Below are positions 1-64,000 of a DNA stretch of 64,000 nt, piece after piece (position 1 is the stretch's first letter; every line of letters begins with the position of its first letter). The DNA is from Pseudoroseicyclus aestuarii (GTDB lineage Bacteria; Pseudomonadota; Alphaproteobacteria; Rhodobacterales; Rhodobacteraceae), in contig NZ_QJTE01000003.1 of the NCBI RefSeq assembly GCF_003217255.1, forward strand, positions 1 to 64,000, read 5' to 3'. The translations under genes and the position numbers were made by a program. The notes under the pieces are model-generated. The model worked only from the letters and a program-made list of their open reading frames with translations, was not told the origin of the DNA and made no database searches.

Positions 1-13
1 ATGACACCCCTGG

Positions 14-90
<77 letters not shown>

Positions 91-395
91 AATCATCAAA
101 ATCACCAAACGAAACTAACCCCGCTATAAGCGGGGGCGTTCGCGCGTCGTGGCCGTGAACCGTCCGTTGCGGTTTACAGCACCTGAGCCCCTCATGCGCT
201 GAGTAGAGCGTCGAGGCGAGCGGCCCTGACCTCAGCCCGAGAGAATGAGGGCTTCGCTCTCACCCTTGATCGGACGCAATCCAGGCCTCGCCGCGACCCG
301 CTCATCGTTTTCGCAGCCTTCCGCAAGCGCTCCGGGATTGTCCGGCCTGCGCATTCATGGCATCTGCGCGCAACAATCAGAACGGAGAGGCAGGC
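91..395. other. Gene-free stretch between tRNA-fMet and the TRAP genes
   Basis: Apart from the hairpin at 119-135, I see no supportable gene here. Reading frames across it are antisense shadows of the TRAP permease genes. The promoter for the TRAP membrane subunits is presumably inside, but no convincing sigma-70 motif stands out. A ribosome binding site (GGAGAG) sits at its right edge at 384-389. Confidence 0.6.
119..135 (+). terminator. Stem-loop downstream of tRNA-fMet
   Basis: A 7-base-pair perfect hairpin (CCCCGCT-ATA-AGCGGGG) lies 28 bases after the tRNA. No T-run follows, so it could be a terminator without the classical tail or a processing site. Confidence 0.5.
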
Positions 396-989
396 ATGGG
401 CGTTTTGGCCGCCATCGTCAGGGGCAGCGCAGCGATCAATATCATCGTCGGGCGCATTGCCTCGTGGTTCGCCCTCGCCATCGTCGTGATCTGCTTCACG
501 GTCGTGGTGCAGCGCTACGTCTTCTCCGTCAGCTACCTCTGGATGCAGGATCTCTACATCTGGCTCAACGGCGCCATGTTCACCGCCGTCGCGGGCTACG
601 CCCTGATGCGCGACGACCACGTGCGGGTCGATATCTTCTACCGCCCGGCCAGCCCGCGCCGGAAGGCCGTCATCGACATGATCGGCACCCTGGTCTTCCT
701 GCTGCCCTTCGCCTGGATCGTCCTGTCCTACGGATGGCCCTTCGTGCGCCGCTCCTGGAGTTACTGGGAAGGCTCGGCCAATGTCGGGGGACTGCCCGGG
801 CTTTTCGTGTTGAAGAGCTTCATCATCGGCTTTGGCGTTCTGCTCGCGCTGCAGGGGCTGGCGATCATCGCCCGTTCGATCCTCGTGCTGCGGGGCGAGG
901 AGCATCGCCTGCCTTTGGCCCTGCGGTATCCGCAGGAGGCACCGGGACCCGGCGTGGTCACGGAGCCCCTTGGCGAGGGGGCGCGCTGA
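396..989 (+). CDS. TRAP transporter small permease (DctQ-type)
   Basis: This is the four-helix membrane subunit of a tripartite ATP-independent periplasmic transporter; it supports the large permease in Na+-coupled uptake of an organic acid. The protein is 197 residues with hydrophobic segments near 13-35, 50-70, 93-115 and 135-160, and the family-typical WMQDLYIWLNG stretch. The ATG at 396 is preferred because GGAGAG precedes it; an in-frame ATG at 357 would add 13 residues without a good ribosome binding site. The stop codon is one base before the large permease start, so the two genes are co-translated. The hydrophilic C-terminal tail is slightly long. Confidence 0.9.
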   Translation: MGVLAAIVRGSAAINIIVGRIASWFALAIVVICFTVVVQRYVFSVSYLWMQDLYIWLNGAMFTAVAGYALMRDDHVRVDIFYRPASPRRKAVIDMIGTLVFLLPFAWIVLSYGWPFVRRSWSYWEGSANVGGLPGLFVLKSFIIGFGVLLALQGLAIIARSILVLRGEEHRLPLALRYPQEAPGPGVVTEPLGEGAR

Positions 990-990
990 G

Positions 991-2376
991 ATGGATCCCG
1001 TCCTGCTTGGAGAGGTCCTGTCGGGCCTGATGTTCTTCGGCATCATCGGCTTCCTGATGCTGGGGTTCCCCGTCGCCTTTACACTGGCCGGCGTCTCGCT
1101 GCTATTCGGCCTCGTGGGCTGGAGCCTCGGGGTCTTTGACCTCTCGAACTTCGGCAGCCTGCCGAACCGCTATATCGGCTACATGACGAACGAGGTGCTG
1201 GTCGCAGTGCCGCTCTTCATCTTCATGGGCGTCATGCTGGAGCGATCGCGGATCGCCGAGCAGCTCTTGCTGACGATGTCGAAGCTCTTCGGCAACCTGC
1301 GCGGCGGACTGGGCCTGTCGGTGGTGATCGTCGGCGCGATGCTCGCGGCCTCGACGGGGGTCGTAGGCGCCACCGTGGTGACCATGGGCCTGATCTCTCT
1401 GCCCGCGATGCTGCGCGCCGGCTACAAGCCGGAGCTGGCGACGGGGGTCATCTGCGCCTCGGGGACGCTGGGGCAGATCATCCCGCCCTCGACCGTGCTG
1501 ATCTTCATGGGCGACATGCTCTCGGGGATTAATGCGCAGGTGCAGATGGAGAAGGGCAATTTCGCCCCCACGCCGGTCTCTGTCGGCGATCTCTTCGCCG
1601 GGGCTTTGCTGCCGGGCGTCATGCTGGTGGGCCTCTACTCTGCCTGGATCGTGTTCAAGGCGGTGACCGATCCCGAAAGCTGCCCGGCGACGCCCGTTCC
1701 CCCCGAAGAGCGCAAGCACCTGCTGCGCGAGGTGGTCGTCGCGCTGATCCCGCCGCTGGCGCTGATCCTCGCGGTCCTGGGCTCGATCCTCGGCGGCATC
1801 GCGACGCCGACAGAGGCGGCCTCGGTCGGGGCGGTCGGCGCGCTGATCCTCGCGGCGCTGCGCTGGCGCCTCTCGCCGCGCATTCTGCAGGAGGTGGTGA
1901 CGGCCACGGCGACGATCACCTCGATGGTCTTCATCATCCTCTTCGGCGCCTCGGTGTTCTCGATCGTCTTCCGCCTGATGGGCGGCGACAACCTCGTGCA
2001 CGGACTGCTGTCGAACCTGCCGGGCGGGACGCTGGTGCCGGTGCTGGCGGTGATGCTGCTGATGTTCGTGCTGGGCTTCATCCTCGACACTTTCGAGATC
2101 ATCTTCATCGTGATCCCGATCACTGCGCCGATCCTGCTGGCGCTGGATGTCGATCCTGTCTGGCTGGGCGTGCTGGTCGGGGTGAACCTGCAGACCAGCT
2201 TCCTGACGCCGCCTTTCGGCTTTGCGCTGTTCTACCTGCGCGGCGTCGCCCCGGCGAGCCTGCCGACCTCCGCGATCTACCGCGGGATCATTCCCTTCGT
2301 CGCCCTGCAGGCGCTGGCCATCGCGATCCTCTTCATCTTTCCGCAGATCGTCACCTGGCTGCCGCAGGGCGGCTGA
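991..2376 (+). CDS. TRAP transporter large permease (DctM-type)
   Basis: This is the main membrane subunit of the TRAP transporter, forming the elevator-type Na+/solute path. It has 461 residues with about a dozen helices, and the family-typical segments GQIIPPS near residue 160 and NLQTSFLTPPFGFALFYLRG near 405. It follows the small permease directly. The cytoplasmic loop around residues 185-260 is longer than in the C4-dicarboxylate DctM and resembles mannitol/alpha-keto-acid-type large permeases. The cognate binding protein is very probably the convergent gene just downstream; the ligand class is inferred from that gene only. Confidence 0.93.
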   Translation: MDPVLLGEVLSGLMFFGIIGFLMLGFPVAFTLAGVSLLFGLVGWSLGVFDLSNFGSLPNRYIGYMTNEVLVAVPLFIFMGVMLERSRIAEQLLLTMSKLFGNLRGGLGLSVVIVGAMLAASTGVVGATVVTMGLISLPAMLRAGYKPELATGVICASGTLGQIIPPSTVLIFMGDMLSGINAQVQMEKGNFAPTPVSVGDLFAGALLPGVMLVGLYSAWIVFKAVTDPESCPATPVPPEERKHLLREVVVALIPPLALILAVLGSILGGIATPTEAASVGAVGALILAALRWRLSPRILQEVVTATATITSMVFIILFGASVFSIVFRLMGGDNLVHGLLSNLPGGTLVPVLAVMLLMFVLGFILDTFEIIFIVIPITAPILLALDVDPVWLGVLVGVNLQTSFLTPPFGFALFYLRGVAPASLPTSAIYRGIIPFVALQALAIAILFIFPQIVTWLPQGG

Positions 2377-2398
2377 CCTGCCCGCCCCGCGCATGAAA

Positions 2399-2429
2399 AA
2401 AGGCCCGGACCATCGCGGTCCGGGCCTTT
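2399..2429. terminator. Bidirectional terminator between convergent TRAP genes
   Basis: A 13-base-pair stem (AAAGGCCCGGACC) with the loop ATCGC lies between the large permease stop and the stop of the convergent binding-protein gene. A-rich and T-rich flanks on either side allow it to end transcription in both directions. Confidence 0.85.
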
Positions 2430-2450
2430 CTCTTGTCGGGCGCCCCGGGA

Positions 2451-3548
2451 TCAGAGCGAGAAGTACTGCTCGCGCGCGCGCATAAAGGGATCGTCCATCG
2501 TCTGGCTGCGCGAGCGCATCAGGTTCAGCGACTCGACGAAGCTTTCGACCGTGCGCTTGGTCAGGTCGTCGCCGCCTTCGCGCAGCTCGGTGATCACCTC
2601 CTGCGCGGCGGTTGCGCCGGCCTCGAGGATCTCGTCCGGGAACTGGCGCACCGTCACGCCGTGCTCCTCCTGCAGGGTGCGCAGGGCGCGCGGATCGTTC
2701 GCCGCGAAGTCGGCGGTGACCATGTCGTATTCCGCTTGGCTGCAATCGCGGATGATCGCCTGCAGATCCTCGGGCAGCTCCTGGTACTTGGCCTTGTCCA
2801 CCGTCAGCTCGGTCGCGAGGCCGGGCTCGATGAAGGACGGCATGTAGTAGTTCTTGGCCACCTGGTAGAAGCCGAGCGCGAGGTCGTTGTAGGGGCCGAC
2901 GAATTCGGCCGCGTCCAGCGTGCCCGACTGCAGCGCCTGGAAGATCTCGCCCGCGGCGACGTTGGTGACGGTGGCGCCGAGCTTTTCCCAGACCTGGCCG
3001 CCGAGGCCGGGGGTGCGGAAGCGCAGGCCCTGCACGTCCGACAGGCCGGTCAGCTCCTCGCGGAACCAGCCGCCCGCCTGTACGCCCGTGTTGCCCGACA
3101 GGAAGCTCTGAAGGCCGAACTGGTCATAGACCTCGTCCCACAGCTCCTGCCCGCCCATGTGGCGCATCCAGGCCGACAGCTCCGTGCTGGTCATGCCGTA
3201 GGGAACGCCGGTGAAGAAGGACAGCGCGGTCGACTTGTTCTGCCAGTAGTAGGCCGCCGAGTGGCACATCTCGGCGCCGCCATCGATCACCGTGTCCAGC
3301 GACTGCAGCGCCGGCACCAGCTCGCCCGCGGCATAGACCTGGATCGTCAGCCGCCCGCCGGAGGCGGCGGTGATCCGGTCGGCCAGGCGCTGCGCGCCGA
3401 CGCCGAGGCCGGGGAAGTTCTTCGGCCAGGTGGTGACCATGCGCCAGGTCTGGTTGCCCTGCGCCACGGCCGGTGCGGCCAGCGCCGAGGCCCCGGCGAG
3501 GCCGGTGCCGGCAATCGCCGATTTCGTCAAGAATGCGCGTCTGTCCAT
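2451..3548 (-). CDS. TRAP transporter substrate-binding protein, TakP-like
   Basis: This is the periplasmic ligand-capturing subunit of the TRAP system. The 365-residue protein starts with a twin-arginine signal (MDRRAFLTKS, cleavage likely after APAVAQ near residue 30), so it is probably exported folded by Tat. The mature part follows the TakP (alpha-keto-acid-binding, Rhodobacter sphaeroides) pattern: AGELVPALQ, GNTGVQAGGWFR, GLRFRTPGLGG (with the TRAP arginine) and EFVGPYNDLALGF. The start codon is preceded by GGGAGGA. It is convergent with the permease genes instead of lying in the same operon, so its expression is separate. The ligand (2-oxoacid or similar monocarboxylate) is inferred from the family. 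Confidence 0.9.
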   Translation of the reverse strand: MDRRAFLTKSAIAGTGLAGASALAAPAVAQGNQTWRMVTTWPKNFPGLGVGAQRLADRITAASGGRLTIQVYAAGELVPALQSLDTVIDGGAEMCHSAAYYWQNKSTALSFFTGVPYGMTSTELSAWMRHMGGQELWDEVYDQFGLQSFLSGNTGVQAGGWFREELTGLSDVQGLRFRTPGLGGQVWEKLGATVTNVAAGEIFQALQSGTLDAAEFVGPYNDLALGFYQVAKNYYMPSFIEPGLATELTVDKAKYQELPEDLQAIIRDCSQAEYDMVTADFAANDPRALRTLQEEHGVTVRQFPDEILEAGATAAQEVITELREGGDDLTKRTVESFVESLNLMRSRSQTMDDPFMRAREQYFSL

Positions 3549-3642
3549 CGTAATCCTCCCAAGCAGGTGCCAAGGGCCGGGTGCCAGATGCGCCGGCCTG
3601 CAGACCTGCAGAGGTAACCGCCGGAAAGCCGCCCTGTCCACC

Positions 3643-3656
3643 TTGCAGCGCTGCAA
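3643..3656. promoter_or_regulatory. Perfect 14-base palindrome upstream of TRAP binding-protein gene
   Basis: TTGCAGCGCTGCAA is a perfect inverted repeat with a central CG, about 95 bases upstream of the binding-protein start and about 180 bases upstream of the ABC exporter genes. The form suits a dimeric helix-turn-helix regulator such as a LacI/GalR-type protein. No regulator gene lies next to it, so function is inferred only. Confidence 0.35.
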
Positions 3657-3834
3657 TCGGGCCCATTTCGCGGGCAGAGGCGCCCGGATCGCGGCAAAAA
3701 GCCGCGTGCGGCGCTTGTCCCTCCTGCCGAGCCTCGGTAAGTCCGGGGCCATACGCAACGTCACGGGCCCGCGCCACGGCGCCGCCCGCAGCAAACGGAG
3801 GCCGCAGCCCGGCGGGCCTGCGGCGACAGTTCCC

Positions 3835-5685
3835 ATGGCCGAGACGGACCAAGCCGCCGAGCAGGCGCGCATCTTCCAGCGGACCCGCGCGGTCGACACG
3901 CAGCAGGGGATCGACGCGCTCAAGCGGATCCTGCGGATGACGAAGGCGAGCCCCGGCCTCGTGACGCTGTCGGTCCTGGCCACCGTGGCCGCCGTCGCGG
4001 CGCAGCTGTCGATCCCGGTGCTTCTGGGCCGCGCCGTCGATGCCACGCAGGCCGTCGCGAACGAGACCGGCGATCAGGGCACGCTCTGGCGCATCGCCCT
4101 TGCGCTCTTTGCCGTCAGCGTTGCGCGCGGGCTCTTCACCCTCCTGCAGAACTACAGCGCCGAGGCGGTGGGGCACGGCCTTGCCCATGAGCTGCGGCTG
4201 CAGATCTACTCGAAGATCCAGCGCCTTCCCTTCAGCTTCCACGACCGGACCCATTCGGGCGACCTGATCACCGTCGGCATGCTCGACCTCGAAGGGGTGC
4301 GGATGTTCTTCTCGACCGGGGTGATCCGCACGATCCTGCTGACGCTGCTGATCGGCATCGGCGCCTGGCTTCTGCTGTCGACCGACATCGTGCTGGGGCT
4401 GCTGGCGCTCAGCTTCGTGCCCTTCGCGGCCTGGCGCAGCTCCGTCATGCAGCTGACCCTGCGCAAGACCTGGCTGATCCTGCAGGAACGGCTGGGCGTG
4501 CTCAGCCGCGTGATGGAAGAGAACCTCGGCGGCATCCGCGTCGTGCGCGCCTTTTCCGCCGCCGATCACGAGCTGACGAAGTTCGACGAGGCCTCGACCG
4601 AGGCGCTGCACCTCAGCCACCAGCGGGTGACGGTGCGGGTGCGCGATACCAGCGCGATGACCTTCGCCTTCTTCCTCGCGATGGGTCTCGTGCTCTACTT
4701 CGGCGGCCGCCAGGTCGCGGCGGGCGAGATCACGGTCGGCACGCTGGCGACCTTCCTGACCTTCATGACCATCCTGCAGATGCCGGTGCGCCAGCTGGGC
4801 CTGATGGTGAACAGCTACGCCCGCGCCTCGACCTGCGGCGCGCGTCTCTTCGCGCTGCTGGACATGCCGCTCGAGGTCGATGAGGCGCCGGATGCCCCCG
4901 ACCTCAAGGTAACGGAGGGCACCCTGACGCTGGAGGGCGTCGGCTTCGAATACCAAGGCGCCGAGGGGCACAGGGCGATCAGCGGCGTCAGCTTCACCGC
5001 GCATAAGGGCGAGACCATCGGCATCGTCGGCCCGCCGGGCAGCGGCAAGTCGACGCTGATGCACCTGATCCCGCGCTATTACGACACGACCGAGGGCAGC
5101 ATCCGCATCGACGGGCAGGACATTCGCGACGTCTCGCTGTCGTCGGTGCGGCACGCGGTGGCGGTGGTGCAGCAGGACAGCTTCCTCTTCACCACATCGA
5201 TCGAGAACAACATCGTCTACGGCGATCCAGAGGCGCATGACCGGCGCATCCGCGGCGTCGCGGAAAGCGCGCAGCTGCACGACTACGTCCTCGGCCTGCC
5301 GCAGGGCTACGACACGGTCGTGGGCGAACGCGGCGTCTCGCTTTCGGGCGGGCAGCGCCAGCGCCTGTCCATCGCGCGCACGCTGATGATGGAGCCGGCG
5401 GTGATGATCTTCGACGACAGCACCGCGGCCATCGACGCCGGCACCGAAAGCCGCATCCGCAGCGCCCTGCGCCAGTACTCGGCCGAGCGGGTGACCCTGA
5501 TCGTGGCGCACCGCCTGAACAGCCTGATGCATGCCGACCGGATCCTCTTCCTCGAGGACGGTCGCATCGTCGAAGAGGGCACCCACGATGAGCTGCTGGC
5601 CAAGGGCGGGCGCTACCGCGCGCTGCACGACCTGCAGATGCGCCCCGAGGGCGATGTCCTGGACGAGATGGAGACCGCGCGATGA
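3835..5685 (+). CDS. ABC exporter half-transporter, degenerate-site subunit (BmrC/YheI-like)
   Basis: This is a type IV ABC exporter half with an N-terminal six-helix membrane domain (about 40-330) and a C-terminal ATPase domain (about 360-600); 616 residues. Walker A is GPPGSGKST (399-407), the signature LSGGQ (503-507) is canonical, and the H-loop His is H559. Walker B ends in D527-D528, so the catalytic glutamate is replaced by Asp. That is typical of the degenerate subunit of heterodimeric exporters such as BmrC of BmrCD. Its stop overlaps the next start by 4 bases (ATGA). The start has only a weak ribosome binding site, and upstream in-frame codons exist. The substrate (drug, lipid or peptide) cannot be told from sequence. 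Confidence 0.9.
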   Translation: MAETDQAAEQARIFQRTRAVDTQQGIDALKRILRMTKASPGLVTLSVLATVAAVAAQLSIPVLLGRAVDATQAVANETGDQGTLWRIALALFAVSVARGLFTLLQNYSAEAVGHGLAHELRLQIYSKIQRLPFSFHDRTHSGDLITVGMLDLEGVRMFFSTGVIRTILLTLLIGIGAWLLLSTDIVLGLLALSFVPFAAWRSSVMQLTLRKTWLILQERLGVLSRVMEENLGGIRVVRAFSAADHELTKFDEASTEALHLSHQRVTVRVRDTSAMTFAFFLAMGLVLYFGGRQVAAGEITVGTLATFLTFMTILQMPVRQLGLMVNSYARASTCGARLFALLDMPLEVDEAPDAPDLKVTEGTLTLEGVGFEYQGAEGHRAISGVSFTAHKGETIGIVGPPGSGKSTLMHLIPRYYDTTEGSIRIDGQDIRDVSLSSVRHAVAVVQQDSFLFTTSIENNIVYGDPEAHDRRIRGVAESAQLHDYVLGLPQGYDTVVGERGVSLSGGQRQRLSIARTLMMEPAVMIFDDSTAAIDAGTESRIRSALRQYSAERVTLIVAHRLNSLMHADRILFLEDGRIVEEGTHDELLAKGGRYRALHDLQMRPEGDVLDEMETAR

Positions 5686-7595
5686 GCCCGACCCGCACCG
5701 GCGAACCCCGCGATCCGCACCTCGACGGGCGCCCGCGCCTGCGCGCCGTCGTCGGCAGCGACCGGATCGAGGAAGAGATCTTCGGCCGCGCCTTCGACGG
5801 CAAGGTGATCCGCCGCATCTGGGACTTCGTCTCGCCCTACCGGCGGCAGCTTGTCATCTCGGTCGCCTCGGTCGTCGTGTTCACCCTGTGCCAGCTGGTG
5901 ATCCCGCTGATCATCCGCTGGGCGATCGACCACGGCATGGGCGGTGCCGGCGGCGATGTCGGCACCGGCATCGACATGGGCGTGCTGGGCCTTGCCTGCG
6001 CGGGCTTCGCCCTGGTCGTCGCGGTGAACTACGGTGCCTCCTACCTGCAGGAGGCGGTGACCGGCCGCATGGCCGAGAACGTGCTTTTCGACATCCGCCG
6101 CCGGATGTTCAGCCACCTGCAGCGCGTGTCCCTGTCCTTCATGGACAAGACCGAGGTCGGGCGCCTGATGTCCCGCCTGCAGGGCGACGTGAACTCCATG
6201 CAGGAGTTTCTCGAGACCTCCGTCCTGTCGGTCGGGGACATGCTGCTGCTTGTCGGCATCGTCGTCGTCATGCTGGCGCTGGACTGGCAGCTTGGCCTGC
6301 TGGTGCTCTGCGTGCTGCCGGTGCTGTTCTTCGTCCGGGTGCTCTGGCTGTCGAAGGCGCGCGCCGCCTTCATGGCCGCGCATGAGGCGAACTCCGTCAC
6401 CAATGGCGCGCTGGCCGAGGCGATCCACGGCGTGCGCGCGGTGCAGGGCATGGACCGCGGCCCGCTGAACGCGACGCTCTACAAGGAGCTGGCGGATGCG
6501 AACTACACCGCCCATATCCGCGCCTCGCGGCTGGCGCAGGTCATGGTGCCGATCGTCGACACCCTGACCGGCATTGCCATGGCGCTGGTGATCGTGGCCG
6601 GCGGGCAAAGGGTACTGGGCGGCACGCTGGACGTCGGCGTGATGGTCGCTTTCCTCTTCTACATCCAGCGGTTCTTCGACCCGATCCGCTCGCTGACGAT
6701 GCAGTATTCGGTGATGCAGCGGGCCATGGCCTCGGGCCACCGGCTGACCGAGGTGCTGGACGTCGACGTGGATGTCGAGGACGCGCCGGACGCGACGCCG
6801 CTGACGGACGCGGACGACGGCAGCGTCGAATTCAGGGACGTCAGCTTCGGCTACAACCCCGCGCATCCCGTCCTCAAGAACGTCAGCTTCCGCGTGAACT
6901 CGGGCGAGACGGTCGCGCTGGTCGGGCCGACGGGCTCGGGCAAGTCGAGCTCCATGTCGCTGATCCACCGTTTCTACGACGTGCAGGAGGGGGCGGTCCT
7001 CGTCGGCGGGCGCGACGTGCGCGATGTGACGCAGGACAGCCTTGGCCAGCACATCGCGATGGTGCTGCAAGAGCCCTATCTCTTCACCGGCACGGTGATG
7101 GAGAACATCCGTTATTCGACCCATGGCGCCAGCGACGAGGCGGTGATCGAGGCGACGAAGGCGGTCGGCGCGCATGACTTCGTCATGGCGCTGCCGCAGG
7201 GCTACCAGTCCATGCTGGACGAGCGGGGCAGCAACCTGAGCCTCGGGCAGCGGCAACTTCTCAGCTTTGCGCGGGCGCTGGTGGCGGATGCCAAGATCCT
7301 CGTGCTGGACGAGGCGACGGCCAATATCGACAGCTATACCGAGATGCAGATCCAGAAGGCGCTGCAGACCCTGCTCAAGGGGCGCACGGGCCTTGTCATC
7401 GCGCACCGTCTGGCGACGATCCGCAACGCCGACCGCATCATCGTGCTGCAGAACGGCGTGAAGATCGAAGAGGGCAACCACGACCAGCTCATGGCGTTGG
7501 GCGGCCTCTATTCCCGCCTCTACGACATGAACTACGGCAGTTTCGACGATCTGCCCGAGGCGGTGACCGAGGCGGATCGCGCCGCCGCCACCTGA
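5682..7595 (+). CDS. ABC exporter half-transporter, partner subunit (BmrD/YheH-like)
   Basis: This is the second half of the exporter; 637 residues, with a membrane domain at about 45-345 and ATPase domain at about 380-620. Walker A is GPTGSGKSS (415-423) and Walker B is canonical (D543-E544, with the glutamate); the H-loop His is about 575. The signature motif is changed to LSLGQ (519-523). Together with the partner's Asp-for-Glu change, this leaves one competent ATP site (this Walker A/B with the partner's LSGGQ) and one degenerate site, as known for TM287/288 and BmrCD. It has a hydrophilic N-terminal extension of about 40 residues. It is translationally coupled to the upstream gene. Confidence 0.91.
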   Translation: MSPTRTGEPRDPHLDGRPRLRAVVGSDRIEEEIFGRAFDGKVIRRIWDFVSPYRRQLVISVASVVVFTLCQLVIPLIIRWAIDHGMGGAGGDVGTGIDMGVLGLACAGFALVVAVNYGASYLQEAVTGRMAENVLFDIRRRMFSHLQRVSLSFMDKTEVGRLMSRLQGDVNSMQEFLETSVLSVGDMLLLVGIVVVMLALDWQLGLLVLCVLPVLFFVRVLWLSKARAAFMAAHEANSVTNGALAEAIHGVRAVQGMDRGPLNATLYKELADANYTAHIRASRLAQVMVPIVDTLTGIAMALVIVAGGQRVLGGTLDVGVMVAFLFYIQRFFDPIRSLTMQYSVMQRAMASGHRLTEVLDVDVDVEDAPDATPLTDADDGSVEFRDVSFGYNPAHPVLKNVSFRVNSGETVALVGPTGSGKSSSMSLIHRFYDVQEGAVLVGGRDVRDVTQDSLGQHIAMVLQEPYLFTGTVMENIRYSTHGASDEAVIEATKAVGAHDFVMALPQGYQSMLDERGSNLSLGQRQLLSFARALVADAKILVLDEATANIDSYTEMQIQKALQTLLKGRTGLVIAHRLATIRNADRIIVLQNGVKIEEGNHDQLMALGGLYSRLYDMNYGSFDDLPEAVTEADRAAAT

Positions 7596-7613
7596 GCCGG
7601 GGGACCAAGCGGA

Positions 7614-7636
7614 AGGGCGCGCCATTGGCGCGCCCT
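7614..7636. terminator. Bidirectional terminator after the ABC exporter
   Basis: A 10-base-pair stem (AGGGCGCGCC) with the loop ATT separates the ABC exporter from the convergent oxidoreductase gene. T-rich sequence (TGTGTTCTT) follows on the plus strand. Confidence 0.75.
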
Positions 7637-7668
7637 GCTGTGTTCTTACGGAGGCTGCTGGCGCAGCC

Positions 7669-9690
7669 TCAGGCCAGCTCGGCCGGCGCCGCATCCGTTT
7701 CGAGGTTGAGCCAGGCCACCGTGCCGGGATCGAGTGTCAGCCCCACGCCCGGCAGGGTCGAGGCGATCTCGCCCGCGCTGCGCGGGCCGATCAGCGCCAG
7801 CGAGGGGAAAGGCTGGCTCAGGACCCAGGCCGTGGCGATGTTGTGGGCGCTGACGCCGCGCGCACCTGCCAGCGCCTCGGCCCTGCGGCGGCGCTCGGCA
7901 TTGGCCGCGCTGCCGAAGCAGGCTTCGGGGCGGGTATCCTCTGGCAGGCGATCCCGCAGCGCCTCGGGCAGGAAATAGCCGCGCGCCTGGCTGGACCAGC
8001 TCAGGTGCACGACCTGCCGCTCCTTGAGGAAGGCCAGTGTCCGCGCGTCGTTCGAGGTGACGCAGCCCGGCCAGACCGGCCGTTCCATCACCGCGAGGCT
8101 GAGGTTGTTGTTCAGGATGCTCGGGCCCTGCAGGCCCTTAGCCTCGGCGTAGTCCTGCGCCTCGGCCAGCCGGGCCGGGGTCCAGTTGCTGCCGCCCCAG
8201 ATGCCGACGCGGCCCTGGGCGATCAGCCCGTTCACCGCCTCGACGAATTCGCCGACCGGCACCTCCGGGTTGTCGCGGTGCAGGATGTAGATCGGCACAT
8301 GGTTCAGCTGCAGCCGGCCCATCGAGATCTCGAACTGCGCCAGCAGCGCGCGCGGCGTGCAATAGGGGGAATGGGCGCCCTTGGAGATCACGGTGATCTC
8401 CTCCGCCACGCCGCGCGAGGCGATCCATTGCCCCAGCACGGCCTCGTGCCGCCCGCCGCCGTAGACGAAGGCACTGTCGAAGGCATTGCCGCCGGCCTCC
8501 ATCCAGGCATCCCAGACCACCGCCCCTTCGGCCGGGGTGTCGCGGTTGTCGCAGCCCATGACCAGCTGGCTCATGGGCCGGTCCAGGCCCGGCAGCGTGA
8601 CCTGCGGCACCTGTGGCAGCCCGGCGGGCAGGGTACGGGGCAGGCGGCGGAGGGCGCCCGGCTCTTCGGCGAAGGTGGCATAGCCCAGCTCGGCCCGCCA
8701 TTGGTCCAGCACGGCGGCATTGCCGATCGAGCCCTTCGGCGACATCGCGGGGTAGGGCACCTCGCTTAGGCCCCCCAGAAGCGCGCGGCTGACGGCCTGC
8801 GCTTCGTGCATGAAGAGATGGGCGGGGTGTTTCACCCACTCCTCCGTCGTCTCGCCGTTCTTCACCAGCCGGATCACGGCGTCCGAGGGGCCGGCATTGC
8901 GGCCCGGCACCCAGGGGTCGGGCAGGGTCAGGCTGCCCTCCGTCCCCTCCACGGTGATCGAATTCTCCATGGTCCGGGTGACGGCGCAGGCGATCTCGGC
9001 GGTGATGCCGCCTTGGAAGGTCAGCAGGCCATGCGCGACCTCGTCGACCCCGGTGGGCCCAAGGACGCCGGCCCCCTTCACCACCAGCGGATCGGCGAAG
9101 CCGCCGGTGCCGATGCCGGCGATCAGCCGCGCGGCGGAGACGGGGTAGCCGCCGACGTCGAGGATGCCGCCCCCGGCGAGGGCGCGGCTGAAGAGCCGGC
9201 TTTCGGGATCGCGCGTCGCGGCGAAGCCGAAGCTGGCGCGGATGTGCCGGACCGTGCCGATGGCGCCACCCTCGATCATCTCGATCATCCGGGCGATCTG
9301 CGGATGCAGGAGGTACATGAACCCCTCCATCAGCAGCACGCCCTCCTGCTGGGCCGCCTCGACCAGGGCCACGGCCTCGGCGGCGTTCAGGCCCAGCGGC
9401 TTCTCGATCACCAGCGGCTTGCCGGCGCGGATCGCGAGCAGCCCCTGCTCGGCGTGGAAGGGATGGGGCGTCGCGATGTAGACGGCGTCAACCTCAGCGT
9501 CCGCGACCAGCGCCTCGTAGCTGTCGTGGCGGGTGGGTACGGCGTTGCGATTCCCGAACTCGGCCCGCCGCTCGGCGCTGCGGCTGGCGATGGCCTGCAG
9601 CGTGGCATCAGGCGCCTCGGCCACCCCGTCGGCGAAGTTCTGGGCGATGGCGCCGGGGCCGATGATGCCCCATCTGATCGGACCGGTCAT
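7669..9690 (-). CDS. Two-domain oxidoreductase: GFO/IDH/MocA domain fused to aldo-keto reductase domain
   Basis: A 673-residue protein with two NAD(P)-dependent dehydrogenase domains. Residues 1 to about 335 are a GFO/IDH/MocA domain: Rossmann motif GIIGPGAIAQNF, the EKPL motif with its catalytic Lys, and GGGILDVGGYPVSAAR, where a Tyr (not His/Asp) takes the catalytic place as in glucose-fructose oxidoreductase and NADP D-xylose dehydrogenase. From about 350 on is an aldo-keto reductase with the Asp-Tyr-Lys-His tetrad visible in FDSAFVYGGG, VISKGAH and YILHRDNP. Two redox sites in one chain suggest coupled oxidation and reduction of a sugar (epimerisation or keto-sugar chemistry); that is inference. 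It is the last gene of the sugar operon, with a 4-base overlap with the GH2 gene. Confidence 0.88.
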   Translation of the reverse strand: MTGPIRWGIIGPGAIAQNFADGVAEAPDATLQAIASRSAERRAEFGNRNAVPTRHDSYEALVADAEVDAVYIATPHPFHAEQGLLAIRAGKPLVIEKPLGLNAAEAVALVEAAQQEGVLLMEGFMYLLHPQIARMIEMIEGGAIGTVRHIRASFGFAATRDPESRLFSRALAGGGILDVGGYPVSAARLIAGIGTGGFADPLVVKGAGVLGPTGVDEVAHGLLTFQGGITAEIACAVTRTMENSITVEGTEGSLTLPDPWVPGRNAGPSDAVIRLVKNGETTEEWVKHPAHLFMHEAQAVSRALLGGLSEVPYPAMSPKGSIGNAAVLDQWRAELGYATFAEEPGALRRLPRTLPAGLPQVPQVTLPGLDRPMSQLVMGCDNRDTPAEGAVVWDAWMEAGGNAFDSAFVYGGGRHEAVLGQWIASRGVAEEITVISKGAHSPYCTPRALLAQFEISMGRLQLNHVPIYILHRDNPEVPVGEFVEAVNGLIAQGRVGIWGGSNWTPARLAEAQDYAEAKGLQGPSILNNNLSLAVMERPVWPGCVTSNDARTLAFLKERQVVHLSWSSQARGYFLPEALRDRLPEDTRPEACFGSAANAERRRRAEALAGARGVSAHNIATAWVLSQPFPSLALIGPRSAGEIASTLPGVGLTLDPGTVAWLNLETDAAPAELA

Positions 9691-11912
9691 TGTGCCTGAA
9701 CCTCCACTGTCACGGGCGCGAAGCGCTGCGACTGCACCGTCAGCGTGACCGGCCCGGTGCCACCCGTGGCGCGCAGCCAGAGGCCGGTCGTCCCTCCCTC
9801 GAAGGCGGCCCAGTCCGGGCCGATGATCTGCGCGGGGCCGCTGACTTCGAACCGCGCGACATCGTTGAGGAAGGGCAGGCGGTTGCCCTGCTGGTCCAGC
9901 GCCCGGACGATCACCCGCACCTCGTCGCGGGCTTCGGCCTCCAGCACCGCCGCGTCGGGCGCGACCTCCAGCGTCGTCGGCAGCGGATCGGCGGCGAAGC
10001 GGCGGCGCGCCACCTCGGCCCCGCCGCGGTAGCCGATCACCTCGCCCTCGGACCAGGCGGCGCCCCAGCGCCCCAGCTCTTCGGGGGTGAAGTGGCGGTG
10101 GTCGATGATGACGGGGGGATGCGGCAGATGCGGATAGCGCGCGTGATCGGGACCGACGCGCTTGGACAGGCTGCCATAGCGGAACTCGACCTCGTCGCAG
10201 TTGGTCAGCACCATGAGGGGCAGGAAATCCCCGATGTTGCGGTCGCCGCGGGTCCAGTAAGTCACCGGCTCCATCACCACGCGGGTCTCGGGGTCTTGCT
10301 GGCTGGCATAGGCATGGGCGGCGAACTTCGGCTCTCGCCACATGGTGGCGACGCCGTGGTGGCAGATGCGGTCGCCCGAGCCGAAGTCCTTGTGCGTGTT
10401 GTAGTCGTAGAAGCACCAGCCGATGCAGCCCGAGATCTGCGGATCGCCGTGCATTGCGTTCAGCACGTCGAGGTGCCGGGTCACGTGTTCGACCTGCCGC
10501 TGCTCCGGATCGCCCGACTTGGTCGGGAACATGTGGCCGTTGTATTCGGTCACGATGTAGGGGACCGGCTCTTTCAGGCCCGTCGTCTCCGGGACCGGGC
10601 GCAGCGCGGTGCGCGGGCGGTTCGACATCGGGTTCTCGAAATCGCCCAGGATGAAATCGTTCATCGTGTAGACGTCTTCGAGGAACTCCGATTCCGCGCG
10701 GAAGCGGACGCCGCCGGTCTGGCGGGTGTCGTCCTCTTCATGGGCGGCGGCATTGGTCGCGGTGTAGAAGTCGTGATCGTCGAGGCTTTCGTTGATCCTG
10801 ACGCCCCAGATGATGATCGAGGGGTGGTTGAAATCGCGGCGGATCATCCGGCGCACGTTTTCCACGCTCTCGGCCTTCCAGCCCTCGCCGCCGATGTGCT
10901 GCCAGCCGGGGATCTCCTCGAAAACCAGCAGGCCGATCTCGTCGCACCGGTCGAGGAAGTAGGAGGACTGCGGGTAATGCGAGGTGCGGGCGAGGTTGCA
11001 GCCCAGCTCCTGCAGCAGCTCCGCGTCCCGTTCCTGGCTTTTCCGCCCCTGCGCGTAGCCCGAGTAGGGGAAGGCCTGGTGCCGGTTCAGGCCGGTCAGC
11101 TTCAGCGGCTTGCCGTTCAGCTCGAACCCGTGGGGCGTGAACTCCACCGTGCGAAAGCCGAAGCGGGTGGAGAGGCTGTCCTCGCCCAGCGACAGCTCGA
11201 GGGTGTAGAGCGCCGGCGTCTCGCAGGACCAGAGGGTGATGCCGGTCAGCCCCTCCATCGCGATCTCGGCGGTCTCGCCGGTCACGGGGGTCTCGGCCTC
11301 GGCCAGGGTGCGGCCCTCGGCGTCCACAAGGCGGGCGGTCAGGGTGCCCTCGGGCGCGGCATCGGGGGCCGAGAGGTGCACGGTGGCGCGCAGGGACTTG
11401 GCTTCGGCCAGCGCATCGGGCGTGCGGATGGCGACCCGCTGGATCGCGACCTTGGGCACCACCTTCAGCCAGACGTCGCGGTAGATCCCGGCATAGGTCA
11501 GGTAGTCGATGCGCCCGCCGAAGGGCGGGATCTCGGGGTTCTCGCTGCCGTCGATCTTTACCGTGACGCGGGTGCCCTCCTTCGACAGATGCGGGGTCAG
11601 CCGCGCCTCGAAGGGGGTGTAGCCGTCACGATGCGCGGCGATCTTCTCGCCGTTCACCCAGACCTCGGCATCGGCCATGGCGCCGTCGAACTGCAGCGCG
11701 ACCTCCTGCCCCTCGAAGCGATCCTCCCAGGGCAGGTTGATCTGGTAGGTGAAGGGCTGCTGGTAGGCGGTCTCGTCGAAGTAGCTTAGCGGCAGCTCGA
11801 CCGCGCTATGCGGCAGCTCGACCGATGTGCCCTCCAGCGGCTCGGTGGTGCGGGCGGGATCGAAACCGGGGACGAATGTCCAATCGGCGGTGTTCAGGGA
11901 GCGAAGGCGCAT
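9687..11912 (-). CDS. Glycoside hydrolase family 2 protein (beta-galactosidase/glucuronidase type)
   Basis: This enzyme hydrolyses a beta-linked glycoside, probably in the cytoplasm because no signal peptide is present. The 741 residues follow the GH2 order: sugar-binding jelly roll (about 1-155), immunoglobulin-like domain (about 155-255), TIM barrel (about 256-560), then C-terminal beta domains. The acid/base Glu is E375 in GVRINESLDD and the nucleophile is probably E456 in YIVTEYNGH. It sits in the ABC-importer operon, 25 bases after the ATPase gene, so it most likely cleaves the imported sugar. Its stop overlaps the start of the fused oxidoreductase gene. Beta-galactosidase, beta-glucuronidase and beta-mannosidase activity cannot be separated from sequence alone. 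Confidence 0.9.
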   Translation of the reverse strand: MRLRSLNTADWTFVPGFDPARTTEPLEGTSVELPHSAVELPLSYFDETAYQQPFTYQINLPWEDRFEGQEVALQFDGAMADAEVWVNGEKIAAHRDGYTPFEARLTPHLSKEGTRVTVKIDGSENPEIPPFGGRIDYLTYAGIYRDVWLKVVPKVAIQRVAIRTPDALAEAKSLRATVHLSAPDAAPEGTLTARLVDAEGRTLAEAETPVTGETAEIAMEGLTGITLWSCETPALYTLELSLGEDSLSTRFGFRTVEFTPHGFELNGKPLKLTGLNRHQAFPYSGYAQGRKSQERDAELLQELGCNLARTSHYPQSSYFLDRCDEIGLLVFEEIPGWQHIGGEGWKAESVENVRRMIRRDFNHPSIIIWGVRINESLDDHDFYTATNAAAHEEDDTRQTGGVRFRAESEFLEDVYTMNDFILGDFENPMSNRPRTALRPVPETTGLKEPVPYIVTEYNGHMFPTKSGDPEQRQVEHVTRHLDVLNAMHGDPQISGCIGWCFYDYNTHKDFGSGDRICHHGVATMWREPKFAAHAYASQQDPETRVVMEPVTYWTRGDRNIGDFLPLMVLTNCDEVEFRYGSLSKRVGPDHARYPHLPHPPVIIDHRHFTPEELGRWGAAWSEGEVIGYRGGAEVARRRFAADPLPTTLEVAPDAAVLEAEARDEVRVIVRALDQQGNRLPFLNDVARFEVSGPAQIIGPDWAAFEGGTTGLWLRATGGTGPVTLTVQSQRFAPVTVEVQAQ

Positions 11913-11937
11913 TGGGGGTCCTGTGGTAGGGGGGCGG

Positions 11938-13032
11938 TCAGCGCAGGCGCGCGCCGCTGTCGTCGAAGAGAAAGGCGCGGGCGGCGGGAATGGCGACGGT
12001 CAGCCTCTCGCCCGCGTGTTCGGAGGCCTCGGCACTTTCGGGCGTCTCGGGGCGCTGGGCGATGATCTGCGCGCCCGAGCGGGTGCCGGAATAGACGAAG
12101 CTGGTGGCGCCGAGATGCTCGATCACCTCGACCTCGAGGGTGATGTCGCAATCGCCCTGACCGGCGGGGACGAAATGCTCGGGCCGGATGCCGAGGGTGA
12201 CCGCCGCGCCCTCGCGCGGTAGCGTTTCGAGGGGCAGCTCGATCTCGCCGCCCCGCTCCAGCCGCAGGCGCACCCGCCCATCGCCGCGCGAGACGACTGT
12301 GCCTGGCAGGAAGTTCATCCGGGGCGAGCCGATGAAGCCGGCGACGAACTGGTTCGCCGGGTCGTGGTAGAGCTCCAGCGGGCGGCCCACTTGTTCCACC
12401 CGGCCAGCGCGCAGCACGACGATGCGGTCGGCCAGCGTCATCGCCTCGGTCTGGTCGTGGGTGACGTAGATCATCGTGGTGCCAAGCTCGCCGTGCAGGC
12501 GGGCGATCTCGACCCGCATCTGCACCCGCAGCTCTGCGTCGAGGTTCGACAGCGGCTCATCGAAGAGGAAGACGGAGGGATCGCGCACGATGGCGCGGCC
12601 GATGGCGACACGCTGGCGCTGCCCGCCGGACAGCGCCTTGGGCCGGCGGTCCATCAGCGGCTCGATCTGCAGGACCTCGGCGGCGCGGCTTACCCGCGCC
12701 TCGGTGTCGGCCTTGTCGTTGCCGGTCATCCGCAGCCCGAAGGACATGTTCTGCGCGACCGTCATGTGCGGGTAGAGCGCGTAGGTCTGGAAGACCATCG
12801 CCGTGCCCCTGTCCGAGGCCTCGACATCGTTCACGACGCGCTCGCCGATGCGCACCTCGCCGCCCGAGATATCCTCGAGCCCCGCGATCATCCGCAGCAG
12901 CGTCGATTTCCCGCAGCCCGAGGGGCCGACGAAGACGACGAACTCGCCGTCCTCTACCGTCAGGTCGACGCCGTGGATCACCTCCGCCGCGCCGAATCGT
13001 TTCTTCACGTCGCTCAAGCTGACGCCAGCCAT
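11938..13032 (-). CDS. Sugar ABC importer ATPase (UgpC/MalK/MsmX type)
   Basis: This is the ATP-hydrolysing subunit of a carbohydrate ABC importer; 364 residues. It shows Walker [10 protein letters not shown] (residues 37-45), signature LSGGQ, Walker [12 protein letters not shown] and the H-loop in [11 protein letters not shown]-terminal TOBE regulatory domain (about 240-364) is typical of the MalK/UgpC group. It lies between the permease genes and the GH2 gene, in the same orientation, with a 16-base gap to the upstream permease. It may serve only this importer or be shared, as MsmX-type ATPases can be. Confidence 0.94.
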
Positions 13033-13048
13033 GCTCGGCCCCTTTCCC

Positions 13049-13897
13049 TTATTTGACGGCGCCGGCGGTGATGCCGGACATGAAGTGACGCTGCAGCGCC
13101 ACGAAGACGACCAGCATCGGCACGGTCAGCAGCACGGCGCCGGTCATGATCCCGCCCCAGCTGACGCGGGTGAAGCCGATCAGGCTGCCAAGGGCCACCG
13201 GCGCCGTCATCATCGACGGGTCCGAGGCGACCAGAAGCGGCCAGAGGTAGTTGTTCCAGGAGGCCAGGAAGAGGATGATCGACAGCGCCGCGATGGTCGG
13301 CCGCGCCATCGGCATCGCGACGCGGGTGAAGATCTTCCACTCGCTCACGCCCTCGACCTGCGCCGCATCGAAGAGATCCTGCGGCATCAGCGAGAAGCTC
13401 TGCCGCATGAAAAGGACGCCCAGGCTGTTGAACAGCGGCGGCACGATCAGCGCGATCCAGGTGTTCGACAGGCCGAAGTCGCGGGCGACCATGATGAACT
13501 GCGGGATGACGACCACGAAGTAGGGCAGCGTCAGCGTCGCAAGGATCACCCCCAGCACCACGCCCCGCCCGCGGAAGCGGTAGCGCACCAGCGCCCAGCC
13601 GGCCATCGAGGTCAGCATCACCGACAGCACGGTATAGATCACCGCCACGAAGACCGAGTTGAAGAGCGTCCGCAGAAAGCCCGTGTCGGCCTCGAGCGCG
13701 CGGAAGTTCTCGATGAAGTGGGTCGAGGGGATCAGCTGGATCTCGGGGCTGAAGATGCCGCTGTCGGGCATGGTCGAGAAGACGACCATCATCCACAGCG
13801 GAAAAAGCCAGACGATCGCCAGCGGCACCATCACGAGGTGCAGCAGGGTCATCCGCCGGCGCCGCGTCGCGGTGCGCGATCCGGTCCCTGCGGTCAT
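13049..13897 (-). CDS. Sugar ABC importer permease (MalG-like)
   Basis: This is one of the two membrane subunits of the importer; 282 residues with six predicted helices. The EAA loop that contacts the ATPase is visible as [20 protein letters not shown]. The start ATG overlaps the stop of the preceding MalF-like gene by 4 bases, so translation is coupled. It belongs to the CUT1 group that takes up oligosaccharides and glycosides. Confidence 0.93.
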
Positions 13898-14754
13898 GTC
13901 GCGTCCCTCCCGAGCCAGAGGTTGAGCAAAGAGATCACAACGGCCAGCGCCGCGATCGTATAGGCCACCGCCGAGGCATAGCCGAAGTTCAGCACGGTGA
14001 AGCCCTGCCGATACAGGAACAGGCCCAGCGTTTCGGTCGCGCCGCCGGGGCCGCCGCGGTTGGTGATCAGGAAGGGCTCGGCGAAAAGCTGCATCGTGCC
14101 GATCACCGACAGCACCACGCAAAAGACGATGATCGGGCGCAGCAGCGGCAGCGTGATGTAGAAGAATTGTTTCACGGGTGACACGCGGTCCAGCGTCGCC
14201 GCCTCGTAGACGTCGTCGGGGATCGACTGCAGGCCCGAGAGGATGATGATCGCGTTGTAGCCGGCCCAGCGCCAGGTCACCGCCATGATGATCAGCGCCA
14301 TCGCCGCCGTCGGGTCCGAGAACCACGACACGGCGGGCAGACCGACGCCTTCGATCAGCTTGTTGATGACGCCGAAATCCGCGTTGAACATCAGCCGGAA
14401 GACGGCGGCATAGGCGACCTCGCCGACGACGACGGGGGCGAAGAAGGCAAAGCGCATGATCCCGCGCGCCTTCAGCAGCGTGCTGTTCAGCAGCACCGCC
14501 AGAAGCACCGCCAGCGCGATCATCACCGGCACCTGCACGACGAGGATCAGCAGCGTGTTCTTCAGGGCGTTGAAGAATTCGGGATCCTGCACCAGCCGGC
14601 CCCAGGTCACGCGGGGGTTCCAGGTCCAAGGCTGGCGCCGCGTGAAGAGGAACGACAGGTAGAAGGAATAGAGGATCGGCCATATCCAGAACGCCGCGAA
14701 GACGATCAGGTAGGGCGACAGAAAGCCGTAGGCCGTGCCGGTTCTTTGTTTCAT
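13894..14754 (-). CDS. Sugar ABC importer permease (MalF-like)
   Basis: This is the second membrane subunit of the CUT1 importer; 286 residues with six helices starting around residue 10 and the EAA loop YEAATLDRVSPVKQFFYITL. The ATG at 14754 is chosen because a GGAGGCGGGCGAGA stretch precedes it and homologous permeases begin just before the first helix; an upstream in-frame start would add an Arg-rich stretch that looks non-coding. It pairs with the overlapping MalG-like gene. Confidence 0.93.
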   Translation of the reverse strand: MKQRTGTAYGFLSPYLIVFAAFWIWPILYSFYLSFLFTRRQPWTWNPRVTWGRLVQDPEFFNALKNTLLILVVQVPVMIALAVLLAVLLNSTLLKARGIMRFAFFAPVVVGEVAYAAVFRLMFNADFGVINKLIEGVGLPAVSWFSDPTAAMALIIMAVTWRWAGYNAIIILSGLQSIPDDVYEAATLDRVSPVKQFFYITLPLLRPIIVFCVVLSVIGTMQLFAEPFLITNRGGPGGATETLGLFLYRQGFTVLNFGYASAVAYTIAALAVVISLLNLWLGRDAT

Positions 14755-14838
14755 CGCGTCTCGCCCGCCTCCCCTCGGGCCGCGGCCTGCGCCGCGTCGG
14801 TGTGGGTGCCGGCCCCTCTGGCCCGGCACCCGCCGTCG

Positions 14839-16122
14839 TCACTGGGCGACGGGCAGCCCGGTCACCAGCTCGATCTGGTTCGCGGCATAGTCCAGCGCCT
14901 CCTGCGCGGTCCCGAAGCCGCCGTTCAGGTACTGGGTCTGTGCCTGCTGCACGATCTGGTCGGCATCGCCGAAGAAGGAGGTCCCGCGCGAGGGGGCGAT
15001 GTCCGGCAGCGTCGCGAGGATCACTTCCCAGACCGGCTCGTCACCCCAGAAGGCCAGCGGCTCCTGCACGTAGGGATCGTCCTCGGCCGACAGCAGCGAG
15101 GGCACGAGGCCGTATTCCCGCAGCATCGTCACCTGCCCCTCGGCGGTGCCCAGGGCGTAGTCGACAAAGGCGAAGGCCGCCTCCTTGTCCTCGGAGGTTT
15201 CCGAGATCGCGAGGGCCGAGCCGCCGAGGTTCGCGGCGCGCGCGCCATCCGCCTCGACGCCCGGCATGCGGTAGACGCCCCATTCGCCGGACTGGTCCTC
15301 GGGGACATTGGTGCGGATCGAGCCCTCGTACCAGCCGCCGTACATCTGCGTCGCGACGGTGCCGGCGTTGTTGGCCTGGATCTTCTCGTCCCAGTTCGCC
15401 GCCGTCATCAGGTCCGCGTCGTAGATCGCCTTCATCGCGTCGAGCGCCGCCACGCAGCCCGGCTGCGCCACGGTGATCTCCTGCGCGTCGTCCGAGAAGT
15501 AGCCGCAGCCCTGCTCGTTGGCGATCATGCGGAACCACTCGGTATCGCCGTTCAGGTCGGCCTGCGCCATGATGACGCCCTCGTTGGCCTCCTGCACCGC
15601 GCGGCCGGCCTCGATGAAATCGTCCCAGGTCTCGATGCTCTCGGGATCGACGCCGGCGGCCTCGTAGTAGTCGCGGCGGTAGAACATCGCGACCGGGCCG
15701 CTGTCCCAGGGCATCGCGTAGCGGGTGCCGTCCACCTCGAGCTCGGTGCGCTTGAAGTCCGGAAATTCGTTCGCGGTCTCGTCGTCGTAGCCCAGCGCCG
15801 CGAGGTCGGTGAAGCAATCCGGGAACTGCGCCCAGAAGATCTCGCTCTCGTGGTTCTCGACGGTGACGATGTCCGGCAGCCCCGATCCCCCGGCGGCGCA
15901 GCCGGCCAGCATCCGGTCGAAGACCTGGCCATTGCCCAGATCCTGCACCGTGACGGTGACGTCCGGGTACTCTTCGTTGAAGCCGGGCACCACCGCCTCG
16001 AGGGCCGAGGCCGCGACGTTCCAGCTCCAGATCGTGACCTCTCCCGACAGGTCCTCCTGCGCTGTTGCCGCGCCCGAAAGGGCCGTCACACCGGCCGCAA
16101 GGGCCATCCGCGTGATCCTCAT
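14839..16122 (-). CDS. Sugar ABC importer extracellular solute-binding protein
   Basis: This periplasmic protein captures the sugar and hands it to the permeases. It has 427 residues, a Sec signal peptide with cleavage likely after ATAQ near residue 22, and a family-1 solute-binding fold beginning VTIWSWN. Conserved pieces include FWAQFPDCFTDL, YAMPWDSGPVAMFYRRD and an aromatic C-terminal lobe. It is the first gene of the operon (binding protein, two permeases, ATPase, GH2, oxidoreductase), has a strong ribosome binding site (GGGAGGAG) and faces the MelR-like regulator across 110 bases. An 84-base gap to the next gene may hold an mRNA-stabilising structure, as is common after binding-protein genes. 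Confidence 0.93.
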   Translation of the reverse strand: MRITRMALAAGVTALSGAATAQEDLSGEVTIWSWNVAASALEAVVPGFNEEYPDVTVTVQDLGNGQVFDRMLAGCAAGGSGLPDIVTVENHESEIFWAQFPDCFTDLAALGYDDETANEFPDFKRTELEVDGTRYAMPWDSGPVAMFYRRDYYEAAGVDPESIETWDDFIEAGRAVQEANEGVIMAQADLNGDTEWFRMIANEQGCGYFSDDAQEITVAQPGCVAALDAMKAIYDADLMTAANWDEKIQANNAGTVATQMYGGWYEGSIRTNVPEDQSGEWGVYRMPGVEADGARAANLGGSALAISETSEDKEAAFAFVDYALGTAEGQVTMLREYGLVPSLLSAEDDPYVQEPLAFWGDEPVWEVILATLPDIAPSRGTSFFGDADQIVQQAQTQYLNGGFGTAQEALDYAANQIELVTGLPVAQ

Positions 16123-16148
16123 GATCCGTCTCCTCCCGTTTTCATGTT

Positions 16149-16163
16149 GCCCGGTTTTCGGGC
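16149..16163. promoter_or_regulatory. Short inverted repeat in the divergent sugar-operon promoter region
   Basis: GCCCG and CGGGC arms flank GTTTT, 27 bases upstream of the binding-protein start and 70 bases from the AraC-type gene. It could be a 5' leader hairpin or part of an operator. AraC/MelR sites are normally direct repeats, so it is not assigned to that regulator. Confidence 0.25.
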
Positions 16164-16232
16164 TCTGCCTACTCTAGCCGGCACCCCGCGCCCGTCTCTG
16201 CCGATGGGCGGGCGGATCGCGCGAAAGGTAAG

Positions 16233-17141
16233 ATGGGCACGAAGCGCTACTGGAACCCCGATCTCAGCACGGTCGAGAAGCTGCCCAATGCGCTCGTCGT
16301 CAGCTGCGAGCAGCCCGGCATCATGGCCAGCGCGCATTGGCATGCCCAGGTCGAGGTGAACTACGTCTTCCGCGGCAGCCTCAGCTACAGCATGAAGGGC
16401 TACGAGGTGACGCTGGGCCCCGGCGCGCTGGCCCTGTTCTGGGGCGGCCTGCCGCACCGGGTCGTCGATACCGCCGAGGATACCTACTACCACGCGATCC
16501 ACCTGCCGCTCGTCTGGTTCTTCCGCCTGCGCTTCGCCGCGCCGCTGCAGCGCCAGCTGATGCAGGGCGCGACCCTGTGCACCGCCGCGCCCGCGCCCGA
16601 GGACGATCCGCTCTTCACCCGCCTCGGCGCCTGGCTTTCCGGCGACAGGCCAGAGCTGACCGGCCATGCCATCGAGGAGCTGTTGCTCCGGCTCGAGCGG
16701 ATCGCCTACCAGCCGCACAGCCTGCACCAGGCCCGCCCCGAAGCGGAGGCGGCCCACCAGGCCGAGACGGCCAGCTTCGATTCGGTGCGCCGCATCTGCG
16801 ACTACATCGCCGAGAATTTCCGCGAGGACATCCATTCCCAGGACATCGCCCTCTCGGCCGATATCCATCCCAAGTACGCGATGAGCGTGTTCCGCAAGTC
16901 GACTGGCATGACGCTGAACGATTACGTCAGCCTGCTGCGCGTCTCCTATGCGCAGGCGCTCCTGATGGAGGACGGCCATTCCGTGCTCGAGGTGGCGATG
17001 GACAGCGGCTTCGGCTCCGTCTCGGCCTTCAACAAGTGCTTCCGCAAGCTCGCCGGCACCACCCCCTCGGATTACAAGCGCGCCCTGCGCGGCCCACGCG
17101 GGGCCACTGCCGTCTTCTCTTCCGAAATATCCCGGGGGTGA
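16233..17141 (+). CDS. AraC-family transcriptional regulator, MelR-like
   Basis: Sugar-responsive transcription regulator of 302 residues. The N-terminal cupin-like domain (about 25-150) contains SAHWHAQVEVNYVFRG and LALFWGGLPHRV, close to the effector domain of the melibiose regulator MelR. The C-terminal double helix-turn-helix (about 190-285) ends in AFNKCFRKLAGTTPSDYKR. It diverges from the sugar importer operon and is expected to activate it in response to the imported glycoside. The last nine residues (VFSSEISRG) are encoded by a genomic repeat element and fall outside the conserved domain. A weak ribosome binding site (AAAGG) precedes the start. Confidence 0.92.
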   Translation: MGTKRYWNPDLSTVEKLPNALVVSCEQPGIMASAHWHAQVEVNYVFRGSLSYSMKGYEVTLGPGALALFWGGLPHRVVDTAEDTYYHAIHLPLVWFFRLRFAAPLQRQLMQGATLCTAAPAPEDDPLFTRLGAWLSGDRPELTGHAIEELLLRLERIAYQPHSLHQARPEAEAAHQAETASFDSVRRICDYIAENFREDIHSQDIALSADIHPKYAMSVFRKSTGMTLNDYVSLLRVSYAQALLMEDGHSVLEVAMDSGFGSVSAFNKCFRKLAGTTPSDYKRALRGPRGATAVFSSEISRG

Positions 17142-17170
17142 GGCCGCAGGCCTCAGGGGGCAGCGCCCCC
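17112..17170 (-). repeat. Rhodobacteraceae-type intergenic repeat with two stem-loops, copy A
   Basis: Read on the minus strand, the core at 17133-17112 begins GGGATATTT and ends AAGAGAAGAC; it matches copy B (42518-42539) at 18 of 22 bases. Two perfect hairpins adjoin it: TGAGGCC-GCA-GGCCTCA (17139-17155) and GGGGGC-AGC-GCCCCC (17156-17170). They sit exactly at the stop of the AraC-type gene and between convergent genes, so they probably end transcription. I recall similar elements as frequent in roseobacter genomes. Confidence 0.7.
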
Positions 17171-17180
17171 TTGCCCGGCA

Positions 17181-18275
17181 TCAGGGGGCCTCGTAGCCCG
17201 TCATCTCGAGGTACCCGCGCCCCGCCATGCTGCCGCTCACCGTCACCGGCCCCTCCCAGTAGGGCGGGGTGACGGCCATCCAGGCCCCTGGGTTCAGTGC
17301 CTCGACCGTCACGTCGACGCCCTGCTCGGGCAGGGTCACGCGCCAGCGCACCGGCGGCTCGGCCCCCTCCTGCGCCAGCGGCTCCGCGGCGAAGCTCTCG
17401 CCGGCATAGGCCGTCGGCGTGCCGTCCGCCGCGATCCAGGTGGCCGAGGTGTAATCCTCCGCGCCGCGCAGGCGAAAGCCCATCAGCCGCGCGCCGCCCT
17501 CGAAGCTCAGCGAGAACCAGTCCCAGCCCTGCTGGTCCTCGGCCAGCGGCTGGCTCGACCATTCGTGGTCGAACCAGGCCTCCCCGGTCACGGGCACCGT
17601 CCCCTCGGGCAGCTCCAGGGTGCCCTCGATCTCGAAAAAGGGCTGCGAGTAGTAGTAGCTCGACTGCCCCGAGGGCGATTTGACCGAGAGGCCCTCCTGC
17701 CCGTGCAGCACCAGCGGTCCCTCCGCCTCGAGCGTCATGGCGTAGGAGAACGCCTCCCCCGAGGCCGAGAGGGTCAGGGCGTCGAAGCTGTCGCCGGCCA
17801 TCTGCCAGTCGTCGATCCAGGCCTCGAAGGGATCGGCCTGCACCCCGGCCTGTCCGATCCCGCCGCGCGCGAGGCGCTGGGCGACGTGCTGCGCCTCGGG
17901 TGTCGTGACGGCGGCATGACCCAGCCAGACCTGCGGCGCCGACCAGCCCGAGCCCGCCTCTGGCGCGAGGGCAGAGCGGAACAGTGTCCATTGCAGCCCG
18001 TAGGGCCTGCCATCCGGACCCTCGAGGTTGGCGGTGAGGTACCACCATTCGATGCGAAAGGCCGGATGCGCCCCGTGATCGGCGGGAAAGGCGGGCGGCA
18101 CGGCGGGATCGGGCAGGGCAAAGCCCTCGGCCTCGGTGCCCAGGCCGGCGAATCCCTGCGCCGAGGCAGGGCCGGCCAGGGTCAAGACTGCGGCAAGACA
18201 TTTTCCGGCGTGCAGCAGGATCTGCCCCTGCGTCACGCCTGATCCGCGGCCTGCGTGGAGGCTTTCATGCAACAT
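17181..18275 (-). CDS. AttH/CrtC-like lipocalin-domain protein
   Basis: An exported protein of about 364 residues in the AttH / carotenoid 1,2-hydratase-like two-domain lipocalin family. Family landmarks are FRIEWWYLTANL near residue 75, WLGHAAVT, SYYYSQPFF and EAWFDHEWSSQPL. A hydrophobic stretch ending GPASAQG suggests a signal peptide. The start is uncertain: the ATG used here lacks a clear ribosome binding site, and a GTG at 18236 would give a shorter leader. Its usual partners, a MacB/LolD-type ATPase and FtsX-type permease, lie upstream on the same strand but are separated by an opposite-strand gene. The likely role is envelope lipid or secreted-product handling; it is not a carotenoid gene by context. 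Confidence 0.8.
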   Translation of the reverse strand: MLHESLHAGRGSGVTQGQILLHAGKCLAAVLTLAGPASAQGFAGLGTEAEGFALPDPAVPPAFPADHGAHPAFRIEWWYLTANLEGPDGRPYGLQWTLFRSALAPEAGSGWSAPQVWLGHAAVTTPEAQHVAQRLARGGIGQAGVQADPFEAWIDDWQMAGDSFDALTLSASGEAFSYAMTLEAEGPLVLHGQEGLSVKSPSGQSSYYYSQPFFEIEGTLELPEGTVPVTGEAWFDHEWSSQPLAEDQQGWDWFSLSFEGGARLMGFRLRGAEDYTSATWIAADGTPTAYAGESFAAEPLAQEGAEPPVRWRVTLPEQGVDVTVEALNPGAWMAVTPPYWEGPVTVSGSMAGRGYLEMTGYEAP

Positions 18276-18360
18276 CAACAGCCCCCGGAACCGCCGGCCT
18301 CTTTAACCTTCCGCCTGGTTTCATAAATGCCTCCTTGTCGATCCAAAAGGAGAAGAAACG

Positions 18361-18960
18361 ATGAAATCTGTCGCAGCACTTATCGCTCTGCCGCTGACCG
18401 CCACCGCAGCCTTCGCCGGCGGCATGGCCACCCCCACCGTCCAGCCCGAGCCGACCGTCGTCGCCACCCCGGCGCCCGTCGCAACCGTCGCCGACTGGTC
18501 CGGCTTCTACGCCGGTCTGCAGTACGGCCAGGGCAATGCCGAAACCGATGGCGCCGTCGCTGACCTCGACGCCGACTTCGACGCCTACGGCGCCTTCGCC
18601 GGCTACCAGCGCGACTTCGGCCGCTTCGTCCTCGGCGGCGAGCTGGACTACAACACCGTCGACGTCGACGGTCTCGACGAAGATGCCGACCTGACGCGCC
18701 TGCGCGCCAAGATGGGCTACGACGCCGGCCGCTTCCTGCCCTACCTGACCGTTGGTGCGGCTCAGGTCTCGCTGGATAACACCGCGATCGGTGACATCTC
18801 GGAAACCGGCGTCACCTACGGCATCGGCGCCGACTACCTCGTCACCGACCGCTTCTCGGTCGGCGCGGAATACACCCGCAACCAGTTCGACGAAGTCGAG
18901 AACACCGACATCGACCTCGATACCGACATGGTTCAGGTCCGCGCGGCCTACCGCTTCTGA
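18361..18960 (+). CDS. Outer-membrane beta-barrel protein (Omp25/31-like)
   Basis: A 199-residue outer-membrane protein with a Sec signal peptide (cleavage after TAAFA, about residue 19), a Pro/Val/Ala linker rich in TPTVQPEPTVV-type repeats, then an eight-strand barrel starting DWSGFYAGLQYG and ending in the outer-membrane C-terminal Phe (RAAYRF). It is strongly acidic, mainly Asp. The ribosome binding site AGGAGA is 7 bases from the ATG. It is transcribed alone against its neighbours and has its own terminator. Its function is probably structural or porin-like; no specific ligand can be assigned. Confidence 0.87.
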   Translation: MKSVAALIALPLTATAAFAGGMATPTVQPEPTVVATPAPVATVADWSGFYAGLQYGQGNAETDGAVADLDADFDAYGAFAGYQRDFGRFVLGGELDYNTVDVDGLDEDADLTRLRAKMGYDAGRFLPYLTVGAAQVSLDNTAIGDISETGVTYGIGADYLVTDRFSVGAEYTRNQFDEVENTDIDLDTDMVQVRAAYRF

Positions 18961-18997
18961 TCGCGCGGGCCTCTGGGCCCGCCCGTATCGGAACAGG

Positions 18998-19023
18998 AAT
19001 GGCGGCCCCTCGGGGCCGCCATT
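18998..19023. terminator. Terminator after outer-membrane barrel gene
   Basis: A 12-base-pair stem (AATGGCGGCCCC) with a 2-base tip and following TTTC lies between the convergent barrel and permease genes. It can serve both directions. Confidence 0.85.
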
Positions 19024-19030
19024 TTCGTAT

Positions 19031-21415
19031 CTAGCGTTCACCGGCAAAGACCTTCAGCAGGGCCGCCGGCGGGGTCCGTGCCAGCCGCCAGGCGGGCCAG
19101 GCGGCCGCCAGCAGCGCCGCCAGCAGCGCCAGCAAGCCCAGCCGCGCGTAGTCCCAAGGGAACAGCGTCATCGGCAGCCGCCAGCCGAAGGCCTCCACGT
19201 TGACGACCGCAAGCAGGATCCAGGCCAGCGCCAGCCCCAGCGGCAGGGCGGCCAGCGCCGTCAGCGCCGCCAGAAGGACGGCGCGGATCAACTCGAGCCG
19301 GCCCAGCCGCGCCCGCGTCAGCCCCAGTGCCCAGACGGGGGCAAGCTGCGGCAGCCGCATCGCGGCGAGCGTCAGCAGGCTCATCAGGATGGCAAATCCC
19401 GCGACCCCCAGCGTCAGCACGTTCAGCGCCGCGGTGACGGAGAAGGTCCGCTCGAAGACGCCCAGCGAAAAGGCCTTGAGCGCGGCCTGGTCGGTCATCG
19501 CCGCCTGCGGCACCCCGGCCTCCTCGAGCGCCGCGCGCAGCGCCGGCACCTGATCGGGGGGCAGGCGCAGGCCGAAGCGCAGCGGCAGGGCGTCGGGGTA
19601 GAGGCGGCGGAAGGCCTCTTCGCCGAGGATCGCCTCGCCCGAGGGGTTGCCGTAATCGCCGTAGACGCCGATGACCGGCAGCGCCCGCCCCGGCGCGACC
19701 TCCAGCGCATCGCCCAGGTCCAGATCCGCGCGGCGGAACAGCTGCTCGTTCACCAGCAGGCCTTGGCCCGCCGCGAGCCTGTCCCAGACGCCGGGGACCG
19801 CGCGCAGGAACTGCCAGTTGTCGCGGTAGGTCTGCGCATCGCGCGCCATCTGGACCTGGCCCGGCGCACCCTCAAGCTCTCTGTCGACGCTGGCCAGCGG
19901 CAGGATCTCCCGCGTGGCGGGGGCGGCGATCGCCTCGATCCTTTCGGCCTGCGCGGGGTCTGCGGCCTGAACGTAGAGCTCCGCCGCGAGGCGCTGGTCG
20001 AGAAAGGCGGTGAAGGTCAGCCGAAACGACGAGACCATGGTCGAGACGCCCACATTCGCCGCCATCGCCAGCAGCAGCGCCATCAGCGCAAGGCTGAGGC
20101 CCGGCAGTTGCTGGCGGCTGTCGGCCCAGAACCACTGCGCCAGCGGGCCCTTCGCCGCCCGCTCCCCGGCGCCCAGCACGAGGCCCAGCAGCAGCGGCAG
20201 CGCCAGCGCGCCGCCCAGCAGCAGCGCGGCAAGGCAAGCAAAGCCAGCGATCAGCCCCTTTCCCCAAAGCGCCAGCGCCCCCGCCGCGCCCAACAGCGCC
20301 AGCGCCGCCAGCGTCTGCACGGTCCGCCCGCCCGCCGCGCCCATGGCCCAGGCCCGCGGCTGCCCGCCGGACAGAAGCGGCATCCGCGCCAGCCGCGCAA
20401 AAGCCGAGGCCGAGGCAAGCGCCGTGCCGATCAGCGCCACCGCCAGCCCCGACAGCAGCCAGCCGGGCCGCAGCGCCAGCGTGCCCGCCACCTCGGCCCC
20501 GTAAAGCCCGCGCAGCGTCGCCGCCACATTCGGCAGAAGCAGCGCCGCCATCAGCCAGCCCAGCCCCACGCCCAGGATGCCCGCGACCAGCGCGAGGCCC
20601 AGAAGCTCGGCCCCCATCAGCGCCAGCAGCCGCCGCAGCGGCACCCCCAGCGCGCGCAGGGTGCGCAGCATCGGGCGCCGCTGCTCGAAGGACAGGCCCA
20701 CGGCGCCGTGCACGATGAAGATGCCCACGGCGAAGGCGAGCAGCCCGAAGGCCGTCAGGTTCAGGTGAAAACTGTCGGTCAGGCGCCCGATGTCCGATCC
20801 GTCCTGCGCCGGGCGCAGGACGAGGGCGGGCGCCACCTCGGCCAGCGGCGGCCGGCCCAGCGGCTGGCCCGGCGCGACGACAAGGCGGTCGATCTGCCCA
20901 TCGCGGTCCAGCAGGCGCTGGGCAAGACCGATGTCGGTCAGCGCGGTGCCCGGCGCCGCACCCGGATCGGGGACCAGCCGGGCACCCGTCTCGGGCAGCG
21001 CCTCCAGCACCTCGGGGCGGCCGAAGATCTCTCCGGCGCCTAGGAAGGCGGCGATATCCGCGCCGTCCACCTGCACGGGTGCCAGAGCGCCGGGGGCCGT
21101 CAGCGGGTCGATCCCGACGAGCCGCTGGCCGGCCAGCCGCCCCTCGACGACAGGGCTGACCTGCCAGCCGGCGCGGCGCAGCGCGACGTAGGTCTCCTGC
21201 GCGATGCTGCCGCCATCTTCGGGCACGAGCTGATCGTAGGCGCCTTCGCCAAGCGTGGCGGCGGCGGCATCGTAGCTTGACCGCGCCTCGGTGTTGATCG
21301 CCTGCACCCCGGTCCAGAGGCCGGTGGCCAGCGCGAGACCCAGCACCAGCGTCAGCAATTGCAGCGGCGCGCGGCGCCAATGCGACAGAAGGGCAGAGAG
21401 GACGGCGCGGTTCAC
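19031..21415 (-). CDS. FtsX-type ABC permease (AttFG/MacB-like, fused double permease)
   Basis: Membrane subunit of a MacB/Lol-type ABC system; 794 residues. Two FtsX modules are joined: a first helix near residue 20 and an extracytoplasmic domain, three helices at about 225-340, a middle helical block, a second extracytoplasmic domain and three helices at the C terminus. This matches Agrobacterium AttF and AttG as one chain. The GTG start overlaps the ATPase stop (GTGA), so subunits are made together. Such systems use mechanotransmission at the inner membrane rather than a transport channel. A partner AttH-like gene lies downstream beyond the inserted barrel gene. Confidence 0.87.
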   Translation of the reverse strand: MNRAVLSALLSHWRRAPLQLLTLVLGLALATGLWTGVQAINTEARSSYDAAAATLGEGAYDQLVPEDGGSIAQETYVALRRAGWQVSPVVEGRLAGQRLVGIDPLTAPGALAPVQVDGADIAAFLGAGEIFGRPEVLEALPETGARLVPDPGAAPGTALTDIGLAQRLLDRDGQIDRLVVAPGQPLGRPPLAEVAPALVLRPAQDGSDIGRLTDSFHLNLTAFGLLAFAVGIFIVHGAVGLSFEQRRPMLRTLRALGVPLRRLLALMGAELLGLALVAGILGVGLGWLMAALLLPNVAATLRGLYGAEVAGTLALRPGWLLSGLAVALIGTALASASAFARLARMPLLSGGQPRAWAMGAAGGRTVQTLAALALLGAAGALALWGKGLIAGFACLAALLLGGALALPLLLGLVLGAGERAAKGPLAQWFWADSRQQLPGLSLALMALLLAMAANVGVSTMVSSFRLTFTAFLDQRLAAELYVQAADPAQAERIEAIAAPATREILPLASVDRELEGAPGQVQMARDAQTYRDNWQFLRAVPGVWDRLAAGQGLLVNEQLFRRADLDLGDALEVAPGRALPVIGVYGDYGNPSGEAILGEEAFRRLYPDALPLRFGLRLPPDQVPALRAALEEAGVPQAAMTDQAALKAFSLGVFERTFSVTAALNVLTLGVAGFAILMSLLTLAAMRLPQLAPVWALGLTRARLGRLELIRAVLLAALTALAALPLGLALAWILLAVVNVEAFGWRLPMTLFPWDYARLGLLALLAALLAAAWPAWRLARTPPAALLKVFAGER

Positions 21416-22068
21416 GCCAGCCGTCCGCCCGTCAGGTGCAGCCGCCGGTCCAGCCGCGCCGCCAGCGCCTGGCTGTGGGTCACCATCAGCAGCGCGGCGC
21501 CGCTGCCCGTGACCAGCGCGAGCATCGCCTCCAGCACATGGGCCGCCGTCGCCTCGTCGAGGTTGCCGGTCGGCTCGTCCGCCAGCACGAGGCGCGGCGC
21601 CGCCGAAAGCGTACGGGCGATGGCCACGCGCTGCTGCTGCCCGCCCGACAGCTGCTCGGGGTACTTCGCCAGATGCGGCGCAAGGCCCAGCGCCTCGGCC
21701 AACTGGGCGTCGCGGGCGGCATCGTGCCGCCCGGCGAGGCGGGCCTGGAAGGCGATGTTCGCCGCCACGTCGAGCGAGGGGATGAGGTTGAACTGCTGGA
21801 AGATCACGCCGACCGTCCCGCGCCGCAGCCGCGCGCGTCCTGCATCGTCGAGCACTGAAAGCTCCTCCCCGTCCAGCGCGATCTGCCCGCCATCGGGCCG
21901 GTCCAGCCCGCCGACGAGGTGCAGCAGCGTCGATTTCCCGCTGCCCGACTCTCCGGTCAGGGCGAGGCTTTCGCCCGCGGCGAGATCGAGATCGACGCCC
22001 CGCAGGACGGGGGCGGGCCCCTCGGCGCCGGGATAGGTTTTCTTCAGGTCGCGGACTGTAAGCAGCAT
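21412..22068 (-). CDS. MacB/LolD-type ABC ATPase
   Basis: ATPase of the FtsX-type system; 218 residues. Walker A GESGSGKST (about 41-49), Q-loop FQQFNLIPSLDV, signature LSGGQQQRVAIAR and Walker B LVLADEPTGNLD are intact, and the H-loop is MVTHS. Q-loop and the DEPTGNLD wording are characteristic of the LolD/MacB branch. It is the first gene of the minus-strand unit, and its 3' end overlaps the permease start. It diverges from the GH13 gene with a 131-base gap. Confidence 0.93.
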   Translation of the reverse strand: MLLTVRDLKKTYPGAEGPAPVLRGVDLDLAAGESLALTGESGSGKSTLLHLVGGLDRPDGGQIALDGEELSVLDDAGRARLRRGTVGVIFQQFNLIPSLDVAANIAFQARLAGRHDAARDAQLAEALGLAPHLAKYPEQLSGGQQQRVAIARTLSAAPRLVLADEPTGNLDEATAAHVLEAMLALVTGSGAALLMVTHSQALAARLDRRLHLTGGRLA

Positions 22069-22199
22069 GGCAGGACAGGTAGAGCAGCCGGAGGCGGGGA
22101 CGAGGGGCGGCGGGTGCCGCGCACCTCGGCGTGAGGCGGCGATCCGATGCGGGCCGTGCTTCGTAGCCCCGGCGGTGATGCAAGAGAATTGGACGATTC

Positions 22200-23768
22200 A
22201 TGACAGGATGCCCGCTGGCCCCCGCGCCGACGATCTACCAGATCTACCCGCGCTCCTTTCGCGACACGACGGGCAGCGGGATCGGCGATCTGAACGGCGT
22301 GACCGAGGGGCTGGAGGCGATCGCGGCGCTGGGCGTCGACGCGATCTGGATCGGACCCTTCTACCCCTCGCCCTGGGACGACGGGGGCTACGACATCACC
22401 GATTACCGCGCCGTCGATGAAAGGCTCGGCACGCTCGAGGATTTCGACCGGCTGCTGGCGCGGGCGCATGAGCTGGGCCTCAAGGTGCTGATCGATCAGG
22501 TGCTGAACCACACCAGCTGCGAGCATCCCTGGTTCGAGCGTGCGATCGCGGGCGACGAGGATTGCGCCGAATACTACGTCTGGCGCGATCCGAAGCCTGA
22601 TGGCACGGCGCCCAACAACTGGCTTTCGCAGTTCGGAGAGCCCGGCTGGATGTGGAACCACAAGCGGCGGCAGTACTACTTCCACCAGTTCCTCGCCTGC
22701 CAGCCCTCGCTGGACCTGCGCCACCCGCGGGTGAAGGAAGAGCATCGCAAGACACTGAAATTTTGGGTGGACCGGGGCGTCGACGGCTTTCGCTTCGATG
22801 CCGTGACCTCCTTCCTCTTCGACGGGATGGAGGACAATCCCCCCGCCAGCCCCGAGGTGAAGGCCCGCGTCTCGGGCGATGCCTTCAACCCCTATACCTA
22901 CCAGGACCACGTCTACGACATCCTGCCCGGCGACGGCGCCGCCTATGCCGAGAACCTGCGCGACTGGGCCGGAGAGCACCTGTGGCTGATGGGCGAGAGC
23001 ACCGCCGGCAACAACTCTGTCGAGCTGGCGCTGTCGTTTTCCGAGCCGCACCGCCTGAATGCCTGCTATACCACCGATCCGGTCGAGAAGGGGCGCGATC
23101 CGCAGGCGCTGGCCGCGCTGATCGACGCGATGCAGGGGCAGTTCCGCCTGCCCTGGTGGTTCTCAAGCCATGATCAGCCGCGCTCGGCCTCTTCGCTGGG
23201 CGATGGCGGGCCACGCGGGGCGAAGTTCCTCGCCCTTCTGCGGGCGGTGCTGCCCGGGGCGCTGATCCTCTACCAGGGCGAGGAGCTGGGCCTGCCGCAG
23301 CCGCACCTCGAAAAGAGCGAGAACGGGGATTACTACGACAGGCTCTACTGGCCCGACGGGCCGGGGCGCGAGGGGGCGCGGGTGCCGATCCCCTGGCTCG
23401 AGGATGATGGCAGCGGCGGCTGGGGCTTTACCACCGGAACGTCATGGCTGCCGATGCGCTGGCAGGCCGGCCATAGCCGGGCCGCGCAGGAGGGGGACGA
23501 GGACAGCGTCCTGCACGCGACGCGCGCCGCGCTGGCGGCGCGGCGCGCGCATGGATGGGAGGTGCCAGATGCGCTCGAGGTCGAGGCTACGGATCAGGTG
23601 CTGCGGCTGACGATCACCACCGGGGCAGGGCGCTGGCGCGCCGTCTTCAACTTCTCGGAGGACGCGCCACATAGGGCGCCTGAAGCGGCTTCCGGCGCCC
23701 CGGAATACGCGAGCGGAGCGGTCGATGGGGGGCTCCCCCCTCTGACCGGAGCGATTTGGCGGCTGTGA
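22200..23768 (+). CDS. GH13 alpha-glucosidase
   Basis: Alpha-amylase-family enzyme that releases glucose from small alpha-glucosides; 522 residues, no signal peptide, so cytoplasmic. It has the oligo-1,6-glucosidase / AglA-type (subfamily 23-like) pattern: QIYPRSF at the start, DQVLNH (region I), nucleophile D200 in GFRFDAV, acid/base E266 in LMGEST and transition-state D325 in SSHDQPR. The C-terminal beta domain ends LPPLTGAIWRL. It stands alone on the plus strand, not joined to a transporter here. Its last 122 bases overlap the 3' end of the convergent SDR gene. Confidence 0.92.
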   Translation: MTGCPLAPAPTIYQIYPRSFRDTTGSGIGDLNGVTEGLEAIAALGVDAIWIGPFYPSPWDDGGYDITDYRAVDERLGTLEDFDRLLARAHELGLKVLIDQVLNHTSCEHPWFERAIAGDEDCAEYYVWRDPKPDGTAPNNWLSQFGEPGWMWNHKRRQYYFHQFLACQPSLDLRHPRVKEEHRKTLKFWVDRGVDGFRFDAVTSFLFDGMEDNPPASPEVKARVSGDAFNPYTYQDHVYDILPGDGAAYAENLRDWAGEHLWLMGESTAGNNSVELALSFSEPHRLNACYTTDPVEKGRDPQALAALIDAMQGQFRLPWWFSSHDQPRSASSLGDGGPRGAKFLALLRAVLPGALILYQGEELGLPQPHLEKSENGDYYDRLYWPDGPGREGARVPIPWLEDDGSGGWGFTTGTSWLPMRWQAGHSRAAQEGDEDSVLHATRAALAARRAHGWEVPDALEVEATDQVLRLTITTGAGRWRAVFNFSEDAPHRAPEAASGAPEYASGAVDGGLPPLTGAIWRL

Positions 23769-24753
23769 AGGCCAGAAGGCCGGCGGCCAGACCCACCAGC
23801 GGCACCGCGGCGACGGCGGCGCTGCGCAGGCTGTCGCCGTTGACGATGGGGCCGCGCGCCTTGGCGCGATGGTCGAAGCTGCCATGGGCGCGGGCAGGGT
23901 AGAAGCTGCCCGGCCCGCGTTCGGGGAAATCGACCGGCGCATCGAGGTTGTTGGGCCGCCCGCCCGGCTCGGGCCGGCCGGAGTACTGCATCGACCAGCC
24001 CATGCGGGCCATCTTGCGATCCATCCAGCCCGGCGCGACCGCCTGGCCCAGCATCAGCTTGAGCACCGAAGTGCCGACCCAGATCTCGCGCGCGCCGGTG
24101 CGGATGGCGCGCATCACGCCGCGGGCCGCGACCTCGGGCTGGTAGATCGGCGGGGCGGGCTGCGGCTTCTCCGTCAGCCGGTTCAGCGCCCAGTCGAATT
24201 GCGGCGTGTTCACCGCCGGCAGCAGCACCTGGCTGATGGTGATCGGCCGGCCCTCATGGATCAGCTCGGAGCGCACCGCCGAGAGGAAGCCGTCGATGGC
24301 GTGCTTTGAGGCGCAATAGGCCGATTGCAGCGGCACGGAGCGCTGCGTCAGGCCGGAGCCGACCGAGACGATCCGCCCCTCGCCCATCCAGCGCAGCGCG
24401 AGGCGGGTGCCGTTGACCTGCCCCAGGAAGGTAACGGAGACGATGCGGTCGAATTCCTCGACGGCCATCTCCTCGAAGGGAGAGAAGCTGGTGATCATCG
24501 CGGAGTTCACCCAGACCCCGGGACGCCCGATGCGGTTCACGAGGCCTTCGACGGCAAGACCCAGCGCCTCGGCATCGGCGACATCGGCGGCGGCGGTCGC
24601 CACCCGCCCGGGAAACTCGGCCTCGAGCGCGTCGAGACGCTCCTGCCCGCGGGCGATGACGCCGACGTGGTAGCCGGCGCGCACCAGCGCCTCGGTGACG
24701 GCGCGACCGACGCCGGCGCTGCCGCCAAGGACGAAGGCTGTGGTTCTGGACAT
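23647..24753 (-). CDS. Short-chain dehydrogenase/reductase with C-terminal membrane segment
   Basis: NAD(P)-dependent SDR of 368 residues. The cofactor motif GGSAGVGRA (about 9-17), NSAMIT and the catalytic SAYCASKHA (Tyr-x3-Lys) are present. After the about 250-residue core comes a Pro/Gly-rich region and a hydrophobic segment (PLVGLAAGLLAFTAA, about 320), so the enzyme is probably membrane-attached, as in related alphaproteobacterial SDRs. The reading frame continues about 40 residues past that helix, into the end of the GH13 gene. This tail is basic and low-complexity and may reflect loss of the original stop. The GGAG before the ATG at 24753 supports the start. Substrate unknown. Confidence 0.85.
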   Translation of the reverse strand: MSRTTAFVLGGSAGVGRAVTEALVRAGYHVGVIARGQERLDALEAEFPGRVATAAADVADAEALGLAVEGLVNRIGRPGVWVNSAMITSFSPFEEMAVEEFDRIVSVTFLGQVNGTRLALRWMGEGRIVSVGSGLTQRSVPLQSAYCASKHAIDGFLSAVRSELIHEGRPITISQVLLPAVNTPQFDWALNRLTEKPQPAPPIYQPEVAARGVMRAIRTGAREIWVGTSVLKLMLGQAVAPGWMDRKMARMGWSMQYSGRPEPGGRPNNLDAPVDFPERGPGSFYPARAHGSFDHRAKARGPIVNGDSLRSAAVAAVPLVGLAAGLLAFTAAKSLRSEGGAPHRPLRSRIPGRRKPLQAPYVARPPRS

Positions 24754-24834
24754 GGGGTGGCTCCGGATGCTGCGGTTCAGCCACGTCAACCGGCGCTGCG
24801 AAGGGCGGTTCCCTTGCCCGGCCCGAGGGGGACC

Positions 24835-24865
24835 GGCGGCGGGGGGCATCGAGCCCCCCGTCGCC
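24835..24865 (-). terminator. Terminator downstream of the HNH gene
   Basis: A stem of about 13 pairs including one G-T pair (core GGGGGGC-ATCGA-GCCCCCC at 24841-24859) lies 32 bases after the HNH stop. There is no T-run, so the call is moderate. Confidence 0.5.
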
Positions 24866-24897
24866 GGGGCCGCAGGGGCGGCCGTCCCGCCCGGCGC

Positions 24898-25227
24898 CTA
24901 GCGGCGCTTGCCGCGGGTGCGGCGGGCGCCGGGGACCTTGCTGTTGAACTCGGGCGGGCGCTTCGCCACCCAGGCGGCGAATTTCGCGAGGCGAGGGTGC
25001 GCACGCAGCGCCTCTGGCGTGGCATAGGCGCGCGCCAGCTCTGCCTCGGTCAGGGTGGCGTGGATCTCGCGGTGGCAGATCGCATGCAGCAGGACGGTCG
25101 GCCCATGGGTGCCGCCCTTCAGCTTGGGCACCAGATGGTGCAGACTCTGCGGCACGCCGGGCGGGATCGGCCGGCCGCAGAGCGCGCAGGCCGGGATTTC
25201 CTCGGCCCCGTGTTCATCGACTGACAT
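24898..25227 (-). CDS. Small HNH-nuclease-like protein
   Basis: A 109-residue protein with an HNH-type zinc site: CALCGR, then SLHHLVPKLKGG and CHREIHA. Family members of this size are common single genes in alphaproteobacteria and usually have unknown roles; nuclease activity is only inferred. The C-terminus is basic (RRTRGKRR), which fits DNA binding. The ATG at 25227 is chosen over an upstream GTG at 25269, which would run into the divergent flavoprotein gene; neither has a strong ribosome binding site. Confidence 0.75.
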   Translation of the reverse strand: MSVDEHGAEEIPACALCGRPIPPGVPQSLHHLVPKLKGGTHGPTVLLHAICHREIHATLTEAELARAYATPEALRAHPRLAKFAAWVAKRPPEFNSKVPGARRTRGKRR

Positions 25228-25262
25228 GCCCCGCGATATGGGGCCCGCGGAAAGAGCGTGTA

Positions 25263-26513
25263 GTGGCACAGCAGGCAGAAAACGCGGCCCGCGAGGCGCT
25301 GGTGATTGGCGGCGGGCCGGCGGGGCTCATGGCCGCTGAGGCGCTGGCGGAGCAGGGGCTGGCGGTCACGGTGGCCGAGGCGATGCCGACCTTCGGGCGC
25401 AAGCTGCTGATGGCCGGCAAATCCGGCCTGAACCTGACCAAGGAGGAGGATGCGGTACGCTTCCTCGGCGCCTATGGCGATGCGCCCGAGGCACTGCGGG
25501 CGGCGCTGGACCGTTTCGGCCCCGTTCAGGCCATGGCCTGGGCCGAGGCGCTGGGACAGCCAGTCTTCACCGGCACCTCCGGCCGGGTCTTTCCGCGCGC
25601 GATGAAGGCCTCGCCCCTCCTGCGGGCCTGGATGGCGCGGCTGCGGGGCGCCGGGGTCACGCTGCACACGCGTTGGCGCTGGACCGGCTGGGACGGGGAG
25701 GCGGTGCTTTTCGACACGCCCGAGGGGGCGCTGGCGCTGCGCCCCGCCGTCACCGTGCTGGCGCTGGGCGGGGCAAGCTGGCGCAGGCTGGGATCGGACG
25801 GCGCCTGGGCGGCGCGCTTCGGGGCGGATGCGGCGCCGTTCAAGCCGGCCAACATGGGCTTCCTGCGGCCCTGGTCGGCCCATATGGCGCGGCACTTCGG
25901 CGCGCCCCTGAAGAACGTCGTGCTGCAGGCGGGCACCGTGCAGGCGCGGGGCGAGCTGGTGATTTCGCGCAGCGGGCTGGAAGGGGGCGCCATCTACGCC
26001 GTCTCCGCCGCGCTGCGGGAGGGGGCGCCGCTGCGTATCGACCTGGCGCCCGATCTCGCGCCCGAGGCGCTGGCCCGGCGGCTGGAGGCCGGGCGCCGCG
26101 GCGACAGCACGGGCCAGCGGCTGCGCAAGGCCGGCCTGCCGCCCGCCGCCATCGCCCTGCTGCAGGAACTGGCGCGCCCGCTGCCGCCCGAGGCGCCGGC
26201 ACTGGCCTCCCTGATCAAGGCATTGCCGGTGCCGCTGGAGGGGCCGCGCCCGCTGGACGAGGCGATCTCGACCGCCGGGGGCCTGCGCTTCGCGGCGCTG
26301 GACGAGGCGCTGATGCTGAAGGCGCGGCCCGGCACCTTCGCCGCGGGCGAGATGCTGGACTGGGAGGCGCCGACCGGCGGCTACCTTCTGACCGCCTGCA
26401 TGGCGACCGGGCTTCTGGCGGGCAGGGCGGCGGCGGACTGGCTGCTGCGGGGGCAGCCGGATGCCGCTGCAGACCGGCAGACCTGCTTTCCTTCGGGCCC
26501 TCCTTCCGACTAG
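25263..26513 (+). CDS. HI0933/YhiN-type FAD-dependent flavoprotein
   Basis: A 416-residue flavoprotein of the HI0933-like group (NAD(P)/FAD-dependent oxidoreductases of unknown reaction). The FAD dinucleotide site ALVIGGGPAGLMAAE is near the N terminus, followed by the family signature GRKLLMAGKSGLNLT and, near the end, a second FAD contact FAAGEMLDWEAPTGGYLL. The start is a GTG preceded by GGAAAG, 36 bases from the divergent HNH start. It is followed after 34 bases by yjbH, but the two need not be functionally linked. Confidence 0.88.
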   Translation: MAQQAENAAREALVIGGGPAGLMAAEALAEQGLAVTVAEAMPTFGRKLLMAGKSGLNLTKEEDAVRFLGAYGDAPEALRAALDRFGPVQAMAWAEALGQPVFTGTSGRVFPRAMKASPLLRAWMARLRGAGVTLHTRWRWTGWDGEAVLFDTPEGALALRPAVTVLALGGASWRRLGSDGAWAARFGADAAPFKPANMGFLRPWSAHMARHFGAPLKNVVLQAGTVQARGELVISRSGLEGGAIYAVSAALREGAPLRIDLAPDLAPEALARRLEAGRRGDSTGQRLRKAGLPPAAIALLQELARPLPPEAPALASLIKALPVPLEGPRPLDEAISTAGGLRFAALDEALMLKARPGTFAAGEMLDWEAPTGGYLLTACMATGLLAGRAAADWLLRGQPDAAADRQTCFPSGPPSD

Positions 26514-26547
26514 GGTGGCCCGAGATTTAAAGGAGCCTCCGGAACCG

Positions 26548-28695
26548 ATGTCCCTCAGACCGCGCCTGCTGAGCTGTACAGCATGTCTTGCCCTGTCGTG
26601 CGGCGCGCCGCTGGCGGCGCAGGACCGCGCCGTGACCTATAGCCAGTACGGCACGCCCGGCCTGATCGAGATGCCCAGCGCGATCAGCGCCGACGAGGGC
26701 GAGATCGCGGCGATCGTGTCCTGGTTCGACGGTCAGCAACGCAACCAACTGACCTTCCAGGCGACGGAGCGCTTCTCCGCGACCTTCCGCTACTCGCGGC
26801 TCGAGGGGTACAACCTGCCGGGCCAGCCGGCGCCCGGCTCAGGCACCTATTACGACCGCAGTTTCGACCTGCGCTACCGGATCACCGACGAGGGCGACGT
26901 GATGCCGGCGATCGCCGTCGGCCTGCAGGATTTCCTTGGCACTGGCGCCTACGGGGCGGAATACGTCACGGCGACCAAGACCTTCGGCGATTCCATCCGC
27001 GCCACGGTGGGCCTGGGCTGGGGGCGCTTCGGCAGCGACGGCGGCTTCGACAACCCGCTGGGCCTGATCAGCGACGACTTCGACGAGCGCGACATCATCG
27101 ACTTCGGCGAGGGTGGCAGCCTGGACTTCGACCAGTACTTCCACGGCGATGCGGCTCTCTTCGGCGGGGTGGAATACGTTCCGACCGAGAAGCTGGTGTT
27201 CAAGTTGGAGTATTCCTCGGACGCCTACGAGCAGGAGACGGCGCTGGGGCTGATCGACCGATCCTCTCCCTTCAACTTCGGCGTGACCTATCGCCCGGTG
27301 CCGACCATCCACCTCAGCGCCTCCTACCTTTACGGCAGTGAGCTGGCGCTGCGCGGCGCGGTGACGCTGAACCCGACCAACCGCCCCTTCGACGGCGGCC
27401 TCGACCCGGCGCCGACGCCGGTCGCGGTGCGCGGCGCCGATGCCGATGCCGCGCGCAGCTGGTCCGGCGCGACCATCAGCGAGGTCGAGATCGGCGAGAC
27501 GCTGCAGCGTGCCCTGCGCACCGAAGGCGTCGACCTCGACTCCATCCAGCTGACCGAGCGCAGCGTGCGGCTACGCTACACCAACCAGCGCTACCGGGCC
27601 GAAGCGCAGGCCATGGGCCGCATCGCCCGGCTGCTGACGCAGGGCCTGCCGCCGTCGGTCGAGACCTTCACGCTCGAGCCGATGCGCCTTGGCATCCCGC
27701 TCTCCGCCGTCACCCTCAGCCGCAGCGACATCGAGGCGCTGGAGAACGAGGCCGGCGCGACGCAGGCGATCGCAGAGCGGCTCCACCTGCGGGACGCGGG
27801 GACTGCCGCCGGGCTGACGCAGCTGCCGCGCACCGACGACCGCTTCGACTGGGGGATCAGCCCCTACACCGGCCTCAGCTTCTTCGACGCGACGAACCCG
27901 GTGAAGCTGTCGGCGGGCCTGAAGCTGACGGCAAGCTACGAGTTCACGCCCAATCTCTTCGCCTCCTTCGAACTGCGCCAGCGCCTTTACACCAGCAACG
28001 ACAGCGACGGTGAGGTCGGCGGGGTCGATGTCGACAGCGCCCCGGTCTACCCGGTGCGCACCGATACGGCTGTCTATTCCGACCGCGGCACCACCGCGAT
28101 CACCGAGCTGACGCTGGCCCATTACGGCCGCCCCGGCCGCAACCTCTACAGCCGCGCGACGATCGGCTACTTCGAGCGGATGTACGGCGGCGTCTCGGGC
28201 GAGATCCTGTGGAAGCCGGTCGACAGCCGGCTCGGCCTCGGGCTCGAGGTGAACTACGCCCGCCAGCGAGAATTCGACGGCGGCCTTGCCTTCCGCGACT
28301 ACGACGTCGTGACCGGCCATGCCTCGGCCTACTACGACATCGGCAATGGCTTCTACACGCAGGTCGATGCGGGCCGCTACCTCGCCGGGGACTGGGGCGC
28401 GACCTTCACCGTCGAGCGCGAGTTCGAGAACGGCTGGCGCCTGGGCGGCTATGTCACCCGCACCGACATCTCGGCCGAGCAGTTCGGCGAAGGCTCCTTC
28501 GACAAGGGCCTGCGCCTGACGATCCCGCTCGACTGGGTCATCGGCACGCCGAGCCGGCGCGAAGTGGACACCAGCTTCGCCTCGCTGACGCGGGACGGCG
28601 GCTCTCGTGTGCGAATCGACGGGCGTCTCTACGACGAGGTCCGCGACGGGCACCTGTCCGATCTGAACGACGGCATGGGCCGGTTCTGGAGATGA
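26548..28695 (+). CDS. yjbH: YjbH-family exopolysaccharide outer-membrane protein
   Basis: Large outer-membrane protein (715 residues) associated with exopolysaccharide production, as in E. coli yjbEFGH and the group 4 capsule gene gfcD. The N-terminus is an export signal (SCTACLALSCGAPLAAQ). The first mature motif TYSQYGTPGLIEMPSA is the YjbH family hallmark, followed by repeated beta-strand stretches (YDRSFDLRYRITDEG, FGVTYRPVPTIHLSASY) and a second barrel half ending in DLNDGMGRFWR. Its last bases overlap the yjbF start. The usual function is thought to be secretion or assembly of polymer at the outer membrane; no yjbG homologue is seen next to it. Confidence 0.88.
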   Translation: MSLRPRLLSCTACLALSCGAPLAAQDRAVTYSQYGTPGLIEMPSAISADEGEIAAIVSWFDGQQRNQLTFQATERFSATFRYSRLEGYNLPGQPAPGSGTYYDRSFDLRYRITDEGDVMPAIAVGLQDFLGTGAYGAEYVTATKTFGDSIRATVGLGWGRFGSDGGFDNPLGLISDDFDERDIIDFGEGGSLDFDQYFHGDAALFGGVEYVPTEKLVFKLEYSSDAYEQETALGLIDRSSPFNFGVTYRPVPTIHLSASYLYGSELALRGAVTLNPTNRPFDGGLDPAPTPVAVRGADADAARSWSGATISEVEIGETLQRALRTEGVDLDSIQLTERSVRLRYTNQRYRAEAQAMGRIARLLTQGLPPSVETFTLEPMRLGIPLSAVTLSRSDIEALENEAGATQAIAERLHLRDAGTAAGLTQLPRTDDRFDWGISPYTGLSFFDATNPVKLSAGLKLTASYEFTPNLFASFELRQRLYTSNDSDGEVGGVDVDSAPVYPVRTDTAVYSDRGTTAITELTLAHYGRPGRNLYSRATIGYFERMYGGVSGEILWKPVDSRLGLGLEVNYARQREFDGGLAFRDYDVVTGHASAYYDIGNGFYTQVDAGRYLAGDWGATFTVEREFENGWRLGGYVTRTDISAEQFGEGSFDKGLRLTIPLDWVIGTPSRREVDTSFASLTRDGGSRVRIDGRLYDEVRDGHLSDLNDGMGRFWR

Positions 28696-29369
28696 TGATG
28701 ACGCGTATCACGATTCCCGCCCTGCTGGCCCTGACCACCCTCGCGGCCTGCGGCCAGGGCGAAGCGCCGGGCCTGTTCGGACAGATCGCCGGGCGGGTCG
28801 GCCCGCTGCTCGTCGGGCGAGGCCCGCTCGAGGTCGCCTCCGGCGAGGCGGCCGCCACCCTTCCGGGCGTGCCCGAGGGGCAGGCTCCCGATCCCGAATC
28901 GCTTCTCGCGGTCGAGGCGCGGACGCTCGGCATCGTCGAGGCGGCCGTGAAGGTGCAGGACAACGGCGACCGGGAAACATTCATCGGCCAGTCGGGCTAT
29001 TCCCTCGCATACGAGGACGGGATCCTCGTCGCGACGCGCGGCCTTCTGGATGATCTGATGGGCGCCGATACCGGGCAGGTGCGCGCCGCGCTGAACGCCG
29101 GCGGCGGACGCGCGCTGCGCGTGCACGACCGGCTGAGCGATCTGGACCAGATCATCCGGGCCGAGTTCGACTGCGTCATCGCCCCTGCTGGCAACGAGGC
29201 GGTGGAATTGCTGGGCCGGACGGTCACCGCGCGCAAGTTCAGCGAAAGCTGCGAGGGCGAGAGCGTCGCCTTCCAGAACCTCTATTGGCTGGATCAGGAC
29301 GGAACCATCCTGACATCGCGCCAGTACGTCACGCCGACTGTTGCATATTTGCGTAGCACCCGGCCGTGA
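28692..29369 (+). CDS. yjbF: YjbF/GfcB-family lipoprotein
   Basis: An outer-membrane lipoprotein of up to 225 residues; the lipobox LTTLAAC places the lipidated Cys about residue 20. The family region VQDNGDRETFIGQSGYSLAYEDGILVATRG and the late FQNLYWLDQDGTILTSRQYVTP fit YjbF/GfcB. Three consecutive ATGs occur; the first overlaps the yjbH stop, while the third (28698) has the best spacing to GGAG. Co-translation with yjbH supports joint work in exopolysaccharide export. Confidence 0.85.
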   Translation: MMMTRITIPALLALTTLAACGQGEAPGLFGQIAGRVGPLLVGRGPLEVASGEAAATLPGVPEGQAPDPESLLAVEARTLGIVEAAVKVQDNGDRETFIGQSGYSLAYEDGILVATRGLLDDLMGADTGQVRAALNAGGGRALRVHDRLSDLDQIIRAEFDCVIAPAGNEAVELLGRTVTARKFSESCEGESVAFQNLYWLDQDGTILTSRQYVTPTVAYLRSTRP

Positions 29370-29468
29370 AGTGCCCAAGCCGGGGGGGCGGTCAACCATG
29401 CGGCTTGTCTGCCCTTGGGACCCGCGCTATGACCCCTGTAACGCTTTGTTATCAACTGGAGTAGAGAC

Positions 29469-29717
29469 ATGCGCCTCACGAAGACTCTGATTTCGGCCGC
29501 TCTGGCCACCTCGCTCATCGGCACCTCCGCCATGGCCGGCGGCCTGGCCGTTGAAGTCGTCGAGCCCCCGGTCGTCGTGGCCGAGCCCGCCGCCCCCGTG
29601 CAGCGTTCCAGCTGGAGCTACATCGTTCCGCTCGTCGCCGTTGCCGGTCTGGTCGCTCTGGCCGCTTCGTCGGACGACAACGACGACGACACCGACACCG
29701 AAGAAGACGACGCGTAA
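29469..29717 (+). CDS. Small exported protein with acidic tail, YjbE/GfcA-like position
   Basis: An 82-residue protein: Sec signal peptide (cleavage near SAMAGG, residue 24), a Pro/Val/Ala-rich stretch, one membrane helix (SYIVPLVAVAGLVALAAS, about 49-66) and a tail of almost only Asp/Glu/Thr. Size, composition and location after yjbH-yjbF resemble the YjbE/GfcA group of exopolysaccharide genes, but sequence identity is not strong enough for a firm call. It has its own 99-base upstream region and a GGAGTAGAG ribosome binding site, so it may be expressed separately. Confidence 0.75.
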   Translation: MRLTKTLISAALATSLIGTSAMAGGLAVEVVEPPVVVAEPAAPVQRSSWSYIVPLVAVAGLVALAASSDDNDDDTDTEEDDA

Positions 29718-29741
29718 GTCTCTCGGCGTCTTTGACGCGGA

Positions 29742-29771
29742 AAGGGCGGCCCCTCGGGGTCGCCCTTTTTC
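29742..29771 (+). terminator. Rho-independent terminator of the exopolysaccharide genes
   Basis: A 13-pair stem (AAAGGGCGGCCCC with one G-T pair) is followed by TTTTT; strong on the plus strand. Confidence 0.88.
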
Positions 29772-29882
29772 GTTTCCGGCCAGCGGTTTGCGTCCCGCGG
29801 GCCGTGCTCGGCGAGCATGACGCGGCGCCTGCGCCTGCTGGCAGGATCTCGTTCGATCGGACCTGTGGGGAGGCCGGCTGCC

Positions 29883-30914
29883 TTAGCGGGCGGGGCCGCG
29901 CTGCAGCATCGCGAGGCGGATCAGGGCGCGTTCAACCAGCGCCTGCGGCGGCACCGGGCGCGCCATGCGCAGCGACAGGTCGGTGTCCAGCAGCACGGCG
30001 ATGGCCTGCTCCAGCCGCTCGCGCCGCCAGCGCCCGGCCTGCCGAATCATCACGTCGCGCCTTGGCCCGAAGACCGGCGGCCGCAGCTTGGCCACGCCCG
30101 AGGCAGCGCCGCCGGGATCGCTGGCCGCGGCATGCAGCGCGCGGAAGTGGCGCAGCGCCATGATGCACAACGTCACCGGCTGCACGCCCTGCGCGTAAAG
30201 GCGGGCCAGCAGCGGTGCGATGCCGTCGACCTGCGAATCGGCCACCGTGGTCAAAAGGTCGTCCATCTCGGCCTCGGCCGAGCGGGGGGCGACGGCGGCG
30301 ATGTCCTCTGGCGTGACGGGCGCGGCCTCGCCATGCATGTAGAGGCCCAGCTTCTCGATGGTCTGCCGGAAATCCCCCGGATCGAGCGACTTCGACAGCC
30401 CGCCCAGGGCCGCCCGCGCCTCGGAGGCGATGCTGTTCAGCCCCGCGGCCTGAAGCATCTCGCCGATCTCCTCGCCGCTGGGCGGGTCGTCGTAAAGCGC
30501 GATGGCGACAGCGGCGCGCTGCCCCTCGAACAGCTTGCGCAGGGCCGAGCGGGCGGGAAGGCTGCCGGCGGTCACCACCAGCTGCGCGTCGCCGGGCTGC
30601 CAGCCCGAAAGCGCGCTGCCGATCAGATCGGCGAGACCGTCCGTCGCACCGTCGACCGTGACGGCGCGCGGGCCGGGGAAGAAGCCCTGCGCCCGCATCG
30701 CATCCTCGAGTTGCGAGGGATCGCTGCGCAGGTCCGCCGCCGTCAGCCGGGTCAGCCGCATCTCGGCCTCGGCCTCGGGGCCGGTCATCGCCAGCACGAG
30801 CGCGCGCCGCTTGTCCGAGACGCGCATCGCGTCGCCGCCGTACAGCAGCGCGCCGGCGGCCTTGGCATCGGGCCGCTTGATCCAGGCGGCGGCATCGCGG
30901 GTCGACAGCTTCAT
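29883..30914 (-). CDS. holA: DNA polymerase III subunit delta
   Basis: Clamp-loader subunit that opens the sliding clamp; 343 residues, the usual length. It begins [15 protein letters not shown] with GALLYGGDAMRV, the alphaproteobacterial HolA start, followed by an AAA-like domain and a C-terminal helical collar domain (from about 210; RLYAQGVQPVTLCIMALRHFR). It overlaps lptE by 4 bases, and leuS - lptE - holA is the conserved order in Rhodobacteraceae. Transcription comes from upstream of leuS or the DUF3576 gene. Confidence 0.94.
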   Translation of the reverse strand: MKLSTRDAAAWIKRPDAKAAGALLYGGDAMRVSDKRRALVLAMTGPEAEAEMRLTRLTAADLRSDPSQLEDAMRAQGFFPGPRAVTVDGATDGLADLIGSALSGWQPGDAQLVVTAGSLPARSALRKLFEGQRAAVAIALYDDPPSGEEIGEMLQAAGLNSIASEARAALGGLSKSLDPGDFRQTIEKLGLYMHGEAAPVTPEDIAAVAPRSAEAEMDDLLTTVADSQVDGIAPLLARLYAQGVQPVTLCIMALRHFRALHAAASDPGGAASGVAKLRPPVFGPRRDVMIRQAGRWRRERLEQAIAVLLDTDLSLRMARPVPPQALVERALIRLAMLQRGPAR

Positions 30915-31384
30915 GACGCGGGCGCCGCTGCATAGAGGCGGGCGAGGATCAGGTCCGCCAGCGCCACCGCCAGCCGCGATTCGGCATCCGTGCGGGCGGC
31001 GGCAGAGGCCACCGTGCTGCCGGTGGCGGAATAGCCGGTGAAGCTTTCCACGTTGCCCTGCGCCAGCACCGCGCCGGCGGCATCGCGCAGGACATAGTCG
31101 GCGGTGCCGACAAGGCGGTAGCGCGTGGTTGCGTTGTCCCCTGTCACGGCGCCGCTTTCGATCGTGCTGCGGCTGTCGATGGACAGTGCGAAACGCGCCG
31201 CCTCGCCCCGGCCCAGCCGGTCCAGCATGTGCTGCCGCAGCCGGTAGCCGAGCACATCCGCCGGCACTTCGACCGTGGTCTGCCCGCGCAGCGCGGCGCC
31301 GGCCCCGCCGGGGGCCAGCACCGGCTGAAAGCCGCAGCCCGCGACCAGCGCCGCGGCGAGGATCAGCGCCCTAGACGACGACAT
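30911..31384 (-). CDS. lptE: LPS-assembly lipoprotein LptE
   Basis: Small lipoprotein (157 residues) that plugs the LptD barrel during LPS insertion in the outer membrane. The lipobox is ALVAGC (Cys17), followed by the [10 protein letters not shown] start of the mature chain typical for alphaproteobacterial LptE. The family is poorly conserved; location between leuS and holA makes the call firm. The start lies inside the last 14 bases of leuS. Confidence 0.9.
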
Positions 31385-33947
31385 TGACGATACGGCCGGG
31401 CACGACGATCAGCTTCTTCGGGCTGCCGCCGTCCAGCGCCTTCTGCACGGCGGGCTCTTCCAGAACCAGCGCCTCGATCGCGTCCTTCGCCATGTCCTTG
31501 GGCACGGTGATCTCGGACTTGCGCTTGCCGTTGATCTGGATCGGCAGGGTCACGCTGTCCTCGACCAGCCATTCCTCCTGCGCCACCGGCCAGGCGGCGG
31601 TGGTGACAAAGCCCTTGCCGTCCAGCATATGCCAGATCTCTTCCGACAGGTGCGGCGTCATCGGCGCCATGAGCTGCGCCAGCACGCGCGCGGCCTCGCG
31701 CCGCGCCTCGGCGCCCGCGCCGGACTTCTGCAGCTGGCCGGTAAAGGCATAGAGCCGGGCGATGGCCGCGTTGAAGCCGAAGCTTTCCACGCCCAGCGTC
31801 ACGTCGCGGATGGTGCGGTGCAGGGCGCGCATCAGCGCCTCGTCCTCGTCCTTGCTGCCCTCGCCGGTGGCCTCGGCGGCCTCTTCGGCAATGCGCCAGA
31901 CGCGGGCGAGGTGACGGGCCGCGGCCTCGGCGCCCGCGGCGGTCCATTCCACGTCACGCTCGGGCGGGCTGTCGGACAGCACGAACCAGCGCGCGGCATC
32001 GGCGCCGAACTGCTGCACGATGGCATTGGGATCGACGACGTTGTTCTTCGACTTTGACATCTTGGCCGAGGGGACGATCTCGATCTCTTGCCCGCCGTCC
32101 TTGAGGAAGGCCCGGCCCTCGCGCAGCTCCACCTCCTCGGGATAGTGGTACTGGATCCGGCCATCCTGCGTCCGCCGGGTCTGGTAGATCGCATGCGTCA
32201 CCATGCCCTGCGTGAAGAGCGCATCGAAGGGCTCGCGCGCGCTGGCGGGGACATGGCCGGTCTCGTTCATCGCCCGCATGAAGTAGCGCGAGTAGAGCAG
32301 GTGCAGGATCGCATGCTCGATGCCGCCGATGTATTGATCGACGTTCATCCAGTAATCGATGTCCTCCGCCTCGGTCGGGGTCGTGGCGCGCGGCGCGGTG
32401 AAGCGGGCGAAGTACCAAGACGAATCGACGAAGGTGTCCATCGTGTCCGTCTCGCGCTTGGCGGGCTTGCCGCAGGCGGGGCAGGGCACGTCGCGCCAGG
32501 TCGGGTGCCGGTCCAGCGGGTTGCCCGGCACGTCGAAGGAGACGTCGTCCGGCAGGCGGACGGGCAGGTTCTCTTTCTTTTCCGGGACCGTGCCGCAGGC
32601 CTCGCAATGGACGACGGGGATCGGGCAGCCCCAGTAGCGCTGCCGCGACAGGCCCCAGTCCCGCAGGCGAAAGCGGGTGACGCCGGTGCCGATGCCGTGG
32701 CTCTCGCAATAGGCGATGGCGGCGTCGATGGCGTCGGCGCCGGTCTGCGCCTCGGCGCCCGCATAGGCGCGCAGGTAGCGCACCTCCTCGGTCTTGGGCG
32801 GGACGTAGGCGGGCCCGCCCTCCTCGGGGGGCTGATGCTCTTCGGCATGGGCGGGCGCGAAGGTCGAGGTGACGGGCAGCTCGTACTTGCGCGCGAACTC
32901 CAGATCGCGCGGGTCATGCGCCGGGCAGCCGAAGATGGCGCCGGTGCCGTAGTCCATCAAGACGAAGTTCGCGATCCAGACCGGCAGGTCCCAGCCCGCG
33001 TCTAGCGGGTGCTTGACCGTCAGCCCGGTATCGAAGCCCAGCTTCTCGCCGGTCTCCAGCGCCTCTTCGGTGGTGCCGCCGCGCCGCGCCTCGGCGCAGA
33101 AGGCGGCCACCTCCGCATTGCCCGCCTCAAGCTGGCGGGCCAGCGGGTGATCGGGCGAGATGGCGACGAAGCTGGCGCCCATCAGCGTGTCGGGCCGGGT
33201 GGTATAGACCTCGATCCGCTCGTGCCCCGCGGGCGGGTCGATGACCTCGAAGGCCATCTCGAGCCCGCGCGACCGGCCGATCCAGTTCGCCTGCATAAGC
33301 TTGACCTTGGCCGGCCAGTCGTCGAGGCCGTCCAGCGACTCCAGCAGGTCCTCGGCCATGGCGCTGATGCGGAAGAACCACTGCGTCAGCTCCCGCCGCT
33401 CGACCTCCGCGCCGGAGCGCCAGCCGCGCCCGTTCTCGACCTGCTCGTTGGCGAGGACGGTCATGTCGACGGGATCCCAGTTCACCACCGCGTTCTTGCG
33501 GTAGACCAGGCCCTTCTCGAGCATGTCGAGGAACAGCGCCTGCTGCTGGCCGTAGTACTCGGGATCGCAGGTCGCGAATTCGCGGCTCCAGTCCAGCGAC
33601 CAGCCCAGCGGCTTCATCTGCGCGCGCATCTGGTCGATGTTGGAATAGGTCCAGTCCTTGGGGTGGCCACCATTGGCCATGGCCGCATTCTCGGCCGGCA
33701 TCCCGAAGGCGTCCCAGCCCATCGGGTGCAGCACGGCATGGCCTGTGGCCAGCTTGTGCCGGGCGATGACGTCGCCCATCGTGTAGTTGCGCACGTGGCC
33801 CATGTGGATGCGCCCCGAGGGGTAGGGAAACATCTCGAGGACGTAGTACTTCGGCTTGCTCTCGCCGCGGGCGGCGCGGAACAGCCCGGCCTCGTCCCAG
33901 GCGGTCTGCCATTTCGCTTCGATGGTGGCGGCGTCGTAACGCGACAT
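31371..33947 (-). CDS. leuS: Leucyl-tRNA synthetase
   Basis: Class I aminoacyl-tRNA synthetase charging tRNA-Leu; 858 residues. The HIGH motif appears as HMGH in [14 protein letters not shown] near residue 40 and the KMSKS motif in [14 protein letters not shown] near 620. The editing domain occupies about 225-420, and the TRRTQ-rich insert before KMSKS is normal. It has no visible ribosome binding anomaly. The gene heads leuS-lptE-holA; the DUF3576 lipoprotein gene lies 113 bases upstream on the same strand. Confidence 0.97.
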
Positions 33948-34060
33948 GCGTGGGTCTCCCGGCTGCGGCTGCGGGCCGACCGGCCTGGCGGGGCGGCCCG
34001 GATGGGGTCCTACTTCACAGGTGAGGCAAGGGCCACCGGCAGGTGGCCCGGCCCGGCGGT

Positions 34061-34459
34061 TCAGTAGCCGTCGGCGATGCGAAGCTGCCGCGCGCGCGAC
34101 AGGATCGCGTTCTCGACCGCGATCTGCGTGTCGCGGGCGACGGGGCCCGCGGGCGTGGCCAGCGCGACGCTGAGCGCGCGGGCATCGAGCGCCGGGTCGC
34201 TGACGTGGATCACGGCGCGGTAGGGCTGGCTGCCGCCCGGCGGGGTGCCGTAGCCGGTGGTGATCACCCCGGTGAAGGGATCGACGTTTTGCACCGGCAG
34301 GAAGTCCAGCACATCCAGCGAGGCCGTCCAGAGGTAGCGGTTAACGGCGACGGCTTCGGCAGAGGGGCCGCCTGCCGGATTGCGCCCGCCGCAGGCGGCA
34401 AGACCTAGGCACAGCGCAAGGATGGCGGTCAGGCGCAGGCTGCGCGGCATCGACGGCAT
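34061..34459 (-). CDS. DUF3576 domain lipoprotein
   Basis: A 132-residue lipoprotein: signal with lipobox LGLAAC (Cys about 22), then the family pattern [33 protein letters not shown] and a C-terminal [10 protein letters not shown]. This family is always found upstream of leuS in Rhodobacteraceae; its function is unknown and is presumably in the envelope, given the neighbour lptE. The ATG at 34459 is used because AAGGGG precedes it at good distance. Confidence 0.88.
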
Positions 34460-34540
34460 GTAGGCCCCTTTCGGCGTGAAATCGCGCCCGATCTGTAGCG
34501 AAGGGGCGGGCGCGTCACAAGGTGCCCCTGCCGCAAAGCA

Positions 34541-34567
34541 AAGGGGGCGGCCAATGGCCGCCCCCTC
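34541..34567 (-). terminator. Porin gene terminator
   Basis: An 11-pair stem (AGGGGGCGGCC-AAT-GGCCGCCCCCT) lies 27 bases past the porin stop. On the minus strand it is followed by TTTGCTTTG. Confidence 0.82.
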
Positions 34568-34593
34568 GCATGGATCGTGCAATCCGCCTCGAC

Positions 34594-35763
34594 TTAGAAG
34601 TCGAAGGAGACCTGCAGGGTGGTGCCGAGCAGGTAGTCGTTGACGCCGATCTCGTCGAGGTCGGTGTCGGCGGTCGCGACGTCGTCGACGTCGGCGTAGG
34701 ACAGCAGCAGCGAGGCGCCGTTGCCGAGGTCCAGCTCACCGGCGACGTAGTAGTAGGACGACTGGTCGCTGCCGTCGGCGGCATCGCCTTCGTCGACGTA
34801 GCCGGCGTAGGCCATCAGGCCGTTGCCGATGGTGTAGGAACCCTCGACGCCCATCTCTTCGTCGGCACCGTCGTGGTAGCGAGCGGAGAGAGCGAACGGA
34901 CCGGAGGCGTAGGCAACTTCGAGACCGTAGTTGTCGTCGTAGTCAGCGGCGCCGTCTTCGTCGTTCAGGACGTAGAAGGCGGTCAGCGACACGGGGCCGA
35001 CCGGGAAGGTCGCCTCGAGGCCGGTGGAGGAGCCTTCGCCGTCGTGATCGGCATAGGCCAGGGTCACGTCGAAGCCGCGGAAGGTGGTGCCGACGGCCAG
35101 ACCGAAGACTTCGTCTTCGACGAAGTCGCCGTTGTAGCCGGCGCCGTAGCTCTCGTCAGCTTCTTCCTGGTAGGCGGCCGAGAAGGTGAAGCCACCGAAT
35201 TCGCCCTGGGCACCGATGGAGCCCTGGTCGATGTTGCCGGTGCCGAGGCCAACGCCGGTGGCGCTCTCGCCGGCAACCTGGTCGTTGTGGATCAGCCAGC
35301 TGGTGCCGAAGGTGATGTCGTTCCAGGTGAACTCACCGCGCAGAACGACTTCGCCGTCCGCTTCGGAGAAGTCATCGGCGGCCATGTTGGTGACGCCGTT
35401 CCAGTAGGTCTCGGCGGCGAAGGAGGTGTCGCCGAAGTACATGGCGCCCATGTCGGCGGTCAGCGACAGCAGGAAGTTGTCGTCGGTGAACGAGCCGAAG
35501 TCGTCGTGGCCGTTGTCGATCGTGCCGGTGTCGGAGTCGACGTACTCGAAGCCGATGCGGACGGCGGCGGTCAGGCCGTTGTCCAGCTCCTGGGTGAAGT
35601 TGAAGTCGAAGTCGAAGTCGTTGTAGAACCCTTCTTCGCCGGTGTCGATTTCTTTGAAATCGTCGTTCCAGCCGATGGCGGCCGAACCGGAGATGTCGAC
35701 TTCAGCAGCGGCGGCGCCGGCGAAGGCGACGATCGAAGCCGAAGCGAGGAGGATGCGTTTCAT
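34594..35763 (-). CDS. Rhodobacter-type general porin
   Basis: A trimeric 16-strand outer-membrane porin for small solutes; 389 residues. It has a signal peptide cleaved after GAAAA (about residue 20), a mature start EVDISGSAAIGWND, alternating beta-strand patterns throughout and a C-terminal Phe (LGTTLQVSFDF). The chain is very acidic, full of Asp/Glu in loops (DTGEEGFYND, DDEDGAADYDD), as in marine relatives. A strong ribosome binding site (GAGGGA) and its own terminator mark a single-gene, probably highly expressed unit. Codon use favours C-ending codons, consistent with high expression. Confidence 0.93.
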   Translation of the reverse strand: MKRILLASASIVAFAGAAAAEVDISGSAAIGWNDDFKEIDTGEEGFYNDFDFDFNFTQELDNGLTAAVRIGFEYVDSDTGTIDNGHDDFGSFTDDNFLLSLTADMGAMYFGDTSFAAETYWNGVTNMAADDFSEADGEVVLRGEFTWNDITFGTSWLIHNDQVAGESATGVGLGTGNIDQGSIGAQGEFGGFTFSAAYQEEADESYGAGYNGDFVEDEVFGLAVGTTFRGFDVTLAYADHDGEGSSTGLEATFPVGPVSLTAFYVLNDEDGAADYDDNYGLEVAYASGPFALSARYHDGADEEMGVEGSYTIGNGLMAYAGYVDEGDAADGSDQSSYYYVAGELDLGNGASLLLSYADVDDVATADTDLDEIGVNDYLLGTTLQVSFDF

Positions 35764-35813
35764 GTTGGTTCCCTCGTGTTTGCATTCCCACGTATGCCAG
35801 GCGCGCTAGCATT

Positions 35814-35832
35814 GGCAGGTTCATCGCCTGCC
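35814..35832 (-). promoter_or_regulatory. Hairpin in the porin 5' region
   Basis: GGCAGG and CCTGCC arms flank a 7-base loop about 50 bases upstream of the porin start codon. It may be in the mRNA leader (stability or small-RNA control) or a protein site; no further evidence. Confidence 0.25.
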
Positions 35833-35949
35833 GAGGTACGCACGCACAAGTTATTTGGCCCCGTGGAACCGGAGCCGCGATGAAATGATGCAGCATGGAC
35901 ACACAGCCCCCTCGGCGCCCCGATCCATTGTCCATTTGGAAAAAATCCA

Positions 35950-36603
35950 ATGCCCTTGAACGACATAAGTGAACGTCTGGCTGCCGCGACACGGGCTGCC
36001 GGACGCCCCGAGGATGCCGTCGCCCTGATCGCGGTCTCCAAGGTGCAACCAGAGGAGCGGGTCCTGGGCGTGCTGGAGCAGGGGCATCGCCTCTTTGGCG
36101 AGAATCGGGTTCAGGAGGCGCAGGATCGCTGGTCCCCCCTCCTGCCGCGCTATCCGGACGTGGCGCTTCACCTGATCGGCCCGCTGCAGACCAACAAGGC
36201 CCGCGCCGCGGTCGAGATGGCCGCGGCCATCCATTCGCTCGACCGGCCGAAGCTGGCCACGGCACTGGCCCGGCTGGCTCAGGAGCGGGGGCAGTCGCCC
36301 GACCTCTTCGTGCAGGTCAACACCGGGGCAGAGCCGCAGAAGGCCGGCGTGCTGCCGGAGGATACCGACGCATTCATCGGCGACTGTCGCGGCATGGACC
36401 TGCCCGTCGTCGGCCTCATGTGCATCCCCCCGGCAGAGGAAGACCCGGCGCCGCATTTCGCCATGCTGGCCGAGATTGCCGCGCGCAACGGGCTGGATGG
36501 CCTGTCGATGGGCATGAGCGGGGACTTCGAGACGGCAGTGGCGCACGGCGCCACCCATGTCCGCGTCGGCTCTGCCATCTTCGGCGCGCGGGACCACGGC
36601 TAG
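35950..36603 (+). CDS. yggS: PLP homeostasis protein (YggS/PROSC family)
   Basis: Pyridoxal-phosphate-binding protein that keeps the free cofactor level and amino-acid pools balanced; 217 residues as a single alanine-racemase-like barrel. The Schiff-base Lys is K31 in IAVSKVQ; other family motifs are FGENRVQEAQ, HLIGPLQTNK and the late SMGMSGDFETAVAHGATHVRVGSAIFG pattern (split here). It diverges from the porin and is followed by zapE after 39 bases. Confidence 0.95.
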   Translation: MPLNDISERLAAATRAAGRPEDAVALIAVSKVQPEERVLGVLEQGHRLFGENRVQEAQDRWSPLLPRYPDVALHLIGPLQTNKARAAVEMAAAIHSLDRPKLATALARLAQERGQSPDLFVQVNTGAEPQKAGVLPEDTDAFIGDCRGMDLPVVGLMCIPPAEEDPAPHFAMLAEIAARNGLDGLSMGMSGDFETAVAHGATHVRVGSAIFGARDHG

Positions 36604-36642
36604 CCGCTTGGCGCCACGTCCCGGCGCGGCTAAGCCGGGCGG

Positions 36643-37701
36643 ATGACGATACAGCAAGACTACGAGGCGCGGGTGGCCGATGGCCGGCTGACGCGCGATC
36701 CGGCGCAGGAATCGGTGCTGCCGGCGCTCGAGCGGGTGCGCGCGGCGCTGGAGCAGCCGGTGAGGCGCGGGTTTCTGGGCCGGCGCAAGCCCGAGGCCGC
36801 GCAGGGTCTTTACCTTTGGGGCGGGGTCGGGCGCGGCAAGTCGATGCTGATGGACATGCTCGTCGCCTCGGTCGAGGCGCCGAAGCAGCGCTGGCATTTC
36901 CACGCCTTCATGCAGGCGGTGCAGAAAGGCCTGACGGCGGCGCGCGAGAAGGGCCTCGACGATGCGCTGACCCCGGTGGCCGAAGAGATGGGCGAGGGGC
37001 TGCGCCTTCTGGCCTTCGACGAGATGCAGGTGACCGATATCGCGGATGCGATGATTCTGGGCCGCCTCTTCGACAAGCTGCACGATCTGGGCGTGACCGT
37101 TGTCACCACCTCGAACCGGCCGCCGCAGGATCTCTACGAGGACGGTCTGAACCGGCAGCTCTTCACCCCCTTCATCGCCAGGATCGAGGAGCGGCTTCAG
37201 GTGCTGGAGCTTGCCTCGGACGAGGATTGGCGCAGCGGCGTGCTGGCGCAGTCGGGCCGCTACTTCACCCCCGCCAATGCCGAGGCGCGCGCCGCCATCG
37301 CGAAGCTCTGGGACGAGCTGACGGGCGGCGCGGCGATGGAGCCCGCGGTGCTCAAGGTCGGCACCCGCGCCGTTCCCTTGCCCGGTCTGGCCGCCGGGGT
37401 GGCGCGGGCGGATTTCTGGGATCTCTGCGGCCGGCCCTTGGGGGCCGCGGATTACCTCGCGCTGGCCGAGGCGGTGCGGGTGCTGATCCTCGAGAACGTG
37501 CCGCGCCTCAGCCGCGACAACTTCAACGAGGCGAAGCGCTTCGTGACGCTGATCGACACGCTTTACGAGGCGAAGACGCGGCTGATCCTCTCGGCCGCCG
37601 ATGTGCCCGATTCGCTCTACAAGGAGGGCGAGGGTGCCTTCGAGTTCGCCCGCACCGCCTCGCGCCTGCGCGAGATGCAGGGCGAAGGCTGGGGCGGCTA
37701 G
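36643..37701 (+). CDS. zapE: Cell division protein ZapE (AFG1-like ATPase)
   Basis: AAA+-type ATPase of the AFG1/LACE1 group; in E. coli ZapE destabilises FtsZ rings under stress. 352 residues: Walker A GGVGRGKSM (about 58-66), HFHAFM, Walker B LLAFDEMQVTDIADAMI, the sensor TTSNRPP and the late RLSRDNFNEAKRFVTLID are all present. The TAG stop lies in the palindrome CTAG that is also the stop of the convergent gene. Confidence 0.94.
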   Translation: MTIQQDYEARVADGRLTRDPAQESVLPALERVRAALEQPVRRGFLGRRKPEAAQGLYLWGGVGRGKSMLMDMLVASVEAPKQRWHFHAFMQAVQKGLTAAREKGLDDALTPVAEEMGEGLRLLAFDEMQVTDIADAMILGRLFDKLHDLGVTVVTTSNRPPQDLYEDGLNRQLFTPFIARIEERLQVLELASDEDWRSGVLAQSGRYFTPANAEARAAIAKLWDELTGGAAMEPAVLKVGTRAVPLPGLAAGVARADFWDLCGRPLGAADYLALAEAVRVLILENVPRLSRDNFNEAKRFVTLIDTLYEAKTRLILSAADVPDSLYKEGEGAFEFARTASRLREMQGEGWGG

Positions 37702-38192
37702 CCGATCAACTCGCGCCCGCAGCACAGCGGATCGACCGCCGCGCGCGAGGCCGGGAGCGGCGTGGTCGGCTCGATCGTGCTGTCGTATTCGAAGACCCCG
37801 TCGACGCAGACATCCTGCCCGCCGTTGCCGGCGTTGAAGCCGAAGCCGGGATTGCCGCAGTCGTTCACCGCGCCGTTGGCGTTCCAGGCCTGCGATTCGC
37901 TGGTGCCCGGCATGACGAACTCCATGGCCTCGCTGTCGAAGGTCAGCACCCAGCTGGTCTCAGGCTCCATCTCCCGCAGGCTCCACTTGCCGACCTGCCG
38001 TCCGTCCCGGTAGCCGACGATGGCGAAGGCGGTGACGTCCTCTTCGGTGACGATGCCGCCATCAAGGCGATCGTCCGGCACCACCATGCTGCCGGTCATC
38101 GTGAAGCCGGCCTCGCCCACCCAGCAGAAATGCAGCCTCTCGGCCTGCGCGGGCGCGGCGGCGAGCGTGAGGGCGGCGATCAGGGCCCTCAT
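37698..38192 (-). CDS. Conserved exported protein of unknown function
   Basis: A 164-residue protein with a Sec signal (ALTLAAAPAQAERLH, cleavage about residue 17). The mature part starts HFCWVGEAGFTMTGSM and contains several Cys residues (FCW, NDCGNPGFGFN, QDVCVDG, LCCGREL) likely to form periplasmic disulfides. I do not recognise a characterised family, though similar proteins occur in roseobacters. It is the last gene of accD-folC-this gene, overlapping folC by 4 bases. Confidence 0.75.
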   Translation of the reverse strand: MRALIAALTLAAAPAQAERLHFCWVGEAGFTMTGSMVVPDDRLDGGIVTEEDVTAFAIVGYRDGRQVGKWSLREMEPETSWVLTFDSEAMEFVMPGTSESQAWNANGAVNDCGNPGFGFNAGNGGQDVCVDGVFEYDSTIEPTTPLPASRAAVDPLCCGRELIG

Positions 38193-39499
38193 GCGTTGCC
38201 CTCCCGCAGGATGGCGCCCGCAAGGTAGAGCGATCCACAGATCAGGATGCGCGCCTCGGGCGTCTGGCGGACGATGCTCTCGACGGCTTCTGCCACGGTC
38301 TCGGCCTCCTGCGCTGGCAGCCCGACGCCGCGGGCGGCCCCGGCGGTTTCGGCGGCGGGGATGGTATTGGCCTCGCCGGGGATCGACACCGCGGTCAGGC
38401 TGTGCGCCTGGCTCGCGAGCGGGCGCAGGTAGCCGGCGATATCCTTGGTGTTCAGCATGCCGCAGACAAGATGCGTCTCGCGCGGGGGCAGGGCCTCGAG
38501 CGTGCGGGCCAGCGCCGCGCCCGCCGCCGGATTGTGCCCACCGTCGAGCCAGAGCTCGGCGCGCGGCGCGGCCTCGGCCAGCGGGCCCAAGCGCAGGCGC
38601 TGCATCCGGGCGGGCCATTCGGCGCGGGTGACCGCGGCCTCGCAGGCCTCTTCCCCCGCCCCGAGGTGGCGCAGCGCGGCCAGCGCGGCCCCGGCGTTCA
38701 GGATCTGGTGCGGTCCGGGCAGCACGGGCAGCGGCAGATCCAGCAGCCCGCGCTCGTCTTGAAAGACAAGGCGCCCGCGCTCTTCCCAGGCGTGCCAGTG
38801 CTGGCCACGGGCCAGAAGCGGCGCGCCCAGCCGTTCGGCCCGCGCCTCGATCACGGCGAGCGCGTCCTCGTGCTGCGGGCCGACGACGCAGGGCACCCCG
38901 CGCTTGAGGATGCCGGCCTTCTCGCCCGCGATCTCGGCCAGCGTCTCGCCAAGGTACTGCTGGTGGTCGAGGTCGACGGGCGTGATCACCGTCAGCGCCG
39001 GCCTCTCTACCACGTTGGTCGCGTCGAGCCGCCCGCCCAGCCCCACCTCGAGCAGGCACCAGTCTGCCGGCGTCTCGGCAAAGGCGAGAAGGGCGGCGCA
39101 GGTCGTGATCTCGAAATAGGTGATCGGCGCGCCGCCATTCGCGGCCTCGCAGCGCTCCAGCAGTGCCGAGAGCGCGCCCTCGTCGATCAGGCGACCGGCA
39201 AGGCGGATGCGTTCGTGAAACCGCGCGAGGTGCGGCGAGGTATAGGCATGGACCCGACCGCCCTGCGCCTCGAGCCCGGCGCGGATCATCGCCTGCGTGC
39301 TGCCCTTGCCGTTGGTGCCGGCGATGTGGATCACCGGCGGCAGCCGCCGCTCGGGGTGGTCCAGACGGTCCAGCAGGTGCCAGACGCGGTCCAGCACGAG
39401 GTCGATGACCTTGGGGTGCAGGCCCATCAGGCGCGTCAGGACCCTGTCCGACGAGAGCCTGTCCGAGGAGGCGGGCGCTGCGGGCGCCGGGGCCGTCAT
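38189..39499 (-). CDS. folC: Folylpolyglutamate synthase / dihydrofolate synthase
   Basis: Mur-ligase-family enzyme adding glutamate to dihydropteroate and folates; 436 residues. The ATP site is HIAGTNGKGST (about 57-67), followed by TSPHLARFHERIRL, EVGLGGRLDATN and the C-terminal domain with DGGHNPAAG. It follows accD with a 4-base overlap, a conserved pair in proteobacteria. Confidence 0.95.
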   Translation of the reverse strand: MTAPAPAAPASSDRLSSDRVLTRLMGLHPKVIDLVLDRVWHLLDRLDHPERRLPPVIHIAGTNGKGSTQAMIRAGLEAQGGRVHAYTSPHLARFHERIRLAGRLIDEGALSALLERCEAANGGAPITYFEITTCAALLAFAETPADWCLLEVGLGGRLDATNVVERPALTVITPVDLDHQQYLGETLAEIAGEKAGILKRGVPCVVGPQHEDALAVIEARAERLGAPLLARGQHWHAWEERGRLVFQDERGLLDLPLPVLPGPHQILNAGAALAALRHLGAGEEACEAAVTRAEWPARMQRLRLGPLAEAAPRAELWLDGGHNPAAGAALARTLEALPPRETHLVCGMLNTKDIAGYLRPLASQAHSLTAVSIPGEANTIPAAETAGAARGVGLPAQEAETVAEAVESIVRQTPEARILICGSLYLAGAILREGNA

Positions 39500-40578
39500 T
39501 TCTTGGACGGTGCCCTGGTCTTGCCGGCGTCCTTGTCAGCCTCCTTGGCGGCGGGCTTGGCAGGCGTCTCCGCCGCCTTGGCCGGGGCTTCGGCAGGGGC
39601 CGGTTCGGCGGGCTTCGGCGCCTCGGCGGGCAGGCCGGCGGTTTCCTCGGCGGCGGGCTCGCTCAACGTCACCGGATCGCCCTGCGGCTCGGGCGTGGCG
39701 GGGGGCGGCAGGTCGGCCTTGATCGCCGGCGGCAGGCCCATGAGCATCCGCAGGATGTCGATCAGCTCGTCCCGCTGCTTGCCGCGCGGCGTCACCCGGT
39801 CGAGCATGCCGTGATCCAGCAGGTACTCGGCGCGCTGGAACCCCTCGGGTAGCTTTTCGTGGATGGTCTGCTCGATCACGCGCGGCCCGGCAAAGCAGAT
39901 CAGGGCGTTCGGCTCGGCGATCTGCACGTCGCCCAGCATCGCGTAGGAGGCGGTGACGCCGCCCGTCGTCGGATGCGTCAGCACGACGATATAGGGCAGG
40001 CCCGCCTCGCGCAGCATCTCGACCGCGACGGTGGTGCGCGGCATCTGCATCAGGCTCAGGATGCCTTCCTGCATGCGCGCGCCGCCCGCGGCGGAAAACA
40101 GCACCAGCGGCGCCTTGCGCTTTACCGCCGTCTCCGCGGCGGCGACGATGGCATTGCCGACGTACATGCCCATCGAGCCGGCCATGAAGTTGAAGTCCTG
40201 CGCGGCGGCGACCAGCGGCATGCGCCCCAGCTCTCCGGTGGCGACGAGCATCGCCTCCTTCTCGCCGGTCTTCTTGCGGGCGTCGCGGATGCGGTCGGAG
40301 TATTTCTTCGTGTCGCGGAAGCTCAGCGGATCGACCACCGGCTCGGGCACCTTGACCTCTGTGAAGGTGCCGCCGTCGAAGAGCGAGGTGAAGCGCGCGC
40401 GCGGCGCGATATACATGTGATGCCCGCAGTTCGAGCAGACGTTCAGGTTCTCGGCCAGCTCGCGGTGGAACAGCATGGTTCCGCACTCGTCGCACTTGGT
40501 CCACAGGTTCTCGGGCACGTCGCGGCGGGCGAACATCGAGGTGATGCGCGGGCGGACGTAATTCGTGATCCAGTTCAT
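39496..40578 (-). CDS. accD: Acetyl-CoA carboxylase, carboxyltransferase beta subunit
   Basis: Carboxyltransferase subunit for malonyl-CoA synthesis, the first step of fatty-acid synthesis. Of 360 residues, about 1-285 are the conserved core: an N-terminal Cys4 zinc finger (CDECG and CSNCG, about 29-49) and the crotonase-like fold with SAAGGARMQEG and THPTTGGVTASYAMLGD. Beyond about 285 there is an extra tail of about 75 residues made almost only of Ala, Pro, Glu and Lys. The tail is longer than in E. coli and is probably disordered. The gene diverges from ilvD and overlaps folC. Confidence 0.95.
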   Translation of the reverse strand: MNWITNYVRPRITSMFARRDVPENLWTKCDECGTMLFHRELAENLNVCSNCGHHMYIAPRARFTSLFDGGTFTEVKVPEPVVDPLSFRDTKKYSDRIRDARKKTGEKEAMLVATGELGRMPLVAAAQDFNFMAGSMGMYVGNAIVAAAETAVKRKAPLVLFSAAGGARMQEGILSLMQMPRTTVAVEMLREAGLPYIVVLTHPTTGGVTASYAMLGDVQIAEPNALICFAGPRVIEQTIHEKLPEGFQRAEYLLDHGMLDRVTPRGKQRDELIDILRMLMGLPPAIKADLPPPATPEPQGDPVTLSEPAAEETAGLPAEAPKPAEPAPAEAPAKAAETPAKPAAKEADKDAGKTRAPSKK

Positions 40579-40735
40579 GGCGGCGGCCGTTCCGATCTAT
40601 GGGGTCGCGAGACAGCCCCCGAGATAGGCTGCGCGCGTGCGAAACGCAACGCAATGGGGCACCGCCCGCCGCTCTTGCCCATGCGGCAGCGCGGGCCTAG
40701 GACGGATCAGCCAAGACCCCGAGGAGAGCCAGCCC

Positions 40736-42469
40736 GTGCAGAACACCCGCTTCGACAAGACAAAACTGCCCAGCCGCCACGTCACCGAAGGGCCGTCGCG
40801 GGCGCCGCACCGCAGCTACTACTACGCGATGGGCATCTCGGAGGAGGAGATCCACCAGCCCTTCGTCGGCGTCGCCACCTGCTGGAACGAGGCCGCGCCC
40901 TGCAACATCGCCCTGAGCCGTCAGGCGCAATCGGCGAAGATGGGCGTCAAGAAGGGCGGCGGCACCCCGCGCGAGTTCACGACCATCACCGTCACCGACG
41001 GCATCGCGATGGGCCACGAGGGCATGCGCTCTTCTCTCGCCAGCCGCGATGCCATCGCCGACACGGTCGAGCTGACGATGCGCGGGCATTGCTACGATGC
41101 GCTCGTCGGCCTTGCCGGCTGCGACAAGTCGCTGCCGGGCATGATGATGGCGATGGTGCGGCTGAACGTGCCTTCCGTCTTCATCTACGGCGGCTCGATC
41201 CTGCCGGGCAAGCTGAACGGCAGGGACGTCGTCGTGCAGGACGTCTTCGAGGCGGTGGGCCAGCATGCCGCCGGCAACATGTCCGACGCCGAGCTCGCGA
41301 TTCTCGAGCGCGTCGCCTGCCCGTCGGCGGGCGCCTGCGGCGGCCAGTACACCGCGAACACCATGGCCTGCGTCTCCGAGGCGATCGGTCTGGCGCTGCT
41401 GAACTCCTCCGGCGCGCCGGCGCCCTACGAGAGCCGCGACCAGTACGGCGATTTCTCGGGGCAGGCCGTGATGACGCTGATCGAGAAGAACATCCGCGCC
41501 CGCGACGTCGTCACGCGGCAAAGCCTCGAGAACGCGGCGCGGGTCGTGGCCTGCACCGGCGGATCGACCAATGCCGGCCTGCACCTGCCGGCCATCGCGC
41601 ATGAGGCGGGGATCGATTTCGACCTGCTCGACGTCTGCGCGATCTTCCACGACACGCCCTATTTCGTGAACCTGCGTCCGGGCGGCGAATATGTCGCCAA
41701 GGACCTGCACGAGGCCGGCGGCGTGCCCGTCGTGATGAAGGAACTGCGCAAGGCGGGCCTGCTGCACGAGAACTGCATGACCGCCAGCAGCATGAGCCTG
41801 GGCGAGGAGCTGGACCGCATCGAGCGCGAGGCCGATGGCCGCGTGATCCACACCGTCGCCAACCCGATCTCCGCCACCGGCGGCGTCGTCGGCCTGCAGG
41901 GCAACCTCGCCCCCGACGGCGCCATCGTGAAGGTCGCCGGCATGGCCGAGGAAGAGCGTGTCTTCACCGGCCCCGCCCGCGTCTTCGAATGCGAGGAAGA
42001 GGCCTTCGAGGCGGTGCAGAAGCGCGGCTACGAGGAAGGCGAGGTCATCGTGATCCGCAACGAGGGTCCCGCCGGCGGCCCCGGCATGCGCGAGATGCTC
42101 TCGACCACCGCCGCCCTGTCGGGGCAGGGCATGGGCAAGAAGGTCGCGCTGATCACCGACGGCCGCTTCTCCGGCGCCACCCGCGGCTTCTGCGTCGGCC
42201 ATGTCGGCCCCGAGGCCGCGCATGGCGGGCCGATCGCGCTGGTGAAGACGGGCGACGTCATCACCATCGACGCGGTGAAGGGCGAGATCAGCGTCGATGT
42301 CACCCCCGAGGAGATGGACGCCCGCCGCGCCGCATGGCCCGGCCCGCGCGAGACCGAGTACCAGTCCGGCGCGCTGTGGAAGTACAGCCAGCTGGTGGGC
42401 TCGGCCCGCAAGGGCGCGGTGACCCACCCGGGCGCCACCGCCGAGCGCCACGTCTACATGGACCAATAG
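40736..42469 (+). CDS. ilvD: Dihydroxy-acid dehydratase
   Basis: Iron-sulfur dehydratase of branched-chain amino-acid synthesis; 577 residues, the normal size of the longer IlvD group. Cluster and active-site Cys are in [22 protein letters not shown] and [16 protein letters not shown]; the late [17 protein letters not shown] motif is intact. The start is a GTG chosen because GAGGAGAG precedes it by 8-10 bases. It is followed by an intergenic repeat, not by another ilv gene, and no leader attenuator was seen upstream. Confidence 0.94.
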
Positions 42470-42517
42470 GCGCCTTCCGCCGGGCGGCCCGCGCGGGACA
42501 AGCGGGGGCCTCCGGCG

Positions 42518-42539
42518 GGGATATTTTCAAAGAGAAGAA
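42518..42539 (+). repeat. Intergenic repeat core, copy B
   Basis: The 22-base core begins GGGATATTTT and ends AAGAGAAGAA; it matches copy A (17133-17112, minus strand) at 18 positions. A GC-rich arm (GGGGGCCTCCGGC) lies just before it. It ends 2 bases before the AGGAGG ribosome binding site of the next small gene. Confidence 0.65.
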
Positions 42540-42556
42540 GCAGGAGGGGGCGCATC

Positions 42557-42781
42557 ATGGACGAGACGGTGGAAGGCCGGCTGATCGCGCTGCGCCAGGC
42601 CCTCGCGCTGGTCATCGCCGGAGAGGGGCGCGAGGCCATCCTCGAGCGGCTGGAGGTGCCGGTGCAGACGGGCGCCGAGGATCCGGGGCTGGACCCCGGC
42701 CCGGCTTTCGCCATCGAGGGCGCCGCAGCAGAGGAACGGCGCCTGCTGGCCGAGGCGGTGCGGCGCATCTCGGGGGACTAG
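42557..42781 (+). CDS. Small conserved protein of unknown function
   Basis: A 74-residue acidic protein without signal or membrane segment; helical by appearance (EGRLIALRQALALVIAG, AEERRLLAEAVRRISGD). A strong ribosome binding site (AGGAGG) 7-10 bases upstream and a terminator just after support expression. I recognise no domain. It lies 87 bases after ilvD and may be co-transcribed with it. Confidence 0.65.
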   Translation: MDETVEGRLIALRQALALVIAGEGREAILERLEVPVQTGAEDPGLDPGPAFAIEGAAAEERRLLAEAVRRISGD

Positions 42782-42783
42782 GG

Positions 42784-42814
42784 AAAGGGCCCGGCGCAGC
42801 GCCGGGCCCTTTTT
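42784..42814. terminator. Bidirectional terminator
   Basis: A 12-13 pair stem (AAAGGGCCCGGC-GCA-GCCGGGCCCTTT) with TTTTT on the plus strand separates the small gene from the convergent DUF892 gene. Confidence 0.9.
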
Positions 42815-42832
42815 GTAGTGCGGGTCGAGAGA

Positions 42833-43333
42833 TCAGGCGGCCTTGTTGAGGCCGTTCTCGGCGAGGTCGGTCAGCTTCTGATCCGCGGCCTTCTCTTCGG
42901 CCAGGGTCTGCTGGAGGAGGGCGGCGACCTCGGGATGGTTCAGCTCGCGACTCCAGGCGATCAGGCTGCCGTAGCGGGTGATCTCGTAGTGCTCTACGCC
43001 CTGGGCGGCGAAGGCGAGAGCGGCGTCGAGGACCTTGGGATCGCCGATATCGCCCGCGACCTCGTTCGCTTCCTTGATGATGCCGTCGATCGCGGGGCAG
43101 GTTGCGCCCTTCGCTTTCTGGCCCAGCAGCTCGAAGGCCTGCTCGAGCCGGCTGACATGGGTCTTCGATTCCTCGAGGTGGCTTTCGAAGGCCGTCTTAA
43201 GCGCCGGGCTGGTGGTCTTGCCGATCATCTTCGGCAGCGCTTTCACGATCTGCTGCTCGGCGTAGTAGATGTCCTGCAGCGCGTGGGTATAGAGGTCGTC
43301 CATCGTCTGGATGTCTTTGGTGAAGAGGGCCAT
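42833..43333 (-). CDS. Ferritin-like DUF892 family stress protein (YciF-like)
   Basis: A 166-residue four-helix protein of the DUF892/YciF group. Family motifs: MDDLYTHALQDIYYAEQQIVKALP at the start (two halves of helix 1), LKTAFESHLEESKTHV, GVEHYEITRYG and the closing AEEKAADQKLTDLAE. Glu/His pairs on these helices fit a di-metal ferritin-like centre. Relatives are induced by starvation, salt and general stress. The upstream region has a near-perfect EcfG promoter, in agreement. The AAGGAG ribosome binding site is well placed. It precedes the glycan operon in the same orientation only in position; 179 bases and a promoter separate them. Confidence 0.9.
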   Translation of the reverse strand: MALFTKDIQTMDDLYTHALQDIYYAEQQIVKALPKMIGKTTSPALKTAFESHLEESKTHVSRLEQAFELLGQKAKGATCPAIDGIIKEANEVAGDIGDPKVLDAALAFAAQGVEHYEITRYGSLIAWSRELNHPEVAALLQQTLAEEKAADQKLTDLAENGLNKAA

Positions 43334-43425
43334 GCGGCGTCTCCTTTCCTTGTGCGACGTGAGATGGAGGGGGGCTGCGGGCCGCCTAACGGTCCCGCGC
43401 GGCGCCCCGCGGCCATTGCACCTAT

Positions 43426-43451
43426 AACGAGTGTCGGCCCGGCGCTGTTCC
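43426..43451 (-). promoter_or_regulatory. EcfG-type general-stress promoter for the DUF892 gene
   Basis: On the minus strand GGAAC (43451-43447) and CGTT (43429-43426) are separated by 17 bases, the known alphaproteobacterial EcfG consensus (GGAAC, 16-17 bases, CGTT). The expected start of transcription is about 85 bases upstream of the DUF892 start codon. Confidence 0.65.
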
Positions 43452-43512
43452 CGGGGCCTTCGCGCGCTCGGCGGCATCTCGCGGGAGCGGGCGCCTTCCT
43501 GCCGGGGGGTGC

Positions 43513-44262
43513 TTAGCGCGCGATGCGGGGCGGCGGCGACACGGCCTCGCCGCGGGGGCCGCGGCGGCAGAGGTAGACCTCGCGCTCTGGATGCGCCTCG
43601 ATCACGAAGCCGGCGCTGCGCAGCATCGCGTCCATGGCCGCGCGGTTCGGCACGAACCAGTTCGTCGGATCCTTGGAGTAGCGCTTTTCGATGAAATGCA
43701 GCCGGGGCCAGGCGGCATCGTCGAAGATCGCCTGATCGTCGAAGTCGTAATCGGCCCGCGTCTCGTAATCCTCGGCCGAGCCGCGCTGCATCGACTGGAA
43801 CAGCAGATGCTCGCCCACGACATGCTCGTGCAGCAGGTCGAGCGCCAGAAGCGGGTGGCGCAGGTGGTAGAGCACCCCCATGAAGATCACGAGATCGAAG
43901 CGCTCGCCCAGTTCGGCGACATGGTAGACGTCGAGCTCGCGGAACTCGATCTCGAGCCCCTCGGTCTGGGCGGCGAAACGCGCCTGCGCGAGGTAATGCG
44001 GGTCGCTGTCGATGCCGACCACGCGGGCGGCGCCGCGGCGCGCCATCTCCATCGCGTAGAAGCCGGCGTTGCAGCCGATGTCGAGGACCGTCTTGCCGGA
44101 CAGATCCGCAGGCACGACGTGGGCGAAGCCCTCCCACTTGAACTGCGGGTAGTCGCCGAGGAAGTGCTCCGGCGCGGTCTGCTGCCCGCCGATGCGCAGG
44201 TTGTGAAACCAGGGGCCCAGATCCGCGATGCGGCGGGCAAGGGTGTCGTTATCCGAAGTCAT
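43513..44262 (-). CDS. SAM-dependent methyltransferase (CmoB-like, glycan cassette)
   Basis: Class I methyltransferase of 249 residues. The SAM site is TVLDIGCNAGFYAMEMARRG (two parts) with the acidic residue in VVGIDSDPHY, then the post-motif FMGVLYHLRHP. The N-terminal GPWFHNLRIGG and PQFKWEGF resemble CmoB-like enzymes; I recall a family of such methyltransferases (named after Rta_06860) tied to glycosyltransferase cassettes, from memory only. As the last gene of the glycan operon, overlapping the UXS-like gene by 4 bases, it probably methylates the glycan or its precursor, not tRNA. Confidence 0.85.
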   Translation of the reverse strand: MTSDNDTLARRIADLGPWFHNLRIGGQQTAPEHFLGDYPQFKWEGFAHVVPADLSGKTVLDIGCNAGFYAMEMARRGAARVVGIDSDPHYLAQARFAAQTEGLEIEFRELDVYHVAELGERFDLVIFMGVLYHLRHPLLALDLLHEHVVGEHLLFQSMQRGSAEDYETRADYDFDDQAIFDDAAWPRLHFIEKRYSKDPTNWFVPNRAAMDAMLRSAGFVIEAHPEREVYLCRRGPRGEAVSPPPRIAR

Positions 44263-45248
44263 ATCCGTCCTTTCGCCGCCTCGGCGGGCTCGATGCCGAG
44301 ATGCCGGGCGAACCAGTCCGCGGTCGCCTTGAGGCCTTGGGCCAGCGGCACCTCGGGCGACCAGCCCAGCAGCGCCTGCGCCCGGGCGATGTCGGGGCGC
44401 CGCATCTTGGGATCGTCCTGCGGCAGGGGCAGCGTCTGGTGCGGCAGGGCGCCGGGGATCAGGGCCTGCACCTGCTCGGCCAGCTCGAGGATCGTGAACT
44501 CGAAGGGATTGCCGAGGTTCACCGGCCCCTCGGGGCGCGGATCCACGGCCATCAGCGCCATCAGCCCCGCCACCATGTCGGTGACGTAGCAGAAGCTGCG
44601 GGTCTGCGTGCCGCTGCCATAGATCGTCAGCGGACGCCCCGTCAGCGCCTGGACGATCAGGTTCGACACGATGCGCCCGTCCTCGGGGTCCATCTGCGGG
44701 CCATAGGTGTTGAAGATGCGCGCGACGCGGACATCGGTGCCCATGCGGGCATGATCCCAGCACAGGGCCTCGGCGGCGCGCTTGCCCTCGTCGTAGCAGG
44801 CGCGGGGGCCGGTGCAGTTGACGTGGCCCCAGTAGTCCTCGGGCTGTGGGTGCTGCTCGGGGTCGCCGTAGACCTCGCTGGTCGAGGCCTGCAGGTAACG
44901 CGCGCCCTGCGCGCGGGCCAGCGCCAGCAGGTTCCGGGTGCCGATCACATTGGTCATCATCGTATGCACCGGATCGGCCTGGTAGCGCGGCGGGCTGGCG
45001 GGGCTCGCGAGGTTGTAGATCTCGTCGAGCCGCCCGAGGTCGGGAAGAGGCTCTGTCACCTCGGCCTGCACCACCGAGAAGCCGCGGTTGTTGAGCAGGG
45101 GCTGCACCGTCTCGCGCCGTCCGGTCAGGAAGCTGTCGAGGCAGATCACCCGCGCCCCGCCGGCCAGAAGCGCCTCGCAGAGGTGGCTGCCGATGAAGCC
45201 GGCGCCGCCCGCGACGAGCACGGTCCGCAGGGGGAGGGTGGGGGTCAT
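44259..45248 (-). CDS. NAD-dependent sugar epimerase/decarboxylase (UDP-glucuronate decarboxylase-like)
   Basis: Extended SDR of 329 residues acting on nucleotide sugars. NAD site GGAGFIGSHLCEALL (about 14-28), catalytic STSEVYGDP and YDEGKRAAE (Tyr-x3-Lys), and RIFNTYGPQMDPEDGRIVSN are those of UDP-xylose synthase (UXS), which turns UDP-glucuronate into UDP-xylose. GPRACYDEGKR is particularly UXS-like. Xylose supply for the cassette's glycosyltransferases is therefore plausible but unproven. Both ends overlap neighbours by 4 bases. Confidence 0.87.
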   Translation of the reverse strand: MTPTLPLRTVLVAGGAGFIGSHLCEALLAGGARVICLDSFLTGRRETVQPLLNNRGFSVVQAEVTEPLPDLGRLDEIYNLASPASPPRYQADPVHTMMTNVIGTRNLLALARAQGARYLQASTSEVYGDPEQHPQPEDYWGHVNCTGPRACYDEGKRAAEALCWDHARMGTDVRVARIFNTYGPQMDPEDGRIVSNLIVQALTGRPLTIYGSGTQTRSFCYVTDMVAGLMALMAVDPRPEGPVNLGNPFEFTILELAEQVQALIPGALPHQTLPLPQDDPKMRRPDIARAQALLGWSPEVPLAQGLKATADWFARHLGIEPAEAAKGRI

Positions 45249-46351
45249 GAGCCTGTTCCTTGCAGCCGGTGCGCCGGCGCTTCGGCGAGATCGGCGATCA
45301 GCTGCCGCGCGCGGGCGCGGCCCGTATGAGCCGCCTGCACGCGGGCGCGGGCGGCATCGGCCTGCCGCTGCCGCTGCGGGGGCGTCATCGTGGTCAGGGC
45401 GGTGACGACATCCTCGGTGCTGTCCGCCACGAGGATGGCCTCGCCCTCGGGCAGCACCTCGCCCAGCCCCTCCCAGCGGTCCGAGACGATGGGCGTGCCG
45501 CAGGCCGCGGCCTCGAACAGGCGGACGGAGGGCGACCAGCCGAGCGCCTTCATCGCGGAGCGGGTGACGTTGAGCGTGAAGCGCTGGGCGCCGTAGAAGG
45601 CCGCGTGCTCGCTGGGCGGCAGGTGGTCGATCCGCTCGACATTCTCGGGCCAGTCGATGTCATCGGGGTACTGCGGCCCGGCGACGACGAAGCGCATCTG
45701 CGGCAGGCGTCGCGCAGGCTCGATCAGCAGCTGCTCCAGCGGCGGCTGGCGGTCGGGCGAATAGGTGCCGAGGTAACCGAGGTCCCATGTCGCGGGCAGG
45801 TCCATCGGCGCATAGCGCGCCTCGTCCACGGCGCAGTAAAGCGGGCGCGGATCGCGGGCGCCGAAGTCGCGCCGCAGCACATCCAGCACGCGCCCGCCGG
45901 AAAAGGAGAAATAGGTGTCGAAGAAGGGCACCTGCCGCCGCGCGAGGTGATCCTCGCGCCCCGCGCGCAGATGCTCGAGCGTGACGGGCGTGTCGATGTC
46001 GTAAAAGCAGAAGGGCTGGGCGATGCGGCCCGCCTGCGCCGCCTCGTGCAGCCGGTCGATCAGCGCCTGCCCCTCGGGGACGTAGCTGCCGACGATCACC
46101 GCCGCCGCGTCGCGAAGCCTCTCGCCGTAGGTCCCGAAGACCTCGTCGAGGCTGTGGTACAGCCGCAGCTCGCAGAAGTCGGGATCGGGCAGGTCGCGCT
46201 GGCTGGCATACCAGGGCACGTCGCGTTCCAGGAACAGCACCCGCTGCCCCTCTGCCGCCAGCCCGCGGATCAGCGCGCGGAAAGTCGTGGCATGGCCGTT
46301 TCCCCAGGAGGAGGAGAGCGAGAGGCCGAGGATGACGATCTCGCCGCTCAT
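45245..46351 (-). CDS. CgeB-like glycosyltransferase, copy 1
   Basis: GT-B-type glycosyltransferase of 368 residues in the CgeB group (CgeB acts on the Bacillus spore crust). The N-terminal domain starts IVILGLSLSSSWGNGHATTFRALIRGL in two parts; the C-terminal donor domain has LNVTRSAMKALGWSPSVR and FEAAACGTPIVSDRWEGL. No signal or membrane segment, so cytoplasmic. It is one of three similar tandem genes. Both junctions are ATGA overlaps. Donor and acceptor unknown. Confidence 0.87.
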   Translation of the reverse strand: MSGEIVILGLSLSSSWGNGHATTFRALIRGLAAEGQRVLFLERDVPWYASQRDLPDPDFCELRLYHSLDEVFGTYGERLRDAAAVIVGSYVPEGQALIDRLHEAAQAGRIAQPFCFYDIDTPVTLEHLRAGREDHLARRQVPFFDTYFSFSGGRVLDVLRRDFGARDPRPLYCAVDEARYAPMDLPATWDLGYLGTYSPDRQPPLEQLLIEPARRLPQMRFVVAGPQYPDDIDWPENVERIDHLPPSEHAAFYGAQRFTLNVTRSAMKALGWSPSVRLFEAAACGTPIVSDRWEGLGEVLPEGEAILVADSTEDVVTALTTMTPPQRQRQADAARARVQAAHTGRARARQLIADLAEAPAHRLQGTGS

Positions 46352-47427
46352 GCCGTTTCCTTCGCCATATGCGCGCGGAAGAGGGCATCTACCTGCTCGG
46401 CCCGCTTGTCGTAGGTATGCCCGGCGAGAATGCGCTTGCGGGCGGCCTGGCCGATGGCCTCGGCCTGCTCGGGCCGAATTTCGCGCAGAAGCTGCGCCAC
46501 CTCGGCGCCGCTGCGGGCGACCAGCACTTCCTCCCCCGGCTCGAGGAACTGCTCGATCCCCTCCCAGTAGTCGGTGATCAGGCAGGCGCCGGCGCCCGCC
46601 GCCTCGAAGACGCGGGTGGCGGGGGAAAAGCCGGTCGCCGCCATGCTGTCGCGGGCGATGTTCAGCACCATGCGCGGGCTGCGGTTGAAGGCGTTGTGGT
46701 CGCGCGTGCCGACATGGCCCAGGCGGGTGACGTTCCTGGGCACGTGATCCCAGCCCGAGCCGCCGATCAAAAAGCGCATGTCAGGCAGCATCCGGGCGGG
46801 GCCGAAGAAGAACTCCTCCACCCGCGCCTCGCGGTCTGGCAAGCGATTGCCGAGGAACCCCAGATCCCCGGCGAAGCGGGCTTCGGCGGGGACGGGGTGA
46901 TGCGTGTCGGGATCACAGGCGTTGTAGATCGGAACGCAGGTCCGCGCGCCGAGGGCGGTATAGGCCTGCACCACAGGATCGCCGCCGCCGTAGGTCAGCA
47001 CCATGTCGAGATCGGGCAAGGCGGCGCGCAGGGGGCTGTCGGGATCGGCCTGCATCTCGGCCAGCGTGGCGGGGGCATCGACGTCCCAGAACAGGCGCAG
47101 CGCACCGGGGCGCGCGGCCTTCATCACCTCGTCGAGGATCATGTCGTCCTCGTAGCCGACGCCGCTGGCCTTGACGACGATGTCGGCCTTTCCGGCCTCT
47201 GCCGCGACACAGCGCAGGGCGTCATGCGTGCCCTCCCAGACCACGACGCGGGCCCAGTCGGGCACCTCCATGTCGCGGTTGGCGCCGCGGTCGTGCACGT
47301 CGGGCTCGTAGAAGGTGATGTCGTAGCCATGCCCGGCGAGCGCGCGCAGCATGCCCCGGTAATAGGTCGCCGCGCCGTTCCAGTAGGAGGACAGCAGGCT
47401 CGATCCGTAAAAGGCGATACTGGTCAT
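46348..47427 (-). CDS. CgeB-like glycosyltransferase, copy 2
   Basis: A 359-residue relative of its two neighbours. It begins MTSIAFYGSSLLSSYWNGAA and has the donor-domain series LGFLGNRLPDRE, VLNIARDSMAATGFSPATR and FEAAGAGACLITDYWEGIEQF, the closest of the three to classical CgeB. The ATG at 47427 overlaps the upstream stop; a longer frame exists upstream but lies inside copy 3 in another frame. Cytoplasmic; probably adds one sugar to the cassette product. Confidence 0.88.
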   Translation of the reverse strand: MTSIAFYGSSLLSSYWNGAATYYRGMLRALAGHGYDITFYEPDVHDRGANRDMEVPDWARVVVWEGTHDALRCVAAEAGKADIVVKASGVGYEDDMILDEVMKAARPGALRLFWDVDAPATLAEMQADPDSPLRAALPDLDMVLTYGGGDPVVQAYTALGARTCVPIYNACDPDTHHPVPAEARFAGDLGFLGNRLPDREARVEEFFFGPARMLPDMRFLIGGSGWDHVPRNVTRLGHVGTRDHNAFNRSPRMVLNIARDSMAATGFSPATRVFEAAGAGACLITDYWEGIEQFLEPGEEVLVARSGAEVAQLLREIRPEQAEAIGQAARKRILAGHTYDKRAEQVDALFRAHMAKETA

Positions 47428-48533
47428 TCGGCGGCCTCTCTCGTCTCGCCGCGCAGGGCGGCGCTGATTGCCAGAAGCTCGTCGACCCGGTGCCGGCAGG
47501 TGTGCCGCGCCAGGATCGTCTCGCGGCCATGGGCGATCAGGCTGCCGCGCAGCCCCTCGTCCGACAGCACATCGCGCAGGCGCTGCTCCATCTCGGCCCC
47601 GTCGCGGGCAAAGAGGAAATCCACGCCGGGCCGGAACAGCCCCTCGGCATCGTCCCAGGGGGCGGAGACCAGCGGGATGCCGCAGGCCAGCGCCTCGAAG
47701 GGGCGGATGGTGGGGATGCCGGGCAGCGCCTCGACGTAGGGCCGGCGCGGGACATGCACCGTCACCCGGTGCCGGGCGAAGGCGGCGGGCGCGTCCGTAT
47801 TGGCGATGGAGCCGCGGTAGGCGATGCCCGCGCGGGCGAGGCGATCCAGGGCGTGATCGGGGTAGCGCACGCCGTGGATCTCGGCCGTCAGGCCAAGGTG
47901 CTGCACCGGCTCCACGAGGAACTGCATCAGCTCCTCGCTGCGCTCGCCGTCGCCCCAGTTGCCGATCCAGACCAGATCGCCGGTCGTCGCGACATCGGGC
48001 AGGGGGTGGAACACCGTCTCGTCCGCGGCCTCGTGCCAGGTAAAGACCTGACCCGCCCAGCCGGCGTCGAGGTAGCGTTCGCGCAGCGCCTCGCCGAAGG
48101 CCAGAACACCGTCGTAGCCCGACAGATCGAAACCGGCGATCTCGTCGCTGGCGCTGACGGCGCGGTGATGGGTGTCGTGGAACAGCAGCTGGAAGGGCGC
48201 GCCCCGCGCCCGCGCCCGGCCAAGGCGCGCGACGAGGGCGGGGTCGGTCCATTCGTGAACCACCACGAGATCCGCATCGTCGAGCGCCGCCTCGTGGTCG
48301 AAATCCTCGGGGTAAATCTGCCAGCGCAGCTCGGGATAGACGGCGGCGAAGGCGTCGATCGCCTGCGGGCCGCGATCCGCGATCAGGTTCTCACGGCTCC
48401 AGCTTTGCGCGGGCTCCAGCGCCAGCACCTCGTGCCCGCGCCGCACCAGATCGCGCATCACGCCGCGCAGGAAATGCGCGTTGCCGTGGTTCCAGTCTGA
48501 GACCAGCGAATGGGTGTAGAAGACGATTATCAT
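47424..48533 (-). CDS. CgeB-like glycosyltransferase, copy 3
   Basis: A 369-residue GT-B glycosyltransferase, third of the tandem set. N-terminal MIIVFYTHSLVSDWNHGNAH, middle DLVWIGNWGDGERSEEL and C-terminal RPFEALACGIPLVSAPWDDAEGLF align in order with the two downstream copies. Divergence between copies is high, so the duplications are old or the genes were gathered from different lines. ATGA overlaps on both sides. Confidence 0.86.
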   Translation of the reverse strand: MIIVFYTHSLVSDWNHGNAHFLRGVMRDLVRRGHEVLALEPAQSWSRENLIADRGPQAIDAFAAVYPELRWQIYPEDFDHEAALDDADLVVVHEWTDPALVARLGRARARGAPFQLLFHDTHHRAVSASDEIAGFDLSGYDGVLAFGEALRERYLDAGWAGQVFTWHEAADETVFHPLPDVATTGDLVWIGNWGDGERSEELMQFLVEPVQHLGLTAEIHGVRYPDHALDRLARAGIAYRGSIANTDAPAAFARHRVTVHVPRRPYVEALPGIPTIRPFEALACGIPLVSAPWDDAEGLFRPGVDFLFARDGAEMEQRLRDVLSDEGLRGSLIAHGRETILARHTCRHRVDELLAISAALRGETREAAE

Positions 48534-49612
48534 GCCGCGGCCTGTCCCGCCCTGACCCCGAGGGTCCGGTACAGATCGAGCACCGCCGCCACCTGCGCCT
48601 GCAACGAATAGCGTCGCGCCCGCTCGCGCGCGGCGCGGCCAAGGGCGGCGCGGCGCGGGGCATCGGCGGCCAGCGCGTTGATCGCCCCGCGCAGGGCCGG
48701 GGGATCGACGGGATCGAAGAAGGCGGCGGCGCCGTCCCAAAGTTCCCGGTAGGTCGGGATGTCCGCCAGCAGGAGCGGCCGCTGCGCCCGCGCCGCCTCG
48801 AGCGCGGCAAGACCGAAGGGCTCGTAGAGCGAGGGAGAGACGAAAAGGCCCGCCTGCCGCAGCAGCCCCATCGCCTGCCCGTGTTCCAGCGGGCCGGGGG
48901 CACCGGCGTAATGGATCGCGGCATGGCTGCCGTCGGGGCCTTCCGTTGCGCCCGCCATGGTCACCGGCCAGAGGCTGTCCTCGGCGGCGGCATCGAGGAC
49001 GGCGGCATTCTTGCCCGCATCCCACCAGCGCGCGGCGGCAAAGACGTAATCCTCGCCCGTTCCGCCGCCCTCAGGCGCAAGGCTGGCGTTATGCACGACG
49101 GCTATGCGCGGCAGGCCCTCGTACACCGCGCCCATCGCCTTTGCATGGGCGGCAGAGGGGACGAGTGCGGCATCGGCGGCGCGCAGCCCGGCGCCCGTCA
49201 ACTCGGCCTGCCAGGCCATGTCATCCGGCACGGCGCTGCCGCGCACGGCGGCGAACCATGTGGCGAGGCAGGAGTGCGAGGCGGCGACGACCGGCATCGC
49301 GACCTCCAGCTCCGCGCCCTGGCTGGGGTAGTTCAGATGCACGAGATCCGCGCCGCGACGCTCCGCCAGCGCCGAAAGCCAGGGCCCGACGGGCGCCAGC
49401 GCCTCGGGGCCCTTGGCCAGCCAGTCCAGCGGCGCCTCGCCCCAGTCGAGCGTGCCGATCCGCCGCGCCGCCTCGGCCTGCGCGGGCGACGGCGCGGGGC
49501 CGAGACCGGCGAAGGCGATCTCCAGCCCCTCGGCCCGCAGGCCCTGCGCAAGGTCCAGCGCGTAGCGCCAGACGCCGCCCACGGCGTCGAGGGTCATCAG
49601 TACCCGTGTCAT
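48530..49612 (-). CDS. GT4-family glycosyltransferase
   Basis: A GT-B glycosyltransferase of 360 residues with the GT4 pattern. The start MTRVLMTLDAVGGVWRYALDLA carries the Gly-rich acceptor-side loop; later are VPSAAHAKAM, RIAVVHNA and the donor-site EPFGLAALEAARAQRP (E-x7-E type). It resembles a sucrose-synthase/GT4 type glycosyltransferase more than CgeB. Cytoplasmic, coupled by overlaps to the GH-epimerase fusion upstream and CgeB-like copy 3 downstream. Confidence 0.87.
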   Translation of the reverse strand: MTRVLMTLDAVGGVWRYALDLAQGLRAEGLEIAFAGLGPAPSPAQAEAARRIGTLDWGEAPLDWLAKGPEALAPVGPWLSALAERRGADLVHLNYPSQGAELEVAMPVVAASHSCLATWFAAVRGSAVPDDMAWQAELTGAGLRAADAALVPSAAHAKAMGAVYEGLPRIAVVHNASLAPEGGGTGEDYVFAAARWWDAGKNAAVLDAAAEDSLWPVTMAGATEGPDGSHAAIHYAGAPGPLEHGQAMGLLRQAGLFVSPSLYEPFGLAALEAARAQRPLLLADIPTYRELWDGAAAFFDPVDPPALRGAINALAADAPRRAALGRAARERARRYSLQAQVAAVLDLYRTLGVRAGQAAA

Positions 49613-51603
49613 GCCGAAAGCCTTGCGCCGTGGGCCTGCGGGACCCGGTGCTCCGCCAGCCATGCCGCCAGCCGGTGCAGCCCGTCCTTCCAGCCGACCT
49701 GCGGCTGCCAGCCGGTCTCGGCCTGCAGAAGGCGGGTATCGGCGACAAACCAAGGCTGATCGCCCTGCCGCCAGGTGTCGTAGCGCACGTCCACCTCGCG
49801 GTACGTGACGCGCCCGATCTCTTTCAGGACGCCGCGCAGGCTGACGGCATTGGCCGGGCCGCCGCCAAGGTTGAAGGCGCGGCCCTTCAGCCGGTCGATG
49901 TCGCCCAGCACCGCGCGATAGGCGGCGACGGCGTCCGAAACCTCGAGCACGTCGCGCACCTGATGGCCGCTGCCGTAGAGGGTGATCGCCTCGCCCTTCA
50001 GCGCGCGGATCAGGAAATGCGCGACCCAGCCCTGATCCTCGGTCCCGAACTGGCGGGGGCCGTAGATGCAGGACATGCGCAGCACCGCCGTCGGCAGGCC
50101 GTAGCTTTTCGCGTAATCCAGCACGTATTGATCCGCGACACCCTTGGAGCATCCGTAGGGCGTGGCGAAATCCAGCGGGCGGCTTTCGTCGACGCCATGC
50201 GCGGCCAATGCATTGTCATGCGGGGCGCAGCCCTCGGCGGTGTCCTCGACCGTCAGGTCGGCGAGGCTGCCATAGACCTTGTTCGTGCTGGCGAAGATCA
50301 GCGGCACCTGCCGCCCAGTGGCGCGCAGCGCCTCGAGCAGGTTGAGCGTGCCGCGGGCGTTGACCTCGAAATCCTCTAGGGGCGCGGTCAGGCTGGTGGT
50401 CACGGCGGTCTGCGCGGCAAGATGCACCACCGCCTCGGCATCGGCGACAGCGGCCGAGAGTGTCGAGGCGTCCCGCATGTCCACGGGCGCGGGATGGACG
50501 CGGCTGCCATGCCGCTCGATCAGCCATTCGAGGTTTTCTTCCACGCCCGAGCGCGAGAGGTTGTCGATGATCACGACCTCGCGCCCCTCGGCAAGAAAGC
50601 TCTCGGCAAGGTTGGAGCCGATGAAGCCCGCGCCGCCGGTGATCGCGACGGGCTTGGTCGCGTCGCCGATCCGGGGCGCGGCAAGACCCGTGACCTCGCG
50701 CACCCGCTCGGGCCCGCCGTCCGCCAGAAGCCGGGCCAGCAGCTTGGGCTGGCCCTCCGCCGTCGTGGCGCCAAGGTGATAGTGCCGGAGGTCAAAGAGC
50801 GGGCCTTCCTGCACGGCGGTGTCCTGCGTCAGGTCCTGCCAGCCGTACCAGTACATCCGCTCCGCCGACGCATCGAGCGCCTGGGCAAAGCGTCGCGCCT
50901 GCTCGATCCCGTCGTGGCGCCAGGTGGAATAGCCGGTCTCGGTGATCCAGATCTCGGCCTTCGGCGCGTGGCGATCCAGGATCTCGCGCATCTCGGCCAG
51001 ATGGGCGTCCCAGCCCTTCCAGCTGCCTTCTTCGCTGTCCCATGTGCCGGGAAAGCCGTGAAACCCCACGGCATGCATAAGTTGAAGCAGCCCGCGCTCG
51101 CCCATCAGGTTCAGCCAGTAGGCGTCGAAGGGCGCGGGGCCGCCCAGCACCGGGCGCCAGCCGCGCTGGTCTGCCCAATGCGCAGCATTGGTGATCATCT
51201 CGCAGAACAGCTCGAAGCCGGTGTCCTCGCGCCAGTCCCAGTCCAGCAGGTTGTTGGGTTCGTTCCAAAGCTCGACGAATTTGAAATGTTCGCCGTGCCG
51301 GGTCAGCACGAGATCGATAAAATCGGCGTAGTCCTTGAGGACCTTCGGCGCGCCGGAGGTCCGGCCCGTCCGCGATAGCGAGGGCGGCGTGTAGTGCACG
51401 CAAGGTAGGACCTCGAAATGCTCGGCCAGCTTCGGAAACAGCCAGTCGTTCCACTCCGGACCGCCGGGGGCGAGGTATTCGGCCCAGCTCAGGTGCGTGC
51501 GGACCCATGCGGCGCCGCTGGCCTTGAGCTTCGGGATTTCGCGCTTGACCCGCTCGTATTCGCCGGGGCGGAACCATTCGACGAAGCCGAAGGGGGTGGT
51601 CAC
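49609..51603 (-). CDS. Fusion of clan GH-A glycosidase and CDP-paratose-2-epimerase-like SDR
   Basis: A 664-residue two-domain protein. Residues 1 to about 300 form a TIM barrel of the GH5/GH39 kind: acid/base E115 in FVELWNEPNN and nucleophile E222 in WITETGYS, both intact. No signal peptide, which is unusual for this clan. From about 317 an extended SDR begins (TGGAGFIGSN at 322-331) with ASTNKVYGS, TPYGCSKG (Tyr-x3-Lys) and MSCIYGPRQFGTEDQGWVAH, the pattern of CDP-tyvelose/paratose 2-epimerase. Both halves are full length and in one frame, so this is a real fusion. It may trim or rearrange a glycoside while epimerising the sugar nucleotide; the reaction is unknown. Confidence 0.87.
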   Translation of the reverse strand: MTTPFGFVEWFRPGEYERVKREIPKLKASGAAWVRTHLSWAEYLAPGGPEWNDWLFPKLAEHFEVLPCVHYTPPSLSRTGRTSGAPKVLKDYADFIDLVLTRHGEHFKFVELWNEPNNLLDWDWREDTGFELFCEMITNAAHWADQRGWRPVLGGPAPFDAYWLNLMGERGLLQLMHAVGFHGFPGTWDSEEGSWKGWDAHLAEMREILDRHAPKAEIWITETGYSTWRHDGIEQARRFAQALDASAERMYWYGWQDLTQDTAVQEGPLFDLRHYHLGATTAEGQPKLLARLLADGGPERVREVTGLAAPRIGDATKPVAITGGAGFIGSNLAESFLAEGREVVIIDNLSRSGVEENLEWLIERHGSRVHPAPVDMRDASTLSAAVADAEAVVHLAAQTAVTTSLTAPLEDFEVNARGTLNLLEALRATGRQVPLIFASTNKVYGSLADLTVEDTAEGCAPHDNALAAHGVDESRPLDFATPYGCSKGVADQYVLDYAKSYGLPTAVLRMSCIYGPRQFGTEDQGWVAHFLIRALKGEAITLYGSGHQVRDVLEVSDAVAAYRAVLGDIDRLKGRAFNLGGGPANAVSLRGVLKEIGRVTYREVDVRYDTWRQGDQPWFVADTRLLQAETGWQPQVGWKDGLHRLAAWLAEHRVPQAHGARLSA

Positions 51604-52706
51604 GATACCAGTCCCCGTGCCTCTAGCTGGCGGCGCATCTCGTCGCCCTTGTCGGTATGGGCCTGCCCCGCGACCCAGGCGACGAAGGGGCCGAGCGAGT
51701 CCTCCAGCCGGTGCTGCGGGGCGTAGCCCAGCAGATCGCGCGCGCGGCTGATATCGGGGAAGTTGTTGCGGATGTCGCCGGTCCGCGCCTTGTTCAGGAT
51801 CTCGGGCGTCAGGTCCGGGCGGCCCATGGCTTCGGTCAGCAGCGTCGCGACCTGCGTGACGGTATAGACGTGGCCCGAGCCGATGTTGATGACCGATCCG
51901 GCAGCGCGATCCGACTCCATCGCAAGGCGGAAGGCGGCGGCGACGTCGCGCACATGGACGAAGTCCCGCTTCTGCTCACCGTCCTCGAAGATCGTCGGCC
52001 GCTGGTCGTTCGCGATGCGCGAGGCGAAGTTCGCCAGAACCCCGGTATAGGGGTTCGAAAGGGCTTGCCCCGCGCCGTAGACGTTCCACAACCGCAGCGC
52101 GACGGCGGGGATGTCATAGGCCTCGCCGAAGATCAGGACGGCCTGCTCCTGCTGGTACTTGGTCAACGCGTAGATCGAGGCGAGGTCGACGCGCTTGTCC
52201 TCGGTCGTCGCGATGGGCTCCAGCGGGGTGCCCTGCGCATCCTTGGGTTGCCAGTCGGCGGCGCGGATCGCGGCGGGACTGCGGCGCACCTTTTCCCGCA
52301 AGCTGCCGTCGGCGGCGCGGTACAGCCCCTCGCCATAGACGCTCATGGAGCTGGCGACGACGATGCGCTTCACGGGGTGCTGCGCGATCGCCTCCAGAAG
52401 GACGGCGGTGCCCAGATCGTTGGTGCCGACGTAGCGGGCGATCTCGTACATCGATTGCCCGACCCCGACCTCGGCGGCCAGATGGACGACGCCGTCGCAG
52501 CCCTCAAGGGCCTCTGCCACGGCATCCTTGTCGCAGATGTCGCCGCGCACCAGCACCGCCCCCTCGGGCAGAGCAGGCTCATGGCCGCCGTGGACCTGGT
52601 CGATGAGACTGTCGAGAATGCGAACGTTGTGTCCAGCGGCCAAAAGCTCTTCCGCCACGTAGCGGCCAATGAAGCCCGCGCCGCCTGTGATGAGTGTCGT
52701 CGGCAT
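51600..52706 (-). CDS. NAD-dependent sugar epimerase (dTDP-L-rhamnose 4-epimerase-like)
   Basis: Extended SDR of 368 residues, first gene of the glycan operon. The NAD site is ITGGAGFIGRYVAEELL; catalytic residues are in SSMSVYGEGLYR and YALTKYQQEQ, and the segment LSNPYTGVLANFASRI with FEDGEQKRDFVHVRDV is typical of dTDP-L-rhamnose 4-epimerases (WbiB-like). It may make a deoxy- or 4-epimeric sugar donor. The ATG at 52706 is preferred (GGAAGA upstream); an earlier ATG at 52736 has none. It overlaps the fusion gene by 4 bases. Confidence 0.87.
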   Translation of the reverse strand: MPTTLITGGAGFIGRYVAEELLAAGHNVRILDSLIDQVHGGHEPALPEGAVLVRGDICDKDAVAEALEGCDGVVHLAAEVGVGQSMYEIARYVGTNDLGTAVLLEAIAQHPVKRIVVASSMSVYGEGLYRAADGSLREKVRRSPAAIRAADWQPKDAQGTPLEPIATTEDKRVDLASIYALTKYQQEQAVLIFGEAYDIPAVALRLWNVYGAGQALSNPYTGVLANFASRIANDQRPTIFEDGEQKRDFVHVRDVAAAFRLAMESDRAAGSVINIGSGHVYTVTQVATLLTEAMGRPDLTPEILNKARTGDIRNNFPDISRARDLLGYAPQHRLEDSLGPFVAWVAGQAHTDKGDEMRRQLEARGLVS

Positions 52707-52746
52707 GAACGCCGTCTTCCAATCTGTCAGGATCATCCACAGGTCG

Positions 52747-52772
52747 AACAGGTTGAAGTTGCAATAGGTTCC
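52747..52772 (-). promoter_or_regulatory. Possible EcfG-like promoter of the glycan operon
   Basis: On the minus strand GGAAC (52772-52768) is followed after 17 bases by TGTT (52750-52747), one mismatch from the EcfG consensus CGTT. It lies about 40 bases upstream of the first gene of the eight-gene operon. Candidate only. Confidence 0.35.
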
Positions 52773-52938
52773 CGCTGCTGATCCCGCTCCGGGCGAGGGT
52801 ACGTATTCGTCCGCTTCCTCCGGATGTATGGCCGCTTTCCGTCGGGGCGGGCCGGGGTGCGCGGCTTGCGGGGCTTGCAGCCGGCGGCGCGTGCTTCATC
52901 TTCCGCCGCGTCGACAGACGGAACAGAAGGAAGCCGCG

Positions 52939-53952
52939 ATGCCCGGACCCGATGCGACTGCGCCCCAAGGCGCCATGACCGCCGTGGAGGTCACCGCGCC
53001 CGGAGCGGTGCGGCTGATCGAGGCTGATCTGCCGCGGCCCGGCCCCGGCCAGATGCGCGTGCGCCTTGAGGGCTGCGGCGTCTGCGCCTCGAACCTCGGG
53101 CCATGGTCGGGGCCCGAATGGCAGCAGTTCCCGCTGGAGCCGGGCGCGCTGGGCCATGAGGGCTGGGGTATCGTCGAGGCGCTGGGCGAGGGGGCAGAGG
53201 GTTTCCCCGTCGGCAGCCGCGTCGCCTTTCAGGGCATGCATAGCTTCGCCAGTCACGACATCGCCGATCCGGCGCTGACGGTGGCCCTGCCCGAGGCACT
53301 GGCCGGGCAGCCGGTGCCGGCAGAGCCGCTGGGCTGCGCGATGAACATCTTCCGCCGGGCGCAGGTGCGGCCGGGCCAGACCGTCGTGATCATCGGCATC
53401 GGCTTTCTCGGCGCGCTGCTGACGCAGCTTTGCGCGCAGGCCGGGGCGCGGGTGATCGCCATATCGCGCCGCGAGGAAAGCCTTGCCCTCGCCCGCCGGA
53501 TGGGCGCCGCCGAGACCGTGCCGATGCACGACCACTGGGAGATCATCGAGGCGCTGCGCGGCCTGACGGATGGCCGCTTTGCCGATGTGGTGATCGAGGC
53601 GGTGGGCAAGCAGTGGCCGCTCGATCTCGCGGCAGAGCTGACGGCGGAAGGCGGGCGGCTGGTGATCGCCGGCTACCACCAGGACGGCCCGCGGCAGGTG
53701 AACATGCAGCTGTGGAACTGGCGCGGCTTCGACGCGGTCAACGCGCATGAGCGCGACCCGGCGGTGGTGCGGCAGGGCATGGAGGATGCCGTGACGGCCT
53801 GGGCCGAGGGGCGGATCGACCCCGCGCCGCTCTTCACCCACGATTTCGCGCCCGAGCAGCTGGACGCGGCGCTCGATGCCACCCGCGACAAGCCCGAGGG
53901 CTTCGTCAAGGCGCTGATCCGCTTTGGCGGCGTTGAAGGAGAGGCCCGATGA
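52939..53952 (+). CDS. MDR-superfamily dehydrogenase (zinc-alcohol-dehydrogenase-like)
   Basis: Medium-chain dehydrogenase of 337 residues. The catalytic-zinc region shows GCGVCASNLGPW and GHEGWGIV; the four-Cys structural zinc loop is missing. The nucleotide site is VVIIGIGFLGALL. It probably oxidises a sugar or polyol. It diverges from the glycan operon and its stop overlaps the next GFO/IDH/MocA gene by 4 bases. MDR plus GFO pairs, sometimes fused, occur in other polysaccharide loci. AAGGAAG precedes the ATG; an inner ATG at 52975 is possible. Confidence 0.85.
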   Translation: MPGPDATAPQGAMTAVEVTAPGAVRLIEADLPRPGPGQMRVRLEGCGVCASNLGPWSGPEWQQFPLEPGALGHEGWGIVEALGEGAEGFPVGSRVAFQGMHSFASHDIADPALTVALPEALAGQPVPAEPLGCAMNIFRRAQVRPGQTVVIIGIGFLGALLTQLCAQAGARVIAISRREESLALARRMGAAETVPMHDHWEIIEALRGLTDGRFADVVIEAVGKQWPLDLAAELTAEGGRLVIAGYHQDGPRQVNMQLWNWRGFDAVNAHERDPAVVRQGMEDAVTAWAEGRIDPAPLFTHDFAPEQLDAALDATRDKPEGFVKALIRFGGVEGEAR

Positions 53953-54935
53953 CCCGCCCGCGCATCGGTTTCCTCGGGCTCGGCTGGATCGGCCGGCACC
54001 GGATGCAGGCCATCGCCGAGAGCGGCCATGCCGAGATCGTCGCCCTTGCCGACCCCTCGCCCGAGGCGGTGGAGACGGCGGCGGAGCTTGCGCCCGATGC
54101 CGCGCGGGGCGCGACGATGGAGGATGTGCTTGCCGCCCGCCCCGATGGCGTGGTGATCGCCACCCCCTCGGCCCTGCACGTGCCGCAGGTGCTTCAGGCG
54201 CTGGAGGCGGGGGCGGCGGTCTTCTGCCAGAAGCCGCTGGGCCGCAATGCCGCCGAGGCGGCGCAGGCGGTCGAGGCCGCGCGCCGGGCGGACCTCCTGC
54301 TGGCGGCTGACCTGTCCTACCGCCACACCGCCGCCTTTGGCGCACTCATGGCGCAGGTGGAGGAGGGCGCGCTGGGCGATGTCTTCGCCGCCGACTTCAC
54401 CTTCCACAACGCCTATGGCCCGGACAAGCCGTGGTTCTACGACAAGGCGCAGTCGGGCGGCGGCTGCCTGATCGATCTGGGCGTTCACCTCGTCGATCAG
54501 GCGCTCTGGCTGCTGGGCGCGGACGACCTGACCTGCACCTCGGCAAGCCTGTTCTCCGGCGGCGGACCTGTCGGGCCCGATGGCGTCGAGGATTACTGCG
54601 TCGCCAGCCTGCGCGCGCCGTCCGGCACGGCGATCCGCATCGCCTGCTCCTGGACGTTGCCCGCCGGGCGCGAGGCGGTGATCGAGGCGCAACTTTACGG
54701 CACGAAGGCCGGCGCCGAGGTGCGCAACGAGGCGGGGTCCTTCTACAACTTCTCCGCCTCGCGGTTCGAGGGGACGGCGGCACGCCCGCTCGTCTCGCCG
54801 CCCGACGACTGGGGCGGTCGCGCGGCGGTGGACTGGGCGCGGCGGCTGGCCGAAGGCGAGGGTTTCGACCCCGACACCGAGCGGCTGACGGTGCTGGCGC
54901 GGGTGATCGACGGGATTTACGCCGCCGCGCACTGA
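53949..54935 (+). CDS. GFO/IDH/MocA-family oxidoreductase
   Basis: Sugar dehydrogenase of 328 residues. Rossmann motif GFLGLGWIGRHRM, the catalytic-Lys motif as CQKPLGRN (Gln in place of the usual Glu before Lys), and GGGCLIDLGVHLVDQALWLLG with the His/Asp pair of the inositol-dehydrogenase type. It is coupled to the MDR gene and probably acts on the same sugar in sequence. Together with the glycan operon it may form or recycle a keto-sugar. Substrate unknown. Confidence 0.87.
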   Translation: MTRPRIGFLGLGWIGRHRMQAIAESGHAEIVALADPSPEAVETAAELAPDAARGATMEDVLAARPDGVVIATPSALHVPQVLQALEAGAAVFCQKPLGRNAAEAAQAVEAARRADLLLAADLSYRHTAAFGALMAQVEEGALGDVFAADFTFHNAYGPDKPWFYDKAQSGGGCLIDLGVHLVDQALWLLGADDLTCTSASLFSGGGPVGPDGVEDYCVASLRAPSGTAIRIACSWTLPAGREAVIEAQLYGTKAGAEVRNEAGSFYNFSASRFEGTAARPLVSPPDDWGGRAAVDWARRLAEGEGFDPDTERLTVLARVIDGIYAAAH

Positions 54936-55103
54936 CGCGGATCTTTTGCCTGCGAAAACTTTGCCATCCGGTGCCGGGCAGCTCTTGCGGCGCCGGCCCG
55001 GGCGCCTATTTGCAATCCGGCTCCGGGCCCCTCTGGCGAGCGCGCCGACCGCCTCGCGATGTCGGCGTCTCTGTCTCCATTCGTCGGCCCTGGACCCCTT
55101 TTC

Positions 55104-56039
55104 ATGCTCTGGATCGCTCTTGCGGCAGGCCTCGTCCTGCTCGTCGCGGGGGGCGAGGCCCTCGTGCGCGGTGCCTCCGCGCTCGCTTCGCGCCTCGGCG
55201 TCTCGCCGCTGCTCGTCGGGCTGACCGTCGTCGGCTTCGGCACCTCGACCCCCGAACTCGTCACCTCGCTGCAGGCCGCCCTGTCGGGTAGCCCCGGCAT
55301 CGCCTTCGGCAATGTCATCGGCTCCAACACCGCCAACATCCTGCTGATCCTGGGGCTTGCGGCGCTGCTCAGCCCCTTCGCGGTCGAACGGCGCGCCTTC
55401 CTGCGCGACGGGCCGGCGCTGGCCCTGGCCACGCTGGCCTGCCTCGGGGTGGTGCTCTGGGGGGCGTTGTCGCGGCCCGCGGGCGCGGTGCTGGTGGTAG
55501 GGCTGATCCTCTACCTTCTCTATGCCTACCGCTCGGAGCGGGGTCTTTCTGCGGCCGAGGCGGCGCCCGAGCAACCGGCCATGCGGCTGTCCATCGCCGC
55601 GCTCTGGGCTGTCGGAGGGATCGCGCTGACCGTGCTGGGCGCGCGCCTGCTGGTCGATGCCTCGATCACGCTGGCCGCGCTCTGGGGCGTACCGGACGAG
55701 GTGATCGGGCTGACCGTGGTCGCCATCGGCACCTCCCTGCCGGAGCTGGTGACCACTGTCGTCGCCGCCCTGCGCCGCCAGGGCGAGATCGCCTTCGGCA
55801 ACGTCGTCGGATCGAACCTCTACAACATCCTCGGCATCCTCGGGATCACGGCTCTCGTCCGGCCGATCCCGGTGCCGCCGCAGATCGCGGCCCTCGACAT
55901 CTGGGTGATGCTGGCGGCGACAGTGGCGCTGGTGGCGGTCTGCGTGAGCGGCTGGCGCGCGACGCGGGGCGAGGGGGCGGTGCTTCTGGCGGCCTACGGC
56001 CTCTACATCGGCTGGCTGGCGCTGGGCAGCCTGGCCTGA
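55104..56039 (+). CDS. Calcium/sodium antiporter family protein (YrbG-like)
   Basis: Inner-membrane cation exchanger of the CaCA superfamily; about 311 residues with ten helices. The two inverted alpha repeats are visible as VVGFGTSTPELVTSL...GNVIGSNTANI and VVAIGTSLPELVTTV...GNVVGSNLYNI, with the ion-binding Glu and Asn residues kept. The ATG at 55104 begins directly before the first helix as in homologues; an ATG at 55059 would add 15 residues. Neither has a good ribosome binding site. Single gene. Confidence 0.9.
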   Translation: MLWIALAAGLVLLVAGGEALVRGASALASRLGVSPLLVGLTVVGFGTSTPELVTSLQAALSGSPGIAFGNVIGSNTANILLILGLAALLSPFAVERRAFLRDGPALALATLACLGVVLWGALSRPAGAVLVVGLILYLLYAYRSERGLSAAEAAPEQPAMRLSIAALWAVGGIALTVLGARLLVDASITLAALWGVPDEVIGLTVVAIGTSLPELVTTVVAALRRQGEIAFGNVVGSNLYNILGILGITALVRPIPVPPQIAALDIWVMLAATVALVAVCVSGWRATRGEGAVLLAAYGLYIGWLALGSLA

Positions 56040-56100
56040 CGGCCCTCTCGCGGAGGAGACAGGCGACCTGCGTCGCCGCGCCATGCCCCGCCAGGATGGA

Positions 56101-56120
56101 TGCCCCCGTTAACGGGGGCA
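56101..56120. terminator. Perfect 20-base palindrome after the antiporter gene
   Basis: TGCCCCCGTTAACGGGGGCA is fully self-complementary and followed by TTACC. As RNA it forms a hairpin without much loop, so it may be a terminator or a protein-binding palindrome. Confidence 0.5.
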
Positions 56121-56256
56121 TTACCATAAATGCAGTTAAAACACCGATCCATTCCTCCTCGATGCTAGGTGCGTCGCGGCAGCCGCCTGGGCTGCCCTGA
56201 AAACCACGATTGGCTTCTAGCAGTGCCGCCTATGCCGGGCGGCAGGAGAGATTGAC

Positions 56257-57045
56257 ATGAAACCCTTGGGGATCATTGCGGCACTGGCCGCGCTGCCCTT
56301 TGCGATTCCGTCCGCCGCCGCCGCGAGCGAGGCCTTCGAAACGTCTTTCGAATCCATGCACATGCGGGGCTGGTCGGTCAGCAACTACGACTTCAACTCC
56401 ACCACTTTCGCCACCGACTGGCGGTCCTGGCAGGTGTCGATCGACGACGGCCTGACGCTTAGCCTCGATCCGCATCCCAGGTGCCCAAACGCCTATGCCG
56501 GCGCCTCGATCAAGCGCGACGAGCCGACGCATTACGGCCGCTACGAGGCGCGGTTCCAGGCGGCCCGCGGCGAGGGCGTGATCACTGGCTTCTTCACCTA
56601 TACCGGCGAGTCTTACGGAACGCGCCACGACGAGATCGACATCGAGATCCTCGGGCGGGACACCACGCAGCTCAACATCGCCTGGTTCGTCGACGGGGCG
56701 CTGACCGACCACCGCATCGACCTCGGCTTCGACGCCTCGGAAGGGATGCATGACTACGCCTTCGAATGGCGCGAGGATCGCATCGACTGGTTCGTCGATG
56801 GGCGCCGCGTCTTCACGGCCCGGGCCGAGGATGGTCCCCTTCCCGCAGTGCCGGGCCGGGTCTTCGCGAATGTCTGGGCCGCCGATCCCTCCATCTCGCG
56901 CTGGTCCGGCGAGATCGGCCACAACGTTCAAACCGAGGCGCGGATCGAACGGCTGGGTTACAGGCCGCTCAACGAGGCTCCGCGGGAGCGGTGGATGCGC
57001 CTGGCCCATGCGCCGGTCCCGGTGATGACCCGCATCCCGGATTGA
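56257..57045 (+). CDS. Secreted GH16 glycanase (ExoK-like)
   Basis: Exported endo-beta-glycanase of 262 residues. The signal peptide is cleaved near SAAAASEA (about residue 24). The GH16 catalytic motif is DEIDIEILGRD, with the nucleophile and acid/base Glu residues both present; upstream GRYEARFQAARGEGVITGFF and later DYAFEWREDRIDWFVDG complete the jelly-roll pattern. Such enzymes trim the cell's own exopolysaccharide (ExoK) or degrade beta-1,3/1,4-glucans. A good GGAGAG ribosome binding site precedes the ATG. The yjbH-yjbF genes are 27 kb away. Confidence 0.91.
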   Translation: MKPLGIIAALAALPFAIPSAAAASEAFETSFESMHMRGWSVSNYDFNSTTFATDWRSWQVSIDDGLTLSLDPHPRCPNAYAGASIKRDEPTHYGRYEARFQAARGEGVITGFFTYTGESYGTRHDEIDIEILGRDTTQLNIAWFVDGALTDHRIDLGFDASEGMHDYAFEWREDRIDWFVDGRRVFTARAEDGPLPAVPGRVFANVWAADPSISRWSGEIGHNVQTEARIERLGYRPLNEAPRERWMRLAHAPVPVMTRIPD

Positions 57046-57051
57046 GGTGGG

Positions 57052-57324
57052 TCAGTCCGCCGTGTCGCGGCTGACGAACTTGTTGAAGCGGCTGGTGCTG
57101 CCGTCCTGCGTCTTGTCCTGGTAGAGGAAGGCGAGGTCGCTGTCCTCGAAGACGCGGAAGAAATCGTCCCAGCTGATCTTCTGCAGGTTCTCCTCCTCGG
57201 GGCCGAAGTCGATGCGCAGTACGCCGCCCTCGCCGGTGCCCTCGACGCGGGCGGGATGGCCGTCCCGCTCTTCGGCCCAGCGGCGGATCGTGTCGTGGTC
57301 GGTCGTGGTATGCGAGGATGACAT
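57052..57324 (-). CDS. Small conserved protein of unknown function
   Basis: A 90-residue acidic soluble protein beginning MSSSHTTTDHDTIRRWAEER, with GGVLRIDFGPEEE and ISWDDFFRVFEDSDLAFLYQD. This family is widespread in proteobacteria and is sometimes mislabelled as a glucan branching enzyme; no enzymatic fold is possible at this size. An AAGGAG ribosome binding site supports the start. It is convergent with the GH16 gene, 6 bases apart. Confidence 0.8.
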   Translation of the reverse strand: MSSSHTTTDHDTIRRWAEERDGHPARVEGTGEGGVLRIDFGPEEENLQKISWDDFFRVFEDSDLAFLYQDKTQDGSTSRFNKFVSRDTAD

Positions 57325-57452
57325 GCCCGGCTCCTTACAGTTTTAGGCTCGCCGCATAACGCGAAGCTGCGGCTTCGGTTGCGGCGGCGCCGGCTGAATG
57401 GCACGAAGGGGATGCAGCCCCAGGTTGCGGGGCGCAGGGCAGGGATCGGCGC

Positions 57453-58205
57453 ATGGCGCGCGGCGGGATCATCGGCAGGCTCGGCCAGCGGCGCGATCTG
57501 AGGCGCTGGCAGGCGGCGGCGCAGCGGGCCGCGCGCATGCCCCTGCCCGGGCTGATAGCGCAGAGGCAGGCGGCGCGCACGATGCGCGCCGCGCTCGACC
57601 GGCTGGAGCATGTGGCCGCCCGCCGGATCGCCCCGGCGCTGCCGCCCGCGCAGCCCGGCACCGACTGGGTCTGGCGGCCCGAGGCGCTGCTGCTGCCGCT
57701 GGCGCAGCGGCAGGTCGAAGGCGTCGCCAGCGGCACCGCGCTGGCCTGCGCCGATGGCAGCCCCGGCGTCGCGCTGTTTCACGACGACCCCGACGAGGCG
57801 CCCGAGATCATGTTGACGCAAGGTGGTCACGCCCCGCCCCTCGCGCTGACGCTCGATGTCTATGCCAGCGCCGCGGGCTTCGTCAGCCTTGTGCTGGCGC
57901 TGCCCGAGGCGGCCTGCGCGGGGCTTGAGGGGCGGCATATCATCGGCCTTCGGGTGCAGCTTCAGGTAGAGCCGGTGGGCCATGCCGTCGCGCGGCTGAA
58001 CCTTCGGCAGGGGCCGGAGGTGCTGCAGCGCCAGCTGCCGCTGGCCGCGGGTACCCAGCAGGTGGAGTTCGACCTGGCCGAGCTGTCCCTTCTGCCCCGG
58101 CCCGTGTACGAGGCCTGGATCGACCTGATCCTCGACCGCCCCGCGATGACCCGCATGGTGCTGCGAGACCTGTCGCTGGCGCGCTATCCCCGCGCGCCGC
58201 TGTGA
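57453..58205 (+). CDS. Conserved Rhodobacteraceae protein (possibly DUF6478)
   Basis: A 250-residue soluble protein. The first 60 residues are Arg/Ala-rich helices (RLGQRRDLRRWQAAAQRA), followed by TDWVWRPEALLLPL and a beta-sandwich-like region. I associate this layout with a lineage-restricted family (DUF6478 from memory, not certain). Its stop overlaps the start of the next gene (GTGA). It may relate to glycan or surface biology, as such lectin-like sandwiches often do, but nothing proves this. Confidence 0.7.
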   Translation: MARGGIIGRLGQRRDLRRWQAAAQRAARMPLPGLIAQRQAARTMRAALDRLEHVAARRIAPALPPAQPGTDWVWRPEALLLPLAQRQVEGVASGTALACADGSPGVALFHDDPDEAPEIMLTQGGHAPPLALTLDVYASAAGFVSLVLALPEAACAGLEGRHIIGLRVQLQVEPVGHAVARLNLRQGPEVLQRQLPLAAGTQQVEFDLAELSLLPRPVYEAWIDLILDRPAMTRMVLRDLSLARYPRAPL

Positions 58206-58588
58206 CGGGGGATCTGACCCTCGTCCCCACGCGGCTGCGCGACGGGCTGTGGGAGGGGCTGCTGTCCGGTCCGCCGGGGCCCGCCCCGCCGATCGAGGCG
58301 CGCCTGCGGGGGCAGTCCCTGCCGGAGCTGAGCCTGGCCGAAGAGGCGCCGGGCCGCTGGCGGGTGCGGCTGCCCGTCCCGGCAGAGGCGATCAGCGACG
58401 GGGTCCAGAGCATCGCCTTCACCGATCCCGCGGGCGACAGGGTGCTGGCCCGCCTGACGCTTGTGATGGGAGAGGCGAGCGAGGGCGAGATCTGGGCCGA
58501 ACTTGAGCGACTTCGTGGCGAAATCGCCATGCTTGCCCGGGCGTTTCGCCGGCATTGCCGGGAAACAGACAATTCACGCAAGGATTAG
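58202..58588 (+). CDS. Small conserved protein, partner of upstream gene
   Basis: A 128-residue protein with a GTG start overlapping the upstream stop. It has a beta-rich N-terminal part (LRDGLWEGLLSG, RWRVRLPVPAEAI) and a C-terminal helix (EIWAELERLRGEIAMLARAFRRH). No known domain recognised. Tight coupling suggests a complex with the upstream protein. Confidence 0.7.
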   Translation: MTGDLTLVPTRLRDGLWEGLLSGPPGPAPPIEARLRGQSLPELSLAEEAPGRWRVRLPVPAEAISDGVQSIAFTDPAGDRVLARLTLVMGEASEGEIWAELERLRGEIAMLARAFRRHCRETDNSRKD

Positions 58589-58710
58589 CGGGCCTCCGTT
58601 TCCATCCCGGCGCCTGTCTCAGACTGACCGCGATATTACCGCTGCTAAGCCGCCTTGGTGCCCAGATCCGGCGCGACACAATCTCTCCATTATCCACGAA
58701 AGGTGATGCG

Positions 58711-59616
58711 ATGGACCGGCTGACCGAAATGGAGGCCTTCGCGACCGTGGTGGACCAGGGCGGGTTCACCGATGCGGCCAAGAAGATGGGGATCTCCAAG
58801 TCGGCGGTCTCCAAACACGTCAGCGCGCTCGAGGCGCGGCTGGGCGCGCGGCTGCTGAACCGCACGACGCGGCGCGTCAGCCCGACCGAGATCGGGCTGG
58901 CCTACTACGACCGCGCCCGCCGTGTCCTGAACGACGCCGGCGAGGCCGATGCCCTCGTCACCTCGATGCAATCGGCGCCCTCGGGCCTTCTGCGCATCTC
59001 GGTCGCGACGGATTTCGGCGTCAATCACCTCTCGCCGGTGCTGGGCGACTTCCTGAGCGAGTACCCCGAGATCACCGTGAACATGGTACTGAACAACCGC
59101 TACGTGGAGCTGATCTCGGAAGGCTTCGACATGGCGGTGCGGATCGGCGAGCTCGAGGATTCCTCGCTGCGCGCCCGCAAGCTGACCGAAACCAGCAAGC
59201 GGATGATCGCCGCGCCCTCCTATTTCGAACGGTACGGCCGCCCGCAGCGCATCGACGATTTGAACGAGCACAAGCTGCTGCATTACTCCAACGCCTCGAA
59301 CGGCGCGGTCTGGAAGCTGACCGCCCCCTCGGGCGAGAAGCGGCAGGTGCGCACCGCCGGCTGGCTGACGGTGAACGATGGGCAGAGCCTTCTGAACGCC
59401 TGCATCGGCGGGCTCGGCATCGCCTACCTGCCCAACTTCCTCTACGCCGACGCCATGGCCAAGGGCCTCGTGGAGGAGGCGATCCCGGATCTGCCGCACG
59501 AGATGCAGGGCATCTACGCGGTCTACCCGCCGGGGCGCTTCACGCAGCCCAAGGTGCGGGCTTTCATCGATTTTCTGGTGGGTGCCTTTGCGGAAAAGGG
59601 CCCCGGCACCTGGTGA
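58711..59616 (+). CDS. LysR-family transcriptional regulator
   Basis: LysR regulator of 301 residues. Winged helix-turn-helix at about 1-60 (GGFTDAAKKMGISKSAVSKH), linker helix and effector-binding domain from about 90 (GLLRISVATDFGVNHLSPVL). It has the pattern of the large group with AVRIGELEDSSLRAR, often controlling efflux or redox genes. The ATG at 58711 follows AAGGTGAT. It is in the same orientation as the small membrane protein gene downstream, 81 bases away, which may be a target. Confidence 0.92.
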   Translation: MDRLTEMEAFATVVDQGGFTDAAKKMGISKSAVSKHVSALEARLGARLLNRTTRRVSPTEIGLAYYDRARRVLNDAGEADALVTSMQSAPSGLLRISVATDFGVNHLSPVLGDFLSEYPEITVNMVLNNRYVELISEGFDMAVRIGELEDSSLRARKLTETSKRMIAAPSYFERYGRPQRIDDLNEHKLLHYSNASNGAVWKLTAPSGEKRQVRTAGWLTVNDGQSLLNACIGGLGIAYLPNFLYADAMAKGLVEEAIPDLPHEMQGIYAVYPPGRFTQPKVRAFIDFLVGAFAEKGPGTW

Positions 59617-59697
59617 CCGGCGGCGGCAGCTTGTCATCCCCCGCCCCGCGCCGCAGAACCTGCGGGCAAAAGGGCACGACGAAGAGGACGATGGCCG

Positions 59698-60084
59698 ATG
59701 TATACTGCGATGCTGGGGGCCCATGGCGGCTTCGCCTTTCTGGCGATGATCCTGACATTGGGCTGGGCCGCGCTGGTGCTGGTCGCGCCGAAGCCGGTTC
59801 CGGCCACCGGTCCAAGCCCGCTGCAACGGGGCGTCTACGGTGGCGCGATGGGCATGACCGGCCTCGTCGGCCTGCTGGGCCTCGTCATGGTGATGATGGG
59901 CAACTGGGCCGGCGCGGGCTTTGCCTGGGTCGGGCTGATGCTGGTGGTGCTGCACGCTGTGGCCGGCGCCCGCAGCCGCAGGGCGCTGGCAAGCGGCGCC
60001 AAGAGCAGGGCGACCGTGCTGGCCGCGCTGCAGGTGCTGACGCTGCTCCTGTCCTGGTGGCTGATGGTGGCCAAGCCGTTCTAG
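59698..60084 (+). CDS. Small four-helix membrane protein of unknown function
   Basis: A 128-residue integral membrane protein with helices at about 8-30, 45-68, 72-90 and 105-125, rich in Met and Gly (MGMTGLVGLLGLVMVMMG). No family recognised. GAGGACG lies upstream of the ATG. It ends 3 bases before the convergent CDF gene stop. Confidence 0.7.
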   Translation: MYTAMLGAHGGFAFLAMILTLGWAALVLVAPKPVPATGPSPLQRGVYGGAMGMTGLVGLLGLVMVMMGNWAGAGFAWVGLMLVVLHAVAGARSRRALASGAKSRATVLAALQVLTLLLSWWLMVAKPF

Positions 60085-60087
60085 GGC

Positions 60088-61053
60088 TCAGGCATCGCCG
60101 ATCAGCTGCGCGTCCTCGCAGGCGTGGCGGGCGCATTCCATCTCGAGCGTGACGTGGCCGATGCCGAAGCGCTCGGCCAGCGCGGCCTTGATCCGCGCCT
60201 TGATCGCATCGGCCTGATCCCAGCGCCCCGGCTCGAGGACCACGTGGCTTTCGAGGGCGGGGGTATTCTCCTGCATCTCCCACAGGTGGACATGGTGCAG
60301 GTCCGCGACGCCCTCGATGCCGCGCAGCGCCGCCAGCACCTCCTGCGTGTCCAGCCCCGCGGGCGCGCCGAGCATCAGCACGCGGATCACGCCGCCGATC
60401 TCCGAAACCGACATCCACAGGATATAGCCCGCGATCACCAGCGTCAGCAGCGGGTCGAGGATCGTCCAGCCGAACAGCAACACGCCCGCCCCGGCGATGA
60501 TCACCGCGACGGAGCCGGCGGCATCGGCGAGGTTGTGCAGGAAGGCGGCGCGGATGTTCGCGCTGCCCTTCGACATGGAAAAGGTCAGCAGCGCAGTCGC
60601 CAGATCCACCACCAGCGCGAGGGCGGCGACCCAGATCACGATCCAGCCGCGCACCGGCTCGGGCTCGGCCAGCCGCCAGAGCGCTTCGTATCCGAGGTAG
60701 AGGCCGAGGATGATCAGCGTGGTGTAGTTCACCAGCGCGGCGACGACTTCGGCCCGGCCATAGCCGAAGGTCATCACCGCATCGGCCGGGCGCCGCGCGA
60801 TCTTGCGGGCGACGAAGGCGATCACCAGAGAGAGCGCGTGGCTGAGGTTGTGCAGCGCATCCGCGATCAGCGCGAGGCTGCCCGAGACGAGGCCACCCAC
60901 CACCTGCGCCACCGTCAGCAGCAGGTTCACCCCGATGGCCCCCGCGACACGCCAGTCGCCCGCGGCGGGGTCGATGTGGTGGTGGGCATGGCCGTGGCCG
61001 TGTCCTTGCCCGTGGTCATGCCCGTGCGAATGATGGTGGCCGCCGCCGCTCAT
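60088..61053 (-). CDS. Cation diffusion facilitator metal-efflux transporter
   Basis: Inner-membrane proton-driven exporter of divalent metals (Zn, Co or similar); 321 residues with six helices and a cytoplasmic C-terminal domain. The N-terminus is a His-rich metal-binding stretch (HHHSHGHDHGQGHGHGHAHHH in parts). Helix 5 has the normal HNLAD site (H173/D177). Helix 2 has HNLSH (H68/H72) where most CzcD-type pumps have His-x3-Asp. It is transcribed divergently from the MerR gene, from a MerR-type promoter, so it is probably induced by metal. Confidence 0.92.
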   Translation of the reverse strand: MSGGGHHHSHGHDHGQGHGHGHAHHHIDPAAGDWRVAGAIGVNLLLTVAQVVGGLVSGSLALIADALHNLSHALSLVIAFVARKIARRPADAVMTFGYGRAEVVAALVNYTTLIILGLYLGYEALWRLAEPEPVRGWIVIWVAALALVVDLATALLTFSMSKGSANIRAAFLHNLADAAGSVAVIIAGAGVLLFGWTILDPLLTLVIAGYILWMSVSEIGGVIRVLMLGAPAGLDTQEVLAALRGIEGVADLHHVHLWEMQENTPALESHVVLEPGRWDQADAIKARIKAALAERFGIGHVTLEMECARHACEDAQLIGDA

Positions 61054-61082
61054 GGCGCTCTCCTTGCTTGCCTGGCGGAGAG

Positions 61083-61113
61083 AACCTAGTCTCTCTAGTC
61101 GCTAGAGGGTCAA
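61083..61113 (-). promoter_or_regulatory. MerR-type promoter and operator for the CDF gene
   Basis: On the minus strand the -35 box TTGACC (61113-61108) and -10 box TAGGTT (61088-61083) are 19 bases apart, the over-long spacing typical for MerR-regulated promoters. The spacer holds the perfect dyad CTCTAG-CGA-CTAGAG (61093-61107), the expected binding site for the adjacent MerR protein. It drives the CDF gene, starting about 30 bases before its ATG. Confidence 0.82.
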
Positions 61114-61125
61114 GGGAGCCACATC

Positions 61126-61539
61126 ATGTTTTCCATCGGAGAGCTTGCGGCGCGGACCGGCCTCAAGGTGCAGACGATCCGCTGGTACGAAGGGCAGGGG
61201 CTGATCGAGGAGCCGGCGCGCACCGAGGGCGGCCAGCGCCGCTACGACGAGGAGGGGCTGCGCCGCCTCGCCTTCATCAAGCATGCGCGCGACCTTGGCC
61301 TGCCGCTCGATTCGGTGCGGGCGCTGATCGCCCTGCAGGGGCGCGAGGGGGCGCCCTGCGACGGCGCGCATCGGATCGCCGCCGAGCATCTGGAGGCCCT
61401 GCGAGAGCGGATCGCCCGGCTGCAGCGGCTGGAGGCGGAGCTGGCGCGCATCGCGGCCATCGACGACGCGGGCGAGGCCGGGAATTGCCGCGTACTCGAC
61501 GCTTTCGCCGATCACGGCGCCTGCCGGGCCCCGCACTAG
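61126..61539 (+). CDS. MerR-family metal-responsive regulator
   Basis: MerR regulator of 137 residues. Winged helix (MFSIGELAARTGLKVQTIRWYE) at 1-22 and the following RRYDEEGLRRLAFIKHARDLG are standard; a coiled-coil dimerisation helix follows (AAEHLEALRERIARLQRLEAEL in parts). Cys78, Cys121 and Cys133 are placed as in CadR/PbrR/ZntR-type metal sensors. It is divergent from the CDF pump and should bind the dyad between them. The TAG stop shares CTAG with the convergent OmpA-like gene. Confidence 0.9.
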   Translation: MFSIGELAARTGLKVQTIRWYEGQGLIEEPARTEGGQRRYDEEGLRRLAFIKHARDLGLPLDSVRALIALQGREGAPCDGAHRIAAEHLEALRERIARLQRLEAELARIAAIDDAGEAGNCRVLDAFADHGACRAPH

Positions 61540-62432
61540 GGCAGCAGCACTGCCTCGACCCGGCGATTGGCCTCGCGTCCCGCGGGCACGGCATTGCTGG
61601 CGAGGGGAGAGAGCCAGCCCATCCCCTGCGCCTGCATCCGCGCGGCCCCTACGCCCAGCCCCTCGAGCGCCTGCATCACCGCCGCGGCGCGGGCGCGCGA
61701 GAGGGCGATGTTGCCGTCGAGCGCGCCGGTGGCGTCCGTATGGCCGACCAGCGCGATGCGGGCCTCGGGATTGTCCGCCATCCACTCCGCCAGCGCCTCC
61801 AGCGCCGGGTAGTCTCCGGTCGGCAGGGCCGTGGCGCCAGAGGCGAACTCGATGCCGGAGAGCACGGCATGCCCCGCCGCCTCAAGCGCGGCACCGATTC
61901 CGGCGGGTGCCTCTGCCTCCACCACGGCCTGTGCCGCCGGTTCGGGCCGCGCCTCCGCGGGCGACAGGCGCAGGATCTGCAGGTAGCCCGCCGTCTCGCT
62001 GCGGCTGGCCAGCAGCGTCAGCCCGCGGTCCCCGCGCCGGGCGGAGAGGAAGCGGAAATCGCCGAGGTTGACGAACATCTCCGGCGGCGGCACCGCATCG
62101 ATGCCGAAGCGGAAGTCGAAGCCGCCGCAGCCCTCGGTCCCGCAGTCGAGCAGGATCTCCCATCCCGCGGCCTCGACCTGCTGGCGCAGCGGCGCCATGA
62201 GCTGGGCGGTGGTGCGGGTGCCGGGGATGCGCCAGACCTGCCGCGACAGGCTGCCCGTCAGGGCCTGCGCCGGCGGGGCCGCGCCCTCGGCCGGTGCGGT
62301 CGGCAGGGCGAGGCTGGCGGCCTCCTCCGCCTCCTCGATCACGCGGGTCGCGCCGGACGGCAGGTCCAGCCCCTGCGCGGTGGCGGGGGCAGGGGTGAGA
62401 GCCCAGAGCAGGATCAGGAGGCGCGCCTTCAC
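61536..62432 (-). CDS. OmpA-family exported protein
   Basis: A 298-residue protein with a signal peptide (LLILLWALTPAPATAQG) and a C-terminal OmpA-like peptidoglycan-binding domain (about 185-298; ARIALVGHTDATG, NIALSRARAAAVMQAL, REANRRVEAVLLP). The middle part contains LLDCGTEGCGGFDFRFGID with a likely disulfide. It anchors the envelope to murein. The GTG start overlaps the GNAT stop (GTGA). Confidence 0.87.
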   Translation of the reverse strand: MKARLLILLWALTPAPATAQGLDLPSGATRVIEEAEEAASLALPTAPAEGAAPPAQALTGSLSRQVWRIPGTRTTAQLMAPLRQQVEAAGWEILLDCGTEGCGGFDFRFGIDAVPPPEMFVNLGDFRFLSARRGDRGLTLLASRSETAGYLQILRLSPAEARPEPAAQAVVEAEAPAGIGAALEAAGHAVLSGIEFASGATALPTGDYPALEALAEWMADNPEARIALVGHTDATGALDGNIALSRARAAAVMQALEGLGVGAARMQAQGMGWLSPLASNAVPAGREANRRVEAVLLP

Positions 62433-63163
62433 GCGTCTGCGCGGCGGTAGTGGTAGCCGCCCACCTCGGCCAGGCCAGCCGAGCGGTAGAGCGCCAGCGC
62501 GCCCGCGTTCGCGCGCGTCACCGCCATCGCCAGCCACGCCGCGCCCCGGTCCCGCGCCCAGCCCGCGGCCCCGGCCAGGATCGCCCGGCCAAAGCCCCGG
62601 CGGCGGCAGTCCCGCCGCACCTCGAGCGCGTGGAGCACGGCGATGCCCTCCGCGCAGGCGACGAAGCCGGTCGCGGCAAGCCGCCCCTCCTGCGGGGCCA
62701 GCAGTACGGTCTTGGGGCCCGCGGCGCGGGCCATGACGGCTTGCCGGCCCGCGTCGATGCCGCCTGCCAGCCAAAGCGCTTCGGCCTCTGCCGGGGGCGG
62801 CCAGGCACAGGCCGCGCCCGCCTCCTGCGCCATTCCGGCAACCCGCGCGGCGAGGATCACCGTGGGATCGGCCGTCCTGTATTCGCGCTGCGCCAGAAGA
62901 TCGTCGAGGGCGGCATCCTCGGGCCGGCTCGCGCGGATCATGAACAGCGGGACCTGGCCCATGCGCCTCATCGCGGCCTCGGCGGCGGCAATGTCATCGG
63001 GCGCGACGGGACCATGGGAGGTGGCGGCGCTGGTGCGGCTGCCGCCGCCCAGCCCCTCGCGCAGCAGGACGGGGCCCTGCGACCAGGCGCGGGCGGGCGG
63101 CCATGTCGCTGCCATGGCGCTGGCCAGCGCCGCGGGATCGGGCGCCACGCCGCCCTCCGTCAC
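62429..63163 (-). CDS. GNAT-family N-acetyltransferase
   Basis: Acetyl-CoA-dependent acetyltransferase of 244 residues. The C-terminal GNAT domain has motif A as VRRDCRRRGFGRAIL and the late ALALYRSAGLAEVGGYHY. The N-terminal 100 residues are a degenerate second GNAT-like domain. Conserved in Rhodobacteraceae with the CinA-like gene. Its GTG start overlaps the CinA-like stop (GTGA). Substrate unknown. Confidence 0.85.
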   Translation of the reverse strand: MTEGGVAPDPAALASAMAATWPPARAWSQGPVLLREGLGGGSRTSAATSHGPVAPDDIAAAEAAMRRMGQVPLFMIRASRPEDAALDDLLAQREYRTADPTVILAARVAGMAQEAGAACAWPPPAEAEALWLAGGIDAGRQAVMARAAGPKTVLLAPQEGRLAATGFVACAEGIAVLHALEVRRDCRRRGFGRAILAGAAGWARDRGAAWLAMAVTRANAGALALYRSAGLAEVGGYHYRRADA

Positions 63164-63882
63164 GGCGCCAGCAGCGTCGAGAGCCGGACGATCGCCTCGT
63201 CCACGCGGGCGCCGTCCGGGCCGCGCACAACGACGTTCACGCCATGGCCGCCGTCTTTCTCGAAGGGGTAGGAGCCGACGGAGAGATCGGAAAACTCCGC
63301 CGCCAGATCGGTCAGCACGCCCGCGATATCGCCCTCGCCGCGATCCACGCGCAGGGTCTGCGACAGCAGCGGGCGCCCGCCGGTCAGCCCCGGCAGTAGC
63401 CCCGCGAGCATCGCCTCGAAGATCGACGGCACGCCGGCCATGACGTGGATGTTGCGGATCGAGAATCCGGGCGCCGCGCTGATCGGGTTGTCGATCAGCG
63501 TCGCGCCTTCGGGGATGCGGGCCATCCGGCGCCGCGCGTCGTTCAGGCTCTGGCCACGGGCGGTGTAGTGCCGCTCGAGGATCTCGAGCGCATCGGCGCG
63601 CTCGGTGATCGGCAGGTCCAGCGCCGCCGCCACCGCCTCGGCGGTGATGTCGTCATGCGTCGGCCCGATGCCGCCCGAGGTGAAGACATGGGCGTAGCGC
63701 CCGGACAGCTTCCAGACGGCATCGGCGATGGCCGTGCTCTCGTCCGAGATGAAGCGCACCTCGCGCAGGTCGATGCCGCGCAGCGTCAGCTCCTGCGCGA
63801 GGTGGTGAAAGTTCTTGTCGCGGGTGCGGCCCGACAGGATCTCGTCGCCGATGACGAGCATGGCGGCTGTGGGATTGGGCAT
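63160..63882 (-). CDS. CinA-like molybdopterin-binding-domain protein
   Basis: A 240-residue protein made only of the MoCF-biosynthesis/CinA N-terminal domain; the C-terminal nicotinamide-nucleotide amidase part of full CinA is absent. Motifs: AMLVIGDEILSGRTRDKN, FTSGGIGPTHDDITAEAVA and NPISAAPGFSIRNIHVMAGVP. Related enzymes hydrolyse ADP-ribose or similar nucleotides; the physiological role of the single-domain form is uncertain. First gene of the CinA-like / GNAT / OmpA-like operon. Confidence 0.9.
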   Translation of the reverse strand: MPNPTAAMLVIGDEILSGRTRDKNFHHLAQELTLRGIDLREVRFISDESTAIADAVWKLSGRYAHVFTSGGIGPTHDDITAEAVAAALDLPITERADALEILERHYTARGQSLNDARRRMARIPEGATLIDNPISAAPGFSIRNIHVMAGVPSIFEAMLAGLLPGLTGGRPLLSQTLRVDRGEGDIAGVLTDLAAEFSDLSVGSYPFEKDGGHGVNVVVRGPDGARVDEAIVRLSTLLAP

Positions 63883-64000
63883 CTCGGGCCTCGTGGCGGT
63901 TGGGCCGCGGCGCTGGCCGCGCGGCCCCTTCGAGGCGGCACGGGCCGTCCCGGCGGGGTGGATTCATACCGTCACAAAGCCTATGTGAAGCCATGGACGA
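63883..64000. other. Right-edge intergenic region
   Basis: This presumably contains the promoter of the CinA-like operon. An ATG at 63993 on the plus strand could start a gene that continues beyond the window, but only two complete codons after it are visible. Confidence 0.3.

Follow-up and report, generated by a model that had tools for sequence, protein, structure and literature searches.

The window analysed here is a 64-kb stretch of the Pseudoroseicyclus aestuarii genome. It contains eight minus-strand genes (A–H), running from 52706 down to 43513 with a 4-base overlap at all seven junctions, and a divergent gene pair (I and J) joined by an ATGA overlap too. The genes and associated features are as follows.

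43426–43451, minus strand: EcfG-type motif before gene K, a neighbour outside the pathway
42833–43333, minus strand: K, DUF892 ferritin-like protein, stress-associated neighbour (PF05974, 8.5e-59)
43513–44262, minus strand: H, methyltransferase of family TIGR04290 (383.7 bits, cut-off 300)
44259–45248, minus strand: G, putative UDP-glucuronate decarboxylase (UDP-xylose synthase; E 7e-109 to human UXS1 structures, YDEGK)
45245–46351, minus strand: F, CgeB-like glycosyltransferase (PF13524, 1.7e-40)
46348–47427, minus strand: E, CgeB-like glycosyltransferase (PF13524, 6.5e-42)
47424–48533, minus strand: D, CgeB-like glycosyltransferase (PF13524, 2.7e-37)
48530–49612, minus strand: C, GT4 glycosyltransferase (PF13439/PF00534)
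49609–51603, minus strand: B, glycosidase domain (residues 1–305, 50689–51603) fused to an SDR domain (residues ~317–650), with a GTG start; assigned by profile and fold searches
51600–52706, minus strand: A, NDP-sugar epimerase/dehydratase of the SDR type (PF01370, 4.5e-53), conserved first gene of the core block
52747–52772, minus strand: EcfG-type motif GGAAC-N18-GTT, 66 bases before A
52975–53952, plus strand: I, Zn-dependent alcohol dehydrogenase, divergent cassette member (PF00107/PF08240), found within the operon in other phyla
53949–54935, plus strand: J, Gfo/Idh/MocA oxidoreductase, divergent cassette member (PF01408/PF22725), adjoining I in most I-bearing loci

An alternative upstream in-frame ATG would place the start of A at 52736. 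The initial annotation had described an eight-gene operon with seven identical ATGA junctions. The eight open reading frames lie at the positions it gave, its domain calls hold, and all seven overlaps are exactly 4 bases long; however, the A/B junction (51600) reads GTGA, ATGA being present at six of the seven, and the cassette extends to the divergent I–J pair (52975–54935). In P. aestuarii the cassette is located next to accD- and ilvD-type housekeeping genes, recognised from their translations.

A 4-base overlap is also possible at the corresponding junctions of related loci, most consistently at E/F (47/51), A/b (21/23) and B/C (17/18), and further at D/E (36/49), C/D (30/50), F/G (12/31) and G/H (5/14). 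A chance origin of the overlaps is ruled out by this conservation. They point to probable translational coupling in a conserved operon, with nothing peculiar to the P. aestuarii genome. Overlaps of 4 bases are frequent in tight bacterial operons and carry little information on function.

The methyltransferase H matches TIGR04290 over model positions 2–226 of 226, above the curated cut-off. G is homologous to human UXS1 over residues 8–318, and its YDEGK sequence represents the active-site YxxxK motif; this full-length homology together with the motif predicts UDP-glucuronate decarboxylase activity. The SDR half of B (residues 319–650) has CDP-tyvelose 2-epimerase 1orr as its closest solved relative, with full-domain coverage at E 1.6e-75 and 40% identity in the fold search; when the whole of B was used as the query, the matches were taken up by this half. 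The best NCBIfam models for I and J are inositol and inosose dehydrogenases, both scoring far below cut-off. Inspection of the sequences revealed no apparent signal peptide in the cassette proteins.

The glycosidase half of B (GH-b) matches the GH39-type glycosidase PslG in a profile search with an E-value of 0.003. The Pfam GH39 model did not match GH-b of the window, and among 11 relatives it matched one, at E 0.052. Glu115 is invariant and Glu222 nearly invariant; by analogy the two could serve as acid/base and nucleophile. GH-b is classified, from its sequence, as a putative distant GH39-like barrel below Pfam recognition. Other cassettes carry a standalone glycosidase, GH-x, and profile alignment identifies the two forms as circular permutants: GH-b residues 110–298 align to GH-x 5–195, and GH-b 2–104 to GH-x 194–294, with profile E-values near 1e-36 and 1e-20. 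GH-x is the permutant starting at strand 4. In AlphaFold models (mean pLDDT 79.6 and 84.4) both forms are predicted to have eight barrel strands, and the order of these strands agrees with the permutation. A fold search with GH-x returned generic TIM barrels only and no specific family, for which the order dependence of the aligners may be responsible. Most cassettes contain GH-b or GH-x and almost never both; in the one clear case of co-occurrence, the putative nucleophile Glu of GH-b is lost.

Homologous cassettes, with the A–F order largely retained, are present in Proteobacteria, Acidobacteria, Myxococcota, Gemmatimonadota, Planctomycetes and Actinobacteria. Probing named genomes with H yielded 72 loci; one was a weak match in which the cassette is missing. 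Gene mapping across loci revealed that the order A-B-(I-J or R)-C-D-E-F, where R is an alternative gene described below, is mostly retained with G and H attached in Rhizobiales, Rhodobacterales, Sphingomonadales, Rhodanobacteraceae, Acidobacteria, Myxococcota, Gemmatimonadota, Phycisphaerales and actinobacteria. Several loci outside the Alphaproteobacteria have I and J within the operon itself, and the pair is therefore counted as part of the cassette. The distribution is patchy: H was detected in 10 of the 299 genomes of a phylum-wide survey, in which all 14 further genomes listed for the P. aestuarii family, Rhodobacteraceae, lack it, and in 16 of the 385 genomes of a class-wide survey. Plasmid records matching B at E 1e-40 number 154, the majority via the SDR half alone. 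The many plasmid-borne copies make horizontal spread of the cassette likely.

In Bradyrhizobium and many other bacteria the place of I and J is taken by R, a B12-binding radical-SAM protein of family TIGR04295 (715 bits) with next-best scores to BchE and HpnR. Whole-genome searches of 53 genomes with H found R only in 31, I only in 20, both in none, and neither in two, of which one is 83% complete and the other is a 2.7-Mb MAG. At fixed margins, the chance of zero overlap is about 1e-12 per genome and about 1e-10 per genus, calculated with relatedness ignored. On a quick tree of D, E and F, the state changed at least five times.

It is plausible that I/J and R carry out one interchangeable oxidation step. 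In aminoglycoside pathways related to butirosin, a Zn-dehydrogenase serves for the cyclitol oxidation step. BtrN, the radical-SAM enzyme of butirosin biosynthesis, oxidises a cyclitol by two electrons (PMC9012708). This precedent lends plausibility to an exchange of enzyme types at one oxidation step, although BtrN is a twitch-domain enzyme and not a B12 enzyme like R. The two modules might instead perform different chemistry and lead to two chemotypes of product, one of them, for example, C-methylated and the other oxidised or epimerised, a possibility to which we give a little less than an even chance. Many B12-binding radical-SAM enzymes are C-methylases, the secondary similarity of R to BchE and HpnR is in line with this, and the two types mostly follow clades. 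The remainder of the cassette, on the other hand, is identical in make-up for both types, and the repeated switches, the complete mutual exclusion and the BtrN precedent fit the replacement of a single step. The exclusion of R and I/J provides a direct genetic test of enzyme replacement.

Many cassettes contain an inositol-phosphate synthase (Ino1) and a histidine phosphatase alongside GH-x, and some of these also contain a nucleotidyltransferase and a phosphopentomutase. Ino1 was present in 14 of the 24 cassette genomes tested, usually within a few kilobases of H. Searches were made with PF07994 and, because this model missed Ino1 in a Corynebacterium control, also with TIGR03450; neither detected inositol-phosphate synthase in the P. 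aestuarii genome. Cassette Ino1 scores 514 bits against the mycothiol model, below its 638 cut-off.

The published promoter motif of the general stress sigma factor EcfG is GGAAC-N17-20-GTT (PMC6599016). The 64-kb window contains three such motifs, one before A, one before K and one at a further place; as 2.5 would arise by chance, no conclusion can be drawn from the window by itself. In a scan across loci for GGAAC-N17-18-GTT within 250 bases upstream of A, the motif was present in 23 of the 39 non-Bradyrhizobium alphaproteobacterial loci, mostly at −57 to −80, against a background of 2% in random 262-base windows from the same loci (143/7210). The motif was likewise found ahead of ino1, which opens the cassette in its Bradyrhizobium version (49 of 59 alphaproteobacterial loci), and facing I in 10 of 16 loci. 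Simple binomial probabilities are about 2e-29 for the A set and about 7e-14 for the I set, with kinship among loci ignored. The strict motif is absent before I in the P. aestuarii window and before A in the other 16 of the 39 loci, some of which have another gene in first position. In one genome the cassette is split between two places ~440 kb apart, and the motif occurs at both halves. A genome-wide count with shorter spacing (N16-17 before GTT) showed no enrichment of the forward pattern over a reversed control, and the bare whole-genome count therefore proves nothing.

NepR, a PhyR and an EcfG-type sigma factor are encoded next to one another in the P. aestuarii genome. Around plasmid copies of the cassette there are genes for DUF892, DUF1003, DUF4142 and DUF2934 proteins and for additional sigma factors. 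On these grounds we predict that EcfG drives the cassette operon. Such control is open only to alphaproteobacterial copies; cassettes outside the Alphaproteobacteria cannot use EcfG.

No conserved membrane exporter was found near the cassette. By a simple hydropathy count, 43 neighbourhoods contain 39 open reading frames with at least four hydrophobic segments, and no multi-TM family occurs in more than three of the 43, the largest being an APC-type permease in three loci. In five plasmid records, whose gene tables are incomplete, no flippase, polymerase or ABC exporter (wzx, wzy, wzm or wzt) is annotated apart from a housekeeping msbA. The absence of an exporter noted in the initial annotation is borne out, as none recurs across the 43 neighbourhoods. 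The annotation had named constant linkage to wzx/wzy or wzm/wzt as evidence against its reading, and no such linkage recurs across many phyla. A capsule or O-antigen origin is disfavoured.

Taken together, we consider it slightly more probable than an even bet that the cassette makes a soluble cytoplasmic methylated oligosaccharide or glycoside, which in alphaproteobacteria would be part of the EcfG-controlled general stress response. The earlier suggestion that a compound of this kind acts as a protectant is well supported by the lack of apparent signal peptides, the lack of a linked exporter and the conserved EcfG motif. We infer the product class, the acceptor, the step order, the control by EcfG and the protective role. 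In the proposed pathway, G would make UDP-xylose, while A and the SDR half of B, of the CDP-tyvelose 2-epimerase type, would supply further NDP-sugars. Four soluble transferases, the GT4 enzyme C and then the CgeB-like D, E and F, would build a short chain on a small acceptor, and H would methylate the assembled chain. The cytoplasmic GH39-like glycosidase domain, here fused to the epimerase in B, may trim or recycle the product. I and J could act by oxidation and reduction on a ring hydroxyl, either of the acceptor or of a sugar, a step that the B12-radical-SAM enzyme appears to perform in other lineages. The pathway would thereby comprise a single methyl transfer and one or two redox steps, and its product would contain xylose. 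Myo-inositol or another cyclitol is the probable acceptor in many lineages, formed by the inositol-phosphate synthase and phosphatase of the cluster itself; in P. aestuarii, which lacks Ino1, a cyclitol acceptor would be imported or substituted. A wider proposal, which we advance tentatively and hold somewhat short of an even chance, is that such cassettes direct the synthesis of a phylum-spanning class of cyclitol-based, xylosylated and methylated oligosaccharide stress protectants, with either the B12-radical-SAM or the Zn-dehydrogenase plus Gfo/Idh/MocA step and with permuted glycosidase forms.

A less likely explanation, though one with some weight, is that the cassette builds or decorates a surface glycan or glycolipid (exopolysaccharide, capsule or an LPS substituent) whose flippase and polymerase are encoded elsewhere. 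NDP-sugar enzymes with several transferases are the usual content of such loci, a polysaccharide pyruvyl transferase lies near the copy on S. meliloti pSymB, and exopolysaccharide genes can belong to general-stress regulons (PMC6599016). It is opposed by the lack of a recurrent exporter, polymerase or initiating transferase in the 43 loci, and by the glycosidase, which is joined to an epimerase of cytoplasmic type and has no apparent signal peptide. We consider it improbable that the target of glycosylation is a protein or a larger secondary metabolite, with no free small glycoside as the product. The CgeB-like transferases, whose family is named after a Bacillus spore-maturation locus and which here have no known acceptor, could be read in this way, but neither a candidate acceptor protein nor a scaffold enzyme recurs in the cassette, and the inositol-phosphate synthase of many copies suggests a small acceptor.

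If the cytoplasmic-glycoside reading is correct, a hitherto unknown stress compound is made under the master stress regulator by a large group of bacteria from soil and plants, many Bradyrhizobium, Rhizobium and Sinorhizobium among them, and some of the survival defects seen in general-stress mutants could be due to the lack of this compound. The GH-b/GH-x pair represents a natural experiment in protein evolution. The initial annotation knew of no described product for this gene combination, and no described product was found; the H and R families, however, have already been modelled by NCBI, without a function, as TIGR04290 (meth_Rta_06860) and TIGR04295 (B12_rSAM_oligo). Open literature on TIGR04290, TIGR04295, the S. 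meliloti tags SMb2024x (a guessed range) and the R. etli tags contained nothing on the cassette genes, and the cassette gene and plasmid terms looked for in the R. etli EcfG paper do not occur in its main text. Judged on the main texts of the open literature, there seems to be no earlier description of the regulation, of the alternative modules or of the permuted glycosidase.

Several known systems resemble the cassette in part. H belongs to TIGR04290 and R of other cassettes to TIGR04295, but these NCBIfam entries are single-protein models, and the window contains I and J instead of a TIGR04295 member. Capsule and O-antigen loci of the Wzx/Wzy or ABC-exporter type share the NDP-sugar enzymes, several glycosyltransferases and a methyltransferase; the cassette differs in having no recurrent flippase, polymerase, ABC exporter or initiating transferase. 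Like inositol-glycoside pathways of the mycothiol type, many cassettes combine a related Ino1 with a GT4 enzyme and sugar enzymes, whereas no thiol or cysteine ligase step could be identified among the cassette genes and Ino1 is missing from the P. aestuarii genome. The PhyR-NepR-EcfG general stress regulon is matched by the published motif at a conserved cassette position and by the regulators encoded in P. aestuarii, while the non-alphaproteobacterial copies stand outside such control. With GH39 glycosidases, such as PslG and the beta-xylosidases, GH-b has in common a weak profile match and a conserved Glu pair whose positions would, by analogy, be the catalytic ones; it differs from them in lying below Pfam recognition without an apparent signal peptide, in its fusion to an SDR domain and in having a circularly permuted counterpart, GH-x.

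The glycosidases of these cassettes belong to one TIM-barrel family that occurs in two circularly permuted forms: a standalone enzyme, GH-x, encoded by the related cassettes L053, L055, L067 and L103, versus the form at 50689-51603 of the window, which is fused to an NDP-sugar epimerase. L077 is the sole clear locus with both forms, and the fused one (L077, 3727-4641) has lost the putative nucleophile Glu, with TETGYS replaced by SATGYS.

The Bradyrhizobium version of the cassette contains an additional gene:

L067, 11682-12887: phosphopentomutase (DeoB), inside the cassette

Its embedded position suggests that pentose-1-phosphate feeds into the pathway in this version. A second stretch similar to Gfo/Idh/MocA oxidoreductases, sharing 32% identity with that of the divergent pair (gene J), is present at about 8800-9690 of the window, distant from the cassette.

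The operon is immediately followed by a stress-associated gene:

42833-43333, minus strand: DUF892 (YciE/YciF-like) gene, immediately 3' of the operon

This gene has its own motif of the type recognized by the general stress sigma factor EcfG, with a perfect CGTT, at 43426-43451. DUF892 genes are also located close to cassette copies L119 and L146.

In genome G619, the cassette is divided between two distant operons (L147 and L148), about 440 kb apart, and an EcfG-type motif is present separately for each. The cassette of Xanthomonas sacchari R1 (L123) lies in a record labelled plasmid; since housekeeping genes (msbA, lpxK, kdsB, uvrC, and pgsA) adjoin it, this record may represent a chromosome piece or a chromid.
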